From Phreatobacter sp. (GTDB lineage Bacteria > Pseudomonadota > Alphaproteobacteria > Rhizobiales > Phreatobacteraceae): a stretch of 64,000 nt of DNA. The notes beneath the pieces were generated by a model that had not been told where the DNA came from, did no database searches, and was given only the letters and a program-made list of their open reading frames with translations. Below, one piece after another: positions 1-64,000 of the stretch (position 1 is its first letter; every line of letters starts with the position of its first letter). The position numbers and the translations under genes are program-made. The DNA is taken from assembly GCF_022843985.1 (NCBI RefSeq), contig NZ_JALHMP010000007.1, forward strand, positions 124,001 to 188,000, written 5' to 3'.

Positions 1-333
1 GGGCCCGTCGACCCCTGGTCGCAACAGCCGCGGCCACAGCAGCGGCACTAGCAAGAACAAGCACGGCGAGAGCGGTTGGTACCAGCGCGGGATGCAGACG
101 ACCCGATAGCGGCGCCGGCAAATGAACCGCGCTTGCAAGGATGATCGCAGAGAAGACTGCGCAGGTTACAACAACAACAACCAAAACACCGCGGTCTTGC
201 GCAGAGCGAACGACTGTCTTTGCGCCTTCTTTAGAATTTATCAAATTCAAACCTCATTCTAGAGTGCGCTTTTCGCTTGACGTTCTCGTCTTTGTTGTTC
301 TTCAGATCATATTGTCCAACAAAGGGGAAGCGA
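1..333. other. Left edge, no gene assigned
   Basis: I assign no gene here. Plus-strand frame 1 is open from the window edge to a stop at 49-51 and frame 2 to a stop near 109-111, so either could be the tail of a gene that starts outside the window. The last 100 bases are AT-rich compared with the surroundings and hold a perfect palindrome at 234-248. They are the likely promoter region of the binding-protein gene that starts at 334. Confidence 0.5.
234..248. promoter_or_regulatory. 15-bp palindrome, candidate operator
   Basis: GAATTT-ATC-AAATTC is a perfect inverted repeat with 6-bp arms and a 3-bp centre. It lies about 85 bp upstream of the binding-protein start in an AT-rich patch. A regulator site is plausible, but no regulator gene is adjacent. 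Confidence 0.3.
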
Positions 334-1323
334 ATGGCGTCGATCAGGCCGTATCTGGACCGTCGTAATTTTATCATGGCCGGCATGGCTTCGCTCGCCA
401 TGCTCCCCACGCGCGCGCAGGCGGCCTGGCCAGACAAACCACTCCGGCTGATTACAGCCTCGGCTGCGTCCGGCAATGCCTATATCGTTGCGCAGGTCAT
501 TGCCGCCGAACTCGAGAAGCGGCTCGGCCAGCGAATCCTCCTGGAGGCTGTTCCGCAGAATTCGGGCATGCGCGCCACGGAAATGGTCTCCGGCGCGGCA
601 CCGGACGGCTATACCCTACTTGTCGGCACGTCATCGCAGCTCGTCTTCAACATGGCGACGTTCGATCCGATGCCGGTCGACCTGCCGCGAACGCTGCGCG
701 GCATTGCCATGATGAACGCGGTGCCGATGATCCTGACCGTCAAGGCGGACCATCCGGCCAGAACCATGCAGGACTACATTGCCTATCTGAAGGCCAACCC
801 CGGCAAAGTGCAGTATGGCTCCGGTCCGCTTGGTACCACCACGCATGTCACCGGCATGCTCTGGGCTCGCGCGGCCGGAATCGTGGTCGAGCATGTCCCT
901 TATAATGCTGGCTCGGATGCTATGAAGGACGTCATTGCCGGCCGCCTCGGCCACATGTTCGACGTGGCCGTCACCGCGATTCCGCAGCTGAAGTCCGGCG
1001 CGGTGCGCGGCCTTGCGATCACATCCAGGGAACGCAGCGCAGCTGCGCCCGATATCCCCACGGTCGCCGAGGCTGGACTGCCCGGTTTCGAGGCTCAAAC
1101 GTGGAATTCGATCGCTGCTCCGGCTGGTTTGCCCCAGGCCGTTGCCGAGCGCATCAATGCCGAGGTCGCCTCAGTGCTGGCGATGCCGGTTGTTCGCCAG
1201 CGGCTTGATGCCCTGGCGTCGACCTATTTCCCCGCCTGGAAGCCCTCCGAGGTCGACGCATTTTATGCAAGCGAGCGGACCAAGTGGATTCCCGTCGTCC
1301 GGGAGGCGATCGGCAGGAGGTAA
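334..1323 (+). CDS. Bug/TctC-family periplasmic solute-binding protein
   Basis: This 329-residue protein has the layout of the tripartite tricarboxylate transporter (TTT) binding subunits. It opens with a Tat-like signal: Arg10-Arg11 in a D-R-R-N-F-I context, a hydrophobic stretch, and a likely cut after Ala-Gln-Ala (28-30). The mature part has the family's N-terminal W-P-x-K-P-L-R-L-I segment, a G-Y-T-L-L-V-G segment, and a C-terminal L-P-G-F-E segment. The ATG at 334 follows AAAGGGGAA; an upstream in-frame start at 277 would place residues before the twin arginine and is less likely. No TctA or TctB membrane gene is nearby, so this is an orphan binding protein, common in this family. The ligand cannot be told from sequence; carboxylates are usual. 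Confidence 0.85.
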   Translation: MASIRPYLDRRNFIMAGMASLAMLPTRAQAAWPDKPLRLITASAASGNAYIVAQVIAAELEKRLGQRILLEAVPQNSGMRATEMVSGAAPDGYTLLVGTSSQLVFNMATFDPMPVDLPRTLRGIAMMNAVPMILTVKADHPARTMQDYIAYLKANPGKVQYGSGPLGTTTHVTGMLWARAAGIVVEHVPYNAGSDAMKDVIAGRLGHMFDVAVTAIPQLKSGAVRGLAITSRERSAAAPDIPTVAEAGLPGFEAQTWNSIAAPAGLPQAVAERINAEVASVLAMPVVRQRLDALASTYFPAWKPSEVDAFYASERTKWIPVVREAIGRR

Positions 1324-2080
1324 CGGACAGCGGCCATTCGCGGCGCGGGCGATTTTGTCCGCACCGCGAAGTCGCGGCCGAACGTCCTGGGACCGCGTTC
1401 TCCCCGGAGACATCGTTCGAGGCGCAAAGCCCGTCCGAGAGCAGACCCTGCGAGCCTCTGGGACCTGCACGCAACCGGAAGCCCGGCGTAGCTGGGCCTC
1501 CGCGCTTCGGGCCCCCTCAGACGCCATAAAGCCCGCGCAGGATGAATGCTCCCCGAGGATTCGCCCACGTGCCTATGACAAGACGCCGTTGCGGTCAGTG
1601 TGAGGGCAGATTGCGAAACATGGCCTGCCGCCGCGTTCGAAGCTCAGCTTACTGCGCGCCTGGCACTTCCGAGGTCGGCCGCCGCGCATGCTTGGAGAGC
1701 GGCAAGCGCGCGCTATTGGCGAAGGGGCGGATCTCCTCTGTGCCGTCCGCGGGACTTGAACGATCAAGGACGGCTTCGAATTCGTCCGCGAAGATCGTGA
1801 GATCTATGCGTTCCGCTCCCAACGTGACTTCGAGGCTCTGACCTCCGTTGGCTGAGGAAATCGTCATCGAAGCGATGTAGTGAGATAGTCCGGGGCAGCC
1901 GGCACGCTTGCTACCCTGGAAACTGCAACCCGGCTACCACCATGCCGCGCGACCACCGCAGTCAGCCCCCATGGCGCATGACCGGCCCTGATTTCCCCCG
2001 CCGCTGCATCGGTCCAGGGGAACGATGTCGAGGGCCAGCTGCCACACCAGCGGCCGGCTCCTCAGTACCGGTGCCATGGA
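1324..2080. other. Gene-poor, probably decayed stretch
   Basis: Short open frames occur on both strands but none has a good ribosome site or a recognisable domain. The best candidate is a 72-codon minus-strand ORF at 1649-1867, listed separately. The adjoining dadA remnant suggests the whole stretch is decayed sequence. Confidence 0.5.
1649..1867 (-). CDS. Small ORF of unknown origin, possibly a remnant
   Basis: The 72-residue product has a protein-like first half (S-L-E-V-T-L-G-A-E-R-I-D-L-T-I-F-A-D-E-F) and a low-complexity second half. No Shine-Dalgarno precedes the ATG, and the frame stays open upstream of it, so this may be an internal piece of a broken gene. I do not recognise the family. 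Confidence 0.2.
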   Translation of the reverse strand: MTISSANGGQSLEVTLGAERIDLTIFADEFEAVLDRSSPADGTEEIRPFANSARLPLSKHARRPTSEVPGAQ

Positions 2081-2381
2081 TCAGGCGTTGGGCCTGGCCG
2101 TCGCCAGCGCGCTGACGGCCTCCGCCGTTGCGGTCGACAATGTCCACCCCGGATGCCCGTGGCCCGTATTGTAGAGGACGCGCGGATCTCGCCCTCTCGT
2201 TACCCGCGGCATCATATCCGGCATCATCGGGCGCAGGCCGGCCCAAGGCACCGCCTGCCGCGTGCTCATGCCGGGAAAGTGGCGCCGGCACCAGGTGATG
2301 AGCGGGGCTGTAGGCGGTGGTCACACCGGTCCTGCCGCCGCCGATGACGGCGACGTTGATCGTGTCTGAAGTGGGCAACAC
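2081..2381 (-). pseudogene. D-amino-acid dehydrogenase (DadA-type) remnant with internal deletion
   Basis: Two pieces of a DadA-like FAD oxidoreductase lie next to each other in different frames. The first, from the ATG at 2381, reads I-N-V-A-V-I-G-G-G-R-T-G-V-T-T-A-Y, the N-terminal dinucleotide-binding fold. The second, in another frame from about 2269 to the stop at 2081, reads W-A-G-L-R-P-M and then N-T-G-H-G-H-P-G-W-T-L, the conserved C-terminal signature. Intact proteins of this kind are about 410-430 residues, so roughly 300 codons between the pieces are gone. It sits divergent from glycerate kinase. Confidence 0.75.
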
Positions 2382-2544
2382 GGGTCTCCTCCCGCACGCG
2401 GCGGCCCGTCAGCCGAACAAGGACCGACCGCCGGTCGTCTGTCGTTGCGCCGCCTGTCGACAAACATTTCTGGTCGCCCGCGGAATAGACCACCTGCGCC
2501 CTTCGTTGTCGGTGCAGTTCGCTCAAGCGAGGACTTGCACCGTG

Positions 2545-3747
2545 ATGCCGCTCCGTATCGTCGTGGCCCCCTCGGGCTTCAAGGAATGTCTGCCGGCCGA
2601 GGCCGTCGCACGGGCGATCGCGCGGGGTGTCCGTGCCGCCGCGCCAGATGCCCGGGTTGTCGAACTGCCGCTCGTTGACGGCGGCGAGGGATTTGCCAGT
2701 GCTCTCGTGACGCTCACCGGCGGCGTTCATCGCCTGTCCTCCGTTCGGGGCCCCCTCGGCGAGCCGGTCGAGGCCGCTTGGGGGTTCCTGGGGGCGCCGA
2801 ACACGGCCACCGCCGTCATCGACATGGCGTCGGCTGCCGGTCTCCGCCTTGTGCCGAGGAACCGCCGCGATCCGCTGGCGACGAGCACCTATGGCGTCGG
2901 CCAGCTCATCCGTGCTGCGCTTGATGCCGGCGCGCGCACCATCCTGATCGGCTGCGGCGATTCCGGAACCAACGACGCGGGCAGTGGCATGGCGGAGGCG
3001 CTCGGCATCAGGCTTCTCGACCGCAACCGCCGCGTGATCCGACCCGGGGGCGCCGGGCTTCTCGACCTCGTCGATATCGACATGGCGGGGGCCGACCCGC
3101 GCCTCGCATCGACGACGATCGAGGTGGCCTGCAACATCGAGAACCTGTTGCTCGGGCCGGGTGGGGTCGCACGCGTGTTCGGCCCGCAAAAGGGCGCATC
3201 GCCCGCGGCCGTCCGCTTCCTCGAAGAAGGTCTGCACAACTTCGCAGCCCGGGTGGAGCAGGCGACGGGTATCGATGTCAGTCTCCTGCCCGGGGCCGGG
3301 GCCTCGGGCGGGCTCGGCGCGGGGCTGGCTGCCCTTCTCGGTGCCCGTCTGTGCCCGCGCTACGATGTGCTCGCGCGGTTCATTGATCTTGACGCTCATC
3401 TGGCCGAGGCCGACCTGATCTTCACCGCCGAAGGTGGTCTTGATGGTCAGAGCCTGCGCGGCAAGATTCCGGCCGAGGTCGGCCGGCGTGCCCAACGCCT
3501 CGGTATCCCGGTTGTGGCGCTGGCCGGCACGATCGGTGAGGAGGCCGACATACTGCGCAACCATGGCATCGGCGCCTATTTCTCCACCGTTCCGGCCCCC
3601 TGCGACCTCGCCGAGGCCATGGCCGCCGCCGATGGCGATCTCGCGCGTTGTGCCGAGAACATCATGCGCACCTTCGTCATGTCCATGCAGGTGGCCATGG
3701 CCGCCATGGCGCGCCGATCCGCGCTGACCTCCATCGGGTCACCATGA
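2545..3747 (+). CDS. glxK: Glycerate kinase (GlxK/GarK type)
   Basis: The 400-residue product matches the GarK/GlxK family of glycerate 2-kinases, which phosphorylate D-glycerate with ATP. It begins L-R-I-V-V-A-P-S-G-F-K-E and contains the family glycine-rich segment G-C-G-D-S-G-T-N-D-A-G-S-G-M and a later G-A-G-A-S-G-G-L-G-A-G loop. The usual length is about 380, so the C-terminus carries a short extra tail. I chose the ATG at 2545; a GTG one codon earlier is also possible, and longer starts add unlike sequence. The stop overlaps the next gene's start (ATGA), so the two are translationally coupled. Coupling to a carboxylate transporter suggests uptake and use of glycerate or a precursor such as glucarate or glyoxylate-derived compounds; that is inference. 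Confidence 0.88.
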   Translation: MPLRIVVAPSGFKECLPAEAVARAIARGVRAAAPDARVVELPLVDGGEGFASALVTLTGGVHRLSSVRGPLGEPVEAAWGFLGAPNTATAVIDMASAAGLRLVPRNRRDPLATSTYGVGQLIRAALDAGARTILIGCGDSGTNDAGSGMAEALGIRLLDRNRRVIRPGGAGLLDLVDIDMAGADPRLASTTIEVACNIENLLLGPGGVARVFGPQKGASPAAVRFLEEGLHNFAARVEQATGIDVSLLPGAGASGGLGAGLAALLGARLCPRYDVLARFIDLDAHLAEADLIFTAEGGLDGQSLRGKIPAEVGRRAQRLGIPVVALAGTIGEEADILRNHGIGAYFSTVPAPCDLAEAMAAADGDLARCAENIMRTFVMSMQVAMAAMARRSALTSIGSP

Positions 3748-5108
3748 CACCAGGCGTCCTGGCGGCTTCCACCGGCGCTGCCGTGCTGGCGGGACTCCTC
3801 GCCGTACCCCTGTCCCCCGCCATGATGGCGGTGCTCGTCTTCGGAACGGCGTCCCTGTTCTGGGCCGGTACAGCCCTGCCAGCCTGGGGCGTCGGCCTCG
3901 CGGCGACGATGGTCCTCGTCGTCAAGGGCGTCTTGCCGGAGGCCGCCGCGCTTGCGGTCCTGCGATCCGACGCGCTGTGGCTGGTGATCGGCGCCTTCGT
4001 CATGGGCGAAGCGGCCGTTGCCGTCGGGCTCGCGGGGCGCATCGCCGCCTGGGGCAGCCGCAGAACGCGCCGCGCCGACCAGCTGTTCTGGCTCGTCACC
4101 CTCGTCCTGCTGCCGGTCACCTTTCTGATTCCATCGACCTCGGCACGCGCCGCCGTGGCTTTGCCTCTCCACCGCAACCTGTCGGCACGGCTGGACCCGG
4201 CGGCGGCGCGCGCCCTGGGCCTGCTGATACCTTGCGTCGTTCTGGCGACCACCATCGCGGCCCTGACCGGTGCGGCATCCCATCTTGTCGCCAATGATCT
4301 TCTGACCACGATGGGCTTCGCACCTGTCGGCTATGGCGCCTGGATCGTTCATGGGCTGCCCTTTGCGGCAATGGCCGGCGCTGCGACATGTTTCGTGGTC
4401 ATGCAGCTCGGCCTGACCCGGCCAGAGCGAAAGGCTCCCCTCGCTGAGGACCGCAGCGTTCCCTTGCCCTGGACAGCCGCCGAGCGTCGCGTGGCGGCAG
4501 TTTGGCTCATGATCCTCGCCTTCTGGTTCACATCGCCCTGGCATCACCTGCCGATGGGGCTCGGCGCCACGGCGGGCGCGGTTCTCATCGTCTGGCCGCT
4601 GCGCATCCTTGCCTGGCGACGGGCAATGGCCGCGATCGCTTGGGACCTCGTTGCCTTCATGGCGGCTGCGCTGCTGCTGGCGACGGCGCTGATCGAGACC
4701 GGCGCGGCGGCGGGCCTGACGGCGGGTATCCGTCCCTGGCTGGAAGGCCTCGGGACCCTGGGGCTACCGGCTGCCATCGGTGGCTTGGCGCTGGTCACGC
4801 TCGGCTCGCACCTGCTGATCACCTCCCATACCGCGCGCGCCGCCATCCTTGTGCCGGCGGTGATCGTCACAGCGCCGGCGCTTGGACTTCACCCGACTGC
4901 GGCCGTGTTCATCGCCACGGTCGGCATGAATTTCTGCATGACCCTTCCCGTCAGTTCCAAGGCCCTGATGATCTATCATACCGGCCCGGGCGGCTTCGAC
5001 CGCGGGCTTCTCCTGCGCGCGAGCCTCGTGCTCGCGATGGTGCACCTCGGGCTGATCCTTGCCTTCTCGGCGACCTGGTGGCGTTGGACCGGACTGATCC
5101 AGGGGTGA
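3744..5108 (+). CDS. DASS/SLC13-family anion transporter
   Basis: The 454-residue protein is almost wholly hydrophobic, with about 11-12 membrane segments, and fits the divalent anion:Na+ symporter family (also related to ArsB/CitT). Two repeat-related S-x-T loops that form the substrate and sodium sites in this family are visible: S-T-S-A-R-A near residue 130 and S-H-T-A-R-A near residue 360. The start overlaps the glycerate kinase stop by 4 bases. Substrate is unknown; given the neighbour, a small carboxylate such as glycerate is the simplest guess. The gene ends directly against the convergent anti-sigma gene with no spacer. Confidence 0.8.
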   Translation: MTPGVLAASTGAAVLAGLLAVPLSPAMMAVLVFGTASLFWAGTALPAWGVGLAATMVLVVKGVLPEAAALAVLRSDALWLVIGAFVMGEAAVAVGLAGRIAAWGSRRTRRADQLFWLVTLVLLPVTFLIPSTSARAAVALPLHRNLSARLDPAAARALGLLIPCVVLATTIAALTGAASHLVANDLLTTMGFAPVGYGAWIVHGLPFAAMAGAATCFVVMQLGLTRPERKAPLAEDRSVPLPWTAAERRVAAVWLMILAFWFTSPWHHLPMGLGATAGAVLIVWPLRILAWRRAMAAIAWDLVAFMAAALLLATALIETGAAAGLTAGIRPWLEGLGTLGLPAAIGGLALVTLGSHLLITSHTARAAILVPAVIVTAPALGLHPTAAVFIATVGMNFCMTLPVSSKALMIYHTGPGGFDRGLLLRASLVLAMVHLGLILAFSATWWRWTGLIQG

Positions 5109-5840
5109 TCAGTCGCCGGCCCAGCGCCGTTCGATCAACCGCTTCACCTCATCGGCAGGCAGCGGGTCGCTGGCCTCGGCGGCGTCGAGAAAGGCGTCCA
5201 CGGGCCGGATCGCACCTGCGGGCACAAAGGTGTCGCCTTCCGGCGCGGCCGCCATCACCTGGACCTGCCACGCCCCGGCGATGCGGCAGGCGAGGCCGTC
5301 ATAAGGGCGGGCGCCGCTCGTTGTCAGGGTGAAGCTGCGGCAAAGGCCCGCCCGCGTCCTCACCGTGTGGCGAAGGGCGACGGTGGCTGCCGGGGCAGGG
5401 GCTCCGCTGCTGCCATCGGCGAGCGTGGCGAGGGGCGTCTCGAGGGCTGCTGCGAGCGACGTCGGCGTCCACGACGGAGGCGACATCGGCCGCAGTGCCA
5501 ACCATGTGGCCGAAGCACCCAGGATGAGGCCGCCCAGGGCCGCGGCCATGGGAACGGTCCGACGCCCAGGCCGTGCGACCGCGGTGGCCGTGATCGACGG
5601 CGCCGGTTCCAGGCCGCCGCCAGACATGACAAAGCGCGTCAATGATGGCGGCACGGGTTCCGCCATGACCGGTGAGAACGCATCCTTGAGCCGGGCGCGC
5701 GTCGTCCTGAACAAATCCACACGGGCCGCGAGATGCGGATCATCGGCGAGGGCCTCGGTGATCGACATGGCCTTGGCCAGATCCAGCTCGCCATCGACAT
5801 AGGCGACAAGCTCTTCGTCCGAAGGGTGAAGGGTCGCCAT
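5109..5840 (-). CDS. Membrane anti-sigma factor (RsiW/RskA-like)
   Basis: The 243-residue protein has the layout of a single-pass anti-sigma factor: a cytoplasmic N-terminal domain (H-P-S-D-E-E-L-V-A-Y-V-D-G-E-L-D, residues 5-20) of the type that clamps an ECF sigma factor, one membrane span near residues 96-117, and a periplasmic C-terminal domain. The N-terminal domain lacks the H-x3-C-x2-C zinc ligands, so it belongs to the non-zinc class. It starts 1 base after the sigma stop, so the two are one operon. The divergent subtilase could act in the same periplasmic compartment as its C-terminal domain, but no cleavage site can be read. Confidence 0.8.
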   Translation of the reverse strand: MATLHPSDEELVAYVDGELDLAKAMSITEALADDPHLAARVDLFRTTRARLKDAFSPVMAEPVPPSLTRFVMSGGGLEPAPSITATAVARPGRRTVPMAAALGGLILGASATWLALRPMSPPSWTPTSLAAALETPLATLADGSSGAPAPAATVALRHTVRTRAGLCRSFTLTTSGARPYDGLACRIAGAWQVQVMAAAPEGDTFVPAGAIRPVDAFLDAAEASDPLPADEVKRLIERRWAGD

Positions 5841-5841
5841 C

Positions 5842-6366
5842 TCAACCTCCCAATCTGCCGTCTGCTGCGCCGCCTGCCGGCTGTAGCAGCGCTCCGAGAG
5901 CCGTCCGCGCCCGCGACAGGCGGCTCATCACTGTTCCCATCGGGATCGCCAAGATGTCGGCGACCTCGCGGTAGCTCATGTCCTCGATGCAGACGAGTGA
6001 GACCACGCTGCGCTGCTCTGATGGGAGTTGCTCCAGCGCCCGCAGGATTTGCTGCATCGACAATCGGGCGAGCGCGGACCGTTCTCCGTCCTCGCCGGCG
6101 AGATCGTGGACCTCGTCGACCGGCACTTCGGTTCCCCGCGGCTTGGCCTTCCGAATTTCGTCGATCCAGAGGTTCTGCATGATGCGATAGAGCCACGAGT
6201 CCAGTCGTGTCCCAGGTTCCCAGTTGCCTGCTGATCTCAGCGCTCGCTCGCATGTGGCCTGAACCAGGTCGTCGGCCCTGTCGCGGGATCCTGTCAGCGA
6301 CAGGGCGAAGCGCCTCAGTCTGGGCAGCATCGTGACCACCTGCAGCCTTATGTCGACGTTCATCAT
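5842..6366 (-). CDS. ECF-family RNA polymerase sigma factor
   Basis: This 174-residue protein has sigma region 2 (about residues 10-75, with L-P-R-L-R-R-F-A-L-S-L-T and D-L-V-Q-A-T-C-E-R-A) and region 4 (about 105-158, with L-E-Q-L-P-S-E-Q-R-S-V-V-S-L and a helix-turn-helix S-Y-R-E-V-A-D-I-L-A-I-P-M-G-T-V-M-S-R). Region 3 is absent, as expected for ECF sigmas. The ATG at 6366 has AGGGA about 5 bases upstream; a second ATG follows at once. It is first in a two-gene operon with the anti-sigma gene. A GGAAT-N16-CGTT element upstream on this strand suggests it controls its own transcription. Confidence 0.92.
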   Translation of the reverse strand: MMNVDIRLQVVTMLPRLRRFALSLTGSRDRADDLVQATCERALRSAGNWEPGTRLDSWLYRIMQNLWIDEIRKAKPRGTEVPVDEVHDLAGEDGERSALARLSMQQILRALEQLPSEQRSVVSLVCIEDMSYREVADILAIPMGTVMSRLSRARTALGALLQPAGGAADGRLGG

Positions 6367-6415
6367 CGTCCCTGAGGCGACCTGTCCGCGCGGCGCCGCG
6401 CCCTATATCGTCGAC

Positions 6416-6440
6416 AACGGCGTATCGCGGGAATTATTCC
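6416..6440 (-). promoter_or_regulatory. ECF-type promoter of the sigma/anti-sigma operon
   Basis: On the minus strand, GGAAT (6440-6436), 16 bases, then CGTT (6419-6416). This resembles the alphaproteobacterial ECF promoter form GGAAC-N16/17-CGTT. It would start RNA about 45 bases before the sigma ATG. Its -35 element overlaps that of the subtilase promoter. Confidence 0.6.
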
Positions 6441-6454
6441 CGCTGTGTCACGTT
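6430..6454 (+). promoter_or_regulatory. ECF-type promoter of the subtilase gene
   Basis: On the plus strand, GGAAT (6430-6434), 16 bases, then CGTT (6451-6454), with the same spacing as the promoter on the other strand. The two -35 boxes lie in the perfect palindrome GCGGGAATTATTCCCGC (6427-6443). The expected RNA start near 6460 fits translation from the ATG at 6489. Confidence 0.6.
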
Positions 6455-6488
6455 GTCGTTGTCATTTGTCCATCTGGCGGGAAATGCG

Positions 6489-7808
6489 ATGCTTGTCACC
6501 ATGCTGCGATCCGTCTTCCCGCGCCTTCTGTCGGCGGCTGCCGCGCCCTTCAGGGTGCCGGCCATGGTTGTCGCCCTCGCCTTCGTCCAGATCGCGCTGC
6601 CGGTCGCGATCCTCGCCACCGGGTCCCACCAGGCCTGGGCCGACGATGACGATGACGATGACGATGATCGGCCGCGTCGCCGCGTGATCATCGAACAACG
6701 CCAGCAGCCTGTCACGCCCCGCCGCGAGGCGCGCCGGCCCGCAAGGACCGCCTTGGAATTCGTCGCCTATCTGCCGACCGGCACCAGCCCTGTCATCCTT
6801 CAACAGGCGGGTTTCGTCATTACCGGGCGCCGCGCCGTCGGGGCACTGGGGCGCGACCTGGTGAGGCTCCGCAGCATCCGCCGGGAGAGCACCGAGGCGG
6901 CCTTGCGGCGGCTGCGCGCGATAACGCCGGTCGGACTGGCCGACCGCAACCGCATCTATCGCCCGTCACGCTTCGATTGTTCGGCAGCCGGATGTGGCGC
7001 CTTCGCCATGATCGACTGGCCGAACCCGCCGACAACCTGTCCGGTCGAAGCGACCATTGGCATGATCGATACGGCCGTCGACGCCGCGCATCCGGCTTTC
7101 CGTCAAGGCGCCGTCGAGGTGCTCACTGTCAGGGCGCCCGATCGCGGGCCGTCTTCGGACCGCCATGGGACTGCCGTAGCTGCGCTGCTGGTGGGCCAGG
7201 CCGATAGCGAGCATCCCGGCCTCCTGCCACGGGCACGCCTGGTATCCGTGGATGTTTTCCACCGTGGTGGCGACGGTCGCGACGTGACTGATACCTTCGA
7301 TCTCGTCGGCGGCCTCGACGCCCTGATGGCCCGCGGCATCCGCATTGCCAATCTCAGCCTCTCCGGACCGGACAGTCCGCTGCTGCGGGAAGCGGTCGAG
7401 GCGGCGATCGGCAGGGGAATGGTGCTCGTTGCCGCAGCCGGAAACGAGGGTCCGGCGGCCCGCCCTCTCTACCCTGCCGCCTATGCCGGCGTCATTGCAG
7501 TGACCGCCGTCGACCGCGACGGCCGGGTCTTCCGCCGTGCCAATCGCGGCAATCATATCGCCTTTGCGGCCCCTGGCGTGAATCTCGTGCTGGCAGAGAC
7601 GCGCGGGCGTGCGCGTCCCCAGTCGGGAACGTCGTTCGCTGCGCCCTTCGTCACCGCGGCGGCCTCGCTCGTCACCAGGTCCGGCGCTGCCGGTGTCGAT
7701 GCGGTCGTTGATGCCCTGCGGAAAGCTGCCACGGATATCGGCGCACCTGGCCGGGATCCCCTCACGGGCTGGGGGTTGATCAGGCGACCGGCGGCGTGCA
7801 CGTCCTGA
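6489..7808 (+). CDS. Exported subtilisin-like serine protease (S8 family)
   Basis: The 439-residue protein shows the S8 catalytic triad: Asp194 in G-M-I-D-T-A-V-D, His226 in R-H-G-T-A-V-A, and Ser382 in S-G-T-S-F-A-A-P, with the oxyanion Asn in A-A-A-G-N-E-G. An N-terminal hydrophobic segment ends in A-W-A, followed by nine aspartates encoded by four GACGAT repeats plus GAT. I chose the ATG at 6489 (GGCGGGA upstream); an in-frame TTG at 6453 lies inside the promoter. Residues about 60-150 form a propeptide-like domain. Divergent from an ECF sigma/anti-sigma pair and sharing a mirror promoter with it, it is probably a member of that sigma regulon. A role in signalling through the anti-sigma factor is possible but unproven. 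Confidence 0.88.
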   Translation: MLVTMLRSVFPRLLSAAAAPFRVPAMVVALAFVQIALPVAILATGSHQAWADDDDDDDDDRPRRRVIIEQRQQPVTPRREARRPARTALEFVAYLPTGTSPVILQQAGFVITGRRAVGALGRDLVRLRSIRRESTEAALRRLRAITPVGLADRNRIYRPSRFDCSAAGCGAFAMIDWPNPPTTCPVEATIGMIDTAVDAAHPAFRQGAVEVLTVRAPDRGPSSDRHGTAVAALLVGQADSEHPGLLPRARLVSVDVFHRGGDGRDVTDTFDLVGGLDALMARGIRIANLSLSGPDSPLLREAVEAAIGRGMVLVAAAGNEGPAARPLYPAAYAGVIAVTAVDRDGRVFRRANRGNHIAFAAPGVNLVLAETRGRARPQSGTSFAAPFVTAAASLVTRSGAAGVDAVVDALRKAATDIGAPGRDPLTGWGLIRRPAACTS

Positions 7809-8053
7809 ATTGTCGTAAACGCCACAGGCGCTTTGCGATGTCCAGGGGATGTCGAGGGTCGACCAGGTGTTTGCTCCCACGGTTTGTTGATGCGGCTCTT
7901 CGACGGCATGGAAGGAAGCGTAGTGGCAGATACGGGCCCACACCAGCTCCGCGCTGCCATTGCGGATCTTCAACCCAGGCCCGGAAGCGGGCATTCGATT
8001 GAACTCAATCACCGAAAAAACAAAGGCTACTATTTCCCCGGCGGGCGGATGCT
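7809..8053. other. Intergenic, convergent genes
   Basis: This gap separates the subtilase from the convergent kdpE gene. I see no gene. A T-rich run near 8016-8030 lies downstream of kdpE on the minus strand, but no convincing stem precedes it. Confidence 0.5.
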
Positions 8054-8746
8054 TCACTTCAGCCGGTAACCCACTCCCGGCTCGGTGAGGATGAAGCGCG
8101 GGTCGGCGGCGTCGTCGCCGAGCTTGTCGCGAACATGGCCGATGGCGATGCGCAGGTAGTGGGTGTCCTCGATATGGGCAGGTCCCCAGACGGTCGTCAG
8201 AAGCTGTCGATGGGTGACGAGACGCCCCTGGTGGCGCGACAACAGGGCAAGAACGTCATATTCCTTCCGCGTCAGCTTGACCTCGGCCCCGTCCAGCGTG
8301 ACCAGCCGCCGGGCGAGGTCGATGACCAGCGGTCCGACCGCCGTAACGGGCTTCTCCGTCTCGCTTGGCCGGCGGCTGCGCAGCAGGGCGCGCAGGCGGG
8401 CGAGGAGTTCGCCGGAGGAAAAGGGCTTGGTGACATAGTCGTCGGCGCCGGCGTCGAGCGACTCGATCTTCTCGGCCTCGGCATCGCGGACCGAGAGGAT
8501 CAGGATGGGCACCTGTGACCATTCGCGGATAGCCGCGACAACGGCCTTGCCATCCAGATCCGGAAGGCCGAGGTCCAGAACGATGACGTCTGGGGCTGAG
8601 GTCGCCGCCCGCGCGATGCCCTCGCGCCCGCGCGCCGCCTCCTCGACCGCAAAGCCTGCGCTGCCGAGGATGATCGTCAGGAAACGGCGGATTGCGGCTT
8701 CGTCCTCGATGACCAGGATGCGCGTGTCGGGCAAGGTCTCGGTCAT
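8054..8746 (-). CDS. kdpE: KdpE response regulator
   Basis: The 230-residue protein is an OmpR/PhoB-type regulator: a receiver domain with acidic pair Glu14-Asp15, phospho-acceptor Asp58 (V-L-D-L-G-L-P-D) and Lys in V-T-K-P-F, then a winged-helix DNA-binding domain (K-L-T-R-K-E-Y-D-V-L-A-L-L). It overlaps kdpD by 4 bases and is last of the kdp genes. KdpE, phosphorylated by KdpD, activates kdpFABC when potassium is low or osmolarity high. An 11-bp-period direct repeat upstream of the operon (16069-16085) is a candidate binding site. Confidence 0.95.
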   Translation of the reverse strand: MTETLPDTRILVIEDEAAIRRFLTIILGSAGFAVEEAARGREGIARAATSAPDVIVLDLGLPDLDGKAVVAAIREWSQVPILILSVRDAEAEKIESLDAGADDYVTKPFSSGELLARLRALLRSRRPSETEKPVTAVGPLVIDLARRLVTLDGAEVKLTRKEYDVLALLSRHQGRLVTHRQLLTTVWGPAHIEDTHYLRIAIGHVRDKLGDDAADPRFILTEPGVGYRLK

Positions 8747-11445
8747 AGGGCATCGTCCGGAACATCGGCATCGGCAGCGCGCGGCAGGGTCATCGCAACA
8801 GATGTCCCTTTCCCGGACGGTCCGGCGCCGATGGTGACCGTGCCGCCATGGGCTTCGACGAAGCCGCGTACAATGGCAAGGCCTAGGCCCGTTCCGACGG
8901 GAGCGCCGTCACCTCGCGATGCACGGTAAAACAGGTCAAAGACCTTCTCGCGTTCGGCCGGGTCGATACCCGGACCCTCGTCCGAGACCGTCAGGCGCAC
9001 CATCGTCGCATCGGCGGTGGCGGCGATAGTGATCGGGCTGCCGGGCGGGGCATATTTCGCCGCGTTCTCGACCACGTTGGAGAGGGCCTGGCCGATGAGC
9101 ACCGGATCGACGAGGACGCGCGGCAGGTCGCGCGGCATGTCCACCATGACGACATGTCCGTCCACGATCCGGGCCAGATCGGCGCGCACCCGCCCGACGA
9201 TCTCGCGCAGGTCGACGCTTGCCCGCTTCGGCGCCAGCGCGCCATGCCCGAGGCGCGTCATGTCGAGAAGGTTCTGCACGTAGCGGTCGAGCCGGCGCGC
9301 CTCGTCGAGTGCCGTACCGATCAGTTCCGCGCGATGTTCGGCACTGAGGCGACTTTCGGATCCTGCCAGCACCGTTATCGCCCCTATCACGGTCACCAGC
9401 GGTGTTCTGAGATCGTGGCTGACCGAGTTGAGCAAGGCGGCCCGAAGCTTTTCCCCCTCAGCCGTCACACGCGCGTTCTCAAGATCGGCCGCCATAGTGA
9501 AACGCTCCAGCGCGACCGCAACCTGATCCTCCACCGCAAACAGCAGCCTCTTGGTCTCGGGGTCGAGCCCGCTCGTGCCCTCGCGGAACTGTACACCGAT
9601 GACACCGAGGGTGGTGCGGGCCGTCGCCAGCGGCACGAAGAGCCATTGCGATATCGGCAGCGTCGTCGTGCCGGCTCCGGCCGGCTGGTTCTTCTCGAAA
9701 GCCCAGCGGGCCGCCCCCTCGGCGCGGGCGTCGAGTTCGTCGATGGCTGGGTGGCCTTGGACCTGCTGCAGGACGCCTCCGGCATCAGGCATGAGGATCA
9801 GCGACCGGCAGTTGAGCGTCGCGGCGATATGGGCGGCGCCGGCCCACATGACGTCGTCGGCCTTGGTCGCCGAGGCGATCTTGCGCGCGAATTCGTAGAG
9901 CGTCTCCGTCCGCTTCTGCGCCGCGCGCATCGACTCCACCTGCGCCTTCAGCCGGCTTGCCAGCGTGCCTGTGAAGATGGCGCTGATGAGGAAGACAAAG
10001 AGCGCGACGATGGATTCGTATTGCTCGACGGCAAGGGAGTAGTAGGGCGTCGTGTAGAAGAAATTGTATGTCGTGAAGCCGATTCCGCTCGCCAGCAGGG
10101 CGGCAGCGAGGCCTCGCCGGAAAGCGACGAACGAGACGGCGAGCAGATAGACGACGGCGATCGAGGCGACCGGGACGTGCGCCGAGATGGGCAAGGCGAA
10201 AACTGTCGCCGTCGCCATCGCCGCGAGCGTTTCACCGATGATCGGTCCCCATTCGCGCCAGCGAGGCAGGCGTTCGGCCGCCATGATCCGGCGGCGGGCG
10301 ATCCGCGCGTGCTGAGCAACGATGGTGACCTCGAAATCCGTAGCGCGATCAAGGATGCGATCGACGACCGGCTCACGCAGGTAACCGAACGGCCAGCGCC
10401 GGCGTGGGCGACCGAGGACAAGGCGCGAGGCGTTTCGCGCGCGCGCGAAGGCCAGCAGTTCGGAGCCGACGTCGGATTCCGTCCGCAGCGTCACGATCTC
10501 GGCGCCGAGTGTCTCCGCCAGGCGAAGTGCATCGGCGGTGGCGCTGCGTGCTTCCTGTCCAAGCGCCTCGTGCCGCGGAGTCACGACCGTGACAACGAGC
10601 CACGGCAGCCGCCCGCGGTCCGCCATACGCTTGCCCGCGCGGACCAGGGCCTTGGCGATCGGCGCTTCGTTGACACAGACGAGGATGCGTTCCTGAGTCG
10701 GCCAGGGCCCCTTGACCGCATTGGCCTGCATGAAGGTGAGCATGTCGGCGTCGACACGGCTTGCCGCCGTGCGCAGGGCGAGTTCGCGCAGGGCCGTCAG
10801 ATTGCCCTTGGTGAAGAAGTTCTCCAGCGCCCTACCGACCTGCTGGGGCACATAGACCTTGCCCTCGCGCAAACGGTTGATCAGTTCCTCCGGCGGCAGA
10901 TCGATGAGTTCGATCTCGTCCGCCTGGCGCAGCACCTCGTCCGGTACGGTCTCCTGCACGCGGACGCCGGTGATGCTGGCGACCACGTCGTTCAGGCTCT
11001 CGATGTGCTGAACGTTGAGGGTGGTGGTGACGTCGATCCCCGCGTCGAGCACCTCGAGCACATCCTGCCAGCGCTTGGGATGGCGTGATCCGGGAACGTT
11101 TGTATGGGCGAGCTCGTCGATCAGTGCGAGTTGCGGGCGGCGGGCGAGCAGTCCGTCGAGGTCGAGTTCCTCCAGCATCTGGCCACGATAAACAACGGCG
11201 TGGCGTGGGAGGATTTCGAGGGTCGTCAGGAGCCCCGCCGTCTCGGCCCGGCCGTGGGTTTCAACCAGCGCCGCCACCACGTCGCGGCCGGCGCGCTGAC
11301 GCTGGCGGGCTTCCTCCAGCATCGCGAAGGTCTTCCCGACCCCCGGAGAGGCGCCGAGGAAGACCTTGAGGCGTCCGCGCCCCGCCCGGCGATGCTCGCC
11401 GAGCAGGGCTTCGGGGACGGGACGATCGGCGTCGGCGGTCGGCAT
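8743..11445 (-). CDS. kdpD: KdpD osmosensitive potassium-channel histidine kinase
   Basis: The 900-residue protein is full length for KdpD. In order it has the N-terminal KdpD domain with a Walker A loop (G-A-S-P-G-V-G-K-T-F, about residues 31-40), a universal-stress-protein-like domain (about 250-370), four close-packed membrane segments (about 395-495), a GAF-like region, the dimerisation domain with His677 in S-V-S-H-D-L-R-T-P-L, and an ATPase domain with N and G boxes (V-V-E-N-A-A-K-Y and G-T-G-L-G-L-A-I-V). It senses potassium limitation and passes phosphate to KdpE. It lies 4 bases after kdpC and overlaps kdpE. Confidence 0.95.
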   Translation of the reverse strand: MPTADADRPVPEALLGEHRRAGRGRLKVFLGASPGVGKTFAMLEEARQRQRAGRDVVAALVETHGRAETAGLLTTLEILPRHAVVYRGQMLEELDLDGLLARRPQLALIDELAHTNVPGSRHPKRWQDVLEVLDAGIDVTTTLNVQHIESLNDVVASITGVRVQETVPDEVLRQADEIELIDLPPEELINRLREGKVYVPQQVGRALENFFTKGNLTALRELALRTAASRVDADMLTFMQANAVKGPWPTQERILVCVNEAPIAKALVRAGKRMADRGRLPWLVVTVVTPRHEALGQEARSATADALRLAETLGAEIVTLRTESDVGSELLAFARARNASRLVLGRPRRRWPFGYLREPVVDRILDRATDFEVTIVAQHARIARRRIMAAERLPRWREWGPIIGETLAAMATATVFALPISAHVPVASIAVVYLLAVSFVAFRRGLAAALLASGIGFTTYNFFYTTPYYSLAVEQYESIVALFVFLISAIFTGTLASRLKAQVESMRAAQKRTETLYEFARKIASATKADDVMWAGAAHIAATLNCRSLILMPDAGGVLQQVQGHPAIDELDARAEGAARWAFEKNQPAGAGTTTLPISQWLFVPLATARTTLGVIGVQFREGTSGLDPETKRLLFAVEDQVAVALERFTMAADLENARVTAEGEKLRAALLNSVSHDLRTPLVTVIGAITVLAGSESRLSAEHRAELIGTALDEARRLDRYVQNLLDMTRLGHGALAPKRASVDLREIVGRVRADLARIVDGHVVMVDMPRDLPRVLVDPVLIGQALSNVVENAAKYAPPGSPITIAATADATMVRLTVSDEGPGIDPAEREKVFDLFYRASRGDGAPVGTGLGLAIVRGFVEAHGGTVTIGAGPSGKGTSVAMTLPRAADADVPDDAL

Positions 11446-11449
11446 CCGT

Positions 11450-12040
11450 TCAGGGTATTTCAGCGTCGAGCGCGAGGTTCAGCGCCAGGACATTGACGCG
11501 GGGCTCGCCGAGAAATCCGAAACTACGCCCTTCCATGAGTCGTTGCACCAGACCTTCGACACGCGCCGGAGCCACCCCACGCGCTGCCGCGATGCGAGCC
11601 ACCTGGGCGAGGGCCCCGGCCGGTGACACATGCGGGTCGAGGCCGGAGCCAGATGCCGTCACGAGATCGGCAGGGGCAGGTCGGTCGCCGAGCGCGGCGG
11701 CGCGGGTGAGGACGGCTTCCGCCAGCACCTTCGACGTCGGACCGAGATTGGAGCCCGACGATGACGCCGCATTGTAGGGCACACCAACCGTCTTCGCGGG
11801 ATCGGACGGGTCCGGCGCGGATGTCGCCGAGGGGCGACCGTGGAAATAACGTGGACCGGTAAAGGCCTGGCCGACCAGTTCCGATCCGAGAAGACGGCCG
11901 TTGCGGATCACCAGGGATCCATTGGCCTGATGCGGCAGGAGCCCCTGGGCGAACCCGGTGATCGCCAGCGGGTAGGCGAGGCCCGTCAGCAGCATGAAGA
12001 TGACGGTGAGGACGAGTGCGGGACGCAGGAGTACGAGCAT
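11450..12040 (-). CDS. kdpC: KdpC subunit of the K+-transporting ATPase
   Basis: The 196-residue protein has one N-terminal membrane span (about residues 7-30) and a soluble domain with the conserved [11 protein letters not shown] segment and the [20 protein letters not shown]-terminal segment. KdpC stabilises the KdpFABC complex and supports ATP binding by KdpB. It lies between kdpB and kdpD with short gaps. Confidence 0.95.
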
Positions 12041-12052
12041 GGGCTTGCCTCC

Positions 12053-14095
12053 TCAGGCGAGGCGCAGGAGATCGACGACGAGGTCGATCACCTTGATGCC
12101 GATGAAGGGTACGATGAGGCCGCCGAGGCCATAGATCGCGAGGTTGCGCGATAAGAGGGCCGATGCCGATGTCGGAATGTAAGCGACGCCTTTCAGCGCG
12201 ATGGGGATCAGCGCAACGATGACGAGTGCGTTGAAGATGATGGCGGACAGAATGGCCGATTGCGGAGTGCCGAGTCCCATGATGTCGAGCACGGCGAGAC
12301 CGGGATAGGCGGTGACGAAGAGGGCCGGCAGGATGGCGAAGTACTTGGCGACGTCATTGGCGATGGAGAAGGTGGTCAGCGCGCCGCGCGAGATGAGGAG
12401 CTGCTTGCCGACAAGGACGATCTCGATGAGCTTGGTCGGGTCACTGTCGAGGTCGATGAGGTTCCCCGCCTCCTTGGCGGCCGCGGTTCCCGAGTTCATC
12501 GCGACACCGACATCGGCCTGGGCGAGGGCCGGCGCATCGTTGGAGCCATCGCCGCACATGGCGACGAGGCGGCCCTCCGCCTGCTCCTTGCGGATCAGTT
12601 CGAGCTTTCTTTCGGGGGTGGCCTCGGCGAGGAAATCGTCCACGCCGGCTTCCGCGGCGATGGCGGCGGCGGTGAGCGGATTGTCGCCGGTAATCATCAC
12701 CGTGCGGATGCCCATGCGGCGCAATTCGGCGAAGCGCTCGCGGATGCCCGGCTTGATGATGTCCTTCAGGTGGACGACGCCGAGAATGCTCCCGTCGCGC
12801 GCCACGACCAGCGGGGTGCCGCCAGACATGGCGATCTTGCGGATGATGGCGTCCAGCGCTGGATCAGCACCCGCGCCGGCGAGGCGGATGATGGCGTCAG
12901 AGGCACCCTTGCGGATCGACGTCCCATCCGCGAGATCGACACCCGACATGCGGGTCTGCGCCGTGAACGGCACGAAGGTCATGCCGTCGCGGTCCGTCTG
13001 CGCCAGGCCGAACTTGCGACCGGCGAGATCGACGATCGATTTGCCTTCCGGGGTGTCGTCGGCGAGGGATGCCAGGAGTGCGGCTTCGGCCAGTGCGCGC
13101 TCCCCGACCCCGGGAACGGGCTCGAAGGCATCGGCCATGCGGTTGCCGAAGGTGATGGTCCCGGTCTTGTCGAGCAGCAGCACGTCGATGTCGCCGGCGG
13201 CCTCCACCGCACGGCCGGATTTTGCCACCACATTGGCCTTCACCAGACGGTCCATGCCGGCGATGCCGATGGCGGAGAGGAGCCCGCCGATGGTGGTCGG
13301 GATCAGCGTGACGAAGAGCGCGGCGAGATAGATGACCGGGATTTCCGTGCCCGACCAGGAGGCGAAGGCTGGCAGGGTCACGACGACCACGAGGAAGACC
13401 AGCGTCAGGCCGGCGAGCAGGATGTCGAGGGCGATTTCGTTGGGGGTCTTCTGCCGCTTGGCGCCTTCGACGAGGGCAATCATGCGGTCGAGGAAGGTCT
13501 CGCCCTGGCTTGCCGTCACGCGCAGCACCAGCCAGTCGGAGACGAGGCGCGTGCCGCCGGTGACGGAGGAGCGGTCACCGCCGGATTCGCGGATGACCGG
13601 CGCGCTCTCGCCGGTGATGGCGCTCTCGTCGACCGAGGCAACGCCCTCGATCACCTCGCCGTCGATCGGGATGGTGTCGCCGGCCTCGACAAGGATCAGG
13701 TCGTCGACGGCGACCCCGTTGATGTCCTTGTACTGCCAGAGGTCGCGGCGCGCCGCCTCGACGAGGAGCTTGGCGCGGGCACTCGTTTTGGTGGCTCGGA
13801 AGGCGTCGGCGCGGGCCTTGCCGCGACCCTCGGCCACCGCTTCTGCGAAATTGGCGAAAAGCACGGTGAACCACAGCCACAGCGCGATCTGGATGGCGAT
13901 GAAGGCATTGGGGCCGCCGGTCGCGCTCTCGCGCGCAGCGAGAATGGTGGCGAGCACCGATACCAGTGCCGTGACGAACATCACAGGATTGCGCACGAGG
14001 CTGCGGGGGTCGAGCTTGGCGAAGGCCTGCAGGATCGCGGCCTGCAGGATCTTCGGCTCGAACAGAGACATCTCGGCGGTCGACGATTTGCTCAT
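12053..14095 (-). CDS. kdpB: KdpB catalytic subunit, P-type ATPase
   Basis: The 680-residue protein has the P-type ATPase set: I-T-G-E-S-A in the actuator domain, phosphorylated Asp309 in D-K-T-G-T, and the hinge motif [16 protein letters not shown]. The early membrane segment contains G-G-P-N-A-F and [12 protein letters not shown], typical of KdpB. A Ser in T-G-E-S is present; in E. coli KdpB inhibition is known to work through phosphorylation of this serine. It hydrolyses ATP to drive potassium moved by KdpA. Length and motifs are normal. Confidence 0.97.
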
Positions 14096-14106
14096 GGGAT
14101 CAGCTT

Positions 14107-15798
14107 TCAGAAAGTCCGGCCGGCCAGCGCGGAGACCTGCTCGGCGATCGGCCCCAGGGCGAGGACGGGCAGGAAGGTGAGGGCGCCGACGATGAGGATC
14201 GTGACGACCAGCAGCACCACGAAGACCGTGCCGTGGGTCGGGAAGGTGCCGGCCGAAGGCGGCGCCGCCCGTTTCGTCGCCAGCGACCCGGCGATGGCGA
14301 GGATCGGAATGATGTAGCCGAAGCGTCCCAGCAGCATGGCGATGCCGAGAAACGTGTTGTGGTACGGCACATTGGCGTTGAAACCGGCAAAGGCCGAACC
14401 GTTGTTCCCGGTCGCAGAGGAATAGGCGTAGAGGAGCTCCGACAGGCCGTGCGGACCGGCGTCCTGGACCGAGGCCTGCGCGGCGCCGAAGGCGACGGCG
14501 AGCGCGGAGAACGCCAGGACGCCGATCGGCATCACCAGCAATGTCAGGGCGGCGAGCTTGACCTCGCGGGCCTCGATCTTCTTGCCAAGATATTCCGGGG
14601 TGCGGCCGACCATGAGCCCGGCGAGGAAGACGGTCAGCACGACGAAGAGCAGCATGCCGGTGAGGCCGACGCCGACGCCGCCGTAGACGATCTCGCCGAG
14701 CTGGATGTTGAGCATGGCGACGAGGCCGCCGAGCGGTGTGAGGCTGTCATGCATGGCATTGACCGAGCCGTTGGACGCGGCGGTCGTGGTGACGGCCCAG
14801 AGCACCGAACCGACGAGGCCGAAACGGACCTCCTTGCCCTCCATATTGCCCGCCGTGGGACTGACGAGCCCGGCATGGAGCGGATTGCCGGCGCGCTCCG
14901 CCGCATAGAGGGCGATGAAGGCGATGACGAGCATCACGCCCATCGCGGCGAACAGTGCGGTGCCCTGCCGCCGGTCGCCCACCATGCGCCCATAAGCGAA
15001 GCAGAAGCCGACAGGAATGGCGAGGATCGCCAGCATGGAGAGAAGATTGGAAATGGCCGTCGGGTTCTCGAAAGGATGGGCCGAATTGACGTTGAAGAAC
15101 CCGCCGCCATTGGTGCCGAGTTGCTTGATGGCGGCCTGGCTGGCGACGGGGCCGAGGGCGAGGGTCTGCTGGCCGCCCTCCAGCGTCGTCGCCGTGATCG
15201 AGGCGGCGAGCGTCTGCGGCATGCCGAGCATGACGAAGACGACGGCGAGCAGGATCGCGATCGGAAGCAGGATGTAGAGGACGGCACGAACGAGGTCGTT
15301 CCAGAAATTGCCGATCGTACGGGTCTGCCGACCGGCGAAACCCCGCGCCACCGCCGCCGCGACGGCCATGCCCGAAGCTGCCGAGACGAAGTTCTGCGTG
15401 GTCAGGCCCAGCATCTGGCTGAAGTGGGAGAGCGTCGTCTCACCGCCATAGGATTGCCAGTTCGTGTTGGTTACGAAGGAGATGGCTGTGTTGAAGGCAA
15501 GATGCGCCGGCACGCCGTCGAAACCCTGCGGGTTGAGCGGCAGCAGGTGCTGAAAGCGCAGGATGAGAAACAGGAGCGCGAAGCCCGCCGCGTTGAAGGC
15601 GATCAGCGAGAGGGCATAGCGTGTCCAATGCTGCCCCTCGTCTTGCCTGATGCCGGCGGTCGCCAGAACCGCGCGTTCGACGGGCGCGAGGAAGGTCACC
15701 TCACCGGCAAAGACCCGCGCCATATAGAGGCCCAGCGGGACCGCCAGGGCGATGAGAAGGGCCGCATAGACGGCGGCCTGGATCAGATCGGTGGTCAT
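14107..15798 (-). CDS. kdpA: KdpA potassium-binding channel-like subunit
   Basis: The 563-residue membrane protein shows all four degenerate selectivity-filter loops: [41 protein letters not shown], and [11 protein letters not shown]. It starts M-T-T-D-L-I-Q and has about 10 membrane segments. KdpA selects and binds K+ from the periplasm. It lies 12 bases before kdpB and 10 bases after kdpF. Confidence 0.97.
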
Positions 15799-15808
15799 CG
15801 AAGTGCCT

Positions 15809-15898
15809 TCAGAAGCGCTCGGGCCGCAGGAGGGCGACCAGGAGATAGCCGAGGGCGAAGAGCGCGAAGGCGAGGCCGAGGATGAGGTCGATGGTCAT
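15809..15898 (-). CDS. kdpF: KdpF small membrane subunit
   Basis: This 29-residue ORF reads M-T-I-D-L-I-L-G and ends L-L-R-P-E-R-F, the standard KdpF pattern of one membrane helix closing in L-x-x-P-E-x-F. It lies directly before kdpA, as usual. KdpF sits at the KdpA-KdpB interface and stabilises the complex. Confidence 0.9.
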
Positions 15899-15905
15899 CG
15901 CGGCC

Positions 15906-15992
15906 TCACACGCGCTCGGCGCCGGTGACGGCGGCTGCGATCAGGGCAAAGGCGGCAAGGCCGCCGGCCAGATAGACAAGATCGACCCACAT
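15906..15992 (-). CDS. 28-residue membrane ORF leading the kdp operon
   Basis: The ORF encodes M-W-V-D-L-V-Y-L-A-G-G-L-A-A-F-A-L and ends G-A-E-R-V: one membrane helix with a charged C-terminus. It is separate from KdpF, ending 7 bases before it. GGAGG lies 5 bases before its ATG but within the 3' arm of a 10-bp hairpin (15996-16024). Similar short helical ORFs are, to my memory, seen at the head of kdp operons in other bacteria, so it may be an extra regulatory or structural peptide. Length and placement favour a real gene; function unknown. Confidence 0.65.
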   Translation of the reverse strand: MWVDLVYLAGGLAAFALIAAAVTGAERV

Positions 15993-15995
15993 GGG

Positions 15996-16024
15996 AGCCT
16001 CCGGTTGACGATCGACCGGAGGCT
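15996..16024 (-). promoter_or_regulatory. Hairpin covering the first kdp ribosome-binding site
   Basis: In the minus-strand RNA, AGCCUCCGGU pairs perfectly with ACCGGAGGCU across a 9-base loop. The Shine-Dalgarno GGAGG lies fully in the 3' arm and the AUG follows 3 bases after the stem. The structure would block initiation on the leader ORF unless opened. Confidence 0.6.
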
Positions 16025-16068
16025 AGGCTTGGCAAGCATAAAGGGACGAGGCGAAATACACTGCGAGC

Positions 16069-16085
16069 GCGTAACGGGAGCGTAA
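16069..16085. promoter_or_regulatory. Direct repeat, candidate KdpE site
   Basis: On the minus strand TTACGC occurs twice with an 11-bp period (TTACGC-N5-TTACGC), about 77 to 93 bases upstream of the first kdp ORF. Direct repeats with one-helical-turn spacing are usual for OmpR/PhoB-class regulators such as KdpE. No other kdp control element is apparent. Confidence 0.4.
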
Positions 16086-16269
16086 AACCGTGTACCCGGG
16101 TGGCATTAGAGGTTGGCCGAAGCCCTCCGGCAAAAGACCCGTAGCGACCCGGATCCACCCTTCGCAACTGCGCTGATAGTGACTGCCCGAAAGCGGACCT
16201 CCGCAATTTGGTTTCGGGCCCCCTATGCTCGATTGTAGCGCTGCATTGTAAGGCCGCGCCGTTGGACCC

Positions 16270-16902
16270 TCAGAGGTCGACCTGTTCAGACAGTTCCAGG
16301 GCGTCGTCGAGCTCCACTCCCGGGTAGCGAACGGTCGTGTCCCCTGGCGTGGTGTACCCGAGTAGGAGCTGGCAGGGGCGAAGATTGCCGGTCCTCTTGT
16401 AGATCAGTGCGACTTTGGTCCGGCGCAGGCTGTGCGTGCCGTAGAGCGAGTGATCAAGCCCGGCGAGACCCAGCCAATCGTTCAACAGCCGCGCGTATTG
16501 TCGGGTGGTCATGGGCTGTCCCGACCTGTTTCGGCTAGGGAAGAGCCAATCGCCATTCCGGTGAGGGCGAAGCCGCAGCCACCCCAACACAGACTCGCGC
16601 GACGCATCGGTCAGCTCGAAGACGACCGGTCGGCCGGTCTTGCTTTGCATGACGGACGCCCGCGGGCGGACGTTGCCCGCCAGAACCACGTCGGTGACGG
16701 CGAGATGCACCAAATCGCAACCGCGCAGCTTGCTGTCGACAGCGAGGTTGAACAGCGCGTCGCGGAGCGCGAAAACCCGTGGAAAGGTGACAAGGGGCTC
16801 CGCATCGAGCAAGTCCAGCGATCGGCGGGGCATCGCGGCATGGCGGTGGTGACGTGAGGCGATCATCCGGAACGGGTCTGTCACCAGGGCCGTCTGCACC
16901 AT
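16270..16902 (-). CDS. Tyrosine recombinase/integrase-family protein
   Basis: The 210-residue protein has the C-terminal catalytic fold of phage-type integrases: Arg in D-S-K-L-R-G-C-D-L, Lys in Q-S-K-T-G-R-P-V-V-F, H-S-L-R-R, and a final R-Y with the nucleophilic Tyr. It lacks the long arm-binding N-terminus of full integrases, a length usual for this rhizobial solo family. The third-box residue, normally His in L-L-G-H, is Tyr here (L-L-G-Y-T-T-P-G-D) and this loop seems one residue longer, so activity may be impaired. No attachment sites, phage or transfer genes surround it. Confidence 0.8.
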   Translation of the reverse strand: MVQTALVTDPFRMIASRHHRHAAMPRRSLDLLDAEPLVTFPRVFALRDALFNLAVDSKLRGCDLVHLAVTDVVLAGNVRPRASVMQSKTGRPVVFELTDASRESVLGWLRLRPHRNGDWLFPSRNRSGQPMTTRQYARLLNDWLGLAGLDHSLYGTHSLRRTKVALIYKRTGNLRPCQLLLGYTTPGDTTVRYPGVELDDALELSEQVDL

Positions 16903-16994
16903 CCGCAGGTCGCTGGCCGGCGCGGCGACGATGCCGAGATCGAGGCTCCTGCGATCGACCTGCTCGATGCTCCTGGTCGACGGTCATTCGGCCG

Positions 16995-18632
16995 TCAGCG
17001 CGTGACATATCCCTCGGCCAAGTCGCGTGAGCGGGCTGCTTCCGCGCGTTCCGCCGGATCCCCCCAACCGCCTCCGCCGGATGTTTCAATGGTGAGCACG
17101 TCGCCGCGTTGCATCGCGATCCCCGAGACCTTCGAGGCGAGCGATACGCAGGTGCCGTCGACTCGCGTGATGGTGGTCCTGCTGAGGGAGCCGGGCTTTC
17201 CGCCAGCGAGCCCATAGGGCGGATGGCGGAACCGTTCGAAATTCGTGCTCAGCGAACCGTTGTCCGCATCGAGACGGAAGGCGCGCGTAAGACCGAGGCC
17301 ACCGCGGTGCTGTCCGTCCCCGCCGGAATCCGGAATGAGCCCGTAATGGGTGAAGGTCACGGGATAGCGGGCCTCCACCATCTCGATGGGGGCATTCGTA
17401 TTGTTGTGGAGGCCGCAGGAGAGGGCACTTGCGCCATCGCCGCCGGCGTGACCGCCCCAGCCGCCGACCTCGATGTCGAAATAGACCCGGCGTCGTCCGC
17501 TCGCTTCGACCGTCGCCAGGGCATAGACATAGGAGATCGCATAGTAGGCGGCCGGGATGCGCGCCGGGATGAGCTGCGCCAGCGCGCCGAAAACGGCCGT
17601 GGCGATCCGGTGATTAACGACCATGCGACCGGTGACCGGCGCCGGGAACTGCGCATCGACCACGCTGCCGGGTGGAACCCGCACAGTGATCGGTCTGTAA
17701 CATCCGGAATTGGCTGGAATTTCCGCGCCAAGTGCTGCCAGAACCGCATAATAGACGGCCGAGCAGGTCATCGCCCGGGTGTTGTTCACCGGCCCCTGCA
17801 CCTGCGGGCTCGACCCGTCGAAATTGATGACGATGCCGTCGCCTTGCCGCGCGATCTGGACCGACAGTCTGATCGGACCCTCGGTCTGTCCGTCATCATC
17901 GACGAGTTCCACGAAATGGGCGGTCTGGTCCGGCAAGGTCGCAATTGCGGCCCGCATCATGCGCTCGGAACCCTCGAGGATGGCCTGCATGGCCTGCATG
18001 AGGTCAGCGGTACCGTAGCGGTGGATGATCCGCTGCACGGCCGCGACGCCGATCCCCAGCGCGGCGATCTGGGCCTGCAGGTCTCCGCCGGTTTCATCGG
18101 GCTGGCGTACGTTGGCCAGCACCATCTTGAGGATGGCTTCGTTGACCACCCCGCGCTCGGCAAGCTTCAGGGGCGGAATGCGAATGCCTTCCTGGAAGAT
18201 TTCGCGGGCGCCGGCATAGTAGCTCCCGGCGGCGCCACCACCGACGTCAACATGGTGACAAAGCGTGCCGACGAAGCCGATCCGCGTCTCGCCAGCGAAA
18301 ACCGGCCGGAAGGTCATGATATCCGGCAAGTGCTGCCCACCGGAATAGGGGTCATTGGTGATGACGATGTCGCCGTCCTGCCAGCCGTCGAGCGGAAAAT
18401 GAGCGGAGAGCAGCGTCTCGAGACATGCGGACATCGAATTGAGATGGACCGGAATCCGGGCGGATTGAGCAATGTTCTGCCCCCTGGAGTCGAAGACGGC
18501 GGTCGAGTAGTCAAGGATTTCTCGGACGACCGTCGAGCGACTGGTTCGCCAGATGGTCAGGCTCATTTCCTCGGCAGCGGCGACAAGCGCATTGCGGATG
18601 ACCTCGACACGAACGGGACCGATGGTTTCCAT
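16995..18632 (-). CDS. hyuB: Hydantoinase B / oxoprolinase-family subunit
   Basis: The 545-residue protein belongs to the HyuB family, partner of HyuA in ATP-dependent opening of hydantoins, N-methylhydantoin or 5-oxoproline. Visible family marks are S-T-V-V-R-E-I-L-D-Y-S at the N-terminus, N-D-P-Y-S-G-G-Q-H-L-P-D, and the C-terminal S-G-G-G-G-W-G-D-P segment. I chose the ATG at 18632 because GGGAGA precedes it at good distance; an ATG at 18656 overlaps the hyuA stop as ATGA and would add eight residues. It is last in the operon. Confidence 0.88.
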   Translation of the reverse strand: METIGPVRVEVIRNALVAAAEEMSLTIWRTSRSTVVREILDYSTAVFDSRGQNIAQSARIPVHLNSMSACLETLLSAHFPLDGWQDGDIVITNDPYSGGQHLPDIMTFRPVFAGETRIGFVGTLCHHVDVGGGAAGSYYAGAREIFQEGIRIPPLKLAERGVVNEAILKMVLANVRQPDETGGDLQAQIAALGIGVAAVQRIIHRYGTADLMQAMQAILEGSERMMRAAIATLPDQTAHFVELVDDDGQTEGPIRLSVQIARQGDGIVINFDGSSPQVQGPVNNTRAMTCSAVYYAVLAALGAEIPANSGCYRPITVRVPPGSVVDAQFPAPVTGRMVVNHRIATAVFGALAQLIPARIPAAYYAISYVYALATVEASGRRRVYFDIEVGGWGGHAGGDGASALSCGLHNNTNAPIEMVEARYPVTFTHYGLIPDSGGDGQHRGGLGLTRAFRLDADNGSLSTNFERFRHPPYGLAGGKPGSLSRTTITRVDGTCVSLASKVSGIAMQRGDVLTIETSGGGGWGDPAERAEAARSRDLAEGYVTR

Positions 18633-18652
18633 GAAAGGCTCTCCCGGAACGA

Positions 18653-20692
18653 TCATGCGAGGCGCCGCGCGATCAAGGCGCCGCTGCTTCCAATAGCGGC
18701 ACTCCAACCGGGCGGAATGTAGGACGAGGTGTAGGTTTCCGACACGATGGCTGGGCCGCGGGCCACCTGGTCGGCCATCCCGCCTCGCTCGAAGACGGCG
18801 ACATCCTGAATCCGTCCGTCGACATGGACCGGCCTCATCCCAGGCGCCGTCCGTGCCGGGCGATCGGTGCCCTGCGGCGGGACGGGCTTCGGCAGTCTGC
18901 CGATCGCCGCAAGCCGAAGCGCGACCATTTCGACAGCGATTTGCGGTTCGTCATAGGAGAAGCGCTGATGATGCACGGCATGGAAACGGCGCGCGATTTC
19001 GGCCAGCGCCAGCGGCGAGAAGTCCGCACCCTCGACCGGTACCGGCAGGTCGAAAGCCTGACCAGCATAGCGCAGGTCGAGACTGAAGCGCAGCTCGCGT
19101 GCAGCCTCCGGCGTGCCATCCTCGGCAAACAGACGTTCGGCTTCCACCGTCATCCGGGCGGCATGGCGGGCAAGCTTTTCGCCGGCCCCTTCGAGCGGGC
19201 CGATATCGGTCGTCGTGAGATCGTGGGTGATGTCCGACCACAGGATGCCCCAGGCCGACAACGTCGAGGCGTGTTCAGGGAAAATGACCCGATTGACGCC
19301 CAGATCTTCCGCGACTTCGCAGGCGTGAACGCCTCCGGCGCCGCCGAAGGAGAGGAGGGCGAAATCATCGGGGTCGAGGCCTTTTTCGAAGAGTGACAGC
19401 CGGATCGCCGTCGACAGGTTGGAATTGATGACGGCAATGACGCCCGCCGCGATCTCCTCGACGGACAGGCCGAGTGCTTGCGCGAGGGGAGTGGCCGCCG
19501 TGACCGCCTTGTCGCGGTCGAGGGTCATGGCGCCCCCCATGAAGGCCTGTGCGTCCAGCCGGCCGAGAATGAGGTTGGCATCCGTCACGGTCAGCTCAAG
19601 ACCGCCCCGCCCGTAGCAGGCCGGCCCAGGCACGGCTCCTGCCGAATGAGGACCGATCCGCAGCCGCCCGCCGTTGTCGACCCAGGCGATCGAACCACCC
19701 CCGGCTCCGATGGTCCGCATCTCGACCATGGGCAAGCGGACCGGCAAGCCGTCGATCTCTCCCTCATTCACGGTTGCCACAGCCCCCTGATGGACGACCG
19801 AAATGTCGAAGGAGGTGCCGCCCATGTCGACGGCGATCAGGTTGGGTTCGTTGAGGGCGGCCGCCAGGCGCCGGGCGGCGGCGGCGCCGCCGCTCGGACC
19901 CGACAGGAGGAGGCGCGCCGGCTCCCGGGCCGCCTTGGCCAGCCCGCTGACGCCACCATTCGACTGGACCAGATAGATCTGCCGGGTCAGGCTCGCCTCG
20001 CGCAGCCGGCTTTCCAGGCTCGCCGCATAGACCGAGACGACCGGCATCAGCAGCGCGTTCAGCACGGTGGTCGACAGTCGCTCATATTCCCGGATTTCGA
20101 GACTGATGTCGGATGACAGGGAGATCGCCACGCCGGGAAGTTCCTCTGCCAGAATCGCGCCGGCGCGTCGTTCGTGCGCCGGGTTCGCGTAGGCATGGAG
20201 GAAACAGACGGCAACCGCGGAAGCTCCCGCCTGCCTGATGCGGACTGCCGCCGCGCGGACGCTTGCCTCGTCCAGTGCGGTTTCGACGCTGCCATCCGCC
20301 CGCATCCGTTCGATGACGCCGAATGCATGGCGCCGCGGGACCAGCGGCGGCGGCGGAGACAGCGTGATGGCATAGACATCGCGGCGGCCATGACGTCCGA
20401 TCGCCAGGACATCCTCGAAACCCGCGGTGGTCAGAACGGCGCCATCCGGCAGCTTGCGTTCGAGCACGGCGTTGGTGGCGATGGTCGTGCCATGCAGGAT
20501 CTGTTCAATATGGGCCGTGTCGAACCCGAACTTGCGTGAGGCCTGCCGGATGCCTTCGATCAGGCCGACCGAGGGATCGCGCGGGGTGCTCGGCGTCTTG
20601 AACTGATGCACGAGACCGGTCGCGCCATCGAGGACTTCGATGTCAGTGAACGTGCCGCCGATATCGACGGCTATGCGAACAGATGTGGTCAT
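18653..20692 (-). CDS. hyuA: Hydantoinase A / oxoprolinase-family subunit
   Basis: The 679-residue protein begins with the ASKHA-type ATP-binding motif V-D-I-G-G-T-F-T-D and has D-M-G-G-T-S-F-D (about residue 290) and F-G-G-A-G-G-V-H-A-C later, all typical of HyuA/acetone-carboxylase-beta relatives. It supplies the ATP-dependent half of the two-subunit amidohydrolase with HyuB. A GTG at 20701 is a possible alternative start. It lies 46 bases after a permease gene, so transport and ring opening are linked. Confidence 0.88.
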   Translation of the reverse strand: MTTSVRIAVDIGGTFTDIEVLDGATGLVHQFKTPSTPRDPSVGLIEGIRQASRKFGFDTAHIEQILHGTTIATNAVLERKLPDGAVLTTAGFEDVLAIGRHGRRDVYAITLSPPPPLVPRRHAFGVIERMRADGSVETALDEASVRAAAVRIRQAGASAVAVCFLHAYANPAHERRAGAILAEELPGVAISLSSDISLEIREYERLSTTVLNALLMPVVSVYAASLESRLREASLTRQIYLVQSNGGVSGLAKAAREPARLLLSGPSGGAAAARRLAAALNEPNLIAVDMGGTSFDISVVHQGAVATVNEGEIDGLPVRLPMVEMRTIGAGGGSIAWVDNGGRLRIGPHSAGAVPGPACYGRGGLELTVTDANLILGRLDAQAFMGGAMTLDRDKAVTAATPLAQALGLSVEEIAAGVIAVINSNLSTAIRLSLFEKGLDPDDFALLSFGGAGGVHACEVAEDLGVNRVIFPEHASTLSAWGILWSDITHDLTTTDIGPLEGAGEKLARHAARMTVEAERLFAEDGTPEAARELRFSLDLRYAGQAFDLPVPVEGADFSPLALAEIARRFHAVHHQRFSYDEPQIAVEMVALRLAAIGRLPKPVPPQGTDRPARTAPGMRPVHVDGRIQDVAVFERGGMADQVARGPAIVSETYTSSYIPPGWSAAIGSSGALIARRLA

Positions 20693-20738
20693 TGAACCCA
20701 CTCATTTCGGGCACGACAGGCGTGGTGGCTTTTCGGAC

Positions 20739-21533
20739 CTATCGGACGAAGGTTCTGGCAAGCCCGAGCGAACGATCGACGACGATCACGATCAGGAGCG
20801 TGAACAGGACGAGCAGCACCGATATCGCCGCGACAAGCGGATCGGCGCGCGACTCGACGTGGTGATACATCTCGACCGGCAGCGTCGACAGGCGCGGCCC
20901 GGACATGAACAGCGACAACACCACCTCGTCGAACGATACGAGGAACGACAGGGCACCGGCGGCGACGAGGCCGGGGATGATCAGCGGCAGCGTCACCCGG
21001 CGAAACACGGTCAGGGGCGTCGCGCCGAGGGTAGCTGCGGCCTCCTCAACGGCAACCGGCACCGTTGCCAGCGCGGTTGAGATGATCCTAAGGGCATAGG
21101 GCAGGGTCACCACCAGGTGGGCAAGGAACAGGCCCTGGGGGGTCGCGAGCAGGCCGGCCCGCGCCGCGACGATGAGCATGGCCAACGCCAGCACGATGGT
21201 CGGCAGGAGTAATGGCGCCGTCAGCACGCTCATCAGCGTCGCAGCACCGGGGGGCGCCAGCCGTACCAGCGCATAGGCCGCCGGCACAGCGATAACCAGG
21301 TTCACAGCCGTGACGGCGCCGGCGAGCTGGAGGCTGAAGAAGAAGGCATCGATCATCTTCGGGTGCTGGCCGATCGACGCATACCAGCGCAGGCTCCAGC
21401 TGCTCGGCGGGAACGACATGAACACGTCGCCGGAGAACGACAGGGGAATGACGATCAGGACCGGCGCGAGCAGAAACAGGAACGACGCGCTCGCCAGCCA
21501 GATCAGGACACGGGATATCGGGCGTTCATCCAC
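20739..21533 (-). CDS. ABC transporter permease (PotC-like)
   Basis: The 264-residue membrane protein has six predicted spans and the EAA loop E-E-A-A-A-T-L-G-A-T-P-L-T-V-F-R-R-V-T-L-P, which contacts the ATPase. It resembles the second permease of polyamine/opine/Fe-type importers (PotC). It forms an inner-membrane channel with the neighbouring permease, 6 bases upstream. Confidence 0.9.
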   Translation of the reverse strand: MDERPISRVLIWLASASFLFLLAPVLIVIPLSFSGDVFMSFPPSSWSLRWYASIGQHPKMIDAFFFSLQLAGAVTAVNLVIAVPAAYALVRLAPPGAATLMSVLTAPLLLPTIVLALAMLIVAARAGLLATPQGLFLAHLVVTLPYALRIISTALATVPVAVEEAAATLGATPLTVFRRVTLPLIIPGLVAAGALSFLVSFDEVVLSLFMSGPRLSTLPVEMYHHVESRADPLVAAISVLLVLFTLLIVIVVDRSLGLARTFVR

Positions 21534-21539
21534 GGCAGC

Positions 21540-22418
21540 TCACCCGATCTGACGGAGAATGCGGGTGTACACGGCCAGGGCGAGGCCGAACACCACCAGT
21601 ACGATGATCGACAAGGTCGCTGCGAGCGGCCAGTCGAGTGTGACGATCGCCTGATCATAGACCTCGGTCGCCAGGAGAAAAACGCGGCCCCCTCCCAGAA
21701 GCTTCGGTGTGATGAAGGAGGAAATCGCCAGGACGAAGGTCAGGAGCGAGCCGAGGGCCACACCTGGAAGCGACAGGGGCAGCACGACCCGCCAGAACAC
21801 GCGGTAGGGCGGGGCGCCGAGCGTCGCGGCCGCTTCTTCCACCCGCGGATCGAGGCGGCCGAAGCCGGCCAGCAGGGCAAGGATCATATAGGGCATGAGG
21901 ATCTCGGTCAGACCGATGATCACGCCGTTCTGGTTGAACATCAGCCGCAGCGGCTCCTGCGCCCCCAGTGCGGCGAGCGCCGAATTCACCAGTCCTCGGT
22001 CGGACAGGATGGCGATCCATCCGTAAGTGCGCACGACCGACGACAACAGCAGCGGCGAGATTACCAAAACCAGCAGAATGCTTTTCCAGGCCCCGCTCAT
22101 CCGGTGGAGGCACAGTGCGATCGGATAGGAGACGATCAGGGTCAGGATGGTGACAATCAGGCTGGTTCTGACCGTGTTGGCCAGAAGCTCCCAGTAAAAG
22201 GGGTCCGTGGCCACCGTCGTCCATTTGGCGATCGACCATCCGCCGGTCATCGCGCCGCTCGAACGGATTTCGGAGACGGAGATGACCGCGAGGTTGGCGA
22301 CCGGCAGCATGAAGCCGATCGCATTGATCAGGAGGATCGGCACCAGCAAGGTCGTAGCGGCGAAGGTCGTGCCGCGCCGGCTTTGATCAGGGCCCTGGGC
22401 GGTTGCCGCCGCGCTCAT
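21540..22418 (-). CDS. ABC transporter permease (PotB-like)
   Basis: The 292-residue permease has about six spans and the EAA loop E-E-A-A-A-T-L-G-A-P-P-Y-R-V-F-W-R-V-V-L-P. It is the PotB-like partner of the next permease. It overlaps the ATPase gene by 4 bases, so the products are made together. Confidence 0.9.
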   Translation of the reverse strand: MSAAATAQGPDQSRRGTTFAATTLLVPILLINAIGFMLPVANLAVISVSEIRSSGAMTGGWSIAKWTTVATDPFYWELLANTVRTSLIVTILTLIVSYPIALCLHRMSGAWKSILLVLVISPLLLSSVVRTYGWIAILSDRGLVNSALAALGAQEPLRLMFNQNGVIIGLTEILMPYMILALLAGFGRLDPRVEEAAATLGAPPYRVFWRVVLPLSLPGVALGSLLTFVLAISSFITPKLLGGGRVFLLATEVYDQAIVTLDWPLAATLSIIVLVVFGLALAVYTRILRQIG

Positions 22419-23530
22419 GGGGCGGCCTCGAACACCAGGGTGTTGGCGACCGACCAGGACAATGTCACGGCCGTGCCGACGCCGACGATCGCTCCGGTCG
22501 CATCTGTCGACTGCTCGACATTGAAGACGGTATCGCCTGCCTGGACGTCATACTGCACGACATTGCCGGCATAGGTCGTCCGGATGATGGTTCCTGCCGC
22601 ATGGTTGTCGTCGGCGCGCCTGTCGCCGGCACCATCGAGATGGATTCGATGCGGACGGATCATGACTTCGACGGGGCCGGTCACAGGGCGCGCGCAGCGC
22701 ATCGTGACACCCCCGACATGCACGACGTCGCCTGCCCCGGTTCCGGGGAACCGGTTGGTCCGTCCGACGAACGCCGCGACAAAGGCGGTGCGCGGCCGCT
22801 CGTAAAGATCTTCGGGCGTCCCGGTCTGCTCGATACGCCCCTTGTTCATGACGACCACCCGGTCCGCCATGGTCAGGGCCTCGTCCTGGTCGTGGGTCAC
22901 GAACAGCGCCGTCGTGCCGAGCCGCCGCTGGATGTCCCGGATCTCATTGCGCATTTCCTCGCGCAGCTTCGCGTCGAGGTTCGATAGAGGTTCGTCGAGC
23001 AAGAGGATCAAGGGACGAATGACCAGCGCCCTTGCCAGGGCGACGCGCTGTTGCTGGCCACCCGACAACTGACCCGGCCGACGGTCCTCGTAGCCGGTCA
23101 GCCGGACCAGCTGGAGCGCTTCAGCCACCCGCGCGCGGATATCGGCCTTGGCCATCCCGCGCATCTCCAGCCCGAAGGCGACGTTGGCGGCGACACTCAT
23201 GTGCGGAAACAGGGCATAGCTCTGGAACACCAGCCCCATGTCCCGTTGGTAGGGGGGCACGTTGGTCAGATCGCGCCCGGCGACGACGATCTGACCGGCC
23301 GTCGTCGGCACCAGCCCGGCGATCATCCGCAGCGTCGTTGTCTTGCCACAGCCCGAGGGGCCGAGCATGGCAAGAAACTCGCCCTTCCGCACATCGAGGT
23401 CGACGGCGTCAACGGCGGCAGTATCGCCGTAACGCTTGGTCAGTGCCTGGAGCGACAGGAAGCGGTCGGGTGCCGCCGCTTCGTCCCCATTCTGTATCGT
23501 CACGAGATTTCCAAGATCCTTTACGGGCAT
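22415..23530 (-). CDS. ABC transporter ATPase (PotA-like)
   Basis: The 371-residue ATPase has Walker A G-P-S-G-C-G-K-T-T, Q-loop, signature L-S-G-G-Q-Q-Q-R-V-A-L-A-R-A, Walker B L-I-L-L-L-D-E-P, and a C-terminal TOBE-like regulatory domain (about residues 290-371). This domain order is that of polyamine and related importers. It powers the two permeases downstream. Confidence 0.93.
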   Translation of the reverse strand: MPVKDLGNLVTIQNGDEAAAPDRFLSLQALTKRYGDTAAVDAVDLDVRKGEFLAMLGPSGCGKTTTLRMIAGLVPTTAGQIVVAGRDLTNVPPYQRDMGLVFQSYALFPHMSVAANVAFGLEMRGMAKADIRARVAEALQLVRLTGYEDRRPGQLSGGQQQRVALARALVIRPLILLLDEPLSNLDAKLREEMRNEIRDIQRRLGTTALFVTHDQDEALTMADRVVVMNKGRIEQTGTPEDLYERPRTAFVAAFVGRTNRFPGTGAGDVVHVGGVTMRCARPVTGPVEVMIRPHRIHLDGAGDRRADDNHAAGTIIRTTYAGNVVQYDVQAGDTVFNVEQSTDATGAIVGVGTAVTLSWSVANTLVFEAAP

Positions 23531-23542
23531 GCTGGGCGAGGA

Positions 23543-24595
23543 TCAGCGCGAGAGCGGGATCACCCGCCTGCGCCACTGGTCCATGATCTGGTCGCGCACA
23601 CCTGCGACCGCGATCCAATCGACGGGAACGACGCGGTCGAGGAATTTGACGGCCGTCCGGTCGATCGCGCTCGGCGCAATCTCCGCCTTGGCATTGGTCG
23701 GCGCGTAGAACATCGATTCGGTGAAGGCCTTCTGTGCCGGTGCGGACAGGGCATAGGAGATGAACCGCTGTGCAGCCTGTGCCTGCGGGGCTCCCTGGAC
23801 CTGGTTGATCACGTTGATCTGGAAGACGGTTCCCTCTTTCGGGATCAGCGCGGCGAGCTTGCCGTTCGACGTGTCGGCATTGACCTGGGCGCGGGCATTC
23901 CAGCCGATGCCGATCGCTGCCTGGCCGTTGATGATCGGCGCATAGACATCCGGGCGCGGTTCCCAGGTCTGCACATTGGGGGCGATCGGCGCCATGGCTT
24001 CGATGCCCTTGGCGAAACGCCCTTCCACGCCCGGGCCGCCATTGAGCTTGTCGAGGATCATGACCAGCGACATGCCCTGAATGTCGGGAAGACCGGGGAT
24101 CGCCACACGGCCACGCATGGCCGCGGTCGCCATGTCGAGGAGCGAGGTCGGCGGCGGCTTCACGGCGTCGGTGTTGTAGATCATGACGAGATTATCAAAT
24201 GTCACGGCAACGCCGCCGACATTCGGAAACCGGGCATTGGGATAGAGCTCGTTGATCTCCGGGATCGCCGTGGCGTCAAGACGGGAGAAAATGCCCTCGT
24301 CCGTGCCGACCTTGGCCACCGTGACGTCGAGGATGACCACATCGACCTGCGGCGCCGCGCGCTGGGCGCGCAACTGGCCGATCATGGCCGCCGAGTTCGG
24401 CAGCGGCGAATAGTTGACCCGGATGCCCGGATTGGCCCGCATGAAAGGCTCGACGACCGCCGCGGTGTAGCGATCCTGGAACAGGCCCGTATAGGCCATG
24501 ACGTTGATGGTGACCGGCTGTTGTGCCGATGCCCGGTTGATCCAAGGGGCAACGATCAGCGATGTCGTGGCGGCGACGAATGTTCTGCGTTTCAT
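23543..24595 (-). CDS. ABC transporter substrate-binding protein (polyamine/opine type)
   Basis: The 350-residue protein starts with a short signal sequence holding twin Arg (M-K-R-R-T-F-V) and a likely cut after R-A-S-A (residue 24). The mature part is a type-II periplasmic binding fold with the Y-N-T-D segment common in PotD/spermidine-like proteins. It delivers the substrate to the permeases next door. The operon context (HyuAB, amidase) suggests a cyclic amide or ureide rather than a polyamine; this is inference. Confidence 0.88.
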   Translation of the reverse strand: MKRRTFVAATTSLIVAPWINRASAQQPVTINVMAYTGLFQDRYTAAVVEPFMRANPGIRVNYSPLPNSAAMIGQLRAQRAAPQVDVVILDVTVAKVGTDEGIFSRLDATAIPEINELYPNARFPNVGGVAVTFDNLVMIYNTDAVKPPPTSLLDMATAAMRGRVAIPGLPDIQGMSLVMILDKLNGGPGVEGRFAKGIEAMAPIAPNVQTWEPRPDVYAPIINGQAAIGIGWNARAQVNADTSNGKLAALIPKEGTVFQINVINQVQGAPQAQAAQRFISYALSAPAQKAFTESMFYAPTNAKAEIAPSAIDRTAVKFLDRVVPVDWIAVAGVRDQIMDQWRRRVIPLSR

Positions 24596-24655
24596 GTTCA
24601 GTCCCCTCGTGCGATGATCGGGTGATGACCCCGGGTGAAGTGGCGTTCGGCTGAA

Positions 24656-25321
24656 TCAGGGTGCGAGTTTCGCTTCGACCATGGCTCGTGCGCCGGAAAT
24701 ATCGGGAAGCTTTTCGCCCTTCCGCAACCTCTCAAGCAGAACCAGTTCATTCTTCTGCATGGCGATCGCCTTTTCGGCGATGGCCCGTGCCTGCAGGGGA
24801 TCGAGCACGATCACCCCGCTCTCGTCGCAGAGGATCGCATCACCGGGGTTGACCACCTGACCGCCGACACTGATCGGCACATTGACCGCCCCCTCCGACC
24901 CCAGAAGCTTCGTGGTGATCGCAGACGGTCCGCGGCACCACATCGGCATGTCGACACGCGTGAACTCGGAAAAATCGGTTGCCGGCCCGTCGACCACGCC
25001 GGCCTTGACGCCCGCCATCTTCATGCAATTGGTGATCACGCCACCCCAGCACGCATGACGATCATCTCCACAGCGGTCGACGAGGACGATGTCACCGGGG
25101 CGAACATGGGCCGTCAGCCAATGGAGCAGCGCCGAGTCCGCATGCGGAATTCGGATGGTGACAGCCGTTCCGGCAACACGCTTGTTCGGCAGCACCGCCC
25201 GAATCTGGCGGTCGACGAAGCCGGAGTGAAGCACGTGGCCGACCGTTGCCGTCTCGACCTGCTCCAGCAGGGTGACGAGATCGTCCGGAATCTGGTCCGG
25301 CATCGGTTTGATCACGAACAT
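24656..25321 (-). CDS. RraA/HMG-aldolase-like family protein
   Basis: The 221-residue product fits the RraA-like fold (also annotated as dimethylmenaquinone methyltransferase or 4-hydroxy-4-methyl-2-oxoglutarate/4-carboxy-4-hydroxy-2-oxoadipate aldolase). Marks are A-T-V-G-H-V near the start, a G-D-I-V-L-V-D segment, G-V-V-D-G-P-A-T-D and V-N-P-G-D-A-I-L-C-D. The start at 25321 matches family N-termini; upstream in-frame sequence does not look coding. Its place between the amidase and the transporter implies a metabolic, not RNase-regulating, role. Confidence 0.75.
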   Translation of the reverse strand: MFVIKPMPDQIPDDLVTLLEQVETATVGHVLHSGFVDRQIRAVLPNKRVAGTAVTIRIPHADSALLHWLTAHVRPGDIVLVDRCGDDRHACWGGVITNCMKMAGVKAGVVDGPATDFSEFTRVDMPMWCRGPSAITTKLLGSEGAVNVPISVGGQVVNPGDAILCDESGVIVLDPLQARAIAEKAIAMQKNELVLLERLRKGEKLPDISGARAMVEAKLAP

Positions 25322-25364
25322 GAAGGCCAGCCCTGTGTCGGTGCGGGTTGCGGAAGTCGCGGAT

Positions 25365-26171
25365 TCAGAGCGGCAGCACGTGGTGGTGGGCGACCGGCAG
25401 ATTGGCGCGGATCGAATCCTGACGGTCGAAGTCGAGTACGGCTGTCGTCGCGCCGACCTGGTCGGGAACCATCGCGGTGACATGGCCCCAGGGGTCGATG
25501 ATCATGGAATGACCGTAGCAGGCCTTCTTGCCATCAGCGTGGTTGAAGATCTGGGCCGAGGCGATGATCCAGCACTGCGTCTCGATGGCACGGGCGCGCA
25601 GCAGCACTTCCCAATGGTCCTTGCCGGTCATCAAGGTGAAGGCAGCCGGCAGCACAATCACCTTGGCACCCTTGTCCCGTAGGGCGCGGAAGAGCTCGGC
25701 GAAGCGCAGATCGTAGCAGATCGTGCAGCCCACCGTGACATCGTCCGCGTCATAGGTAACGATCTTGTCGCCCCGGCCGACCATGTCCGACTCCCGGTAT
25801 CGGGCGCCGCCGGGGACGTCGACATCAAAGAGATGGATCTTGCGATAGCGCGCCTTCTCCTCGCCGTCAGGGCCGAAGACCAGCGAGGTGTTGTAGAACT
25901 GGTTGCCGTCCTGCTCGACGATCGAGCCGGCATGCAAGGTCACCTTGTGCTTGGCCGCCAGCGCTTTCATCGCCGCATAAGCATCGCCATGCGGCGGCGT
26001 CTCGGCGCTCGCCCGCGCACTGTCGGGGCTCGATCCCAAATAGGCGAAGTACTCCGGCAGCACGATGAGCCGCGCGCCGTCTTCGGCGCATTTTGCCACC
26101 AAACTGGATGCCACGGCGATATTTTCCGCCTTGTCATCCTGCGAATTCATCTGAACGACGCCAACTTTCAT
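25365..26171 (-). CDS. Carbon-nitrogen hydrolase (nitrilase superfamily amidase)
   Basis: The 268-residue protein has the nitrilase-superfamily triad: Glu40 in V-L-P-E-Y-F, Lys111 in R-K-I-H-L-F, and Cys152 in T-I-C-Y-D-L-R-F. The family hydrolyses amides, nitriles or N-carbamoyl groups. First gene of the unit with RraA-like, ABC transporter and HyuAB genes. HyuAB open cyclic ureides to N-carbamoyl compounds, so this enzyme could remove the carbamoyl group next. An omega-amidase role is the main alternative. Confidence 0.85.
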   Translation of the reverse strand: MKVGVVQMNSQDDKAENIAVASSLVAKCAEDGARLIVLPEYFAYLGSSPDSARASAETPPHGDAYAAMKALAAKHKVTLHAGSIVEQDGNQFYNTSLVFGPDGEEKARYRKIHLFDVDVPGGARYRESDMVGRGDKIVTYDADDVTVGCTICYDLRFAELFRALRDKGAKVIVLPAAFTLMTGKDHWEVLLRARAIETQCWIIASAQIFNHADGKKACYGHSMIIDPWGHVTAMVPDQVGATTAVLDFDRQDSIRANLPVAHHHVLPL

Positions 26172-26276
26172 GGCCGATCCCCCGGGTGCGTCATGAAGCT
26201 AACCATGGGGTCCGAGGGTCGGCAACACTGAAAAACTTGTCCGGAGCTACAAGAAAAATCGATAGCTGCCCAAGCG

Positions 26277-27185
26277 TCAGGGACCTGCACATCGTTGCGC
26301 GTCGAATTCGGCGGCGATGCGCTGGGCCATTCGCGCGATCGTCGCCGGGATGGGGTTCGCCGCGCTCTCTCCATAGACCACATGGAACCGCATCGGCGGC
26401 AGGACAACATTGACGTTGATGCGTGCAAGTCGCGCCACGTCGGGATGATCCTCGACCATGGGCGCGGGCAGGGCGGCGATGCCGCCGCTGTCGCAGAGGA
26501 GCCGGATCATCGTGGCGATCGAGTTGGAATTGTAGATGCGCGCCTGGTTTGACGGGACGCCATGCTGTTCCAGAAGGCGCAGGATGGCCTGATGCGGCTG
26601 CGATCCCTTCGAATAGGCGAACAGGGGATGAAGGATGACATCGGACAGTTCGAGCCGCGCTGGCAGGCCGAGCTTGGCTGACGCAAACCAAGCGCATTCG
26701 AAGCTGCAGACTTCGATGCTCTGCAAGGTTTCATCCATGACGGGGCCCATCAGGATCCCGAGGTCGACGCTCCCGTCGCGGATGAGTTCGGCTATGTTGC
26801 GGCTCGTGTCGACCGTCAGGTCGAGGCTGACATGGGGGTATGTCGCCTTCATCTGGTCGAGCAAGCGGGGAAGCCACGTGTAGACGATCGTGTCGACCGT
26901 GCCGATCGCGATGGTCCCGCTGAGGGTCGCCGGCGATCCGATCCCGGTGCGGAATTCGGCCACCAGTTTGACGATCTCCTCGGCCCGCGCGAGCGCACTC
27001 AATCCGTGAGGCGTCAGGACCACCGACCGCATGTCGCGTTCGAACAGGCGTACGCCCAATTGGCGCTCCAGGGTGGCGATGCGGCTGGAGACGGCCGCTT
27101 GCGTCGTATTCATCCGTTCGCCTGCCGCGGAAAAACTCTTGAGGCGGGCGACCATCAGGAAGGTCTCGAGAAAACGCAGGTTCAT
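26277..27185 (-). CDS. LysR-family transcriptional regulator
   Basis: The 302-residue protein has an N-terminal winged helix-turn-helix (M-N-L-R-F-L-E-T-F, then T-T-Q-A-A-V-S-S-R-I-A-T-L-E) and a periplasmic-binding-like effector domain. It lies 105 bases upstream of the amidase gene on the same strand, so it may share or control the amidase-RraA-ABC-HyuAB operon. Its inducer would then be the transported substrate or a ring-opened product. Confidence 0.9.
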   Translation of the reverse strand: MNLRFLETFLMVARLKSFSAAGERMNTTQAAVSSRIATLERQLGVRLFERDMRSVVLTPHGLSALARAEEIVKLVAEFRTGIGSPATLSGTIAIGTVDTIVYTWLPRLLDQMKATYPHVSLDLTVDTSRNIAELIRDGSVDLGILMGPVMDETLQSIEVCSFECAWFASAKLGLPARLELSDVILHPLFAYSKGSQPHQAILRLLEQHGVPSNQARIYNSNSIATMIRLLCDSGGIAALPAPMVEDHPDVARLARINVNVVLPPMRFHVVYGESAANPIPATIARMAQRIAAEFDAQRCAGP

Positions 27186-27525
27186 GGCGCGAACTGTCCG
27201 TCACATTCGCTCGCCTTGCAATGCGCGCCCGTCAGCAGCGCCCCGAAGGCGCTGTGCCTCTACCCCCGAGGCCGCGCTACACGTGCAAAATTCTCCAATA
27301 ATCTGCCGGAGCCGAAAACGGACATTCCGGATGTTCGCAATGAGCCCGAAAGCCGACTTACCATCAGGCCTGGTCTGCGCGCGATGGCCCGCTGAGGCAG
27401 GCCAACGCCCGCACGGGGGGCCGGCTTTGCGACGGCGAGCCGAAACCCATGCCGAAACGCAATTGGGGTAAGCGTTAGAGCAAGTCGCGATACAGCCGAT
27501 TTTTCTCAGCAAGATCAATAGGCAT
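27186..27525. other. Intergenic, nothing recognised
   Basis: The gap between lysR and the tRNA has short unlike ORFs on both strands and no clear repeat, terminator or gene. It includes upstream sequence of the lysR gene. Confidence 0.5.
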
Positions 27526-27602
27526 TGGCGGTCCCGAAGGGATTCGAACCCCTGACCTTCGGTTTAGGAAACCGCTGCTCTATCCTGCTGAGCTACGGGA
27601 CC
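27526..27602 (-). tRNA. tRNA-Arg (CCT)
   Basis: The minus strand reads a full cloverleaf of 77 bases: acceptor GGTCCCG paired with CGGGACC, discriminator G and encoded CCA. The D-loop holds AGCTCAGCAGGATAGAGC, the anticodon loop is TTCCTAA with anticodon CCT (stem GCGGT/ACCGA, outer pair mismatched), and the T arm holds GGTTCGAATCC. CCT reads AGG arginine codons. Confidence 0.95.
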
Positions 27603-27667
27603 GGCGCGCCTTCTATCTCACGCCGGCCGGCCGGGCGGCAAGCCGTGAAAGCACCTGACAGCCCCGA

Positions 27668-29365
27668 TCAGGCGCCGAAGAAGGAGCTCCGCTTTGGCGG
27701 CGCGGGCGCCGGCTGCTCGGGACCTGGATCATCCGGCGGGCGGGCCATCGGGAAGACGGTTTCGGTTGGAACGATCTTCGGGCGGCTCGCGGCCGCAGGC
27801 GCCGGGTCGTTGGCCGGCTCGGCCGGAGGCTGGGCGGCCGCCTCCACCCTCTTCGATGCGGGCGCGGCCTGCCTCTCCTCCTCGGCCGTCACCACCGGCT
27901 CAGGCGGCAGTGCGACCGGTGCAGGCTGAACCTCCGGCTCATTCGCCGCCTTAGGCGCCGTCACCGGTTCGACCGCCACCGGGGCCAGCTCGATGACGGG
28001 CGCCAGGACCGGCGGTGCCGGCTGTTCCGCCTCGTGATGATCGGCGAGGACATCGTCGACCTGCAGCACTGGTCCACCGATCTCGGCGACGGGAACCTTC
28101 CACTCAAAGGCGTCGAGGCGGCCGGTCACCAGCGAGGCCGGCAGCCAGACGTCGCTCGCCTGGCCGTCGGCGGTCCAGACCGGATCGCGCGCGGCGCGCA
28201 GCGCCCGGGCCATCCATTCGCGGGCGCGCCCGTGATCGCCGTGTTCCTTGGCGCTGATCTCGGCCTGCAGCAGGCAAGCCCGCTGGGTCGGTGTCGCCGT
28301 GGCGGCGATGTCGTCAAGGGCGCGCCGGGCGACGGCGAACTCGCCCGCATCGATGGCGGCGCGGGCGATGGCCATCAGGCCCTCGGGATGGGAGGGGACG
28401 AGGCGGGCGAGATATTCGACGCGCTTCAGTTCGTCGAGGCGCGCATCGCCCCGTCGGGCATGGCAATAGACCTCGGCGAGGTCCGGATGCGGCGTTGCCT
28501 TCCAGGCCGCCTCGATCACCCGTGAGGCTTTGCGCGCATCGCCGTCGGCGGCGAGAAGGCGGCCGGCCACCACGGCTGCCGGGACGAGGGTCGGCGCCAG
28601 CCCGTGCGCCTCGATCGCCAGGGCCTTGGCGGCGACGGGGTCGCGGTCCTCAAGGGCGATGGCCTTGGCGGTGAGCAGAACGGCGCGGCGACGCCTGGCC
28701 TGGTCCTTGTCGATGACCCGGGCCGCATAGTGCTTCTCGATGCTGGTCAGTGCGCCGTCCCAGTCGCCGCTCAGCGTCTGGCTCTCCAGGATCGCCTGGG
28801 CGGCCCATCCGGCCGAGGCCGATTCCCGGATTGCCTCGTCGGCGATGGCGCGCGCGGCGACCGTGTCGGATCGGCGCTGCGCTTCCACATAGAGCCCGCG
28901 CAGCCCAAGAAGCCTGGTCTCGGGCGCGCCGAGCATGGCGCGGAACGCCTGTTCGGCGCCACCGCGGTCGCCGGCGAGTTGGGCCGTCTGCGCCTTGAGC
29001 AGCAGGGTCAGCGGCTGGTCGGGCGCATATTTTGCGGCCTCGGCGGCGTGGCGCTCGGCACTGCGCCGGTCGCCGGCGCCGATGGCGATGATGCCCCGGC
29101 TGATCGCCTCGGTGCCCTTGCGTCGGCGCCTGCGGCGCAGTGCGCGGGCGGCGAGCGCCGGGCTGGCGATCAGCCAGCGGGTGAGGCCGATCACGGCCAT
29201 CACCAGGGCGGCGGCCACCACCAGGGCGATCAAGCCTGTGAGAACCTCGAATTCGATCTGGCGGCCGAGCCAGAGGATGGAGACGGTGCCGGGCTGATCG
29301 GCCATCCAGGCGGCGCCGAAGCCAAGCGCGCCGAGAAGGACGAGGAAGAGGACTAGGCGGATCAT
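27668..29365 (-). CDS. hemY: HemY-like membrane-anchored TPR protein
   Basis: The 565-residue protein has two N-terminal membrane spans (about residues 2-20 and 40-65) with the HemY_N pattern, a long helical region of TPR-type repeats (about 90-400), and a Pro/Ala-rich tail. It is the proteobacterial HemY co-transcribed with hemC/hemD, not the protoporphyrinogen oxidase also called HemY. Its exact role in haem synthesis is unsettled. It follows the Mic60-like gene by 9 bases. Confidence 0.85.
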   Translation of the reverse strand: MIRLVLFLVLLGALGFGAAWMADQPGTVSILWLGRQIEFEVLTGLIALVVAAALVMAVIGLTRWLIASPALAARALRRRRRRKGTEAISRGIIAIGAGDRRSAERHAAEAAKYAPDQPLTLLLKAQTAQLAGDRGGAEQAFRAMLGAPETRLLGLRGLYVEAQRRSDTVAARAIADEAIRESASAGWAAQAILESQTLSGDWDGALTSIEKHYAARVIDKDQARRRRAVLLTAKAIALEDRDPVAAKALAIEAHGLAPTLVPAAVVAGRLLAADGDARKASRVIEAAWKATPHPDLAEVYCHARRGDARLDELKRVEYLARLVPSHPEGLMAIARAAIDAGEFAVARRALDDIAATATPTQRACLLQAEISAKEHGDHGRAREWMARALRAARDPVWTADGQASDVWLPASLVTGRLDAFEWKVPVAEIGGPVLQVDDVLADHHEAEQPAPPVLAPVIELAPVAVEPVTAPKAANEPEVQPAPVALPPEPVVTAEEERQAAPASKRVEAAAQPPAEPANDPAPAAASRPKIVPTETVFPMARPPDDPGPEQPAPAPPKRSSFFGA

Positions 29366-29374
29366 GATCTCTCC

Positions 29375-30964
29375 TCAGCCTCCGCTCAGGGCGCTGGCGG
29401 CATCGGTCGACAGGCGGCGCAGAGCGGATTCGGCGGCGGCACGGGCGCGGGCTTCGGCGGCCCAGTCGGCCCCCAGAGCCCGGACCGGTTCCGGCAGCCG
29501 GTCGAAATCGGCCAACGCTCCGGCAAGGTCGGCGCGGCGGAGTTTCGCCTCGATGCGGGCGACCGCAGACGGCACGTCGTCGCCGGCCGCCTCGCCCACC
29601 GGGCGGATACGGACGAGGTTCTGCGCGCTTGCCGTCAGGCGTTCGAGCATCGTGCCGTCGGCTGCGGGGCCGGGTGCGGCGCGCAGCAGTGCCGGCGCCA
29701 GTGCAGCGAAGCGCTGGGCAAGGGCGCCCGTCGCAGCGAGGCCGCGTTCCGCATGGGGTTGCAGGGCGCCCACGGCCTCGGCGGGCAGGCCGAGGGCGCC
29801 CGCCATCCGCAGTTCCGCGACAAAGGGCTGGCCGCGGTCGACGGCGGCACGCAGCGCGCCAAGCCCCACGACAAGGGCGGCACGCCGGCTGGAATCGCCC
29901 GCCTGCGCCCGTCCCGCTTCGAGTGCCGCGACCTTCTCCGTGAGGGCGGCGCCAGAGGCCGCTGTCGCCTTCACCTCGGCCTCGAGCAGCTGGAGGGCGC
30001 TGCCGATCTCGGCGATACGGCCGGACTGCGGCGCGGTCAGCGCGGCGATCCGCGCCTCAACGCGCGCCATGTCGATGGAAGGGGCGGTCGACGGCGCGGG
30101 CGGCGTGGCGCGCTGGGCCGCGGCAACAGCCTCGACGGCGGTCTTGAGGGCGTCGATCTCGGTCCTCAGGGGCGCCAGATCGACGACCGGCGCCGCGGCG
30201 GTTGCGGCCGATCCGCCGCCTGTTGGGGCCTGCCGCTGTTCGAGTGCGGCGAGGCGGGAGTCCAGACTGGCGCGCGCCGTGTCGAGGGCCTCGATGCGGC
30301 GGGTGACAGGCGCGAGGTCGACTGGTGCGGCGGCAGGGCCGGAAGCGGGTGCCGCCGGGCGCGCCACGATCTGGCGGACCTGGCCGTCAAGCGCGGCGAG
30401 GCGCTGTTCGAGGGCCGCGTTGTCCTGGCGGGCGGCACCGGCTGGCCAGTAGCCGGCCATCTGGGCGCCGACGGCGAGGCCGCCGGTCAGAAGGGCTCCG
30501 ATCAGGCCGGCGGCGGCGAGCTGGCCGAAACCGGGACCAGCCGGGGCCGGCGCTTCCGGTGGGGCGACCGCCGCGTGATGGTCGGGCGGCGATGGCTCGC
30601 GCGGCGCATCCCGGTCAGAGGCCATCGACGGAGCGCGATCGGCTTGCCCAGCGGATTGGGGCGTAGGTTCCTCCGGGACGGCACCCGCAGCGGTCGGTGC
30701 CGTGGCCGGCTCCTGGGTCGCGACCGGGGCGTCGGCTGGCGTTGCCGTTGCGGCAGGAGCGTTGCTCACCGCGACGTCTGCGGCCACCGCTTCAGGCACC
30801 GGCATGCTGTCCGGAGCCGCTTCGGGGGCTGTCTCGGCCGTCGCGGCGTGAGCCGGCGCGACGGTCGCCGCCGGCACCACTTCCTGCGCCTCAAGAGTGA
30901 TCGTCGGGGCCTTGCCGCGACGCTTGAGCTTCGGATCGTCGCTCGGGCGGTCGTTACTGGCCAT
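29375..30964 (-). CDS. Mic60/mitofilin homologue (COG4223-type)
   Basis: The 529-residue protein has a Pro/Ala-rich cytoplasmic N-terminus (to about residue 145), one membrane span (F-G-Q-L-A-A-A-G-L-I-G-A-L-L, about 150-170), a long coiled coil (about 180-345), and a helical C-terminal mitofilin-like domain. Alphaproteobacterial Mic60 proteins have this order, are encoded in hem operons, and shape intracytoplasmic membranes. The link to bchE in this window makes a role in membrane invaginations plausible. Low sequence conservation lowers certainty. Confidence 0.7.
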   Translation of the reverse strand: MASNDRPSDDPKLKRRGKAPTITLEAQEVVPAATVAPAHAATAETAPEAAPDSMPVPEAVAADVAVSNAPAATATPADAPVATQEPATAPTAAGAVPEEPTPQSAGQADRAPSMASDRDAPREPSPPDHHAAVAPPEAPAPAGPGFGQLAAAGLIGALLTGGLAVGAQMAGYWPAGAARQDNAALEQRLAALDGQVRQIVARPAAPASGPAAAPVDLAPVTRRIEALDTARASLDSRLAALEQRQAPTGGGSAATAAAPVVDLAPLRTEIDALKTAVEAVAAAQRATPPAPSTAPSIDMARVEARIAALTAPQSGRIAEIGSALQLLEAEVKATAASGAALTEKVAALEAGRAQAGDSSRRAALVVGLGALRAAVDRGQPFVAELRMAGALGLPAEAVGALQPHAERGLAATGALAQRFAALAPALLRAAPGPAADGTMLERLTASAQNLVRIRPVGEAAGDDVPSAVARIEAKLRRADLAGALADFDRLPEPVRALGADWAAEARARAAAESALRRLSTDAASALSGG

Positions 30965-31033
30965 CCGCTGTCTCCCGCTTGCCCCTCGGGATGGTTTAGC
31001 GCGCTGGCGGACCCCGCCGCAACCCGAGTCAGG

Positions 31034-31732
31034 TCAAAGGGCGTCGAGGAGGGCGGTCTCGTCGGGCCGCTGAGCGCTCATGACGCATGAGGCGGCGAGA
31101 GGTTCCAGCATCGCCGCCACTGCCGGTGACAGGCAGAGATGACGGAGGCGGCGGGCCTCGGCAGCCCATCCCCGGGTAAGGCACAGGTCGCAGAAGACCT
31201 CTGAGGCGCGCGGCGAAAAGTGTAGCACGGCGTCGAGGGTTCCACCCGCCAGGTTTTCCGCCGCAGCCTCCGGCCACGCGGCTGCCGGCGTCATCCGGTA
31301 GATGACGGCAGCGACGACGGCGAGCCCGGACGGAGCAAGGGCCTTGGCGAGGTCGCCGGCCCGGTCCTCGCCGCCAGGATGGAGAACTCGGGCGCCGCGG
31401 GGAAGACCGGCAGCCGCAATGAGCGTCGCCAGGGCACGCAGGTCCCCCGCCGCGGAGCGGATGTCGCTGAAGCCGGCCGCGGCCAGCGCCCCGGCCGTGC
31501 GGTCACCAACGGCAAAGGCGGGAAGCCCTGCCAGCGCGCCGCGCCTGTCCGCGGGCATCATGGCGATCGTGCGGGGGCTGGTGACGGCCAGCGCGGCAAA
31601 GGGCCCATCGATCTCCGCCGCGACCGGCTCGGCGACGAAGAGCGGCGCCACCACCGCCTCGTGGCCGCGCCTCGCCAGGGCCCCGGCCGTCCGGGAGGCC
31701 TCCGGTTCGGGCCGCGTCACGAGGACGCGCAT
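31034..31732 (-). CDS. hemD: Uroporphyrinogen-III synthase
   Basis: The 232-residue protein fits Hem[13 protein letters not shown] at the N-terminus, two alternating Rossmann-like domains, and F-S-P-R-A-S-E near residue 173. HemD closes hydroxymethylbilane to uroporphyrinogen III, the branch point of haem, B12 and bacteriochlorophyll. HemD sequences diverge strongly, but its ATG shares one base with the hemC stop (TGATG), which supports the call. Confidence 0.88.
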   Translation of the reverse strand: MRVLVTRPEPEASRTAGALARRGHEAVVAPLFVAEPVAAEIDGPFAALAVTSPRTIAMMPADRRGALAGLPAFAVGDRTAGALAAAGFSDIRSAAGDLRALATLIAAAGLPRGARVLHPGGEDRAGDLAKALAPSGLAVVAAVIYRMTPAAAWPEAAAENLAGGTLDAVLHFSPRASEVFCDLCLTRGWAAEARRLRHLCLSPAVAAMLEPLAASCVMSAQRPDETALLDAL

Positions 31733-32661
31733 CAGTGGGTTCCGAAGAATCCGGCGCCGGCGCGCCCCTTGAGTTCGGCGCCAGCGTCGCGCCCGAGGGC
31801 GACGGCGTCGCCCGAGGTTCCGGAGCGCGCCGCCACGTGGCTCTCGCTGCCGTCGGGCCGGAGGATCTCGCCGGTAAAGGACAGGGCGTCCCCTTCGAGG
31901 CGCGCAAGGCCTGCGATGGGCGTGCGGCAGGAGCCGTCGAGAATGGCGAGGAAGGCCCGCTCGGCAGCGAGGGCGAGGGCGGTCGGCGGATGGTCGAGCG
32001 GGGCGAGCAGGTCGCGCGTCCGGGTGTCGTCGAGCCGGGTCTCGATGCCGATGGCGCCCTGGCCGACGGCGGGCAGGAAGCGCTCCGTCGCGACGATTTC
32101 GGTGACCTCGTGGGCGATCCCGAGGCGGTTCAGACCGGCCATGGCGAGCATGGTGCCCGCGACGTCGCCGGCATTGAGCTTGGCGAGCCTGGTCTGGACG
32201 TTGCCGCGGAAGGTGATCACCTCAAGGTCCGGCCGCTCCCGCCGTATCTGCGCCTGCCGGCGCAGCGAGGAGGAGCCCACCACCGCGCCCTTCGGCAGGC
32301 CGGCGAGCGTGGTCGCGGCGCGGCCGATGAATCCGTCGCGCACATCCTCGCGCGCGAGGAAGCAGACGAGGCCGAGGCCCTCGGGCAGGGTGGTCGGCAT
32401 GTCCTTGGAGGAATGGACGGCGAGATCGATGCGGCCATCGAGCAGCTGCTCCTCGATCTCCTTGGTGAAGAGCCCCTTGCCGCCGGCTTCCGACAGGGGC
32501 CGGTCGAGGATGGCGTCACCGGTGGTCTTGATGATCTCGACGGCGATCTCGTCTTCCGCAACGCCGTGGGCTTGCGACAGGAGGCGTCGGACCAGGTGGG
32601 CCTGGGCGAGCGCCAGGGCGGAGCCTCGGGTGCCGATGCGGAGGAAGGGCGATTGCGCCAT
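31732..32661 (-). CDS. hemC: Hydroxymethylbilane synthase (porphobilinogen deaminase)
   Basis: The 309-residue protein has the full HemC pattern: [30 protein letters not shown] and Cys245 in D-G-S-C-R-T-P-I-A, which holds the dipyrromethane cofactor. It makes the linear tetrapyrrole used by HemD. It is divergent from tsaD, an arrangement widespread in alphaproteobacteria. Confidence 0.97.
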
Positions 32662-32755
32662 GGGAAGGTCCGGTGATACGCGGGACCCAGATCATAGCGA
32701 GGGATCGGCGGACAGGAAGACCCGTCGAACCGCCTGTGGCGGAGGTTGAGGCTTC

Positions 32756-33838
32756 ATGCTGGTTCTCGGAATCGAGACCACCTGCGACGAGACGGCGGCG
32801 GCGGTCGTGCGCGTGGGCGCCGATGGGCGCGGCACGATCCTGTCGAATATCGTGCGGACCCAGATCGCGGATCATGCGCCCTATGGCGGCGTGGTGCCGG
32901 AGATCGCCGCGCGCGCCCATGTGGAAATCGCCGACCGTGTGACGGCCGAGGCGCTGCGGGTGGCCGGGGTGAGCGCCGGCGACCTCGACGCCGTGGCGGC
33001 GGCGGGGGGACCTGGCCTCGTCGGCGGCGTCCTCGTCGGGCTCACCACCGCCAAGGCCATGGCCCTGGTGCTGGGCAAGCAACTGGTGGCGGTCAACCAC
33101 CTGGAGGCCCATGCCCTGACGGCGCGGCTCACCGACGATGTCGCCTTCCCCTTCCTGCTGCTGCTCGTCTCTGGCGGCCATACCCAGCTTCTCGCGGTCA
33201 GGGGTGTCGGCGACTATGCCAAGCTCGGCACGACGATCGACGACGCCATCGGCGAGGCCTTCGACAAGGTCGCCAAGCTTCTCGGCCTGCCCTATCCGGG
33301 GGGGCCTGAGGTGGAGCGCCGGGCGACGACCGGCGATCCCCGCCGCTTCGCCTTCCCGCGGCCGCTTCACGGCCGCCCCGAACCGGACTTCTCGCTGTCG
33401 GGCCTGAAAACCGCCGTCCGCATGGCGGCGGAGGACCTGCGCGCGGCGTCGGGGACGCTCTGCGCACAGGACGTTGCCGATCTCTGCGCCTCGTTCCAGG
33501 CGGCGGTCGCCGACATGGTGGCCGACCGCTGCAGGCAAGCGATCCGGCTGTTCCGGGCGCGCCATGGCGAACCCACGGCCCTGGTGGTCGCCGGGGGTGT
33601 CGGCGCCAACCAGACCCTCAAGGCCGTCCTGCAGAAGACCGCGGACGAGGCCCGCTTGCAGCTGGTGGTCCCGCCGCCGAAGCTGTGCACCGACAATGGC
33701 GCGATGATCGCCTGGGCCGGCGCCGAGAGGCTGAGGCTCGGCCTCAGCGATCCGCTCGGCGTGGCGCCGCGGGCGCGCTGGCCGCTCGATGCCGGCGCCA
33801 CCACCATCGGGTCGGGCCGGCTGGGGGCCAAGGCATGA
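32756..33838 (+). CDS. tsaD: tRNA N6-threonylcarbamoyladenosine transferase TsaD
   Basis: The 360-residue protein has the metal-binding N-H-L-E-A-H motif (His115, His119), the N-terminal G-I-E-T-T-C-D-E-T, and S-G-G-H-T. TsaD moves threonylcarbamoyl to A37 of tRNAs reading ANN codons, with TsaB/TsaE. Start ATG at 32756. It leads the tsaD-gpsA operon opposite hemC. Confidence 0.97.
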
Positions 33839-33860
33839 GCGGCGGAAAGGGAGCGGTGGG

Positions 33861-34853
33861 ATGACGGACAGGACGCGGGTTGCGGTTCTCGGCGCCGGAG
33901 CCTTCGGAACGGCGCTGGCCAATGTGGCGGCGCGGGCCGGCTGCCGTGTCTCGCTCTGGGCCCGGGAAGCGGCGACGGTGGCCGAGATCAACGGCCGCCG
34001 CACCAATCTTTCCCGGCTGCCGGGCGCGCAGATCCATGACCAGGTGACCGCGACGGCGGCGCTCGAGCAAGCGCTCGCCGCCGATATCGTTCTGATGGTC
34101 GTCCCCGCCCAGGCGCTGCGGGCGGTTCTTTCAGCCTGCGTGCCGCATGTCCCGCCCGGCACGCCGCTGGTCGTCTGCGCCAAAGGTATTGAGCGCACCA
34201 CGGGCCGCTTCCTGTCGGACATCGTCGGCGAGGTCGCCCCGGCCTGCGTGCCCGCCGTGCTGTCCGGACCGAGTTTCGCCGCCGATATCGACCGCGGCCT
34301 GCCGACGGCCGTGACCGTCGCCGCCGCCGAGGGGGCGGTCGCCCGCCGCCTCGCCGCCGCGCTCGGTTCGCCGGCCTTCCGCCTCTATCACTCCACCGAT
34401 GTGCGCGGCGTCGAGATCGGCGGTGCAACCAAGAACGTCCTCGCCATCGCCGCCGGTATTGTCGCCGGCCGCCGGCTCGGTGCCAGCGCGACGGCGGCGA
34501 TCACCGCCCGGGGCTTCGCCGAAATGACGCGGTTCGGCACGCATTTCGGCGCCAAGGCCCAGACAATGATGGGCCTCTCGGGTCTCGGCGACCTGATCCT
34601 CAGCTGTGCAAGCGTCCAGTCGCGCAACTTCGCCCTTGGCCACGCGCTGGGCGAAGGCAAGGGACTCGATCTTCTTTCCGGCAAGGGGGCGCTTGCGGAA
34701 GGCGCGCTCACCGCAGAGATATTGGTGGAGAAGGCCCGCGAGGCCGGCATCGACATGCCGATCGCCGAAGCCGTCGATGCCGTGCTCGGCGGCATCATCG
34801 ACGTCGACCAGGCGATCGTGCAGCTGATGGCGCGGCCGCAGCGGGCCGAGTGA
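33861..34853 (+). CDS. gpsA: Glycerol-3-phosphate dehydrogenase [NAD(P)+]
   Basis: The 330-residue protein has the GpsA dinucleotide fold V-L-G-A-G-A-F-G-T-A-L, S-G-P-S-F-A, catalytic Lys in G-A-T-K-N-V, and S-R-N-F. It reduces dihydroxyacetone phosphate to sn-glycerol-3-phosphate for phospholipid synthesis. It begins 22 bases after tsaD with a GGGAGCGGTGGG ribosome-site region. Confidence 0.96.
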   Translation: MTDRTRVAVLGAGAFGTALANVAARAGCRVSLWAREAATVAEINGRRTNLSRLPGAQIHDQVTATAALEQALAADIVLMVVPAQALRAVLSACVPHVPPGTPLVVCAKGIERTTGRFLSDIVGEVAPACVPAVLSGPSFAADIDRGLPTAVTVAAAEGAVARRLAAALGSPAFRLYHSTDVRGVEIGGATKNVLAIAAGIVAGRRLGASATAAITARGFAEMTRFGTHFGAKAQTMMGLSGLGDLILSCASVQSRNFALGHALGEGKGLDLLSGKGALAEGALTAEILVEKAREAGIDMPIAEAVDAVLGGIIDVDQAIVQLMARPQRAE

Positions 34854-34890
34854 GTGTTCAGGTGACCAACGGGAGGCGATGGAGCAGCCG

Positions 34891-35181
34891 ATGACCAATT
34901 TCTTCGACAAGCTGGCCCGCGGGGTCGAGGCCGCGACCAAGGCCATGGGCTCCGATCTGGTGGCCGAGACCCATCCCTTCGACCTTAGCCATTCGGTGGT
35001 CTTCCCCGTCGCCAAGTTGATGAAGCGGCGCACGGGCGGCGAGCCGATCGTGGTGATCGAGCTCTCCGACGGCAAGACGACCATGACGCTGGCGGAGTTC
35101 GACCGGTTCGTCACCGAGCTCGACGCCTTCCGTAAGCTCATCCCCTCCGTCGCCACCGGCCCGAAGATCGAGGGCGCGTGA
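34891..35181 (+). CDS. Conserved small protein, unknown
   Basis: A 96-residue soluble protein (M-T-N-F-F-D-K-L-A-R-G) with no recognised motif. An earlier ATG at 34879 has its GGAGG only 2 bases away, whereas the ATG at 34891 has GGAG 6 bases upstream, so I prefer the latter. It is directly abutted by the EVE-domain gene (TGA then ATG), showing an operon with gpsA. Confidence 0.6.
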   Translation: MTNFFDKLARGVEAATKAMGSDLVAETHPFDLSHSVVFPVAKLMKRRTGGEPIVVIELSDGKTTMTLAEFDRFVTELDAFRKLIPSVATGPKIEGA

Positions 35182-35604
35182 ATGGCGTACTGGCTCTACA
35201 AGTCCGAGCCCTTCAAGTGGTCTTGGGACCAGCAGGTTGCGGCGGCCGACAAGGGCACGTTCTGGGACGGCGTGCGCAATCATGCCGCCAAGCTCAACCT
35301 GATGCGCATGAAAGCCGGTGACCGCGGCTTCTTCTACCATTCCAACGAGGGCAAGGAGATCGTCGGCGTCGTCGAGGTGATCCGCGAGGCCTATCCGGAC
35401 CCGACCGCTGCGGCGGGTGAGCCCTGGGTGGTGGTCGATATCAAGGCGGTGAAACCGCTGCAGGTCCCGGTCAGCCTCGAAGCGGTGAAACATGCGCCCG
35501 ACCTTGCCGACATGGCGCTCCTCAGGCTGTCGCGGCTCTCGGTCCAGCCGGTGACGGACAGGGAATGGGCTATCGTCTGCGCGATGGGCGGGATCGATCC
35601 CTGA
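35182..35604 (+). CDS. EVE-domain (PUA-like) protein
   Basis: The 140-residue protein has the EVE hallmark start M-A-Y-W-L-Y-K-S-E-P and then W-D-G-V-R-N-H-A-A, G-D-R-G-F-F-Y-H-S-N, typical of the thymocyte nuclear protein 1 fold. EVE domains bind modified bases in DNA or RNA; the cellular role is unclear. It follows the small upstream gene without gap. Confidence 0.9.
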   Translation: MAYWLYKSEPFKWSWDQQVAAADKGTFWDGVRNHAAKLNLMRMKAGDRGFFYHSNEGKEIVGVVEVIREAYPDPTAAAGEPWVVVDIKAVKPLQVPVSLEAVKHAPDLADMALLRLSRLSVQPVTDREWAIVCAMGGIDP

Positions 35605-35628
35605 AGCATTACGGATAGGGAAGCCGGC

Positions 35629-36246
35629 ATGGACGGGGACCGCGGCGGCCACTGGGAGGCCGTTTATTCGACCAAGGGCGAATCTGACGTCAGCTGGTAC
35701 CAGGAGGATCCTGCCACCTCGCTCGCCTTGATCGCATCGGCCGGCGCGACGGCGGCCTCGCCGATCATCGACATCGGTGGTGGTGCCTCGCGGCTGGTCG
35801 ACGCGCTGCTGGCGCGGGGCCATCGCGACCTGTCGGTTCTCGACCTCTCGGCCGCCGCCCTGGCGACCGTGCGCCGGCGCCTGGGGCCGGCCAGCGGCGG
35901 GTTCCAGGGCATGGTGGCGGATGTCACGACCTGGCAGCCGCGCCGTCGCTACGATGTCTGGCATGACCGCGCCGCCTTTCATTTCCTCACCGAGGCCGCC
36001 GACCGGGCGGCCTATGTCGCGGCGCTGAAGGCGGCCTTGCCGCCCGGCGGCCATGCGGTCATCGCGACGTTCGCCCTGGATGGCCCCGCGCGCTGTAGCG
36101 GCCTGCCTGTGATGCGCTATGACGGCGCGCGCCTCGGCGCGGTCCTTGGGGATGATTTCGAGCGGCTGGAGACGCTGGCGCATGGCCACGTGACTCCCTG
36201 GGGCGCGCCGCAATCGTTCCAGTTCAGCCTGTTCCGCCGCATCTGA
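35629..36246 (+). CDS. SAM-dependent class I methyltransferase
   Basis: The 205-residue protein has SAM motif I I-I-D-I-G-G-G-A-S-R-L, the acidic motif II V-L-D-L-S, and W-H-D-R-A-A-F-H-F-L. AGGGAAG lies before the ATG. Substrate unknown; thiopurine/tellurite-resistance-like small-molecule methyltransferases are the nearest look. Confidence 0.82.
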   Translation: MDGDRGGHWEAVYSTKGESDVSWYQEDPATSLALIASAGATAASPIIDIGGGASRLVDALLARGHRDLSVLDLSAAALATVRRRLGPASGGFQGMVADVTTWQPRRRYDVWHDRAAFHFLTEAADRAAYVAALKAALPPGGHAVIATFALDGPARCSGLPVMRYDGARLGAVLGDDFERLETLAHGHVTPWGAPQSFQFSLFRRI

Positions 36247-36362
36247 GGCCTGCTGCCGCCGCCGATCACGGTCTCTGCCACGCCGGCTTCGCAAGACCGG
36301 ACTTGCCAGCTATCATGGTCGAAACGTCGTTTCGTTGAAGGCTTTTCCCGAAGGCTTTGTCC

Positions 36363-37574
36363 ATGACCGAATCCCCCGCGCCGCGCGGACCACTTGCCGG
36401 CATCCGCATCCTCGACCTCACCTCGGTCATTCTCGGTCCCTATGCGACCATGCTGCTTGGCGACATGGGCGCCGAGATCATCAAGGTGGAGAGCCCGGGC
36501 GAGGGCGGCGGGGACATCATGCGCTGGCCGGGCGCCGGACCGGAGGAGGCCGGCCCCGGGATGGGCCCGCTCTTCATGATGTACAACAAGAACAAGAAGT
36601 CGGTGGCGCTCGACCTGAAGCGCCGCGAGGACCAGGACGCCTGCGTCGCGCTGGCGCGGACCTGCGACGTCGTCTGTTCCAACATGCGGATGGACACGGC
36701 CGCCCGCCTGACCATGGACTATGACAGCCTCAGGGCGCACATGCCCAACATGATCTACATCCATGCTGCGGGTTTCGGCGCGGATGGGCCCTATGCCGGC
36801 CGGCCGGCCTATGACGACCTCATCCAGGGGATTTCAGGTGGGGCCGACATTCTCCCCCGCGTCGACGGCAATCCGGCACCGCGCTACCTGCCGACTCTGG
36901 CCGCGGACAAGACGGTTGGGCTGTTCATGGTGCAGGCGGTGCTGGCCGCCCTGTTCCACAAGCAGCGGACCGGTGAAGGGCAGTTCGTCGAGGTGCCGAT
37001 GTTCGAGTGCTACACACATTACGTCATGCACGAGAACCTCTACGGCCATGTCTACGATCCGCCGCCGCCGGGAACCGGCTTCGGCTACGGGCGCATCCAC
37101 AATCCCGACCGGCGGCCCTACAAGTCGCAGGATGGCTGGATCGGGATCCTGCCCTATACCGACCGAAACTGGACCGACTTCTTCGTGCTGGCCGGGCGGC
37201 CGGAACTCAACAGCGACCCGAAATTCTCGACCTACCGGGCGCGGATGGTGAACATCAAGGAACTCTATTCCATGATGGATGCCATGGTCTCGACGCGGAC
37301 CAATGCCGACTGGGCCAAGGTCCTGACCGAGAAGGCGATCCCCTTCGCGCCGATCAACCGGTTCGGCGATCTGATGGAGGACCCGCATCTCAAGGCGGTG
37401 GGCTTCTTCCGCAAGCACGCCCATCCCGACGGCTATGTCTGGGTCGACATGAAGCACCCGGTGAACTATGCGACGACCCCGGCCTCGACGCGGATGGCGC
37501 CGCCCAGGCTCGGGCAGGACACGGCCGAGGTGCTGCGCGAGGCGGGTGTCTCGCTGCCGAAGGCGGCGGAATAG
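36363..37574 (+). CDS. CaiB/BaiF class III CoA transferase
   Basis: The 403-residue protein has class III CoA-transferase marks: G-I-R-I-L-D-L-T-S, G-D-M-G-A-E-I-I-K-V-E, N-K-N-K-K-S-V-A-L-D-L-K, and catalytic-Asp region A-Y-D-D-L-I-Q. It moves CoA between carboxylic acids. An upstream TTG at 36357 is disfavoured. No partner gene indicates the acid used. Confidence 0.88.
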   Translation: MTESPAPRGPLAGIRILDLTSVILGPYATMLLGDMGAEIIKVESPGEGGGDIMRWPGAGPEEAGPGMGPLFMMYNKNKKSVALDLKRREDQDACVALARTCDVVCSNMRMDTAARLTMDYDSLRAHMPNMIYIHAAGFGADGPYAGRPAYDDLIQGISGGADILPRVDGNPAPRYLPTLAADKTVGLFMVQAVLAALFHKQRTGEGQFVEVPMFECYTHYVMHENLYGHVYDPPPPGTGFGYGRIHNPDRRPYKSQDGWIGILPYTDRNWTDFFVLAGRPELNSDPKFSTYRARMVNIKELYSMMDAMVSTRTNADWAKVLTEKAIPFAPINRFGDLMEDPHLKAVGFFRKHAHPDGYVWVDMKHPVNYATTPASTRMAPPRLGQDTAEVLREAGVSLPKAAE

Positions 37575-37602
37575 GCGTCGGTGCCCCGGCGCCCCGCTGC
37601 GC

Positions 37603-38322
37603 TCAGTTGAAGAGCGCGTCGATGTCGTCCTGGCTGGCGTGGCCGGCATCCTCGGAGAGCTTGGGACCGTTGAGCAGGGCGGCGTCGCCAGTCGCCTCGC
37701 TGATGCCCTCCACCGCGATGTCCTTGAAGCTGTCGAGACCTCCCCAGATCTCCATCATCCGCACGATCCGGTCCTCGATGAACTTCAGCGTATTGACCAC
37801 CTTGGTGATGCGCTGTCCCGTGAGGTCCTGGAAGTTGCAGTGCTCGAAGACGGTGATGATCTTCTGCTGGATGTCGTCGATCGCCGCCTGATCCTGGGTG
37901 CTCTTGAGCTTGGCGGCGAGCTGGCTGGCGATCTGGTCAATGCCCTCGGCGGCGGTAAGGATGCCCTCGGTCGCCTCCTGCGTGCCGGTGACGATGGCGT
38001 CGAGCTCATGCGTCACGCGGGTCATCTGCTTGCCCTTGAAGCCGGTGACGTGCAGCGTCGCGATCTCGTGCTTGGTCTGGTCGATGGCCTGCCAGATCTG
38101 GTCGAGCTCGGCCTTCAGTTTCATCGCCTCCTGCATCTCCGCCCGATAGGCCTCGATCATCTGCTTCGAGACCTCTTCCGGCGGGCGGATCAGGGCGCGC
38201 AGCTGCTTGATCTCGGAGAGGATCTCCTGATGGCCGCCGCTGGCGGGCGCTCCCTTGGAATGCGGTGAAGTCTCCGGCTGGGAGATCACTTCGATGCGAA
38301 AGGCTCTTTTCTGGGCGCGCAT
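37603..38322 (-). CDS. cheZ: CheZ-family CheY phosphatase
   Basis: The 239-residue all-helical protein has the CheZ catalytic segment N-F-Q-D-L-T-G-Q-R-I with Gln, long antiparallel helices (about residues 60-175), and a C-terminal CheY-binding tail S-Q-D-D-I-D-A-L-F. CheZ removes phosphate from CheY~P. It is an orphan here, with no other che gene. I start at the ATG at 38322 (M-R-A-Q-K-R-A-F-R-I), typical of alphaproteobacterial CheZ; longer starts add unlike sequence. Confidence 0.85.
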   Translation of the reverse strand: MRAQKRAFRIEVISQPETSPHSKGAPASGGHQEILSEIKQLRALIRPPEEVSKQMIEAYRAEMQEAMKLKAELDQIWQAIDQTKHEIATLHVTGFKGKQMTRVTHELDAIVTGTQEATEGILTAAEGIDQIASQLAAKLKSTQDQAAIDDIQQKIITVFEHCNFQDLTGQRITKVVNTLKFIEDRIVRMMEIWGGLDSFKDIAVEGISEATGDAALLNGPKLSEDAGHASQDDIDALFN

Positions 38323-38675
38323 GGACGATCCGGGCAAGACGTAACCTCCGGCCGAAAGCGACCGGTTTGCATAAAGGTACCGGCAGGGAGTTAAGAGGCG
38401 GTTCCGCCGCATTCACCCAAAAAATCAAGGTCCACTGCAAAAACAATTAATGTTAATAATATGTTTATTCAAAAAACTGGTGTCTTAATCAAGTATCCAG
38501 CACTCATTTACGTGGGCTTAACCGTAATGAAACGCTGTCGCTGTTGACGCTTCGAAAAGGATGTTTCCGGCCGCGGCGTTTACCATTCGCTGGCGGCTTT
38601 GGGCGCTTTGCTGAAGCCTCCCGAGATGATGGGCTGTTCCACCCCTCGCCCTGTGTTGCGTATCAGAGTTCGGCG
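38323..38675. other. AT-rich divergent promoter region
   Basis: This gap lies between divergent cheZ and the L,D-transpeptidase gene. About 38405-38530 is markedly AT-rich (runs of A and T, AATAA-TATGT-TTATT inverted repeat, TTAACC at 38518) in an otherwise GC-rich window. It looks like a protein-bound regulatory region; no gene is seen. Confidence 0.5.
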
Positions 38676-39449
38676 ATGTCCCTTTCCCGTCTGACGGCCG
38701 CCCTTGCGGCCCTCTGCCTCTTCGGCACGACCTTCCAGGCCTCCGCGCAGATCGCGGGGGTCCGCCGCGATCTCGGCGGCGGTTTCATCGAGTTCCTCTA
38801 TCATGGCGGCCAGCCGACAGGTCCCATCGCCGGCGCCCACCGCGCCGGCGCGCCGCCGCGCAGCATGCCGACCTCGCCGGCCCATCTCAGGGCCTCGCAC
38901 ACGGTCGCTCCCGATCTCGAGCCGGTGCGCCCGCTGCTGCCCCGGCCGGCGGAGCCGCGGCTGCAGCGCGAGGCCGCGCCGCGTTCCGCCCCGGCCCGCG
39001 GCATCGATCCGCGGTTCCTGCCGCAGCAGGTGACCTTCCAGAGCAGCCATCGCCCCGGCACGATCGTGATCAACACCGCCGAGCGGCACCTCTATCTTGT
39101 CCAGGCCGGTGGCACCGCCATGCGCTACGGCATCGGCATCGGCCGCCCGGGCTTCGGCTGGACCGGGACCAAGACCATCACCCGCAAGGCCGAGTGGCCG
39201 GACTGGCGCCCGCCGGCCCAGATGCTGCGCCGCCGTCCGGACCTGCCGCGCTTCATGGCGGGCGGACCGGCCAATCCGCTCGGTGCCCGGGCCCTCTATC
39301 TCGGCTCCTCGCTTTACCGCATCCACGGCTCCAACGAGCCCTGGACCATCGGCCAGGCGGTCTCCTCGGGCTGTTTCCGCATGCGCAACGAGGATGTCAT
39401 CGACCTCTACAACCGCGTGCGTGTCGGCACCCGGGTGGTGGTGATGTGA
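38676..39449 (+). CDS. L,D-transpeptidase (YkuD family)
   Basis: The 257-residue exported protein has a signal peptide (M-S-L-S-R-L-T, cut near A-S-A-Q at residues 23-26) and a YkuD catalytic domain with His in I-H-G-S-N-E-P and nucleophile in S-S-G-C-F-R-M. These enzymes form 3-3 peptidoglycan cross-links or attach proteins to the wall, acting in the periplasm. The ATG at 38676 was chosen for the signal peptide. Two further in-frame starts upstream lack it. Confidence 0.9.
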   Translation: MSLSRLTAALAALCLFGTTFQASAQIAGVRRDLGGGFIEFLYHGGQPTGPIAGAHRAGAPPRSMPTSPAHLRASHTVAPDLEPVRPLLPRPAEPRLQREAAPRSAPARGIDPRFLPQQVTFQSSHRPGTIVINTAERHLYLVQAGGTAMRYGIGIGRPGFGWTGTKTITRKAEWPDWRPPAQMLRRRPDLPRFMAGGPANPLGARALYLGSSLYRIHGSNEPWTIGQAVSSGCFRMRNEDVIDLYNRVRVGTRVVVM

Positions 39450-39542
39450 GCTTCGCCGCCGGGCCTCACGGGCCCTGCGGCTGTCCTTGCGGCGGGCAAG
39501 CGCAACAGCGTCCCGCCGCGGCGCTCGAACGAGCGGACAGGA

Positions 39543-39575
39543 GGGGCCGCTCCGTCTCACGACGGGGCGGCCTTT
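39543..39575 (+). terminator. Terminator after the L,D-transpeptidase gene
   Basis: GGCCGCTCCGTC and GACGGGGCGGCC form a 12-bp stem with one G-T pair and a TCAC loop, followed by TTTCTGTT. It lies 95 bases past the stop. Confidence 0.7.
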
Positions 39576-39698
39576 CTGTTGGGGCTTCAGGCCGCTTGAC
39601 GCGCGCCCCGCATCCCTCCCCTTCGCCGCCGTGCCTTGCGGGACCGCGGCCCGCTGATAGGATCGTTCGCGATCCAGCCCCTTCCGGAGATTTTTTCC

Positions 39699-41075
39699 AT
39701 GTCCAAGACGAGCGCGCTGCGTGTGGTCGGCGACGATGCCTCTGCCACCGCCATCCCGAACGACCTCCAGGCCTTCTGGATGCCGTTCACGGCCAACCGC
39801 TCGTTCAAGGCGCGCCCGCGCATGGTCGCCCGCGCCAAGGGGCTCTACTACTACACCCCCGAGGGCAAGCAGGTGATCGACGCCACGGCGGGCCTGTGGT
39901 GCTCCAGCGCCGGCCATTCGCGCGAGCCCATCGTCGAGGCGATCCAGAAGCAGGCGGCGGAGCTCGACTTCGCCCCGACCTTCCAGTTCGGTCATCCCAA
40001 GGCCTTCGAACTGGCGAGCCGCATCGCGGCGCTGGCCCCCGGCGACCTCGACCATGTCTTCTTCTGCAATTCCGGCTCGGAAGCCGCCGACACCGCGCTG
40101 AAGATGGCGATCGCCTATTGGCATGCCCGCGGCAAGGCCTCGAAGACCCGCCTCATCGGCCGCGAGCGCGGGTATCACGGCGTCGGTTTCGGCGGCATCA
40201 CGGTCGGCGGCATCGTCGCCAACCGCCGCGTCTACGGCTCCATGCTGGCGGGTGCCGACCACCTGCCGCACACCTATAACCGCGAGAAGCAGGCCTTCTC
40301 CAAGGGCGAGCCCGAGTGGGGCGCCCACCTTGCCGACGAGCTGGAGCGCATCGTCGCCCTGCACGACGCCTCCACCATCGCCGCCGTCATGGTCGAGCCG
40401 ATGGCCGGTTCCACCGGCGTGCTGCCGCCGCCGCAAGGCTATCTGAAGCGCCTGCGCGAACTCTGCGACAAGCACGACATCCTGCTCATCTTCGACGAGG
40501 TCATCACCGGCTTCGGCCGTCTCGGCGCGCCCTTCGCCTCGGAGCGCTACGGCGTCATCCCCGATCTCATGACCTTCGCCAAGGGCGTCACCAACGCTGC
40601 CGCTCCGATGGGCGGCGTCGTCGCCCGCAAGCACGTCCACGACGCCTTCATGACCGGTCCCGAGCATGTGGTGGAACTGTTCCACGGCTACACCTACTCG
40701 GCCCATCCTTTGGCCTGCGCCGCCGGCCTCGCCACGCTCGACCTCTACCGCGATGAGGGCCTGTTCGAGCGCTCCAAGGCGCTGGAGCCGGTCTGGGCCG
40801 ACGCCATCTTCTCGAAGCTGAAGGGCAAGCCGGGCGTCCTCGACATCCGCCAGGTCGGCCTCACCGCCGCCGTCGATTTCGAGGGCTGGAAGGACGCGCC
40901 GGGCAAGCGCGCCTTCGTCGCCATGGACAAGGCCTTCCACGACGAGGGCATGATGGTCCGCACCTCCGGCGACTGCCTGGTGGTGACCCCGCCCTTCATC
41001 GTCACCGAGGACGACATCGCCCAGATCGCCGACAAGCTGTCGAACGTCATCGACGCGACGGTCAATCCGTCCTGA
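39699..41075 (+). CDS. Omega-amino acid:pyruvate aminotransferase (class III)
   Basis: The 458-residue PLP enzyme has class III motifs: W-M-P-F-T-A-N-R, Y-H-G-V-G-F, D-E-V-I-T-G-F-G-R-L and the PLP lysine in F-A-K-G-V-T-N-A. It resembles beta-alanine (omega-amino acid)--pyruvate transaminases. The ATG at 39699 has CCGGAGA upstream. Its codon use is regular. A strong terminator follows; the substrate is not certain. Confidence 0.88.
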   Translation: MSKTSALRVVGDDASATAIPNDLQAFWMPFTANRSFKARPRMVARAKGLYYYTPEGKQVIDATAGLWCSSAGHSREPIVEAIQKQAAELDFAPTFQFGHPKAFELASRIAALAPGDLDHVFFCNSGSEAADTALKMAIAYWHARGKASKTRLIGRERGYHGVGFGGITVGGIVANRRVYGSMLAGADHLPHTYNREKQAFSKGEPEWGAHLADELERIVALHDASTIAAVMVEPMAGSTGVLPPPQGYLKRLRELCDKHDILLIFDEVITGFGRLGAPFASERYGVIPDLMTFAKGVTNAAAPMGGVVARKHVHDAFMTGPEHVVELFHGYTYSAHPLACAAGLATLDLYRDEGLFERSKALEPVWADAIFSKLKGKPGVLDIRQVGLTAAVDFEGWKDAPGKRAFVAMDKAFHDEGMMVRTSGDCLVVTPPFIVTEDDIAQIADKLSNVIDATVNPS

Positions 41076-41098
41076 CGCGCCTGACCCCGTACGAAGCG

Positions 41099-41125
41099 AA
41101 AGGCCCGGCCCGCGCCGGGCCTTTT
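41099..41125. terminator. Bidirectional terminator
   Basis: AAAGGCCCGGC and GCCGGGCCTTT form an 11-bp perfect stem with a 4-base loop, flanked by A-rich and T-rich runs. It can end both the aminotransferase gene and the convergent dehydrogenase gene. Confidence 0.85.
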
Positions 41126-41138
41126 GCTGTCCGGGGCC

Positions 41139-42173
41139 TCATCCGAAAGCGATCTGCACCTTCATCGCCTTCGACCGGTCCGAGGCGAGGTGAAAGGCCT
41201 CCACCGCCCGCTCCATCGGCAGCGTGGCGGTGAGCAGTGGGCGCACGTCGATGCGCCGCTCCCCGATCATCGCCACGGCGGTGGCGAACTCGTGATGGAA
41301 GCGGAACGTCCCGCGCAGCTCCAGCTCCTTCGCCACCAGGACCGAGATCGGCAGGGTGAAGTCGCCGCCCGTGCCGACCTGGACGATGACGGCACCGGGC
41401 TTCAGGGCGGCGAAGGCCCCCGTCAGCGCCTTCATGGCGCCGGAGGCCTCGAACAGCACGTCGAAGGCTCCCTTGTCCGCCTCATAGGGCCGCAAGGCCT
41501 CCGGGTCTGTGGCGGTGTTCAGCGTCGTGGCGATGCCCATGCCCCTCACCACCGCCAGCGTCGCCTCGGCGACGTCGGTGGCGACGATCTCGGCCGCCCC
41601 CGCTGCCCGTGCCGCGAGGATGCACAGCGCACCGATCGGGCCGCAGCCGGTGACGAGCACGCGCTTGCCGAGCAGGGGTCCTGCCCGCCGCGCCGCGTGG
41701 AGACACACCGCCAGCGGCTCGCAGAAGGCGGCCTCCCCGAGGCTGATCCCGTCCGCCACCTTGTGGGCCTGGACCACGTCGCAGACGAGCACCTCGCGAA
41801 AGGCCCCCTGGATATGCGGGAAGGGCATGGCTGAGCCGTAGAAGCGCATGTTGAGGCAATGGTTGGGCATGCCGTCGAGACAATAGCGGCACTGGCCGCA
41901 GGGTCTGGAGGGGCTCACCGCCACCCGGTCGCCGGGGACAAGGGACGCAACATCGGCCCCGACACGCTCCACCGTCCCGGCGATCTCGTGGCCGAGGATC
42001 ATCGGCTCTTTCAGCCTGACGGCGCCGAAGCCGCCATGATGGAAGTAGTGCAGGTCCGATCCGCAGATGCCGCCGGCCCCGATCTTCACCGCAATCTCGC
42101 GCGGCCCGAGCGGCGCGACGGCATGCTCCTCCAGCCGGAGGTCGTGAGGAGCGTGGATGACGAGTGCCTTCAT
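41139..42173 (-). CDS. Zinc-dependent L-idonate 5-dehydrogenase-like enzyme
   Basis: The 344-residue medium-chain dehydrogenase has catalytic-zinc residues in G-I-C-G-S-D-L-H and G-H-E, four structural cysteines in C-G-Q-C-R-Y-C-L-D-G-M-P-N-H-C, and the NAD fold G-C-G-P-I-G-A-L. L-idonate 5-dehydrogenases and sorbitol-type polyol dehydrogenases are nearest. GGGAGGA precedes the ATG. Substrate remains open. Confidence 0.82.
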   Translation of the reverse strand: MKALVIHAPHDLRLEEHAVAPLGPREIAVKIGAGGICGSDLHYFHHGGFGAVRLKEPMILGHEIAGTVERVGADVASLVPGDRVAVSPSRPCGQCRYCLDGMPNHCLNMRFYGSAMPFPHIQGAFREVLVCDVVQAHKVADGISLGEAAFCEPLAVCLHAARRAGPLLGKRVLVTGCGPIGALCILAARAAGAAEIVATDVAEATLAVVRGMGIATTLNTATDPEALRPYEADKGAFDVLFEASGAMKALTGAFAALKPGAVIVQVGTGGDFTLPISVLVAKELELRGTFRFHHEFATAVAMIGERRIDVRPLLTATLPMERAVEAFHLASDRSKAMKVQIAFG

Positions 42174-42283
42174 GGGATCCTCCCGGTCGCCTGATCTTGG
42201 GCCGCACTCATTGCCGAGGGCGGCGGCAGGCTTCGCCGCAGCCTAGCAGGCCGCAGCGCCGGTGGAAGGCTGGCAATCTGGCC

Positions 42284-43084
42284 TCAGAACAGCCGTGGCA
42301 GCGGACGGCCGGTCAGCGCCTGCTGGTAGCTTGCCAGGACAAGGCCGGTCCAGGCGATCGCCGCAAGCCAGACCGTCGTCATGGCCACGGCCGGCGGCAG
42401 GCGGCGGGCGGCGATGAGCCCGACAAGAGGCACCGCCTGGATCATGTGGGTGGCGAGGAAATGAGCGACGCGCAGATCCCCGACCACCAGAGACCAGCCC
42501 GTCACCGCCATGCGCGCCCCGCCGGCCGGGTGAAGGCCGACATGCGGGCTGAGGCGGCTGCCGATGGTGAAGGCGGTGACGAGGGTCAGCACGGCGCCGC
42601 CGACCAGACCGAGCAGGAGCGCGAGGCGCAGCGCCGGCGCGATGGCCGCATCGCGGTCCGCAAAGGCGGCGGTTCCCACCACCGCGGCGCTGAGCGTGAT
42701 GACGACCGCGCCCGTCGCCATCGCGTTGTACATGGCGCGGGTGAAGGGGGTCGCCAGGTTGAAATGCGAGGCCTGTTGCCGTGCGGCCTGGACGATGATG
42801 TAGATCATCTCCCCAAGCGAGGCCAGGGCGCAGGCGGCGGCGACGATGGCGAGCAGGGTGCCCGTCCGCCAGCCGGCGCCGAGCAGGCCGACGATCAGAG
42901 CCAGCGTCGCCATGTGGATGGCCAGCGACACGGCGAATTTCATCGGCTTGGCCCAGACGCTGACCTCGTTGATCAGCCGCTTGTCGACCGTCCATATGAC
43001 GGCGGCGAGGGCCAGCATGAGGACCATGACGAGAGTGGCGGTCCACAGGATCATCTCGGCTGTGCCGGGGCGTCCGTCGATCAT
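42284..43084 (-). CDS. Polytopic membrane protein of unknown function
   Basis: The 266-residue protein has about seven membrane segments with basic loops. I do not recognise a family. It overlaps the TetR gene by 4 bases and so belongs to the SDR-TetR-membrane protein operon. Confidence 0.75.
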   Translation of the reverse strand: MIDGRPGTAEMILWTATLVMVLMLALAAVIWTVDKRLINEVSVWAKPMKFAVSLAIHMATLALIVGLLGAGWRTGTLLAIVAAACALASLGEMIYIIVQAARQQASHFNLATPFTRAMYNAMATGAVVITLSAAVVGTAAFADRDAAIAPALRLALLLGLVGGAVLTLVTAFTIGSRLSPHVGLHPAGGARMAVTGWSLVVGDLRVAHFLATHMIQAVPLVGLIAARRLPPAVAMTTVWLAAIAWTGLVLASYQQALTGRPLPRLF

Positions 43085-43716
43085 GGCTGTTCGTCCTTCG
43101 GCAATGGCGCGGTCATCGCCGCATGGAGGCGCCCCATGGCATGGGGCTTCATGGCATCGAGGACCGAGGCCGGCAGGGCCAGCGTCCGCATGGCGCTTGC
43201 CTGCATGATGCTGGCGAGGCCATGGACGGTCGCCCAGACATAGAGCGCGTCGAGCGGTACCGCCCGGCCGGCCGGGCTCGCGGCAGCGGGCCGCCCATGC
43301 ACCCGGTCGATGGCCATGTTGAGGATGGCGAAGGCGTGGCGGGCGCTCGCCATCATGGCGGGATGGGCGGCGGGATCGGGGAGCGGTGTCGCGAACATCA
43401 GCCGGTACTGCAGGGGATGGGCTGCGGCATAGGCGAGATAGGCCTCGCCGATGGCGCCGAGATCGGCATGGGGGTCGTCGTGCCGGGGCCGATCGTCGAG
43501 GTGGCGGGCAAAGCCGTCATAGATCCGCCTGATGACCTCGGCGAGAAGGTGGTCGCGGCTGGCGAAGTGCTTGTAGGGCGCCTGGTGCGAGACGCCGAGG
43601 CCGCGGGCGACCTCGCGCAGGCTGAGGGACTCGACGCCCGCGCGTTCGATCACCGCCAGGGCTTCCCGCAGGCAGGCCTCGCGCAGGTCAGCCGCGCCGG
43701 CTGGTCTCTTGGCCAT
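43081..43716 (-). CDS. TetR-family regulator
   Basis: The 211-residue protein has a TetR helix-turn-helix (S-L-R-E-V-A-R-G-L-G-V-S-H-Q-A-P-Y-K-H-F) and a helical ligand domain with a TetR_C-type pattern. It lies 4 bases after the SDR gene. Two tandem GTTGAC-N3-GTCNAC sites in the upstream promoter are its likely operators (self-control). Confidence 0.9.
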   Translation of the reverse strand: MAKRPAGAADLREACLREALAVIERAGVESLSLREVARGLGVSHQAPYKHFASRDHLLAEVIRRIYDGFARHLDDRPRHDDPHADLGAIGEAYLAYAAAHPLQYRLMFATPLPDPAAHPAMMASARHAFAILNMAIDRVHGRPAAASPAGRAVPLDALYVWATVHGLASIMQASAMRTLALPASVLDAMKPHAMGRLHAAMTAPLPKDEQP

Positions 43717-43720
43717 GTCC

Positions 43721-44533
43721 CTATCCCGTCATCCCTCGCATCACCAGTTCCATGATGCGGACCCGCCCACGGCGCGGCAATGGCGCGAGCGAGGCTTCGA
43801 GAACCTTGGCGAGAAGTCCAGGCCGCACAGTCGTTTTCCGACCCAGCGCGGCGAGGGTCTGGCGGGCGACGACCTCCGGCTTCTCGGCCTTGCCCATGGT
43901 CATAGCGGCCCGGGCGGCGAAGCCCGAGGAGACTGGTCCCGGGGCGGAGGCGACGACATCGACGCCGCGGGGCACGAGTTCGCGCTGGAGCCCCTCTGCA
44001 AGGGTCTGCACATAGGCCTTGGTGGCGGCATAGTGGGCGGTCCGCGGAACCCCCTGGAACGCTACCAGAGAGCTCATCAGGACGATGCCGCCCTTGCCGC
44101 GCGCCGCAAGCCGGCCGGCGAAGCGATGGGTGGTCAGCATGAGGCTCTCGCAGTTGAGGCGGAGCATGTCGCGTTCGTTCGCCTCGTCGGCCTCGGCAAA
44201 GGGGCCCGACGTCCCGAACCCGGCGGCGCAGACGAGCAGGCCGACATCCAGATCCGCCGTCGCGGCGCAGAGGGCGGCGATGCCGTCGTCGGTGGCGAGA
44301 TCGCCGGCGACCACCAGTGGCGCGAAACAGCCGTCCGCGGCGATCTGCGCGGCGAGGGCCTCCAGCCTGCCCTTGCGCCTGGCCGCCAGAACCACGCCGA
44401 AGCCGCTGGCGGCGAGCTCCAGAGCGAAGGCGCGGCCGATCCCGTCGGAGGCTCCGGTCACAACGGCCCAGGGGCCGTAGGGGGCGAGGCGACCGCGCGG
44501 CTGGGGTGAAGGGGGGTGGTCGAAGACGGACAT
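43721..44533 (-). CDS. Short-chain dehydrogenase/reductase
   Basis: The 270-residue SDR has the T-G-A-S-D-G-I-G cofactor motif, S in V-L-M-S-S-L and Y-x3-K in H-Y-A-A-T-K. It leads the SDR-tetR operon. Its substrate, possibly a hydrophobic alcohol or ketone, is not shown by sequence. Confidence 0.88.
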   Translation of the reverse strand: MSVFDHPPSPQPRGRLAPYGPWAVVTGASDGIGRAFALELAASGFGVVLAARRKGRLEALAAQIAADGCFAPLVVAGDLATDDGIAALCAATADLDVGLLVCAAGFGTSGPFAEADEANERDMLRLNCESLMLTTHRFAGRLAARGKGGIVLMSSLVAFQGVPRTAHYAATKAYVQTLAEGLQRELVPRGVDVVASAPGPVSSGFAARAAMTMGKAEKPEVVARQTLAALGRKTTVRPGLLAKVLEASLAPLPRRGRVRIMELVMRGMTG

Positions 44534-44557
44534 GGGACAACCTCGACTTAGCGGGAC

Positions 44558-44595
44558 GTTGACGGTGTCTACCAGGCCATGTTGACAGCGTCAAC
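44558..44595. promoter_or_regulatory. Tandem TetR-type operators in the SDR-tetR promoter
   Basis: GTTGAC-AGC-GTCAAC (44581-44595) is a perfect 6-bp-arm palindrome and GTTGAC-GGT-GTCTAC (44558-44572) is a one-mismatch copy 23 bp away. On the minus strand they overlap a TTGACG-N17-TAGACA promoter (44594 to 44566). The arrangement fits self-repression by the TetR protein. Confidence 0.6.
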
Positions 44596-44699
44596 TTCAG
44601 GGGATTTCCGTGATTGCGGTGCGTGACGCGGCGTGGTTCATTCCCACGCCTTCATCACATCGGCGGCCACGTGCTGCCACGGATCCTCCGGAGCCCTTC

Positions 44700-45830
<1,131 letters not shown>

Positions 45831-45930
45831 CCAGCGGTTCTGGCCTGCAGCCGACGCGGGTCGCCGGGGAATGCCGCCGTCGTCCTGCGCGGCCTTCCCT
45901 GGCCCCTTGGTCGGGTATCCTTTTCGGGGG

Positions 45931-46992
45931 TCAGTGACCCCTGGCCGCGCCGCCGCGGTTCAGGATCGGCTCCACGCCATAGTGCATGACAAGGAACACG
46001 GCGCCGCCCAGCGCCAGGCCGACCACGCCCGAGGCGAGGGCCGTCGCGAGCCATTCGGTCGCGGCCTTGACCGGTGGGACCAGGGCCGCGATCGCGACCG
46101 CTGCGGCATGAATCGCGTGCTCGATGCCGGCAAGGCCGTAGCCGGCGAGACCGTGGACGACGATGCCGCCGCCGACCCATAGCATGGCGAGGGTGCCGAC
46201 GAGGCTAAGGACCTTGAGGAAATAGGGCATGCCGAACACCAGGCCGCGCCCGATCGGTTGGGTCAGCCGGCTGACCACACGGTCGATGGCGGCAGGTTCG
46301 CGAAGTTCCAGTTCCGTCGGACGGCCGCGCATGACATGCCCCAAACCGGTCACCGGCCGGCTGCTCTGGGCAAGGGCGAGGCCGACATCATCCGCTTTCA
46401 CGATGAGAGCGACGGCGCCGTAGACCAGAGCCGTGATACCGATCCCGACGACGGCCAGGATCAGGGCCTGGGTCCAGATGCTCGGCGCCGTAATGGTCGA
46501 GAGGGCGATGGCCATGATCTCGGCCGAGAGGATGAAGTCGGTCCGGATGGCCCCAGCGACGCGCAGGCTCTCCAGCGCCGCGGCATCGGCGGGAGAGGCG
46601 GCAAGGGGGTCGGGCGCCGGCGCGTCGTCGCCGTGGGGCACCACCATTTCGAGCACCTTCTCGAAGCCCTCGTAGCAGAGATAAAGGCCGCCGATCATGA
46701 GCAGCGGCGTGATCGCCCAGGGGGCGAAGGCGCTGAACAGCAGGGCGCCGGGCAGCAGGAACAGCATCTTGTTCTTCAGCGAGCCCCAGGCGATCTTGGC
46801 CACGATCGGCAATTCGCGGGCCGCCGCGAAGCCCACCGCGTAGCGCGGTGTCACCGCCGCGTCGTCGATGACGATGCCGGCGGCCTTGGCGCCCGCCTTG
46901 GTTGCCTGGGCGGCCGCGTCGTCCAGCGTGACGGCGGCCACTTTCGCCAGGGCGGCAATGTCGTCGAGAAGCGCGATCAGACCAGTGCTCAC
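45931..46992 (-). CDS. DUF808 (YedI-type) membrane protein
   Basis: The 353-residue protein starts (GTG at 46992, GGAGGA upstream) S-T-G-L-I-A-L-L-D-D-I-A-A-L-A-K-V-A and has D-D-A-A-V-T-P-R-Y, N-K-M-L-F-L-L-P-G-A-L-L and several membrane spans, all typical of the DUF808 family. Function unknown. It is convergent with adhI. Confidence 0.88.
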   Translation of the reverse strand: MSTGLIALLDDIAALAKVAAVTLDDAAAQATKAGAKAAGIVIDDAAVTPRYAVGFAAARELPIVAKIAWGSLKNKMLFLLPGALLFSAFAPWAITPLLMIGGLYLCYEGFEKVLEMVVPHGDDAPAPDPLAASPADAAALESLRVAGAIRTDFILSAEIMAIALSTITAPSIWTQALILAVVGIGITALVYGAVALIVKADDVGLALAQSSRPVTGLGHVMRGRPTELELREPAAIDRVVSRLTQPIGRGLVFGMPYFLKVLSLVGTLAMLWVGGGIVVHGLAGYGLAGIEHAIHAAAVAIAALVPPVKAATEWLATALASGVVGLALGGAVFLVMHYGVEPILNRGGAARGH

Positions 46993-47079
46993 GGGGGATC
47001 CTCCAGCAGAGCCTCGACCGATAGCCGGGCATGCCTGCTGGAGGATGACAAGCACCCGCCGATTGTCGAGCGGTCGTCG

Positions 47080-48810
47080 TCAGGCCGGCCGGTCGCCCTT
47101 CTTCAGCTTGGCGGCAGCGCGGTTGTCGACGCCCGGCAGCATCTTGGCGGGATCGCGGGTGACGACGACGTCGACGACGGAAGGCCCCTTCGTGGCGAGC
47201 GCCTCTGCGAGCGCGGCCCGAAGGGTCGAGGGGTGCTCGACGCGGATGCCATGGCAACCCAGCGCCTTCGCCGCATCGGCATAGTTGGTCTCGGCGAGGT
47301 CCGAGGCATGATAGGCGCCGGGGCCATAGACCAGATGCTGCAGCGCCTTCACATAGCCCGAGGCGGCGTTGTTGACGACGACGATGGTGATGTCGAGGCC
47401 CATGCGTCGGGCGGTCTCGATCTCGCCCAGCATCATGTTGAAACCGCCATCGCCGGTCAGCCCGATCACGGCCTTGCCCGGCGCGCCCATGGCGCAGCCC
47501 ATGGCGCCCGGCAGGCCGTAGCCGATGGAGGCGAAACCGCGGTCGGGGACGAAGCAGCGGCCCGGCTTCTTGGTGTCGAACAGCAGGCCGCCCCAATGGG
47601 CGGCAAAGCCGCCGTCGGCGACGAGATAGCCGTCGGCGGGCAGCACATGGTTGATCTCGGTCATCAGCCGACCCATGCTCACGGGCACCTCGTCGGAGGT
47701 CAGCTTCTCGTTGACGTCGGCACGCCAGGCGGCCATCCGCTTCGGAACGTCGGCCGCATAGGCGGAGAGCCGCGCGCGGATCGCTTCGGCCTCCGGGGCG
47801 AGGGCGCTTGCGAGGTCCTCGATGCCGAGTTTCGCGTCGCCCCAGAGCGTCACCTCCGGCTGCACCGTGCGGCCGAACTCCTCGGCGACGATGTCGAGGT
47901 GGATGATGCGTTTTCCCCGTGGCGGTACGGTGAAGCGCTTGGTGGCAATCTCGCCGAGCTTGCAGCCGATGACGAGGATGAGGTCGCTCTCCTCGATCAG
48001 CGTGTTGGCGATGCGGTCGTAGCGGCCGAACAGGCCGGCCGAGAGCGGGCTTGTGCAGGCGATGGCGCCCTTGCCCGTCATGGTGTGGGCGACGGGGATG
48101 GAGAAGGTCTCGGCGAAGCGCTGCAACGTCTCGGCCGCACCGGACAGGTGCACGCCGCCGCCGGCGAGCACGATCGGCCGGCTGGCGTCGGCCAGCAGGC
48201 CGGCGGCCTTCGCCAGAGCCGCGCCATCGGGGCGGCAGCGCAGGGCGGGGGCGCCGCCATGGGCGGGATCGACGCGGAAATCGTCGTCGGTGAAGCCGTG
48301 GGTGCCGTGGCAGATGTCCTCGGGGACGTCGACGATGACGGGGCCCGGCCGGCCGGTGGTGGCGACGGCGAAGGCGCGACGCATCAGCTCGGGGATGCGA
48401 TGGATCGCCTCGACCCGGATCACCTCCTTGGCGCAGGGCCTGAGGATGTCGAGCTGTCGGCTCTCCTGGGTCATGTTCTTCCAGGAATGGTCGCGGTGGG
48501 TGTCACCGACGATGGCGACCATCGGCGTGCCGGCATTCAGCGCCTCGACCAGGCCGGTGACGAGGTTGGTGGCGCCGGGTCCGAGCGTCGCGTCGACGAG
48601 CCCGACGCGGCCGGTGATCTTGGCATAGGCGTCGGCGGCGAAGACACCGGCGCGCTCGTCGTTGATCAGGTGGTGCTTGAGGCCGAGGCGGCGTGCGGCG
48701 TCATAGAAGGGCAGCAGCTGGAAGCCCCCCATCCCGAACATGGGGCCGCCGTCGAAGGCGAGGATCATCCGCGCCAGGGCTTCGCCGCCGGTCATTTCAT
48801 TGTCGCTCAT
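47080..48810 (-). CDS. ThDP-dependent enzyme (acetolactate synthase-like)
   Basis: The 576-residue protein has the three domains of the ThDP/AHAS superfamily: pyrimidine-binding Glu52 in N-D-E-R-A-G, central domain with H-L-D-I, and pyrophosphate motif G-D-G-G-F-N-M-M-L-G-E-I near residue 440. It could be an acetolactate synthase, carboligase or decarboxylase; residues do not settle it. GGAGA precedes the ATG at 48810. No AHAS small subunit follows, so a catabolic role is likely. Confidence 0.85.
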   Translation of the reverse strand: MSDNEMTGGEALARMILAFDGGPMFGMGGFQLLPFYDAARRLGLKHHLINDERAGVFAADAYAKITGRVGLVDATLGPGATNLVTGLVEALNAGTPMVAIVGDTHRDHSWKNMTQESRQLDILRPCAKEVIRVEAIHRIPELMRRAFAVATTGRPGPVIVDVPEDICHGTHGFTDDDFRVDPAHGGAPALRCRPDGAALAKAAGLLADASRPIVLAGGGVHLSGAAETLQRFAETFSIPVAHTMTGKGAIACTSPLSAGLFGRYDRIANTLIEESDLILVIGCKLGEIATKRFTVPPRGKRIIHLDIVAEEFGRTVQPEVTLWGDAKLGIEDLASALAPEAEAIRARLSAYAADVPKRMAAWRADVNEKLTSDEVPVSMGRLMTEINHVLPADGYLVADGGFAAHWGGLLFDTKKPGRCFVPDRGFASIGYGLPGAMGCAMGAPGKAVIGLTGDGGFNMMLGEIETARRMGLDITIVVVNNAASGYVKALQHLVYGPGAYHASDLAETNYADAAKALGCHGIRVEHPSTLRAALAEALATKGPSVVDVVVTRDPAKMLPGVDNRAAAKLKKGDRPA

Positions 48811-49052
48811 CGACCTGTCTCCACCCGCGGCGTCGGCCGCATCAATCGGGTCGGCGAAGGTCGGAAACCGACGCTGCGCGCCGCGGCGGATCTCGCCGGC
48901 GCTCAGGTCCTGCCTTCCGGGCACCCTCCCCGCCCTGTCCCGCGCCGTTGACCGGCGCCTTGCAACTTGGCCGCAACGGTTAGGGAGGCCCCCGGGACCT
49001 GTCAACGCAGGCGATGGGCAGGCCAGCAATGTCGCCGGCCCGCCTATCGGGG

Positions 49053-49880
49053 TCAGGCCGTCTCGTGGGCCTGCGACCAGGCCTCGGCCACCTCTGCGCC
49101 GGTGGCGAACCAGACGCCGGGGAAGGTGCGGATGAAGGCGATGAGTTCACGGATCAGGGCGATGCGGCTGGGGCGACCGCCGACCTGCGGATGGAAGATC
49201 ATGTCGAACAGGCCGCCCCACTTGTAGATCTCGCGGAACTCCTCCTTGTAGACCGAGAGCATGTGCTCGTTGGTGAAGATCGGGCGCGGCGTCTTCACCG
49301 AGAACAGGGCGAAGGGTGCATCGTCCAGCGACCAGTGCCAGGGCAGTTCGATGACGCCCTTGGAGCCGTCCGGCATGATGTGCCGATAGGGGTTGATGTC
49401 GTCCATCAGCGAGGAATCGTAGAGAAAGTTGTGCTGTTTCAGCAGCTTGAACAGCCCTTCCGAGACCTCGCCGGCTGGTGACCGATAGCCCTTGGGGACG
49501 ACGCCGACGGTGCGCTTCAGGGCCTCGAGGCCCTTCTCCATCTCTTCCACCTCGGCCTGGGGATCGTCGCTGACCCATTTATGGGAATAGGAGTGGTGGG
49601 CGACCTCGTGGCCGTCCTTCAGGATCATCTCGACCCGGTCGGTGTGGTTCTCCGCCGTCCATCCGGGCACGAAGAAGGTCGACCTGATGCCCTCGTCGCG
49701 CAGCGTATCGAGGATTTTCGGGACACCGACCTTGGCCCCGTAACGGCCCTGGCTGAGTACGCCCGGGCGGCGGACATTGTCCGGGTCGCGCGAGGTCCAG
49801 AGGGTCTCTGCGTCGAAGTCGAAGGTCAGCATCACGGCGCAGCGGGCGCCGTTCGGCCATTTGACGCTCATGTCGTGCAT
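49053..49880 (-). CDS. NodB-homology (polysaccharide deacetylase/PuuE-like) hydrolase
   Basis: The 275-residue protein shows metal-binding Asp in T-F-D-F-D-A-E (21-26) and His96/His100 in H-H-S-Y-S-H, plus G-Y-R-S-P-A-G-E. No signal peptide, so it is cytoplasmic. Cytoplasmic members of this family include allantoinase-like amidohydrolases (PuuE), so a small-molecule amide is a fair guess. It sits among SDR and ThDP enzyme genes. Confidence 0.85.
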   Translation of the reverse strand: MHDMSVKWPNGARCAVMLTFDFDAETLWTSRDPDNVRRPGVLSQGRYGAKVGVPKILDTLRDEGIRSTFFVPGWTAENHTDRVEMILKDGHEVAHHSYSHKWVSDDPQAEVEEMEKGLEALKRTVGVVPKGYRSPAGEVSEGLFKLLKQHNFLYDSSLMDDINPYRHIMPDGSKGVIELPWHWSLDDAPFALFSVKTPRPIFTNEHMLSVYKEEFREIYKWGGLFDMIFHPQVGGRPSRIALIRELIAFIRTFPGVWFATGAEVAEAWSQAHETA

Positions 49881-49904
49881 CGTCTCGTCTCCCTTGGTCT
49901 GGAC

Positions 49905-50660
49905 TCAGATTTTTCCGTGCCGCGCGGCGAGGAAGCCGCCGTCGACCGGCAAGACCGCGCCGGTGACGAAGGCGGCATCCTCCGAACAGAGGAAGGCCAC
50001 CGGTCCGGCGATGTCAGCGGGGGTTCCCATCCGCTCCACCGGCGTCCCCTCGACGATGAGCCTGGTGTAGAGCGGGTTCTGCCGGTGGCCCGTGGTCATC
50101 GGCGTCGCGATGAGGCCCGGCGCCACGGCGTTGACGAGAATGCCTTCCGGCGCGAGTTCGCCGGCGAGTTGGCGGGTGAATTGCGCGACGCCGGCCTTGG
50201 CCACCGCATAGGCTGTGGTGCCGGGATAGCCGGTGATGCCGAAGATCGAGGAGATGTTGACGATGCGGCCGCCCGGCCGCGGCAGATGCGGAACCACCGC
50301 ACGGGTGACGCGCAGGACGGCGGCGAGGTTGGTGTCGAGGAATCGATCGATGAGGGCGTCATCGCTCTCCATCAGCCGCTTCGAGCCACCGATGCCGGCA
50401 TTGTTGACGAGGATGTCGATGCGGCCGAAGGCGGCGAGCGCAGCCTTCGCCATGGCCTCGCCGGCGTTGCGGTCGGTGACGTCCTGGATGAGCGCGCTCT
50501 GGCCGAGGCGGGCGGCGGTCTCGCCGACCTCCGGGATCACGTCGACCAGGAGAACCTGCGCGCCCTCCGCCGCAAACCGCCCGGCGATCCCCTCGCCGAT
50601 GCCGCGGGCGGCGCCGGTGACGATGACGACCTTGCCGGCGAAGCGCGTCGGATCAGGCAA
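49905..50660 (-). CDS. Short-chain dehydrogenase/reductase
   Basis: The 251-residue SDR has T-G-A-A-R-G-I-G, N-N-A-G-I, Ser in I-S-S and Y-x3-K in Y-A-V-A-K. I propose a TTG start at 50660: GGAGG lies 6-7 bases upstream and the start overlaps the upstream stop, whereas ATG choices (50708, 50687) lie in the upstream gene with no such site. It pairs with the neighbouring SDR. Confidence 0.85.
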   Translation of the reverse strand: MPDPTRFAGKVVIVTGAARGIGEGIAGRFAAEGAQVLLVDVIPEVGETAARLGQSALIQDVTDRNAGEAMAKAALAAFGRIDILVNNAGIGGSKRLMESDDALIDRFLDTNLAAVLRVTRAVVPHLPRPGGRIVNISSIFGITGYPGTTAYAVAKAGVAQFTRQLAGELAPEGILVNAVAPGLIATPMTTGHRQNPLYTRLIVEGTPVERMGTPADIAGPVAFLCSEDAAFVTGAVLPVDGGFLAARHGKI

Positions 50661-51429
50661 GACGGCCTCCGTCGACGGGCAGCGCATGACCGGTGACGTA
50701 AGAGGCATCGTCGCTGAGCAGGTAGAGCACGCCGGCCGCCACTTCCTCCGGCTGGCCGAAGCGGTTCATCGGATGTTTCGTCTTCTGGAAGGCCTCGCGC
50801 TCGGCGCGCAGCACGGGATCGGCGATGGCCGCCATGCCCTGGCGGTGCATGGGGCTGTCGATCGTGCCGGGGCAGACGCAGTTGACCCGGATGTTCTCGG
50901 TGGCGTGGTTGAGGGCGAGGCTCTTGGTCAGCAGCGTCACCGCGCCCTTGGATGCCGAATAGACCGAATAGACCGGTGAGCCCTGCAGTCCGGCGGTTGA
51001 CGAGAACAGAACGACGGAGCCGCGGCCGAGGGTGCGCATCTGGGGGATGAAGCATTTCGCGGCGAGCCAGGAACCCTTCACATTGATGGCGAAGACGAGG
51101 TCGAACTCATCCTCGGTCACGTCGACGGCCATCTTGGAGGGGCCGATGATTCCGGCGGCGGCGACCAGCAGTTCCACCGGGCCGAAAGTGCCTTTGGCCG
51201 TGTCAGCGAAGCGTTGCATATCGGCGGCGGAGCGGGCGTCGCCGGTCACGGTGGCCGCGCCGGGGCAGAGCGCGGCAGTCTCGGCAAGGCCGGTGGGATC
51301 GCGATCGAACAGCGCCAGGCGCGCGCCCTCGCGCGCGAGGGCCACGGCGCTCGCCCGCCCGAGCGCGCCCGCAGCTCCCGTCACCGCTGCCACCCGGCCC
51401 TCGAAACGTGCTGGCCTCGCCGCGCTCAT
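50653..51429 (-). CDS. Short-chain dehydrogenase/reductase
   Basis: The 258-residue SDR has T-G-A-A-G-A-L-G, A-A-A-G-I and Y-S-A-S-K catalytic Tyr-Lys. It is first of the SDR-SDR unit. A GTATCG-N5-CAATAC operator lies 83-99 bp before the ATG, shared with the IclR and P450/sox promoters. Substrate unknown. Confidence 0.88.
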   Translation of the reverse strand: MSAARPARFEGRVAAVTGAAGALGRASAVALAREGARLALFDRDPTGLAETAALCPGAATVTGDARSAADMQRFADTAKGTFGPVELLVAAAGIIGPSKMAVDVTEDEFDLVFAINVKGSWLAAKCFIPQMRTLGRGSVVLFSSTAGLQGSPVYSVYSASKGAVTLLTKSLALNHATENIRVNCVCPGTIDSPMHRQGMAAIADPVLRAEREAFQKTKHPMNRFGQPEEVAAGVLYLLSDDASYVTGHALPVDGGRLA

Positions 51430-51511
51430 GCCCGACCTCCCTTGCGCTGTTCCTGTCGCCGCCGGCCGATGACCGGGGAAAGCCGCGTCACGGCGCGGGC
51501 CCCATCACATC

Positions 51512-51528
51512 GTATCGTTATGCAATAC
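51512..51528. promoter_or_regulatory. IclR-type operator copy 1 (SDR promoter)
   Basis: GTATCG-N5-CAATAC, extended to CGTAT-N9-ATACG (51511-51529). The same 17-bp core occurs at 52605-52621, and the 19-bp form again at 55345-55363. Confidence 0.55.
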
Positions 51529-51681
51529 GTCTATATTGTTAGCTTGGTACGCGGGGTTGCGCGCTGTCAAACCCCGGCAAGGGTCTGAACGGGGCGAATC
51601 GCCGGCATGGGTGGCCTGTTCGAAACGCAGGACGCGGTGTCCGGCGCCGGGGCGATTACTGGCGAGCGGGACCGGAGCGGT

Positions 51682-52458
51682 TCAGACGCTGAGGGCGCGG
51701 GCAGCCTCGATGGCCAGGGGCGAGAACCTCCGGCGGAAGTCGGGGATCCCCCATTCGCTGAGGGAACCCGCGATATGGACCGCCCCGATCGGCCGGCGGT
51801 CGCTGTCGAGCACGGCTGCGGCGAGCACGACCTCGCCGATCAGCGCCTCTTCCGCCGCCCAGGAATAACCTTCGATGCGCGCTTCGTTGACCTTGTCCCA
51901 GATCTGCTCAAGGTCGGTCCGCGACTTCGGCGTCAGGGCGCGGCGGTTCGACCGCATCAGCAGATCGCCGACCGCGTCATCCGCCATGTGGGCCATGCAG
52001 GCCCGGCCACCGGACGAGAGGAAGGTCGGAATCCGGCGCCCTGGCAAGGTCGCGTAGAACGTCTCGCGCTTGCTCTGCAGGCGAATGGCATAGATCGTTG
52101 ACGTGTCGTCGAAGAGGCTGAGGTCGACGCGCTCGCCGGCGAGCTTGCGCAACTCCATCAGCACCGGCGTCGCCCGCTCGATCAGCGGATTGGAGCGCAG
52201 GTAGTCGAACGAACGGTCGAGCAGCTTGCGGCCGAGCATCAGCCCGCCGCTGTCGGCCCGCTCCAGATAGCCGCGGGCCAAGAGGGTCTGCCCGATCCGC
52301 TGGGCGGCGCTCTTGTTGATGCCGGTGGCGGCGGCGATCTCGCCGAGCGATTTCGGCCGCGGGCTCTGCGCGAAGGCCTCAAGTACATCAAGGGCGCGTG
52401 CGACCGATTGCAGGAAAAGGCGCTCGTCGACGGCGTTGACGCCGGCAGTCTTGGTCAT
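51682..52458 (-). CDS. IclR-family transcriptional regulator
   Basis: The 258-residue form (ATG at 52458) has the IclR helix-turn-helix S-L-G-E-I-A-A-A-T-G-I-N-K-S-A-A-Q-R and the effector domain with G-R-A-C-M-A-H and G-Y-S-W-A-A-E-E-A. An ATG at 52551 with AAGG 6 bases before it would add 31 residues and is a real alternative. The gene lies between the SDR unit and the reductase-P450 unit. A repeated operator in three promoters suggests it governs all. Confidence 0.88.
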   Translation of the reverse strand: MTKTAGVNAVDERLFLQSVARALDVLEAFAQSPRPKSLGEIAAATGINKSAAQRIGQTLLARGYLERADSGGLMLGRKLLDRSFDYLRSNPLIERATPVLMELRKLAGERVDLSLFDDTSTIYAIRLQSKRETFYATLPGRRIPTFLSSGGRACMAHMADDAVGDLLMRSNRRALTPKSRTDLEQIWDKVNEARIEGYSWAAEEALIGEVVLAAAVLDSDRRPIGAVHIAGSLSEWGIPDFRRRFSPLAIEAARALSV

Positions 52459-52604
52459 CGAAGTCCGCGGGACGAGCGTTTGGCCCATCCTCCCTGGCGC
52501 AGGCCATCCTCGCCAGACCGTGCAACTTGCCCGGTCTGTCAGGGGCTGCATGTTCAACCTTGGCGATTGCTATGCCGTCGCAGGCGCGGAAATGCAACAC
52601 GATC

Positions 52605-52621
52605 GTATCGGGCGCCAATAC
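52605..52621. promoter_or_regulatory. IclR-type operator copy 2 (iclR promoter)
   Basis: GTATCG-N5-CAATAC, identical in both half sites to copy 1, upstream of the iclR gene. Suggests self-control. Confidence 0.5.
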
Positions 52622-52651
52622 CGGCTCGCCGGACCTCCCGTACGACCGGCC

Positions 52652-53908
52652 TCAGGACTTGGCGGGTCCGCCCGTCGCCAGGGCCTTCAGATCATAGCCG
52701 ACGGCCTCCGCCGCCGCCAGTGTGACGGGCGCGGGCAGCGCCAGGATCCGGCGGGCCAGCATGTTGTCGCCCGGGCGGTTGACCGATTCGACCCCGATCA
52801 GGATGCCGGCTCGGAACGCAACCAGGGAGAATCGCCCCTCGGCCGGATCTCCGATGGTCACCTGTCTGTCGAAACCGGTCGTCAGGCCGGCCATCTGCAG
52901 CTTGAGATCGCCCTGGTCGGACCAGAACCACGGGACGGCGCGATAGGGCTGCGGCCTGCCCGCGAGACGGGCTGCGACGACGCGCCCCTGGTCGATGGCG
53001 TTCTGCACCGATTCCAGCCGCATCGGACCGCCTGCGAAGGGATTGGGGTGGTTGCAACAGTCGCCGATGGCCGAAACAGCGGGGTCGGCTGTCAGCAGGT
53101 GGTCGTCGACGACGATGCCGTTCTGGACCGCGAGGCCGGCCTCCGCCGCGATCTCGGCATTGGCGATGCCGCCGATACCGACCAGAACGAGGTCGGCTGC
53201 GAGCCTCTCGCCGCCGACGAGCCCGACACCCGTGACCTTGCCGCCTGTCCCGAGGATCGCCTCGACCCCCGCACCGAAGCGGAACTGAACGCCGGCGATT
53301 TCGTGCCGCTCGCGGAAGAAGGCGGAGATCGCCGGGGTCACCGCCCGCGCCATGGCCCGGTCGGCGGCTTCCACCACACGGACCGACCTGCCGCGCTTCG
53401 CCGCGACCGCGGCGAATTCCAGACCGATGAAGCCGGCCCCGATCACCACGACGTCGGCCGCCGCCTCCATCCGCGTGCCGAGCGCCCGGGCATCGGCGAG
53501 GGTGCGCAGAGAGGCGACGCCGTCGAGATCGGCGCCAGCGCCGCTCCAGCTCCGCACGCGCGAGCCGGTGGCGATCACCAGATGGCCATAGGTGCAGGAC
53601 CCGCCATCGGCGAGTTCGAGCCGATGGGACGGACGATCGATCCGGGTTGCCCGTGTGCCCATGAGCATCCGGATGTCGAGCTTGTCGAGCATGGCCTGGG
53701 GCCGCAGCGCCAGTCCATCCTCGCTGATGGAGCCGAGGAGATAGCCCTTCGACAGCGGTGGACGCTGGTAGGGCAGGACCGGCTCGTCGCCGATCATCTG
53801 GATGGTTCCGGCGAAGCCATCCTCGCGCAGCGACAGGGCGGCCTGGAGGCCAGCCTGTCCCGCGCCGAGGATGACGACGTCGGCATGGGTAGAAAATGGC
53901 TGCGTCAT
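52652..53908 (-). CDS. FAD-dependent ferredoxin/rubredoxin reductase
   Basis: The 418-residue protein (ATG at 53908) has an FAD motif G-A-G-Q-A-G-L-Q-A-A, an NAD motif G-A-G-F-I-G-L-E, and A-I-G-D-C at the C-terminal FAD site. These are marks of the rhodocoxin/putidaredoxin reductase class that passes electrons from NADH to a [2Fe-2S] ferredoxin for a P450. It follows the P450 gene across a damaged ferredoxin gene. Confidence 0.9.
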   Translation of the reverse strand: MTQPFSTHADVVILGAGQAGLQAALSLREDGFAGTIQMIGDEPVLPYQRPPLSKGYLLGSISEDGLALRPQAMLDKLDIRMLMGTRATRIDRPSHRLELADGGSCTYGHLVIATGSRVRSWSGAGADLDGVASLRTLADARALGTRMEAAADVVVIGAGFIGLEFAAVAAKRGRSVRVVEAADRAMARAVTPAISAFFRERHEIAGVQFRFGAGVEAILGTGGKVTGVGLVGGERLAADLVLVGIGGIANAEIAAEAGLAVQNGIVVDDHLLTADPAVSAIGDCCNHPNPFAGGPMRLESVQNAIDQGRVVAARLAGRPQPYRAVPWFWSDQGDLKLQMAGLTTGFDRQVTIGDPAEGRFSLVAFRAGILIGVESVNRPGDNMLARRILALPAPVTLAAAEAVGYDLKALATGGPAKS

Positions 53909-53946
53909 CAAGGCCACAAGGTCTGTACGCGGACGCCCCAGCGGCG

Positions 53947-54043
53947 TCAGATCGGCGCGCCCGACACCGATACCACGCGGCCGTCCAGCGCGTCAGTCAG
54001 CAGAAACGGGCAGGACAGCCGGCGACATCGCATCGATCGTCAC
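53947..54043 (-). pseudogene. [2Fe-2S] ferredoxin gene remnant with internal deletion
   Basis: A GTG at 54043 has a strong AGGAGG 6 bases upstream and opens T-I-D-A-M, a normal ferredoxin start region. In another frame the segment to the stop at 53947 reads R-L-S-C-P-F-L-L-T-D-A-L-D-G-R-V-V, the C-terminal Cys-ligand signature of adrenodoxin-type ferredoxins. An intact gene needs about 106 codons; only about 30 remain, and the two pieces are out of frame (97 bases). So roughly 75 codons are missing. Confidence 0.7.
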
Positions 54044-54082
54044 CACATCCCTCCTGGAAGGCGCAGGGTCGGCTGCGGCCGG

Positions 54083-55306
54083 TCAGGCTGCCGTGACGCG
54101 CAGCGGCAGCGTCTTCAGGCTGCGCAGGTTGTTGTTGAGGGTGCGGGTCGGGGCGCCGGCGAGGTCGAGGCTCCTCACCTGCGCCACCATGGCCTTTAAC
54201 ACCGCTTCGCCCTCGAGCCGGGCGATCATCTGGCCAATGCACATGTGGACGCCGGTGCCCAGGGCGAGATGGCCCAGGGTCTGGCGCCTGACATCGAAGG
54301 CGTCGGGATGCTCCCACTGGTCGGGATCCCGGTTGGCGGCGCCCAGCATGACCAGGATCTTGCTGTCATGCGGCACCGTCACGCCGTCGATGACCACCTC
54401 CCGCATGGTCTGCCGGCAGACATTCTGGATCGGCGTTTCCAGCCGCATGGCTTCGTCAAGGGCCGGGCGGATGCGGGCGGGATCCTCGCGCAGCAGCGCC
54501 CATTGCCCAGCATCCATCGCCAGGTACCAGAGCGCCGCCGAGATCATGCTCGACGTGGTGTCGAGCCCGCCGCGCAGGAAGGAGCGCACCAGAAGCGGTG
54601 CCGTCGCGTGATCGATCTCGCCGCGATCGGCGGCTGCGAAGATCGCCTCGCCGAAGCCGCCGGGCACCATGGCCTCGCGCTTCATGCTGTCCAGAAACCA
54701 GTCCCAGATGACGTCGGCCCTGCGCTGGGTCGCCTCGTAACGCGCGTTCTTCGGCCCCTGGCCGTCGAAATTGAGGGCGCCGAGCAGAAACAGATTGTCG
54801 CGCCGCTGCGGCGAGTCGCGCAAGCCGAGCGCCTCCGGGAAGGTGTTGGCGACATAGGTCTCGGCCAGGTCATGGACGCCGCAGAAGGTACCCTGCTCCA
54901 CGAGTTCGGCCACCAGGCGCTCGGCTGCCGTCTCGAAATCCGTGCGCCAGCGGCGGATGACGGCCGGCGAGAGAATTCGCTGAAGCACCGTCCGGACATG
55001 GGTGTGCTGCGGCGGATCCACCTCGACGATGGGGCTCGCCGGCCGCCAGGCCCCGGGCTTGCGGATGTCGCCGAGCCCCGAGCCGCCGGTGGATGAGAAG
55101 GTCTCCCAGTCCTTCAGCAATGGCAGGATGTCGCGGTGCCGGCCCATGGCATGGACGCCGTAGCGCTGCAGGAAAACCACGGGACCTGCATCCCTCACGG
55201 CGGCATGCATGGCCCTTGGGTCGGCCAGCACGGCGTCCGCATAGGGGTCGAGGTCGAGAACGGGCGCTGACCGGCCATGCTGCGGATCGGGGGCGATATC
55301 GGACAT
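54083..55306 (-). CDS. Cytochrome P450
   Basis: The 407-residue P450 has the haem-thiolate loop L-G-T-G-V-H-M-C-I-G-Q with Cys356, the E-x2-R pair in E-A-M-R, and the I-helix region G-G-L-D-T-T. It is a soluble class I bacterial P450 that needs a ferredoxin and reductase. The divergent sox genes suggest N-dealkylation chemistry. A CGTAT-N9-ATACG operator is 39-57 bp upstream of its ATG. Confidence 0.95.
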   Translation of the reverse strand: MSDIAPDPQHGRSAPVLDLDPYADAVLADPRAMHAAVRDAGPVVFLQRYGVHAMGRHRDILPLLKDWETFSSTGGSGLGDIRKPGAWRPASPIVEVDPPQHTHVRTVLQRILSPAVIRRWRTDFETAAERLVAELVEQGTFCGVHDLAETYVANTFPEALGLRDSPQRRDNLFLLGALNFDGQGPKNARYEATQRRADVIWDWFLDSMKREAMVPGGFGEAIFAAADRGEIDHATAPLLVRSFLRGGLDTTSSMISAALWYLAMDAGQWALLREDPARIRPALDEAMRLETPIQNVCRQTMREVVIDGVTVPHDSKILVMLGAANRDPDQWEHPDAFDVRRQTLGHLALGTGVHMCIGQMIARLEGEAVLKAMVAQVRSLDLAGAPTRTLNNNLRSLKTLPLRVTAA

Positions 55307-55344
55307 GGCAAGTCTCCGTCGGGCGGCCGGGCCGGGACCCGATG

Positions 55345-55363
55345 CGTATTGCCAGAAAATACG
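55345..55363. promoter_or_regulatory. IclR-type operator copy 3 (P450/sox divergent promoter)
   Basis: CGTAT-N9-ATACG, with GTATTG-N5-AAATAC core. It lies between the P450 start (55306) and soxB start (55537). A GTATCG half site follows at 55367-55372. Confidence 0.5.
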
Positions 55364-55536
55364 GCAGTATCGACGAAGTCTGTCGAGCCGAAGGGGCGCC
55401 TGTCAATCATCCCGGTCTTCCCGGCATGCATGGCTCTTTCCCGGCGATGGGCGCGCGATCCGCGCGCGGAAGACTGGCGCGCCCGCGGCAGAGCGGCGAC
55501 AATGGGTCAGGATTCCCGCCGGATCGCCCGCCGCCC

Positions 55537-56787
55537 ATGCGCTATTCCCTGCTCTCGCTCGTCAGCCACGCCCTGGGCGGCAACAGGGACTGGAAGCCCG
55601 CCTGGCGGGACGCGGCGCCACAGCCGCGCTACGACGTCATCGTCATCGGCGGTGGCGGCCACGGGCTGGCGACAGCCTATTACCTCGCGCGCGATTACGG
55701 CATCGCCAATGTCGCTGTGCTGGAGCGCGGCTGGATCGGCGGCGGCAATGTCGGCCGCAACACGACGATCGTGCGCTCGAACTACCTGCTGCCGGGCAAT
55801 ATCCCGCTCTACGAGCTCTCCATGCAGCTCTGGGAGGGTCTCGAGCGGGACATCAACTACAACGCCATGGTCAGCCAGCGCGGCGTTCTGAATCTCTACC
55901 ATTCCGACGGCCAGCGCGACGCCTATGCCCGCCGCGGCAACGCCATGCGCCTGCACGGGATCGACGCGGAACTGCTCGACAGGGAGGGCGTGCGCCGGCT
56001 CTATCCGTTCCTCAATTTCGACCAGGCGCGCTTTCCCATCCAGGGCGGCCTCCTGCAGCGTCGCGGCGGCACGGTGCGCCACGATGCCGTCGCCTGGGGC
56101 TATGCCCGCGCTGCCAGCGACCGCGGTGTCGACATTGTCCAGAACTGCGCCGTGACCGGCTTCCTGCGCGAGGGCGATCGCATCACGGGCGTGGAGACGA
56201 CCCGCGGCACGATCCGGGCGAAGAAGGTGGCGATGGCGGTGGCCGGTCATTCGTCCGAGGTGGCCGCCATGGCGGGCCTGCGTCTGCCGATCGAGAGCCA
56301 TGTTCTGCAGGCCTTCGTGTCGGAGGGGCTGAAGCCGATCATTCCCGGCGTCATCACCTTCGGCGCCGGCCATTTTTACATCAGTCAGTCCGACAAGGGC
56401 GGCCTGGTCTTCGGCGGCGATATCGACGGCTACAATTCCTATGCCCAGCGCGGCAATCTCCCGGTCGTCGAGGATGTCTGCGAAGGCGGGATGGCGCTGA
56501 TGCCGGCCATCGGCCGGGCCCGCCTGCTGCGCAGCTGGGGCGGCATCATGGACATGTCGATGGACGGTTCGCCGATCATCGACCGCACGCCGCTCGACGG
56601 CCTCTATCTCAATGCCGGCTGGTGCTACGGCGGCTTCAAGGCGACACCGGGCTCCGGCGCCGTCTTTGCCCATCTCCTCGCCCGCGAGGAGCCTCATCCG
56701 GCGGCGACGGCCCTGACCCTGGACCGTTTCGCCCAGGGCCGTGTCATCGACGAAAAGGGCCAGGGCGCCCAACCGAACCTGCACTGA
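55537..56787 (+). CDS. soxB: Sarcosine oxidase beta subunit
   Basis: The 416-residue FAD protein has G-G-G-G-H-G-L-A-T-A-Y-Y and G-N-V-G-R-N-T-T-I-V-R-S-N-Y (the FAD/covalent FMN region) of heterotetrameric sarcosine oxidase. The N-terminal M-R-Y-S-L-L-S-L matches the family. It oxidises sarcosine or a related N-methyl amino acid. It leads soxBDAG and is divergent from the P450 gene. Confidence 0.93.
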   Translation: MRYSLLSLVSHALGGNRDWKPAWRDAAPQPRYDVIVIGGGGHGLATAYYLARDYGIANVAVLERGWIGGGNVGRNTTIVRSNYLLPGNIPLYELSMQLWEGLERDINYNAMVSQRGVLNLYHSDGQRDAYARRGNAMRLHGIDAELLDREGVRRLYPFLNFDQARFPIQGGLLQRRGGTVRHDAVAWGYARAASDRGVDIVQNCAVTGFLREGDRITGVETTRGTIRAKKVAMAVAGHSSEVAAMAGLRLPIESHVLQAFVSEGLKPIIPGVITFGAGHFYISQSDKGGLVFGGDIDGYNSYAQRGNLPVVEDVCEGGMALMPAIGRARLLRSWGGIMDMSMDGSPIIDRTPLDGLYLNAGWCYGGFKATPGSGAVFAHLLAREEPHPAATALTLDRFAQGRVIDEKGQGAQPNLH

Positions 56788-56793
56788 GGACCG

Positions 56794-57057
56794 ATGCGCA
56801 TTCCCTGCCCCTATTGCGGCCCGCGCGACAGTTCGGAATTCGCCTATCTCGGCGATGCCGCGCCGCGCCGGCCGGCTGATGGCGATGCCGCCGCCATGGC
56901 GACCTATGTCTATCTCAGGGACAACCCGGCCGGCCCGATGGAGGAACTCTGGTACCACGCCTATGGCTGCCGCGCCTGGCTGGTCGTGCGCCGCGACACC
57001 CGCGACCACGCCGTCACCGGCGCGCGGCTCGCCGCCGGCCGCGAGGCCTCGGCATGA
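56794..57057 (+). CDS. soxD: Sarcosine oxidase delta subunit
   Basis: The 87-residue protein has zinc ligands C-P-Y-C at residues 5-8 and a His/Cys pair in W-Y-H-A-Y-G-C, as in SoxD. It binds the tetramer as a small zinc subunit. It begins 6 bases after soxB and overlaps soxA by 4. Confidence 0.92.
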   Translation: MRIPCPYCGPRDSSEFAYLGDAAPRRPADGDAAAMATYVYLRDNPAGPMEELWYHAYGCRAWLVVRRDTRDHAVTGARLAAGREASA

Positions 57058-60014
57058 GCAGCCATCGTCTCGGCACCGGTGGCCTCGTCGATCGGCAAAC
57101 ACCTATCGGCTTCAGCTTCGACGGCCGTCCCCTGACGGGGCTGGCCGGGGATACGCTAGCCTCGGCGCTCGTCGCCAACGGCATCCGGCTCGTTGGCCGC
57201 TCGTTCAAATATCACCGCCCCCGCGGCATCGTCTCGGCCGGCCCGGAGGAGCCCAACGCCCTGGTGGAGAAGGGCCGCGGCGCCTATCGCGAGCCCAACA
57301 CGCGCGCGACCACGGTCGAGCTCTATCCCGGCCTCGACGTCGCCAGCCAGAACCGCTGGCCCTCACTCAGGTTCGACGTCCAGGCGATCGGCCAGCTGGC
57401 CTCGCCGCTGCTCGCTGCCGGCTTCTACTACAAGACCTTCATGTGGCCGGCCGCCCTCTGGGAGCGCCTATACGAGCCGGCCATCCGCCGCGCTGCCGGT
57501 CTCGGCAGCCTGTCGGGCGCGCCTGACCCGGACTTTTACGAGAAAGCCTATGCCTTCTGCGACCTCCTGGTGATCGGTGCAGGTCCCGCTGGCCTCGCTG
57601 CCGCCCTGACGGCGGGTAGGGCCGGGGCACGGGTCATCCTGCTGGAGCAGGACTTCGCCCTCGGCGGCCGGCTGCTGGCGGAGAGGTGCGAGATCGACGG
57701 CATGCCGGGCGCGGTCTGGGCCCGCGAGGTGGAGGCCGAGTTGGCGACGCTCGCCAATGTGCGCATTCTCAGCCGCACCGCCGCCTTCGGCCTCTATGAC
57801 GGCGAGGTCGGCGCGGTCGAGCGCCTCACCGACCATCTCGCTGTGACGCCGGCGTGCATGCCGCGCCAACGTCTGTGGACGCTGGTCGCGGCGCAGACGG
57901 TGCTCGCCGCCGGTGCCGTCGAAAGGCCGATCGTCTTCGGCGGCAATGATCGGCCCGGGATCATGCTGGCCTCGGCCATGCGCAGCTACATCCAACGCTT
58001 TGCTGCCCTGCCGGGCCGGAGCGTCGCGGTCTTCACCGCCACAGATGACGGCTGGCGAACGGCCGAAGCCTTCGCGAGGGCCGGCGCGCCGGTCGCCGCG
58101 GTGATCGATTCGCGGCGCGATATCGTCGCATCGGTCAGGGCGCTCGCCGGCGACGTACCGGTCTTCCTCGGCGCCCGGGTGCTCGATGCCATCGGCGGGC
58201 AATCCCTGTCGGCGATCGAGGTGATCGGAGATCACGGTCGCCGCCGCATCGCCGTTGACGGCCTCGCCGTCTCCGGCGGCTTCAACCCCGATCTGGCGAT
58301 GACGACCCATCTCGGTCACAAGCCGCGCTGGTCGGAGACCAGTCTCGCCTTCCTGCCTGATGCGCTGCCGGCCCATCTCGTTGTGGCGGGCGCGGCTGCC
58401 GGCCGCTTCACCCTGGCCGAGGCCCTGGCGGACGGTGCCCGTCTCGGCGCCGCGGCGGCCGGCATGGCCGGCAAGCCCGCGGCCGCGCCGCCGGCCTGGC
58501 GGGCCAGCGACGAGACCTTCGCCGTCGGGCCGCTGTTCCATGTCGAGGGCGGACGCGGCAAGGCCTTCGTCGACCTGCAGAACGACGTCACCGACAAGGA
58601 CGTCGCCCAGTCGGTGCACGAGGGTTTCGTCTCGGTCGAGCATCTCAAGCGCTACACCACGCTCGGCATGGCCACCGATCAGGGCCGGACGTCGAACGTC
58701 AACGGCCTCGCCATCCTCGCGCGCCTCACCGGCCGGACCATTCCCGAAACCGGCTCGACGCGGGCGCGGCCGCCGCACGGCCCGGTCGCCATCGGCGCCT
58801 TTGCCGGCCTTCACACGGGGCCGCATTTCAAGCCGACCCGGCTGACCGCCGGGCATGGCTGGGCGGAGGAGCAGGGCGCCGTCTTCGTCGAGACGGGGCA
58901 ATGGCTCCGGGCCCAGTGGTTCCCGCGCCCGGGCGAGACGGACTGGCTGGAGAGCGTCACGCGCGAGGTTCAGGCCGTGCGCTCCGGCGTCGGCATCTGC
59001 GATGTGTCGACCCTCGGCAAGATCGCCCTGGCGGGACCGGATGTCGGCGTCTTCCTCGACCGGGTCTATTGCAACACCTTCTCGACCCTGCCTGTCGGCA
59101 AGGCACGCTACGGGCTGATGCTGCGCGAGGACGGCTTTGTCATGGACGACGGCACGACGGCGCGGTTCGGCGCGGAGGACTATCTCCTCTCCACGACCAC
59201 GGTGAATGCCGGCAAGGTCATGCAGCATCTCGCCTTCTGCCATCAGGTTCTGTGGCCCGAGCTCGACGTGCAGATGGTGTCGGTCACCGAGCAATGGGCG
59301 CAGTTCGCCGTGGCTGGCCCGCAGTCCCGCGCGCTGCTGCAGCAGGTGTTCGGTTCCGCTGTCGACCTCTCCGACGCGGCTTTCCCCTATCTCGCCTGCG
59401 GCGCCTTCCCGCTCGGGCCGACCATGGCGCGGCTCTTCCGCATCTCCTTCTCGGGTGAGCGCGCCTATGAGATCGCTGTTCCCGCCGGCTATGGCGACGC
59501 CCTGGTCCGCGCCCTGATGGCGGGAGGGCGCGACCTTGGCGTCACTCCCTACGGCACCGAGGCCCTCGCCGTCATGCGGATCGAGAAGGGGCATGTCGCC
59601 GGGGCCGAACTGAACGGCCAGACCGTGGCGCGCGACCTGGGGCTCGGCCGGATGATGTCGACAAAGAAGGACTATATCGGCCGCCTGATGGCCGAGCGCG
59701 CGGCGCTGAACGACCCCGACCGGCCGACACTGGTCGGGCTGAAGCCGACCGTCCCGGGCGTGCGTCTGCGCGCCGGTGCGCATTTCCTGCCCATCGGGGC
59801 GGCGGCCAGCGCCGAGAATGACCAGGGCTACATGACCTCGACGGCCTTCAGCCCCTCCCTCGGCCACTGGATCGGCCTCGGGCTGCTGGCGCGCGGGCCG
59901 GAACGTATCGGCGAGCAGATCCGCGCCTATGACCCGATCCGCGGCGGCGACGCCGTCGTCGAGGTGGTGAACCCCGTCTTCATCGACCCGGAAGGAAACC
60001 GCGTCCATGGCTGA
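57054..60014 (+). CDS. soxA: Sarcosine oxidase alpha subunit
   Basis: The 986-residue protein is the usual length. It has an N-terminal [2Fe-2S]-like domain region (F-S-F-D-G-R-P-L-T-G-L-A), a NAD-binding G-A-G-P-A-G-L-A-A (about residue 180) and a C-terminal aminomethyltransferase (GcvT-like) half that binds folate. SoxA transfers the methyl-derived one-carbon unit to tetrahydrofolate. Overlaps soxG by 8 bases. Confidence 0.94.
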   Translation: MSSHRLGTGGLVDRQTPIGFSFDGRPLTGLAGDTLASALVANGIRLVGRSFKYHRPRGIVSAGPEEPNALVEKGRGAYREPNTRATTVELYPGLDVASQNRWPSLRFDVQAIGQLASPLLAAGFYYKTFMWPAALWERLYEPAIRRAAGLGSLSGAPDPDFYEKAYAFCDLLVIGAGPAGLAAALTAGRAGARVILLEQDFALGGRLLAERCEIDGMPGAVWAREVEAELATLANVRILSRTAAFGLYDGEVGAVERLTDHLAVTPACMPRQRLWTLVAAQTVLAAGAVERPIVFGGNDRPGIMLASAMRSYIQRFAALPGRSVAVFTATDDGWRTAEAFARAGAPVAAVIDSRRDIVASVRALAGDVPVFLGARVLDAIGGQSLSAIEVIGDHGRRRIAVDGLAVSGGFNPDLAMTTHLGHKPRWSETSLAFLPDALPAHLVVAGAAAGRFTLAEALADGARLGAAAAGMAGKPAAAPPAWRASDETFAVGPLFHVEGGRGKAFVDLQNDVTDKDVAQSVHEGFVSVEHLKRYTTLGMATDQGRTSNVNGLAILARLTGRTIPETGSTRARPPHGPVAIGAFAGLHTGPHFKPTRLTAGHGWAEEQGAVFVETGQWLRAQWFPRPGETDWLESVTREVQAVRSGVGICDVSTLGKIALAGPDVGVFLDRVYCNTFSTLPVGKARYGLMLREDGFVMDDGTTARFGAEDYLLSTTTVNAGKVMQHLAFCHQVLWPELDVQMVSVTEQWAQFAVAGPQSRALLQQVFGSAVDLSDAAFPYLACGAFPLGPTMARLFRISFSGERAYEIAVPAGYGDALVRALMAGGRDLGVTPYGTEALAVMRIEKGHVAGAELNGQTVARDLGLGRMMSTKKDYIGRLMAERAALNDPDRPTLVGLKPTVPGVRLRAGAHFLPIGAAASAENDQGYMTSTAFSPSLGHWIGLGLLARGPERIGEQIRAYDPIRGGDAVVEVVNPVFIDPEGNRVHG

Positions 60015-60591
60015 TCTCGTCCATCGCGGCGGCTATGCCGGCCTCGGCCGGCGGGTCGGATCAGGCGACGGCGTTGTCGCCGTCGAGCAGGCGGGGCTTG
60101 CCGCCGCCACGGTCATCGCCCGCCGCGGCAAGGCGGAGGCTGCCGCGGCCCGGCTCGGTGGCCATCTCGGTCTCGCCGTGGCGGATGCGGCCAAGCGCGC
60201 GGTTTCCCCGGCCGCGACCGTCCTCGGTACCGGGCCCGGCACCTGGCTCGTCTTCGGCGGGGAGGATCCGGGGTTCGTCGCAGGTCTCGCTGCCGCGCTG
60301 GCGGGCCTTGCCGCAGTCATCGACCAGTCCGATGGCCAGGCCGTGCTTCACCTGAGCGGGGCGCGGCTGCCGGAGGCCCTGGAAAAGGGCGTCAGGATCG
60401 ACCTCGATCCCGCGCGCTTCACGCCCGAGGACGTCGCCGTCACCTCTATCGCCCATATCGGCGTCACGCTGTGGAAGATCGACGCGGCGCCGACCTTCGC
60501 GGTCGCCCTTCCGCGCAGCTACGCGGGCAGCTTCCGGCATTGGCTCGAGGCCTCGGCGGGACCTGCCGGCCTCGCGGTGGTGTCGGACTGA
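60007..60591 (+). CDS. soxG: Sarcosine oxidase gamma subunit
   Basis: The 194-residue protein has the SoxG/GcvT-like fold with a late H-I-G-V-T-L-W segment. It completes the heterotetramer soxBDAG. The bchE promoter region lies in the 104-bp gap that follows. Confidence 0.9.
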   Translation: MADLVHRGGYAGLGRRVGSGDGVVAVEQAGLAAATVIARRGKAEAAAARLGGHLGLAVADAAKRAVSPAATVLGTGPGTWLVFGGEDPGFVAGLAAALAGLAAVIDQSDGQAVLHLSGARLPEALEKGVRIDLDPARFTPEDVAVTSIAHIGVTLWKIDAAPTFAVALPRSYAGSFRHWLEASAGPAGLAVVSD

Positions 60592-60628
60592 GAGGGGCCG
60601 TCGGGCCCGGCCAGGTGCCGCACCGCGC

Positions 60629-60642
60629 TTGATGTGCGTCAA
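60629..60642 (+). promoter_or_regulatory. FNR/FixK-type box upstream of bchE
   Basis: TTGATGTGCGTCAA matches TTGA-N6-TCAA and TTGAT-N4-(A/G)TCAA. Its right half overlaps the first CrtJ/PpsR-type palindrome. With the centre at -41.5 the RNA would start near 60677, just before the ribosome site. Confidence 0.65.
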
Positions 60643-60654
60643 TTGGAGATGACG
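60637..60654. promoter_or_regulatory. CrtJ/PpsR-like palindrome 1 (degenerate)
   Basis: CGT-N12-ACG (CGTCAATTGGAGATGACG) is a degenerate form of TGT-N12-ACA. It lies 8 bp before the perfect site. Confidence 0.5.
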
Positions 60655-60662
60655 GAATCTTG

Positions 60663-60680
60663 TGTCAATTTTGATTGACA
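60663..60680. promoter_or_regulatory. CrtJ/PpsR-type palindrome 2 (perfect)
   Basis: TGTCAATTTTGATTGACA is an exact TGT-N12-ACA site. The full inverted repeat (60659-60684) has 11-bp arms CTTGTGTCAAT and ATTGACACAAG and a 4-base centre. The right arm runs into the AAGGAGG ribosome site of bchE. Confidence 0.75.
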
Positions 60681-60694
60681 CAAGGAGGCAAGCC

Positions 60695-62317
60695 ATGCGG
60701 ATCCTGTTCGTCCACCCGAACTATCATTCCGGCGGCGCCGAGATCGCCGGCACGTGGTCGCCCTCCTGGGTCGCCTATCTCACCGGCCACCTGCGCCGCG
60801 CCGGCTTCGACGACATCCATTTCATCGACGCCATGACGGAGGATGTCTCCGACGCGGATCTCGCCCGTCGCATGGCGGAGCTGAAACCCGACGCCGTGGG
60901 CGTCACGGCGATCACCCCGTCGATCTACAAGGCGGAGGAGGTGCTGAAGATCGCCTCCGAGGTCGTGCCCGAAGCGGTGCGCGTCCTCGGCGGAGTCCAC
61001 GCCACCTTCATGTACAAGCAGGTGCTGAGCGAGGCGCCCTGGGTCGACGTGATCGTGCGCGGCGAAGGCGAGGAGATCTGCACCGCCCTGATGAGCGCCA
61101 TCCGCGACAGGCTTTGGCCCGCCACCCGCCGCAGCATCAAGGGCCTCGCCTTCCGCGACGGCGACGAGATCGTCGCCACGGCGGCCGCGCCGACCGTCAA
61201 GGACATGTCGACTATCAAGCCCGACTGGTCGATCCTGGACTGGCGCAAATACATCTACCTTCCGCTCGGCACCCGCGTCGCCATTCCGAACCTCGCACGT
61301 GGTTGCCCCTTTACCTGCTCCTTTTGTTCGCAGTGGAAATTCTGGCGTGACTACCGGGTGCGCGACCCGAAAGACGTCGTCGACGAGATCGAGGATCTCG
61401 TGGTCAATCACGGCGTCGGATTCTTCATCCTCGCCGACGAGGAACCCACCATCAACAAGAAGAAGTTCGTCGCCTTCTGCGAGGAGCTCATCGCCCGCGG
61501 CCTGCCGGACAAGGTCAAATGGGGCATCAACACCCGCGTGACCGACATCTATCGCGACCGTGACGATCTCGCCTTCTACCGCAAGGCCGGCCTCGTCCAT
61601 GTCAGCCTTGGCACCGAGGCGGCGGCGCAGCTGAAGCTCGACCAGTTCAACAAGGAGACCAGGGTCGAGGAGAACAAGACGGCGATCCGCCTCCTGCGCG
61701 AGGCCGACATCTTCGTCGAGGCACAGTTCATCGTCGGTCTCGATAACGAGACGCCGGAGACCCTGGAAGAGACCTACCGGATGGCCTGGGACTGGCAGCC
61801 CGACCTCGCCAACTGGTGCATGTACACCCCCTGGCCCTTCACGCCGCTCTACCAGGAGATCCGGGACCAGGTCGAGATCTTCGACTTCTCCAAATACAAT
61901 TTCGTCACACCGATCATGAAACCGGCGGCGATGGAGCGCGGCGAGCTGCTCGACGGCGTGATGAACAATTACCGGCGCTTCTACATGCAGAAGGCGCTGT
62001 TCCACTATCCCTGGCGCGGCACCGGCTTCCGTCGCCGCTACCTGCTCGGCTGCCTCTACGCCTTCCTGCGCGCCGGCTTCAAGCGCACCTTCTACGACCT
62101 CGGCAAGGCCGGTTACTGGGGTCCGCAGACCAAGAAGACGGTCGATTTCCATTTTGACGAGACCCGCACCATCGCCGAGGCGCAGCTCGAGGACTGGGAA
62201 GCCTCCGCCGATCGGGCCGCCAAGGCGGCGGAAAGGCGCGATGCGGTGCGCGCCCAGATGAAGGAGCGCGCCGAGGTCCGGGCCTGCGGCGGCGGCCCCT
62301 CGCATACCCACGCCTGA
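60695..62317 (+). CDS. bchE: Anaerobic Mg-protoporphyrin IX monomethyl ester cyclase BchE
   Basis: The 540-residue radical SAM protein has an N-terminal cobalamin-binding-like domain ([19 protein letters not shown]) and a radical SAM Cx3Cx2C cluster at Cys204, Cys208, Cys211 (G-C-P-F-T-C-S-F-C). The start and the length fit BchE, which forms ring E of bacteriochlorophyll without O2. AAGGAGG lies 6 bases before the ATG. bchJ follows. The upstream O2-responsive sites agree. The other candidates are generic B12 radical SAM proteins. Confidence 0.9.
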
Positions 62318-62334
62318 GCAGAGGGAGCGGCGCC

Positions 62335-62931
62335 ATGGCCGAGGGCCATCAAGGTCGGGCGGCGCTGATCGGTCCCAATGCCGTGCTCCAGCTGCTGCCG
62401 GTGATCTCGCGGGAGTTCGGACCCCGGCGCCTTGCCGTCATTCTCGAGCGCGCCGGCCTTGCCGTCCTCCCGGACGGCAGCCGGATGATCGCCGAGGAGG
62501 ACGCCGCGCGCCTGCACCGGACCTTGCGCAGGGAGGAGCCGGACGCCGCCGTCCGGATGGCGCGTGACGCCGGCCGGGCGACGGCGGACTACATCCTCGC
62601 CCACCGGATTCCGCGAATCGTGCAGCAGGTGCTCAAGGCCCTCCCTGCAGGGCTGGCCGCGCCGCTGCTCGCCCGCGCCATCACGCGGCACGCGTGGACC
62701 TTCGTCGGCTCGGGCCGGTTCCGCTGCCGGGATTCCTGGACCTTCGAGATCACCGACAATCCGCTGATCCGCGGCGAGCACAGCCCGGTGCCGCTCTGCA
62801 TCTGGCATGCGGCGGTGTTCGAGCGGCTCTATGCGACGCTGGTCGCACGCGATTGCCGCTGCGCGGAGGAGACCTGCGCCGCCCAGGGTTCTGGCACCTG
62901 TCGCTTCGTCATCCGCCGCGGAGAGGCCTGA
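62335..62931 (+). CDS. bchJ: BchJ, V4R-domain bacteriochlorophyll synthesis protein
   Basis: The 198-residue protein has the V4R/4-vinyl reductase-type C-terminal domain with C-R-C-A-E-E-T-C-A-A-Q-G-S-G-T-C-R and follows bchE by 17 bases, the usual purple-bacterial bchE-bchJ order. It was first named 4-vinyl reductase, but true vinyl reductases are known elsewhere; it more likely supports substrate delivery. The third gene bchG usual in some species is absent. Confidence 0.88.
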   Translation: MAEGHQGRAALIGPNAVLQLLPVISREFGPRRLAVILERAGLAVLPDGSRMIAEEDAARLHRTLRREEPDAAVRMARDAGRATADYILAHRIPRIVQQVLKALPAGLAAPLLARAITRHAWTFVGSGRFRCRDSWTFEITDNPLIRGEHSPVPLCIWHAAVFERLYATLVARDCRCAEETCAAQGSGTCRFVIRRGEA

Positions 62932-62990
62932 GCAGAGCCCGGCCGGCATGGCTTCCGCAAGCCCGGCCAAGCGTGCTGTCTGCCTAGGCG

Positions 62991-64000
62991 TCAGCGCCTC
63001 AGGCCGAGCCTGATCTGCTTCTCGATCTCGATGATAGCGAAAAAGGCGGCGCCGATGGCGACGATCAACAGTCCCTCGGCGAAGGGCACAGCCTCGGTGC
63101 CGAGCACCGCCTGCAGCGGCGGCGCATAGGTCACCGCGAACTGCGCCCCGGTGATCACGATGACCACTGTCCAGACGACTTTCGTTCCCCGGACTGCGGA
63201 CCAGGTGAGCGAGGCGCCGTGGATGTTGCGGATGAAGAAGAGGTGGAAGATCTCCAGCACGACCAGCATGTTCATCGCCATGGTCTGGGCCAGCGCAAGG
63301 GAATAGCCGCGGTCGATGGCATAGGTGAACATGCCGAAGACCGCGGCCACGAAAAGCGCCGCCACCAGCACGACATGCCAGACGAGTGCGCCCGACAGGA
63401 TCGGTGCCGCGCGCGGACGCGGCGGACGCGCCATGGTACCCGCCTCCGTCGGCTCGAAGGCCAGCGCGATCCCGAGGGTGATGCCGGTGATCAGGTTGAC
63501 CCAGAGGATCTGTACGGCCGTGACCGGCAGGGCCAGACCCAGCAACAAGGCGAGGATGACGGTCATCGACTCGCCGGCATTGGTGGGCAGCGTCCAGCTG
63601 ACAACCTTCTTCAGGTTGTCCCAAACCGTGCGGCCCTCGCGCACCGCAGCGGCGATGGAGGCAAAATTGTCGTCGGCCAACACGAGGTCCGCCGCTTCCT
63701 TGGCCGCCTCCGAGCCCTTCAGGCCCATGGCGATGCCGGCATCGGCGCGCTTCAGGGCGGGGGCATCGTTCACGCCGTCGCCGGTCATCGCCACCGACAG
63801 GCCATTGGCCTGCAGGGCGGTCACGAGCCGCAGCTTGTGTTCGGGTGAGGTGCGGGCAAAGACATCGACGCCTTTGACCTCTTCGGCAAGCCGGCCGTCG
63901 TCGAGGGCATCCAGATCGGCACCTGTCAGCACACGGTCGGGATTCTCGAGACCGATCTGGCGGGCGATGGCGCCGGCGGTGCCGGCATGGTCGCCGGTGA
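62991..64000 (-). CDS. Cation-transporting P-type ATPase, C-terminal part
   Basis: The frame is open to the window edge (5' part missing). It reads T-G-D-H-A-G-T-A and then the hinge M-T-G-D-G-V-N-D-A-P-A-L-K-R-A-D-A-G-I-A-M-G, followed by M5-M10 with a P-T-N-A-G-E motif in M5. This fits a P2-type (Ca/Mn/Na or H) ATPase; the ion is uncertain. It is convergent with bchEJ. Confidence 0.88.
   Translation of the reverse strand, partial: TGDHAGTAGAIARQIGLENPDRVLTGADLDALDDGRLAEEVKGVDVFARTSPEHKLRLVTALQANGLSVAMTGDGVNDAPALKRADAGIAMGLKGSEAAKEAADLVLADDNFASIAAAVREGRTVWDNLKKVVSWTLPTNAGESMTVILALLLGLALPVTAVQILWVNLITGITLGIALAFEPTEAGTMARPPRPRAAPILSGALVWHVVLVAALFVAAVFGMFTYAIDRGYSLALAQTMAMNMLVVLEIFHLFFIRNIHGASLTWSAVRGTKVVWTVVIVITGAQFAVTYAPPLQAVLGTEAVPFAEGLLIVAIGAAFFAIIEIEKQIRLGLRR

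Follow-up and report, generated by a model that had tools for sequence, protein, structure and literature searches.

A probable composite FNR/PpsR oxygen switch in front of a free-standing bchE-bchJ operon

How would a bchE gene that lies far from the other photosynthesis genes be switched on at the right oxygen level? Many purple phototrophs possess genes for two unrelated cyclases, AcsF and BchE, according to the account of these enzymes in PMC4944227, and the question is raised here by a bchE-bchJ operon in the window (i.e., the whole 64-kb stretch of DNA that was analyzed). As for the identity of the gene, its product scores 825 bits against the NCBIfam equivalog TIGR02026 (cut-off 481), and the domains PF02310 and PF04055 are both over cut-off. 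The operon is free-standing, with sarcosine oxidase genes upstream and a P-type ATPase gene downstream. The first-pass annotation had placed bchEJ outside a photosynthesis cluster, and this holds: the operon is on contig C7, while the photosynthesis gene cluster is on contig C20, and there are no bch, crt, or puf neighbors in the window. The locus comprises the following features.

57054..60591, + strand: soxA (sarcosine oxidase alpha) and soxG (gamma-like, under cut-off), unrelated upstream neighbors
60629..60642, + strand: FNR/FnrL-type box TTGATGTGCGTCAA, TTGA-N6-TCAA, with left half TTGAT and right half GTCAA
60637..60654, no strand: distal PpsR-like palindrome CGTCAATTGGAGATGACG (CGT-N12-ACG), degenerate, 4/6 TGT/ACA bases
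60660..60683, no strand: extended perfect dyad TTGTGTCAAT-TTTG-ATTGACACAA around the proximal palindrome, with 10-bp arms and a 4-base center
60663..60680, no strand: proximal PpsR/CrtJ palindrome TGTCAATTTTGATTGACA, exact TGT-N12-ACA, TGTCA-N8-TGACA
60682..60688, + strand: probable ribosome-binding sequence AAGGAGG, assigned from sequence (bchE ATG at 60695)
60695..62317, + strand: bchE, anaerobic Mg-protoporphyrin IX monomethyl ester cyclase (TIGR02026, B12-binding and radical SAM)
62335..62931, + strand: bchJ (V4R domain), second gene of the operon, assigned by family match

Upon re-reading and re-indexing, the three motifs first noted upstream of bchE proved correct base for base, coordinates included. 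The FNR box departs from a TTGAT-N4-ATCAA-like box at a single position, where the right half has G instead of A. It was also claimed, correctly, that six bases are common to the distal palindrome and the FNR box (the right half GTCAA included) and that 8 bp separate the two palindromes (60655-60662). The dyad around the proximal palindrome, self-complementary at 20 of its 24 positions, touches AAGGAGG, which we take to be the ribosome-binding sequence from the familiar consensus. In FNR class II promoters, the box is centered 41.5 bp before the transcript start. By this geometry, bchE transcription would start near 60677, inside the dyad, which agrees with the earlier suggestion that the proximal palindrome covers the -10/start region. 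This placement derives solely from the FNR geometry, since no sigma-70-like hexamer pair was found at the bchE promoter of the window.

Each motif alone is weak evidence. In the 64-kb window, TGT-N12-ACA has four matches, with 3.4 expected, and TTGA-N6-TCAA has one, with 0.15 expected, a count reached by 13 of 100 shuffles. A pattern search of the whole class returned 19 matches in 17 of 385 genomes (the reversed pattern returned one), of which only four, the window among them, precede bchE within 1.5 kb. Since the motifs are singly near chance in a window of this size, the case must rest on comparison.

We therefore compared 108 bchE upstream regions, including that of the window, which represent its nearer relatives rather than all bchE genes. 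A protein scan of genomes provided the best 80 of at least 576 BchE relatives, reduced to 79 because L008 starts inside bchE. In the order of the window, 397 genomes were searched and BchE was found in 40, from which 30 loci were taken (the window included, and L134 without upstream DNA). Motifs were counted within 110 bp of the ATG against a background of 200 dinucleotide shuffles. TTGA-N6-TCAA is present in 94 of the 108 regions (shuffle mean 0.42) and exact TGT-N12-ACA in 91 (shuffle mean 3.1), while both occur together in 83, a coincidence that averages 0.02 in the shuffles and never exceeds 1. The combination is not due to chance. Moreover, the two sites keep a register. When the start of the FNR box is subtracted from that of an exact PpsR palindrome, the offset is +8 in 34 cases, +32 in 8, +33 in 48, and +34 in 8, with only 8 palindromes elsewhere. 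In the 64 rows with a perfect proximal palindrome, the offset from the FNR box is 33.0 ± 0.5 bp (range 32-34), whereas the ATG follows the palindrome at anything from 12 to 41 bp. Since the distance to the FNR box is fixed and that to the ATG is variable, the proximal palindrome is part of the promoter and not of the ribosome site.

This register also bears on whether the dyad could be an RNA hairpin that gates the ribosome site instead of a protein operator. A perfect inverted repeat of ten base pairs abutting AAGGAGG would suit such a hairpin, but the palindrome is tied to the FNR box and not to the ATG, and the arms beyond the TGTCA/TGACA core are incompletely kept in the same 64 rows, the inner pairs in 37, 30, 29, and 14 and the outer pairs in 28, 20, and 23. 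In addition, a class II start inside the dyad would mean that the dyad is not fully transcribed. We rejected the hairpin, which is very improbable, on the register and the conservation of the arm pairs, and consider the dyad a putative operator hereafter.

Across lineages, there is no positive link between having the FNR box and having an exact palindrome (six independent pairs, none agreeing and about one opposing). Six bchE promoters (L042, L043, L048, L061, L067, and L070) have neither box in exact form and display a similar degenerate TTTGA-like element with the end GCAAAG, possibly reflecting loss or change of a regulator; L048, titled only Alphaproteobacteria, groups with Sphingomonadales rows in the tree. 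Within the order of the window, L138, L142, L146, L147, L150, L153, L154, and L158 have kept an exact PpsR palindrome and show no exact FNR box within 110 bp.

The upstream palindrome is more variable. At its register, 63 of the 94 regions with a box score at least 4/6, and 34 have an exact TGT-N12-ACA. The gap between the two palindromes, measured in the 81 rows in which the proximal one scores at least 5/6, is 7 bp in 58, 6 bp in 11, 8 bp in 11 (the window being one of these), and 5 bp in one. The cooperative pair at 8 bp proposed in the first-pass annotation has little or no support from these counts, since 7 bp is the commonest gap at bchE and the window has a weakened upstream palindrome.

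It is in the half of the FNR box which faces this palindrome that the bchE promoters depart from expectation. In the 94 boxes, the left half is TTGAT in 74 and the right half GTCAA in 79; at the mirror position of the right half, A occurs in only 14 and G in 79. We used as a control the ccoN promoters of the order (31 loci: 30 taken from 65 genomes with ccoN plus that of the window's own genome), which have an FNR box in 27. The right half reads ATCAA in 22 of these 27, and the left half has T in 21. Because the bchE set comes mostly from another order than the ccoN set, a same-order recount was made. In Hyphomicrobiales only, 26 of 34 bchE regions have the box, with A in the right half in 6 and T in the left half in 21; the difference from ccoN in the right half has a p of 2.7e-5, uncorrected for kinship. 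Together, the ccoN and same-order contrasts show that the deviation from the FNR consensus is confined to the half that faces PpsR. A half-site, TGTCAA, held in common with PpsR would explain this bias.

An AC[AG] far half of the upstream palindrome accompanies 55 of the 79 GTCAA right halves versus 2 of the 15 others (p 6.5e-5, uncorrected for kinship). When kinship is allowed for, eight independent pairs are left, of which about four agree and none oppose (median p 0.125), which is consistent with the link, although short of proof. Covariation between the two outermost bases of the upstream palindrome (T paired with A, and C with G) was also considered, having a Fisher p of 0.003 over 74 rows, and was dropped. 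It is not claimed because nine independent pairs, with on average 1.9 agreeing and 0.6 opposing, give a median p of 1.

What, then, of the upstream palindrome in the window itself? Taken alone, CGT/ACG is the weakest element, since its level (4/6, with T in the third place) is equalled by 45 of 540 control registers. In the congeners L132 and L133, the palindrome reads CGT/TCG and scores 3/6, with gaps of 7 bp. The FNR box and the proximal palindrome might thus do all the work in this genus, the upstream CGT/ACG being a functionless relic that takes part in neither competition nor pair. Such a promoter would resemble that of L223, an R. sphaeroides-like locus without the upstream palindrome; in R. 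sphaeroides, PpsR and FnrL are nevertheless both active at bchE (PMC4344238, PMC4263372). Yet the 5-bp arms of the window, CGTCA/TGACG, are exact, as would be found about once in 1,000 at one fixed register, and a CGT half occurs in one of the R. sphaeroides PpsR ChIP sites, that upstream of prrA, albeit at only 2.1-fold (PMC4344238 Table 2). We regard the relic as a genuine possibility, though a somewhat doubtful one, and retain the reading in which the upstream palindrome survives in weakened form. Because this palindrome is degenerate, the window is a fair rather than the best example of the shared half-site.

Both types of regulator are encoded in the genome. PpsR (G000:C20:19909-21228) scores 428 bits against a curated cut-off of 275 and has PAS and HTH_8 domains; its gene adjoins one for a B12-binding PpaA/AerR-like protein. 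The same contig carries acsF, as well as bchC, pufL, bchH, and dxs over cut-off. On contig C9, L107 encodes a CRP/FNR protein with cNMP_binding and HTH_Crp_2 domains over cut-off and with the putative Fe-S cysteines CDTCKVRSLAVC at its N terminus, spaced as in FnrL-type sensors. Its best NCBIfam hit is FnrL (NF045989), with 180 bits for a cut-off of 300, and of the solved structures, FixK2 matches it best, better than FNR does. For these two reasons, we call it FnrL-like and not FnrL. With genes for PpsR and a cysteine-bearing FNR-type protein both present, the reading does not fall for want of a regulator, as the first-pass annotation had allowed that it might. In the congener G003 (contig C39, 99% completeness), PpsR is over cut-off and neither AcsF nor BchE is over threshold; this genome either has neither cyclase or has one that went undetected.

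The genome also contains other sites of both kinds. Perfect TGTCA-N8-TGACA palindromes number seven in 4.33 Mb, with about one expected. By position relative to called genes, four lie on the cluster contig, before dxs, a prenyl diphosphate synthase gene (probably crtE, under its cut-off), and bchC, and about 0.3 kb before bchH; of the others, one precedes a light-harvesting complex (LHC) antenna gene, one precedes bchE, and one is elsewhere. The palindrome at dxs, which encodes the isoprenoid entry enzyme, is just upstream of the gene (G000:C20:3759-3776; L121), and that before the LHC antenna gene (G000:C8:109216; L124, 5217) is on a contig separate from the cluster. As for the FNR-type box, TTGAYNNNNRTCAA is found in 10 distinct places, whereas its reversed pattern yields 4. 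Two of the boxes lie between ccoN and hemN, and others are at hemA, at a usp gene, and at bchE, the targets being named by sight of the protein starts and ccoN also by family. No TTGA-N6-TCAA box was found in the 60 kb examined of the 84-kb contig C20.

Which member of the CRP/FNR family would act at the bchE box is a separate matter. A FixK- or Dnr-type protein could do so in place of the cysteine-bearing one, as the genome has 14 HTH_Crp_2 matches (9 over cut-off), members of this family have boxes in common according to passages of PMC2908626 and PMC4263372, and the L107 protein itself matches FixK with 146 bits (under cut-off) besides having FixK2 as its best solved relative. The boxes at ccoN, hemN, hemA, and usp and the cysteines of the L107 protein speak instead for an FnrL-type sensor. 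We consider a FixK- or Dnr-type regulator unlikely at this box, and the two possibilities are not mutually exclusive.

With an FnrL-like protein as the preferred activator, the elements before bchE would probably form a composite oxygen switch spanning 55 bp, with PpsR keeping the operon off in air and the FnrL-like protein turning it on at low oxygen. In air, PpsR bound at 60663-60680, over the -10/start region by class II geometry, would block bchEJ. When oxygen falls, the FnrL-like regulator would bind TTGATGTGCGTCAA, some 41.5 bp ahead of the start, and activate transcription, PpsR repression being relieved. Production of the oxygen-sensitive BchE would thus be confined to conditions in which AcsF, the cyclase that requires oxygen, is unable to function. 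A second PpsR palindrome exists in many relatives, and one of its half-sites (TGTCAA) would coincide with the right half of the FNR box. Binding of the FnrL-like protein and of PpsR to this common half-site would then be mutually exclusive. The upstream palindrome would survive in weakened form in the genus of the window (CGT/ACG in the window). The combined redox control of bchEJ proposed earlier is therefore likely in this species, from the conserved register and the presence of both regulator genes, while paired PpsR binding there is uncertain.

If true, sharing of a half-site by activator and repressor would be a simple answer to the choice between AcsF and BchE. It would also account for correct regulation of bchEJ far from the cluster or after moving between genomes, and the natural promoter variants, in which the shared half is intact, weakened, or lost, offer a ready panel for testing the switch.

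The position of bchEJ outside the cluster, on which the first-pass annotation had remarked, is common. Of the 79 loci from the best 80 relatives, 51 have flanks (up to 5 kb) without similarity to the photosynthesis cluster of this genome. The FNR box and a perfect palindrome are in register in 41 of these 51 loci and in 27 of the 28 with similarity to the cluster, and in all 79, bchE is immediately followed by a bchJ match. Of 50 genomes in which PpsR was sought, comprising one inside-cluster case and 49 of the 51 outside it, 46 yielded a match. None was found for L013, L016, L019, and L026, though exact proximal palindromes precede bchE there; L013, L016, and L026 are titled metagenome assemblies and may be incomplete. 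No such title is borne by L019 (G786, Roseobacter sp. WL0113), whose bchE is preceded by both the FNR box and an exact palindrome.

Plasmids carry bchE as well. Among the three Alphaproteobacteria records looked at, of six with bchE, pSC52_1 has the full composite and, besides bchJ, no annotated cluster gene in its 4-kb flanks. The Roseinatronobacter plasmid has bchE next to ppsR, with the box and the proximal palindrome present, and the Skermanella plasmid has the proximal palindrome and no exact FNR box. Moreover, two genera of the window's order each contain both close (85-90%) and distant (68-70%) BchE proteins (G079 and G114 versus G233, and G076 versus G031 and G141). In a quick BchE tree, made without bootstrap, the window falls inside a set of 40 rows (99% SH-aLRT) in which Rhodobacterales account for 18, Sphingomonadales for 8, and Hyphomicrobiales for 10, with 4 unassigned; a further 22 rows from Hyphomicrobiales are in a different, weakly supported part of the tree. 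The plasmid copies, the mixed BchE proteins within genera, and the tree together make horizontal exchange of bchEJ likely. We put forward, as a tentative extension, that TGTCAA, as half of the activator box and half of the repressor operator at once, might have been selected across Alphaproteobacteria as a single-half-site exclusive switch, bchEJ with this switch being exchanged as a self-contained cassette that reads the FNR and PpsR proteins of the recipient.

How does this compare with known systems? Control of bchE by FNR and PpsR is already known. What appears to be undescribed is the half-site shared at bchE, its weakening in the window, and its absence in the model species, as a literature search covering titles, the starts of abstracts, and passages yielded no account of a shared FNR/PpsR half-site at bchE. 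That proteins of both types regulate bchE, as first supposed, is borne out in R. sphaeroides, where PpsR and FnrL both act on the gene (PMC4344238, PMC4263372, PMC2908626). In its bchEJGP operon, activated by FnrL/CrpK and repressed by PpsR, the FNR box at -67 is likewise followed by a palindrome 33 bp downstream of the box start. Both regulators have been located there by ChIP, with 21.9-fold enrichment of PpsR at bchEJ (PMC4344238 Table 2), and FnrL has also been studied with reporters, in which mutation of T-57 in the box costs about 90% of FnrL-driven activity (PMC4263372 section 16). Against activation by FnrL, bchEJGP transcripts are higher in an fnrL mutant under one condition (PMC4263372 section 8).

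We searched 394 genomes for the PpsR motif that PMC4344238 gives for R. sphaeroides and obtained two hits. The exact one, in G875 (L223) at contig position 2007709, is within the published peak (2007600-2009599), and we infer from coordinates and motifs that G875 is R. sphaeroides. In gene orientation, its promoter has the box TTGACATGCATCAA followed by the palindrome TGTCAACTGAAATGGACA 33 bp from the box start, and the T of TCAA is at -57 from the ATG, the same base as in the published mutation. Provided that G875 is R. sphaeroides, the box and +33 palindrome of the common register are thereby anchored in experiment. L222, the hit with one mismatch, has the same layout and an ATCAA right half. 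A shared half-site in R. sphaeroides, suggested by the motif in PMC2908626, was ruled out because the gene-oriented TTGACATGCATCAA has no such overlap. R. sphaeroides thus differs from the bchE set in that its right half is ATCAA and the register of the upstream palindrome reads CATCAATTTGCCCGCCAC, and its bchE adjoins a ppsR-like gene (RSP_0282 in PMC4344238). Since this species has no shared half-site, work there would not have revealed an exclusive switch. The ccoN promoters of the window's order also have boxes of the same family, presumably for the same regulator, but their right half is mostly ATCAA, as seen above.

Among aerobic phototrophs, Dinoroseobacter shibae provides another case of a stand-alone bchE-bchJ (Dshi_2636-2637), alongside an acsF-bearing cluster (Dshi_3501-3547), its off-cluster position being judged by locus numbers; the passages of PMC10890935 on these genes do not mention any regulatory site for bchE. 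CrtJ of R. capsulatus binds at bchE (PMC5362033), and the CrtJ sites of bchEJGP in that species are far apart from each other (PMC6199135). A close parallel to the paired palindromes is bchC of R. capsulatus, where two CrtJ palindromes separated by one short gap span -35 and -10 and the relevant passages describe no FNR box (PMC5362033, PMC6199135). The bchE set differs from this arrangement in its usual gap of 7 bp and in an upstream palindrome that overlaps an FNR box.
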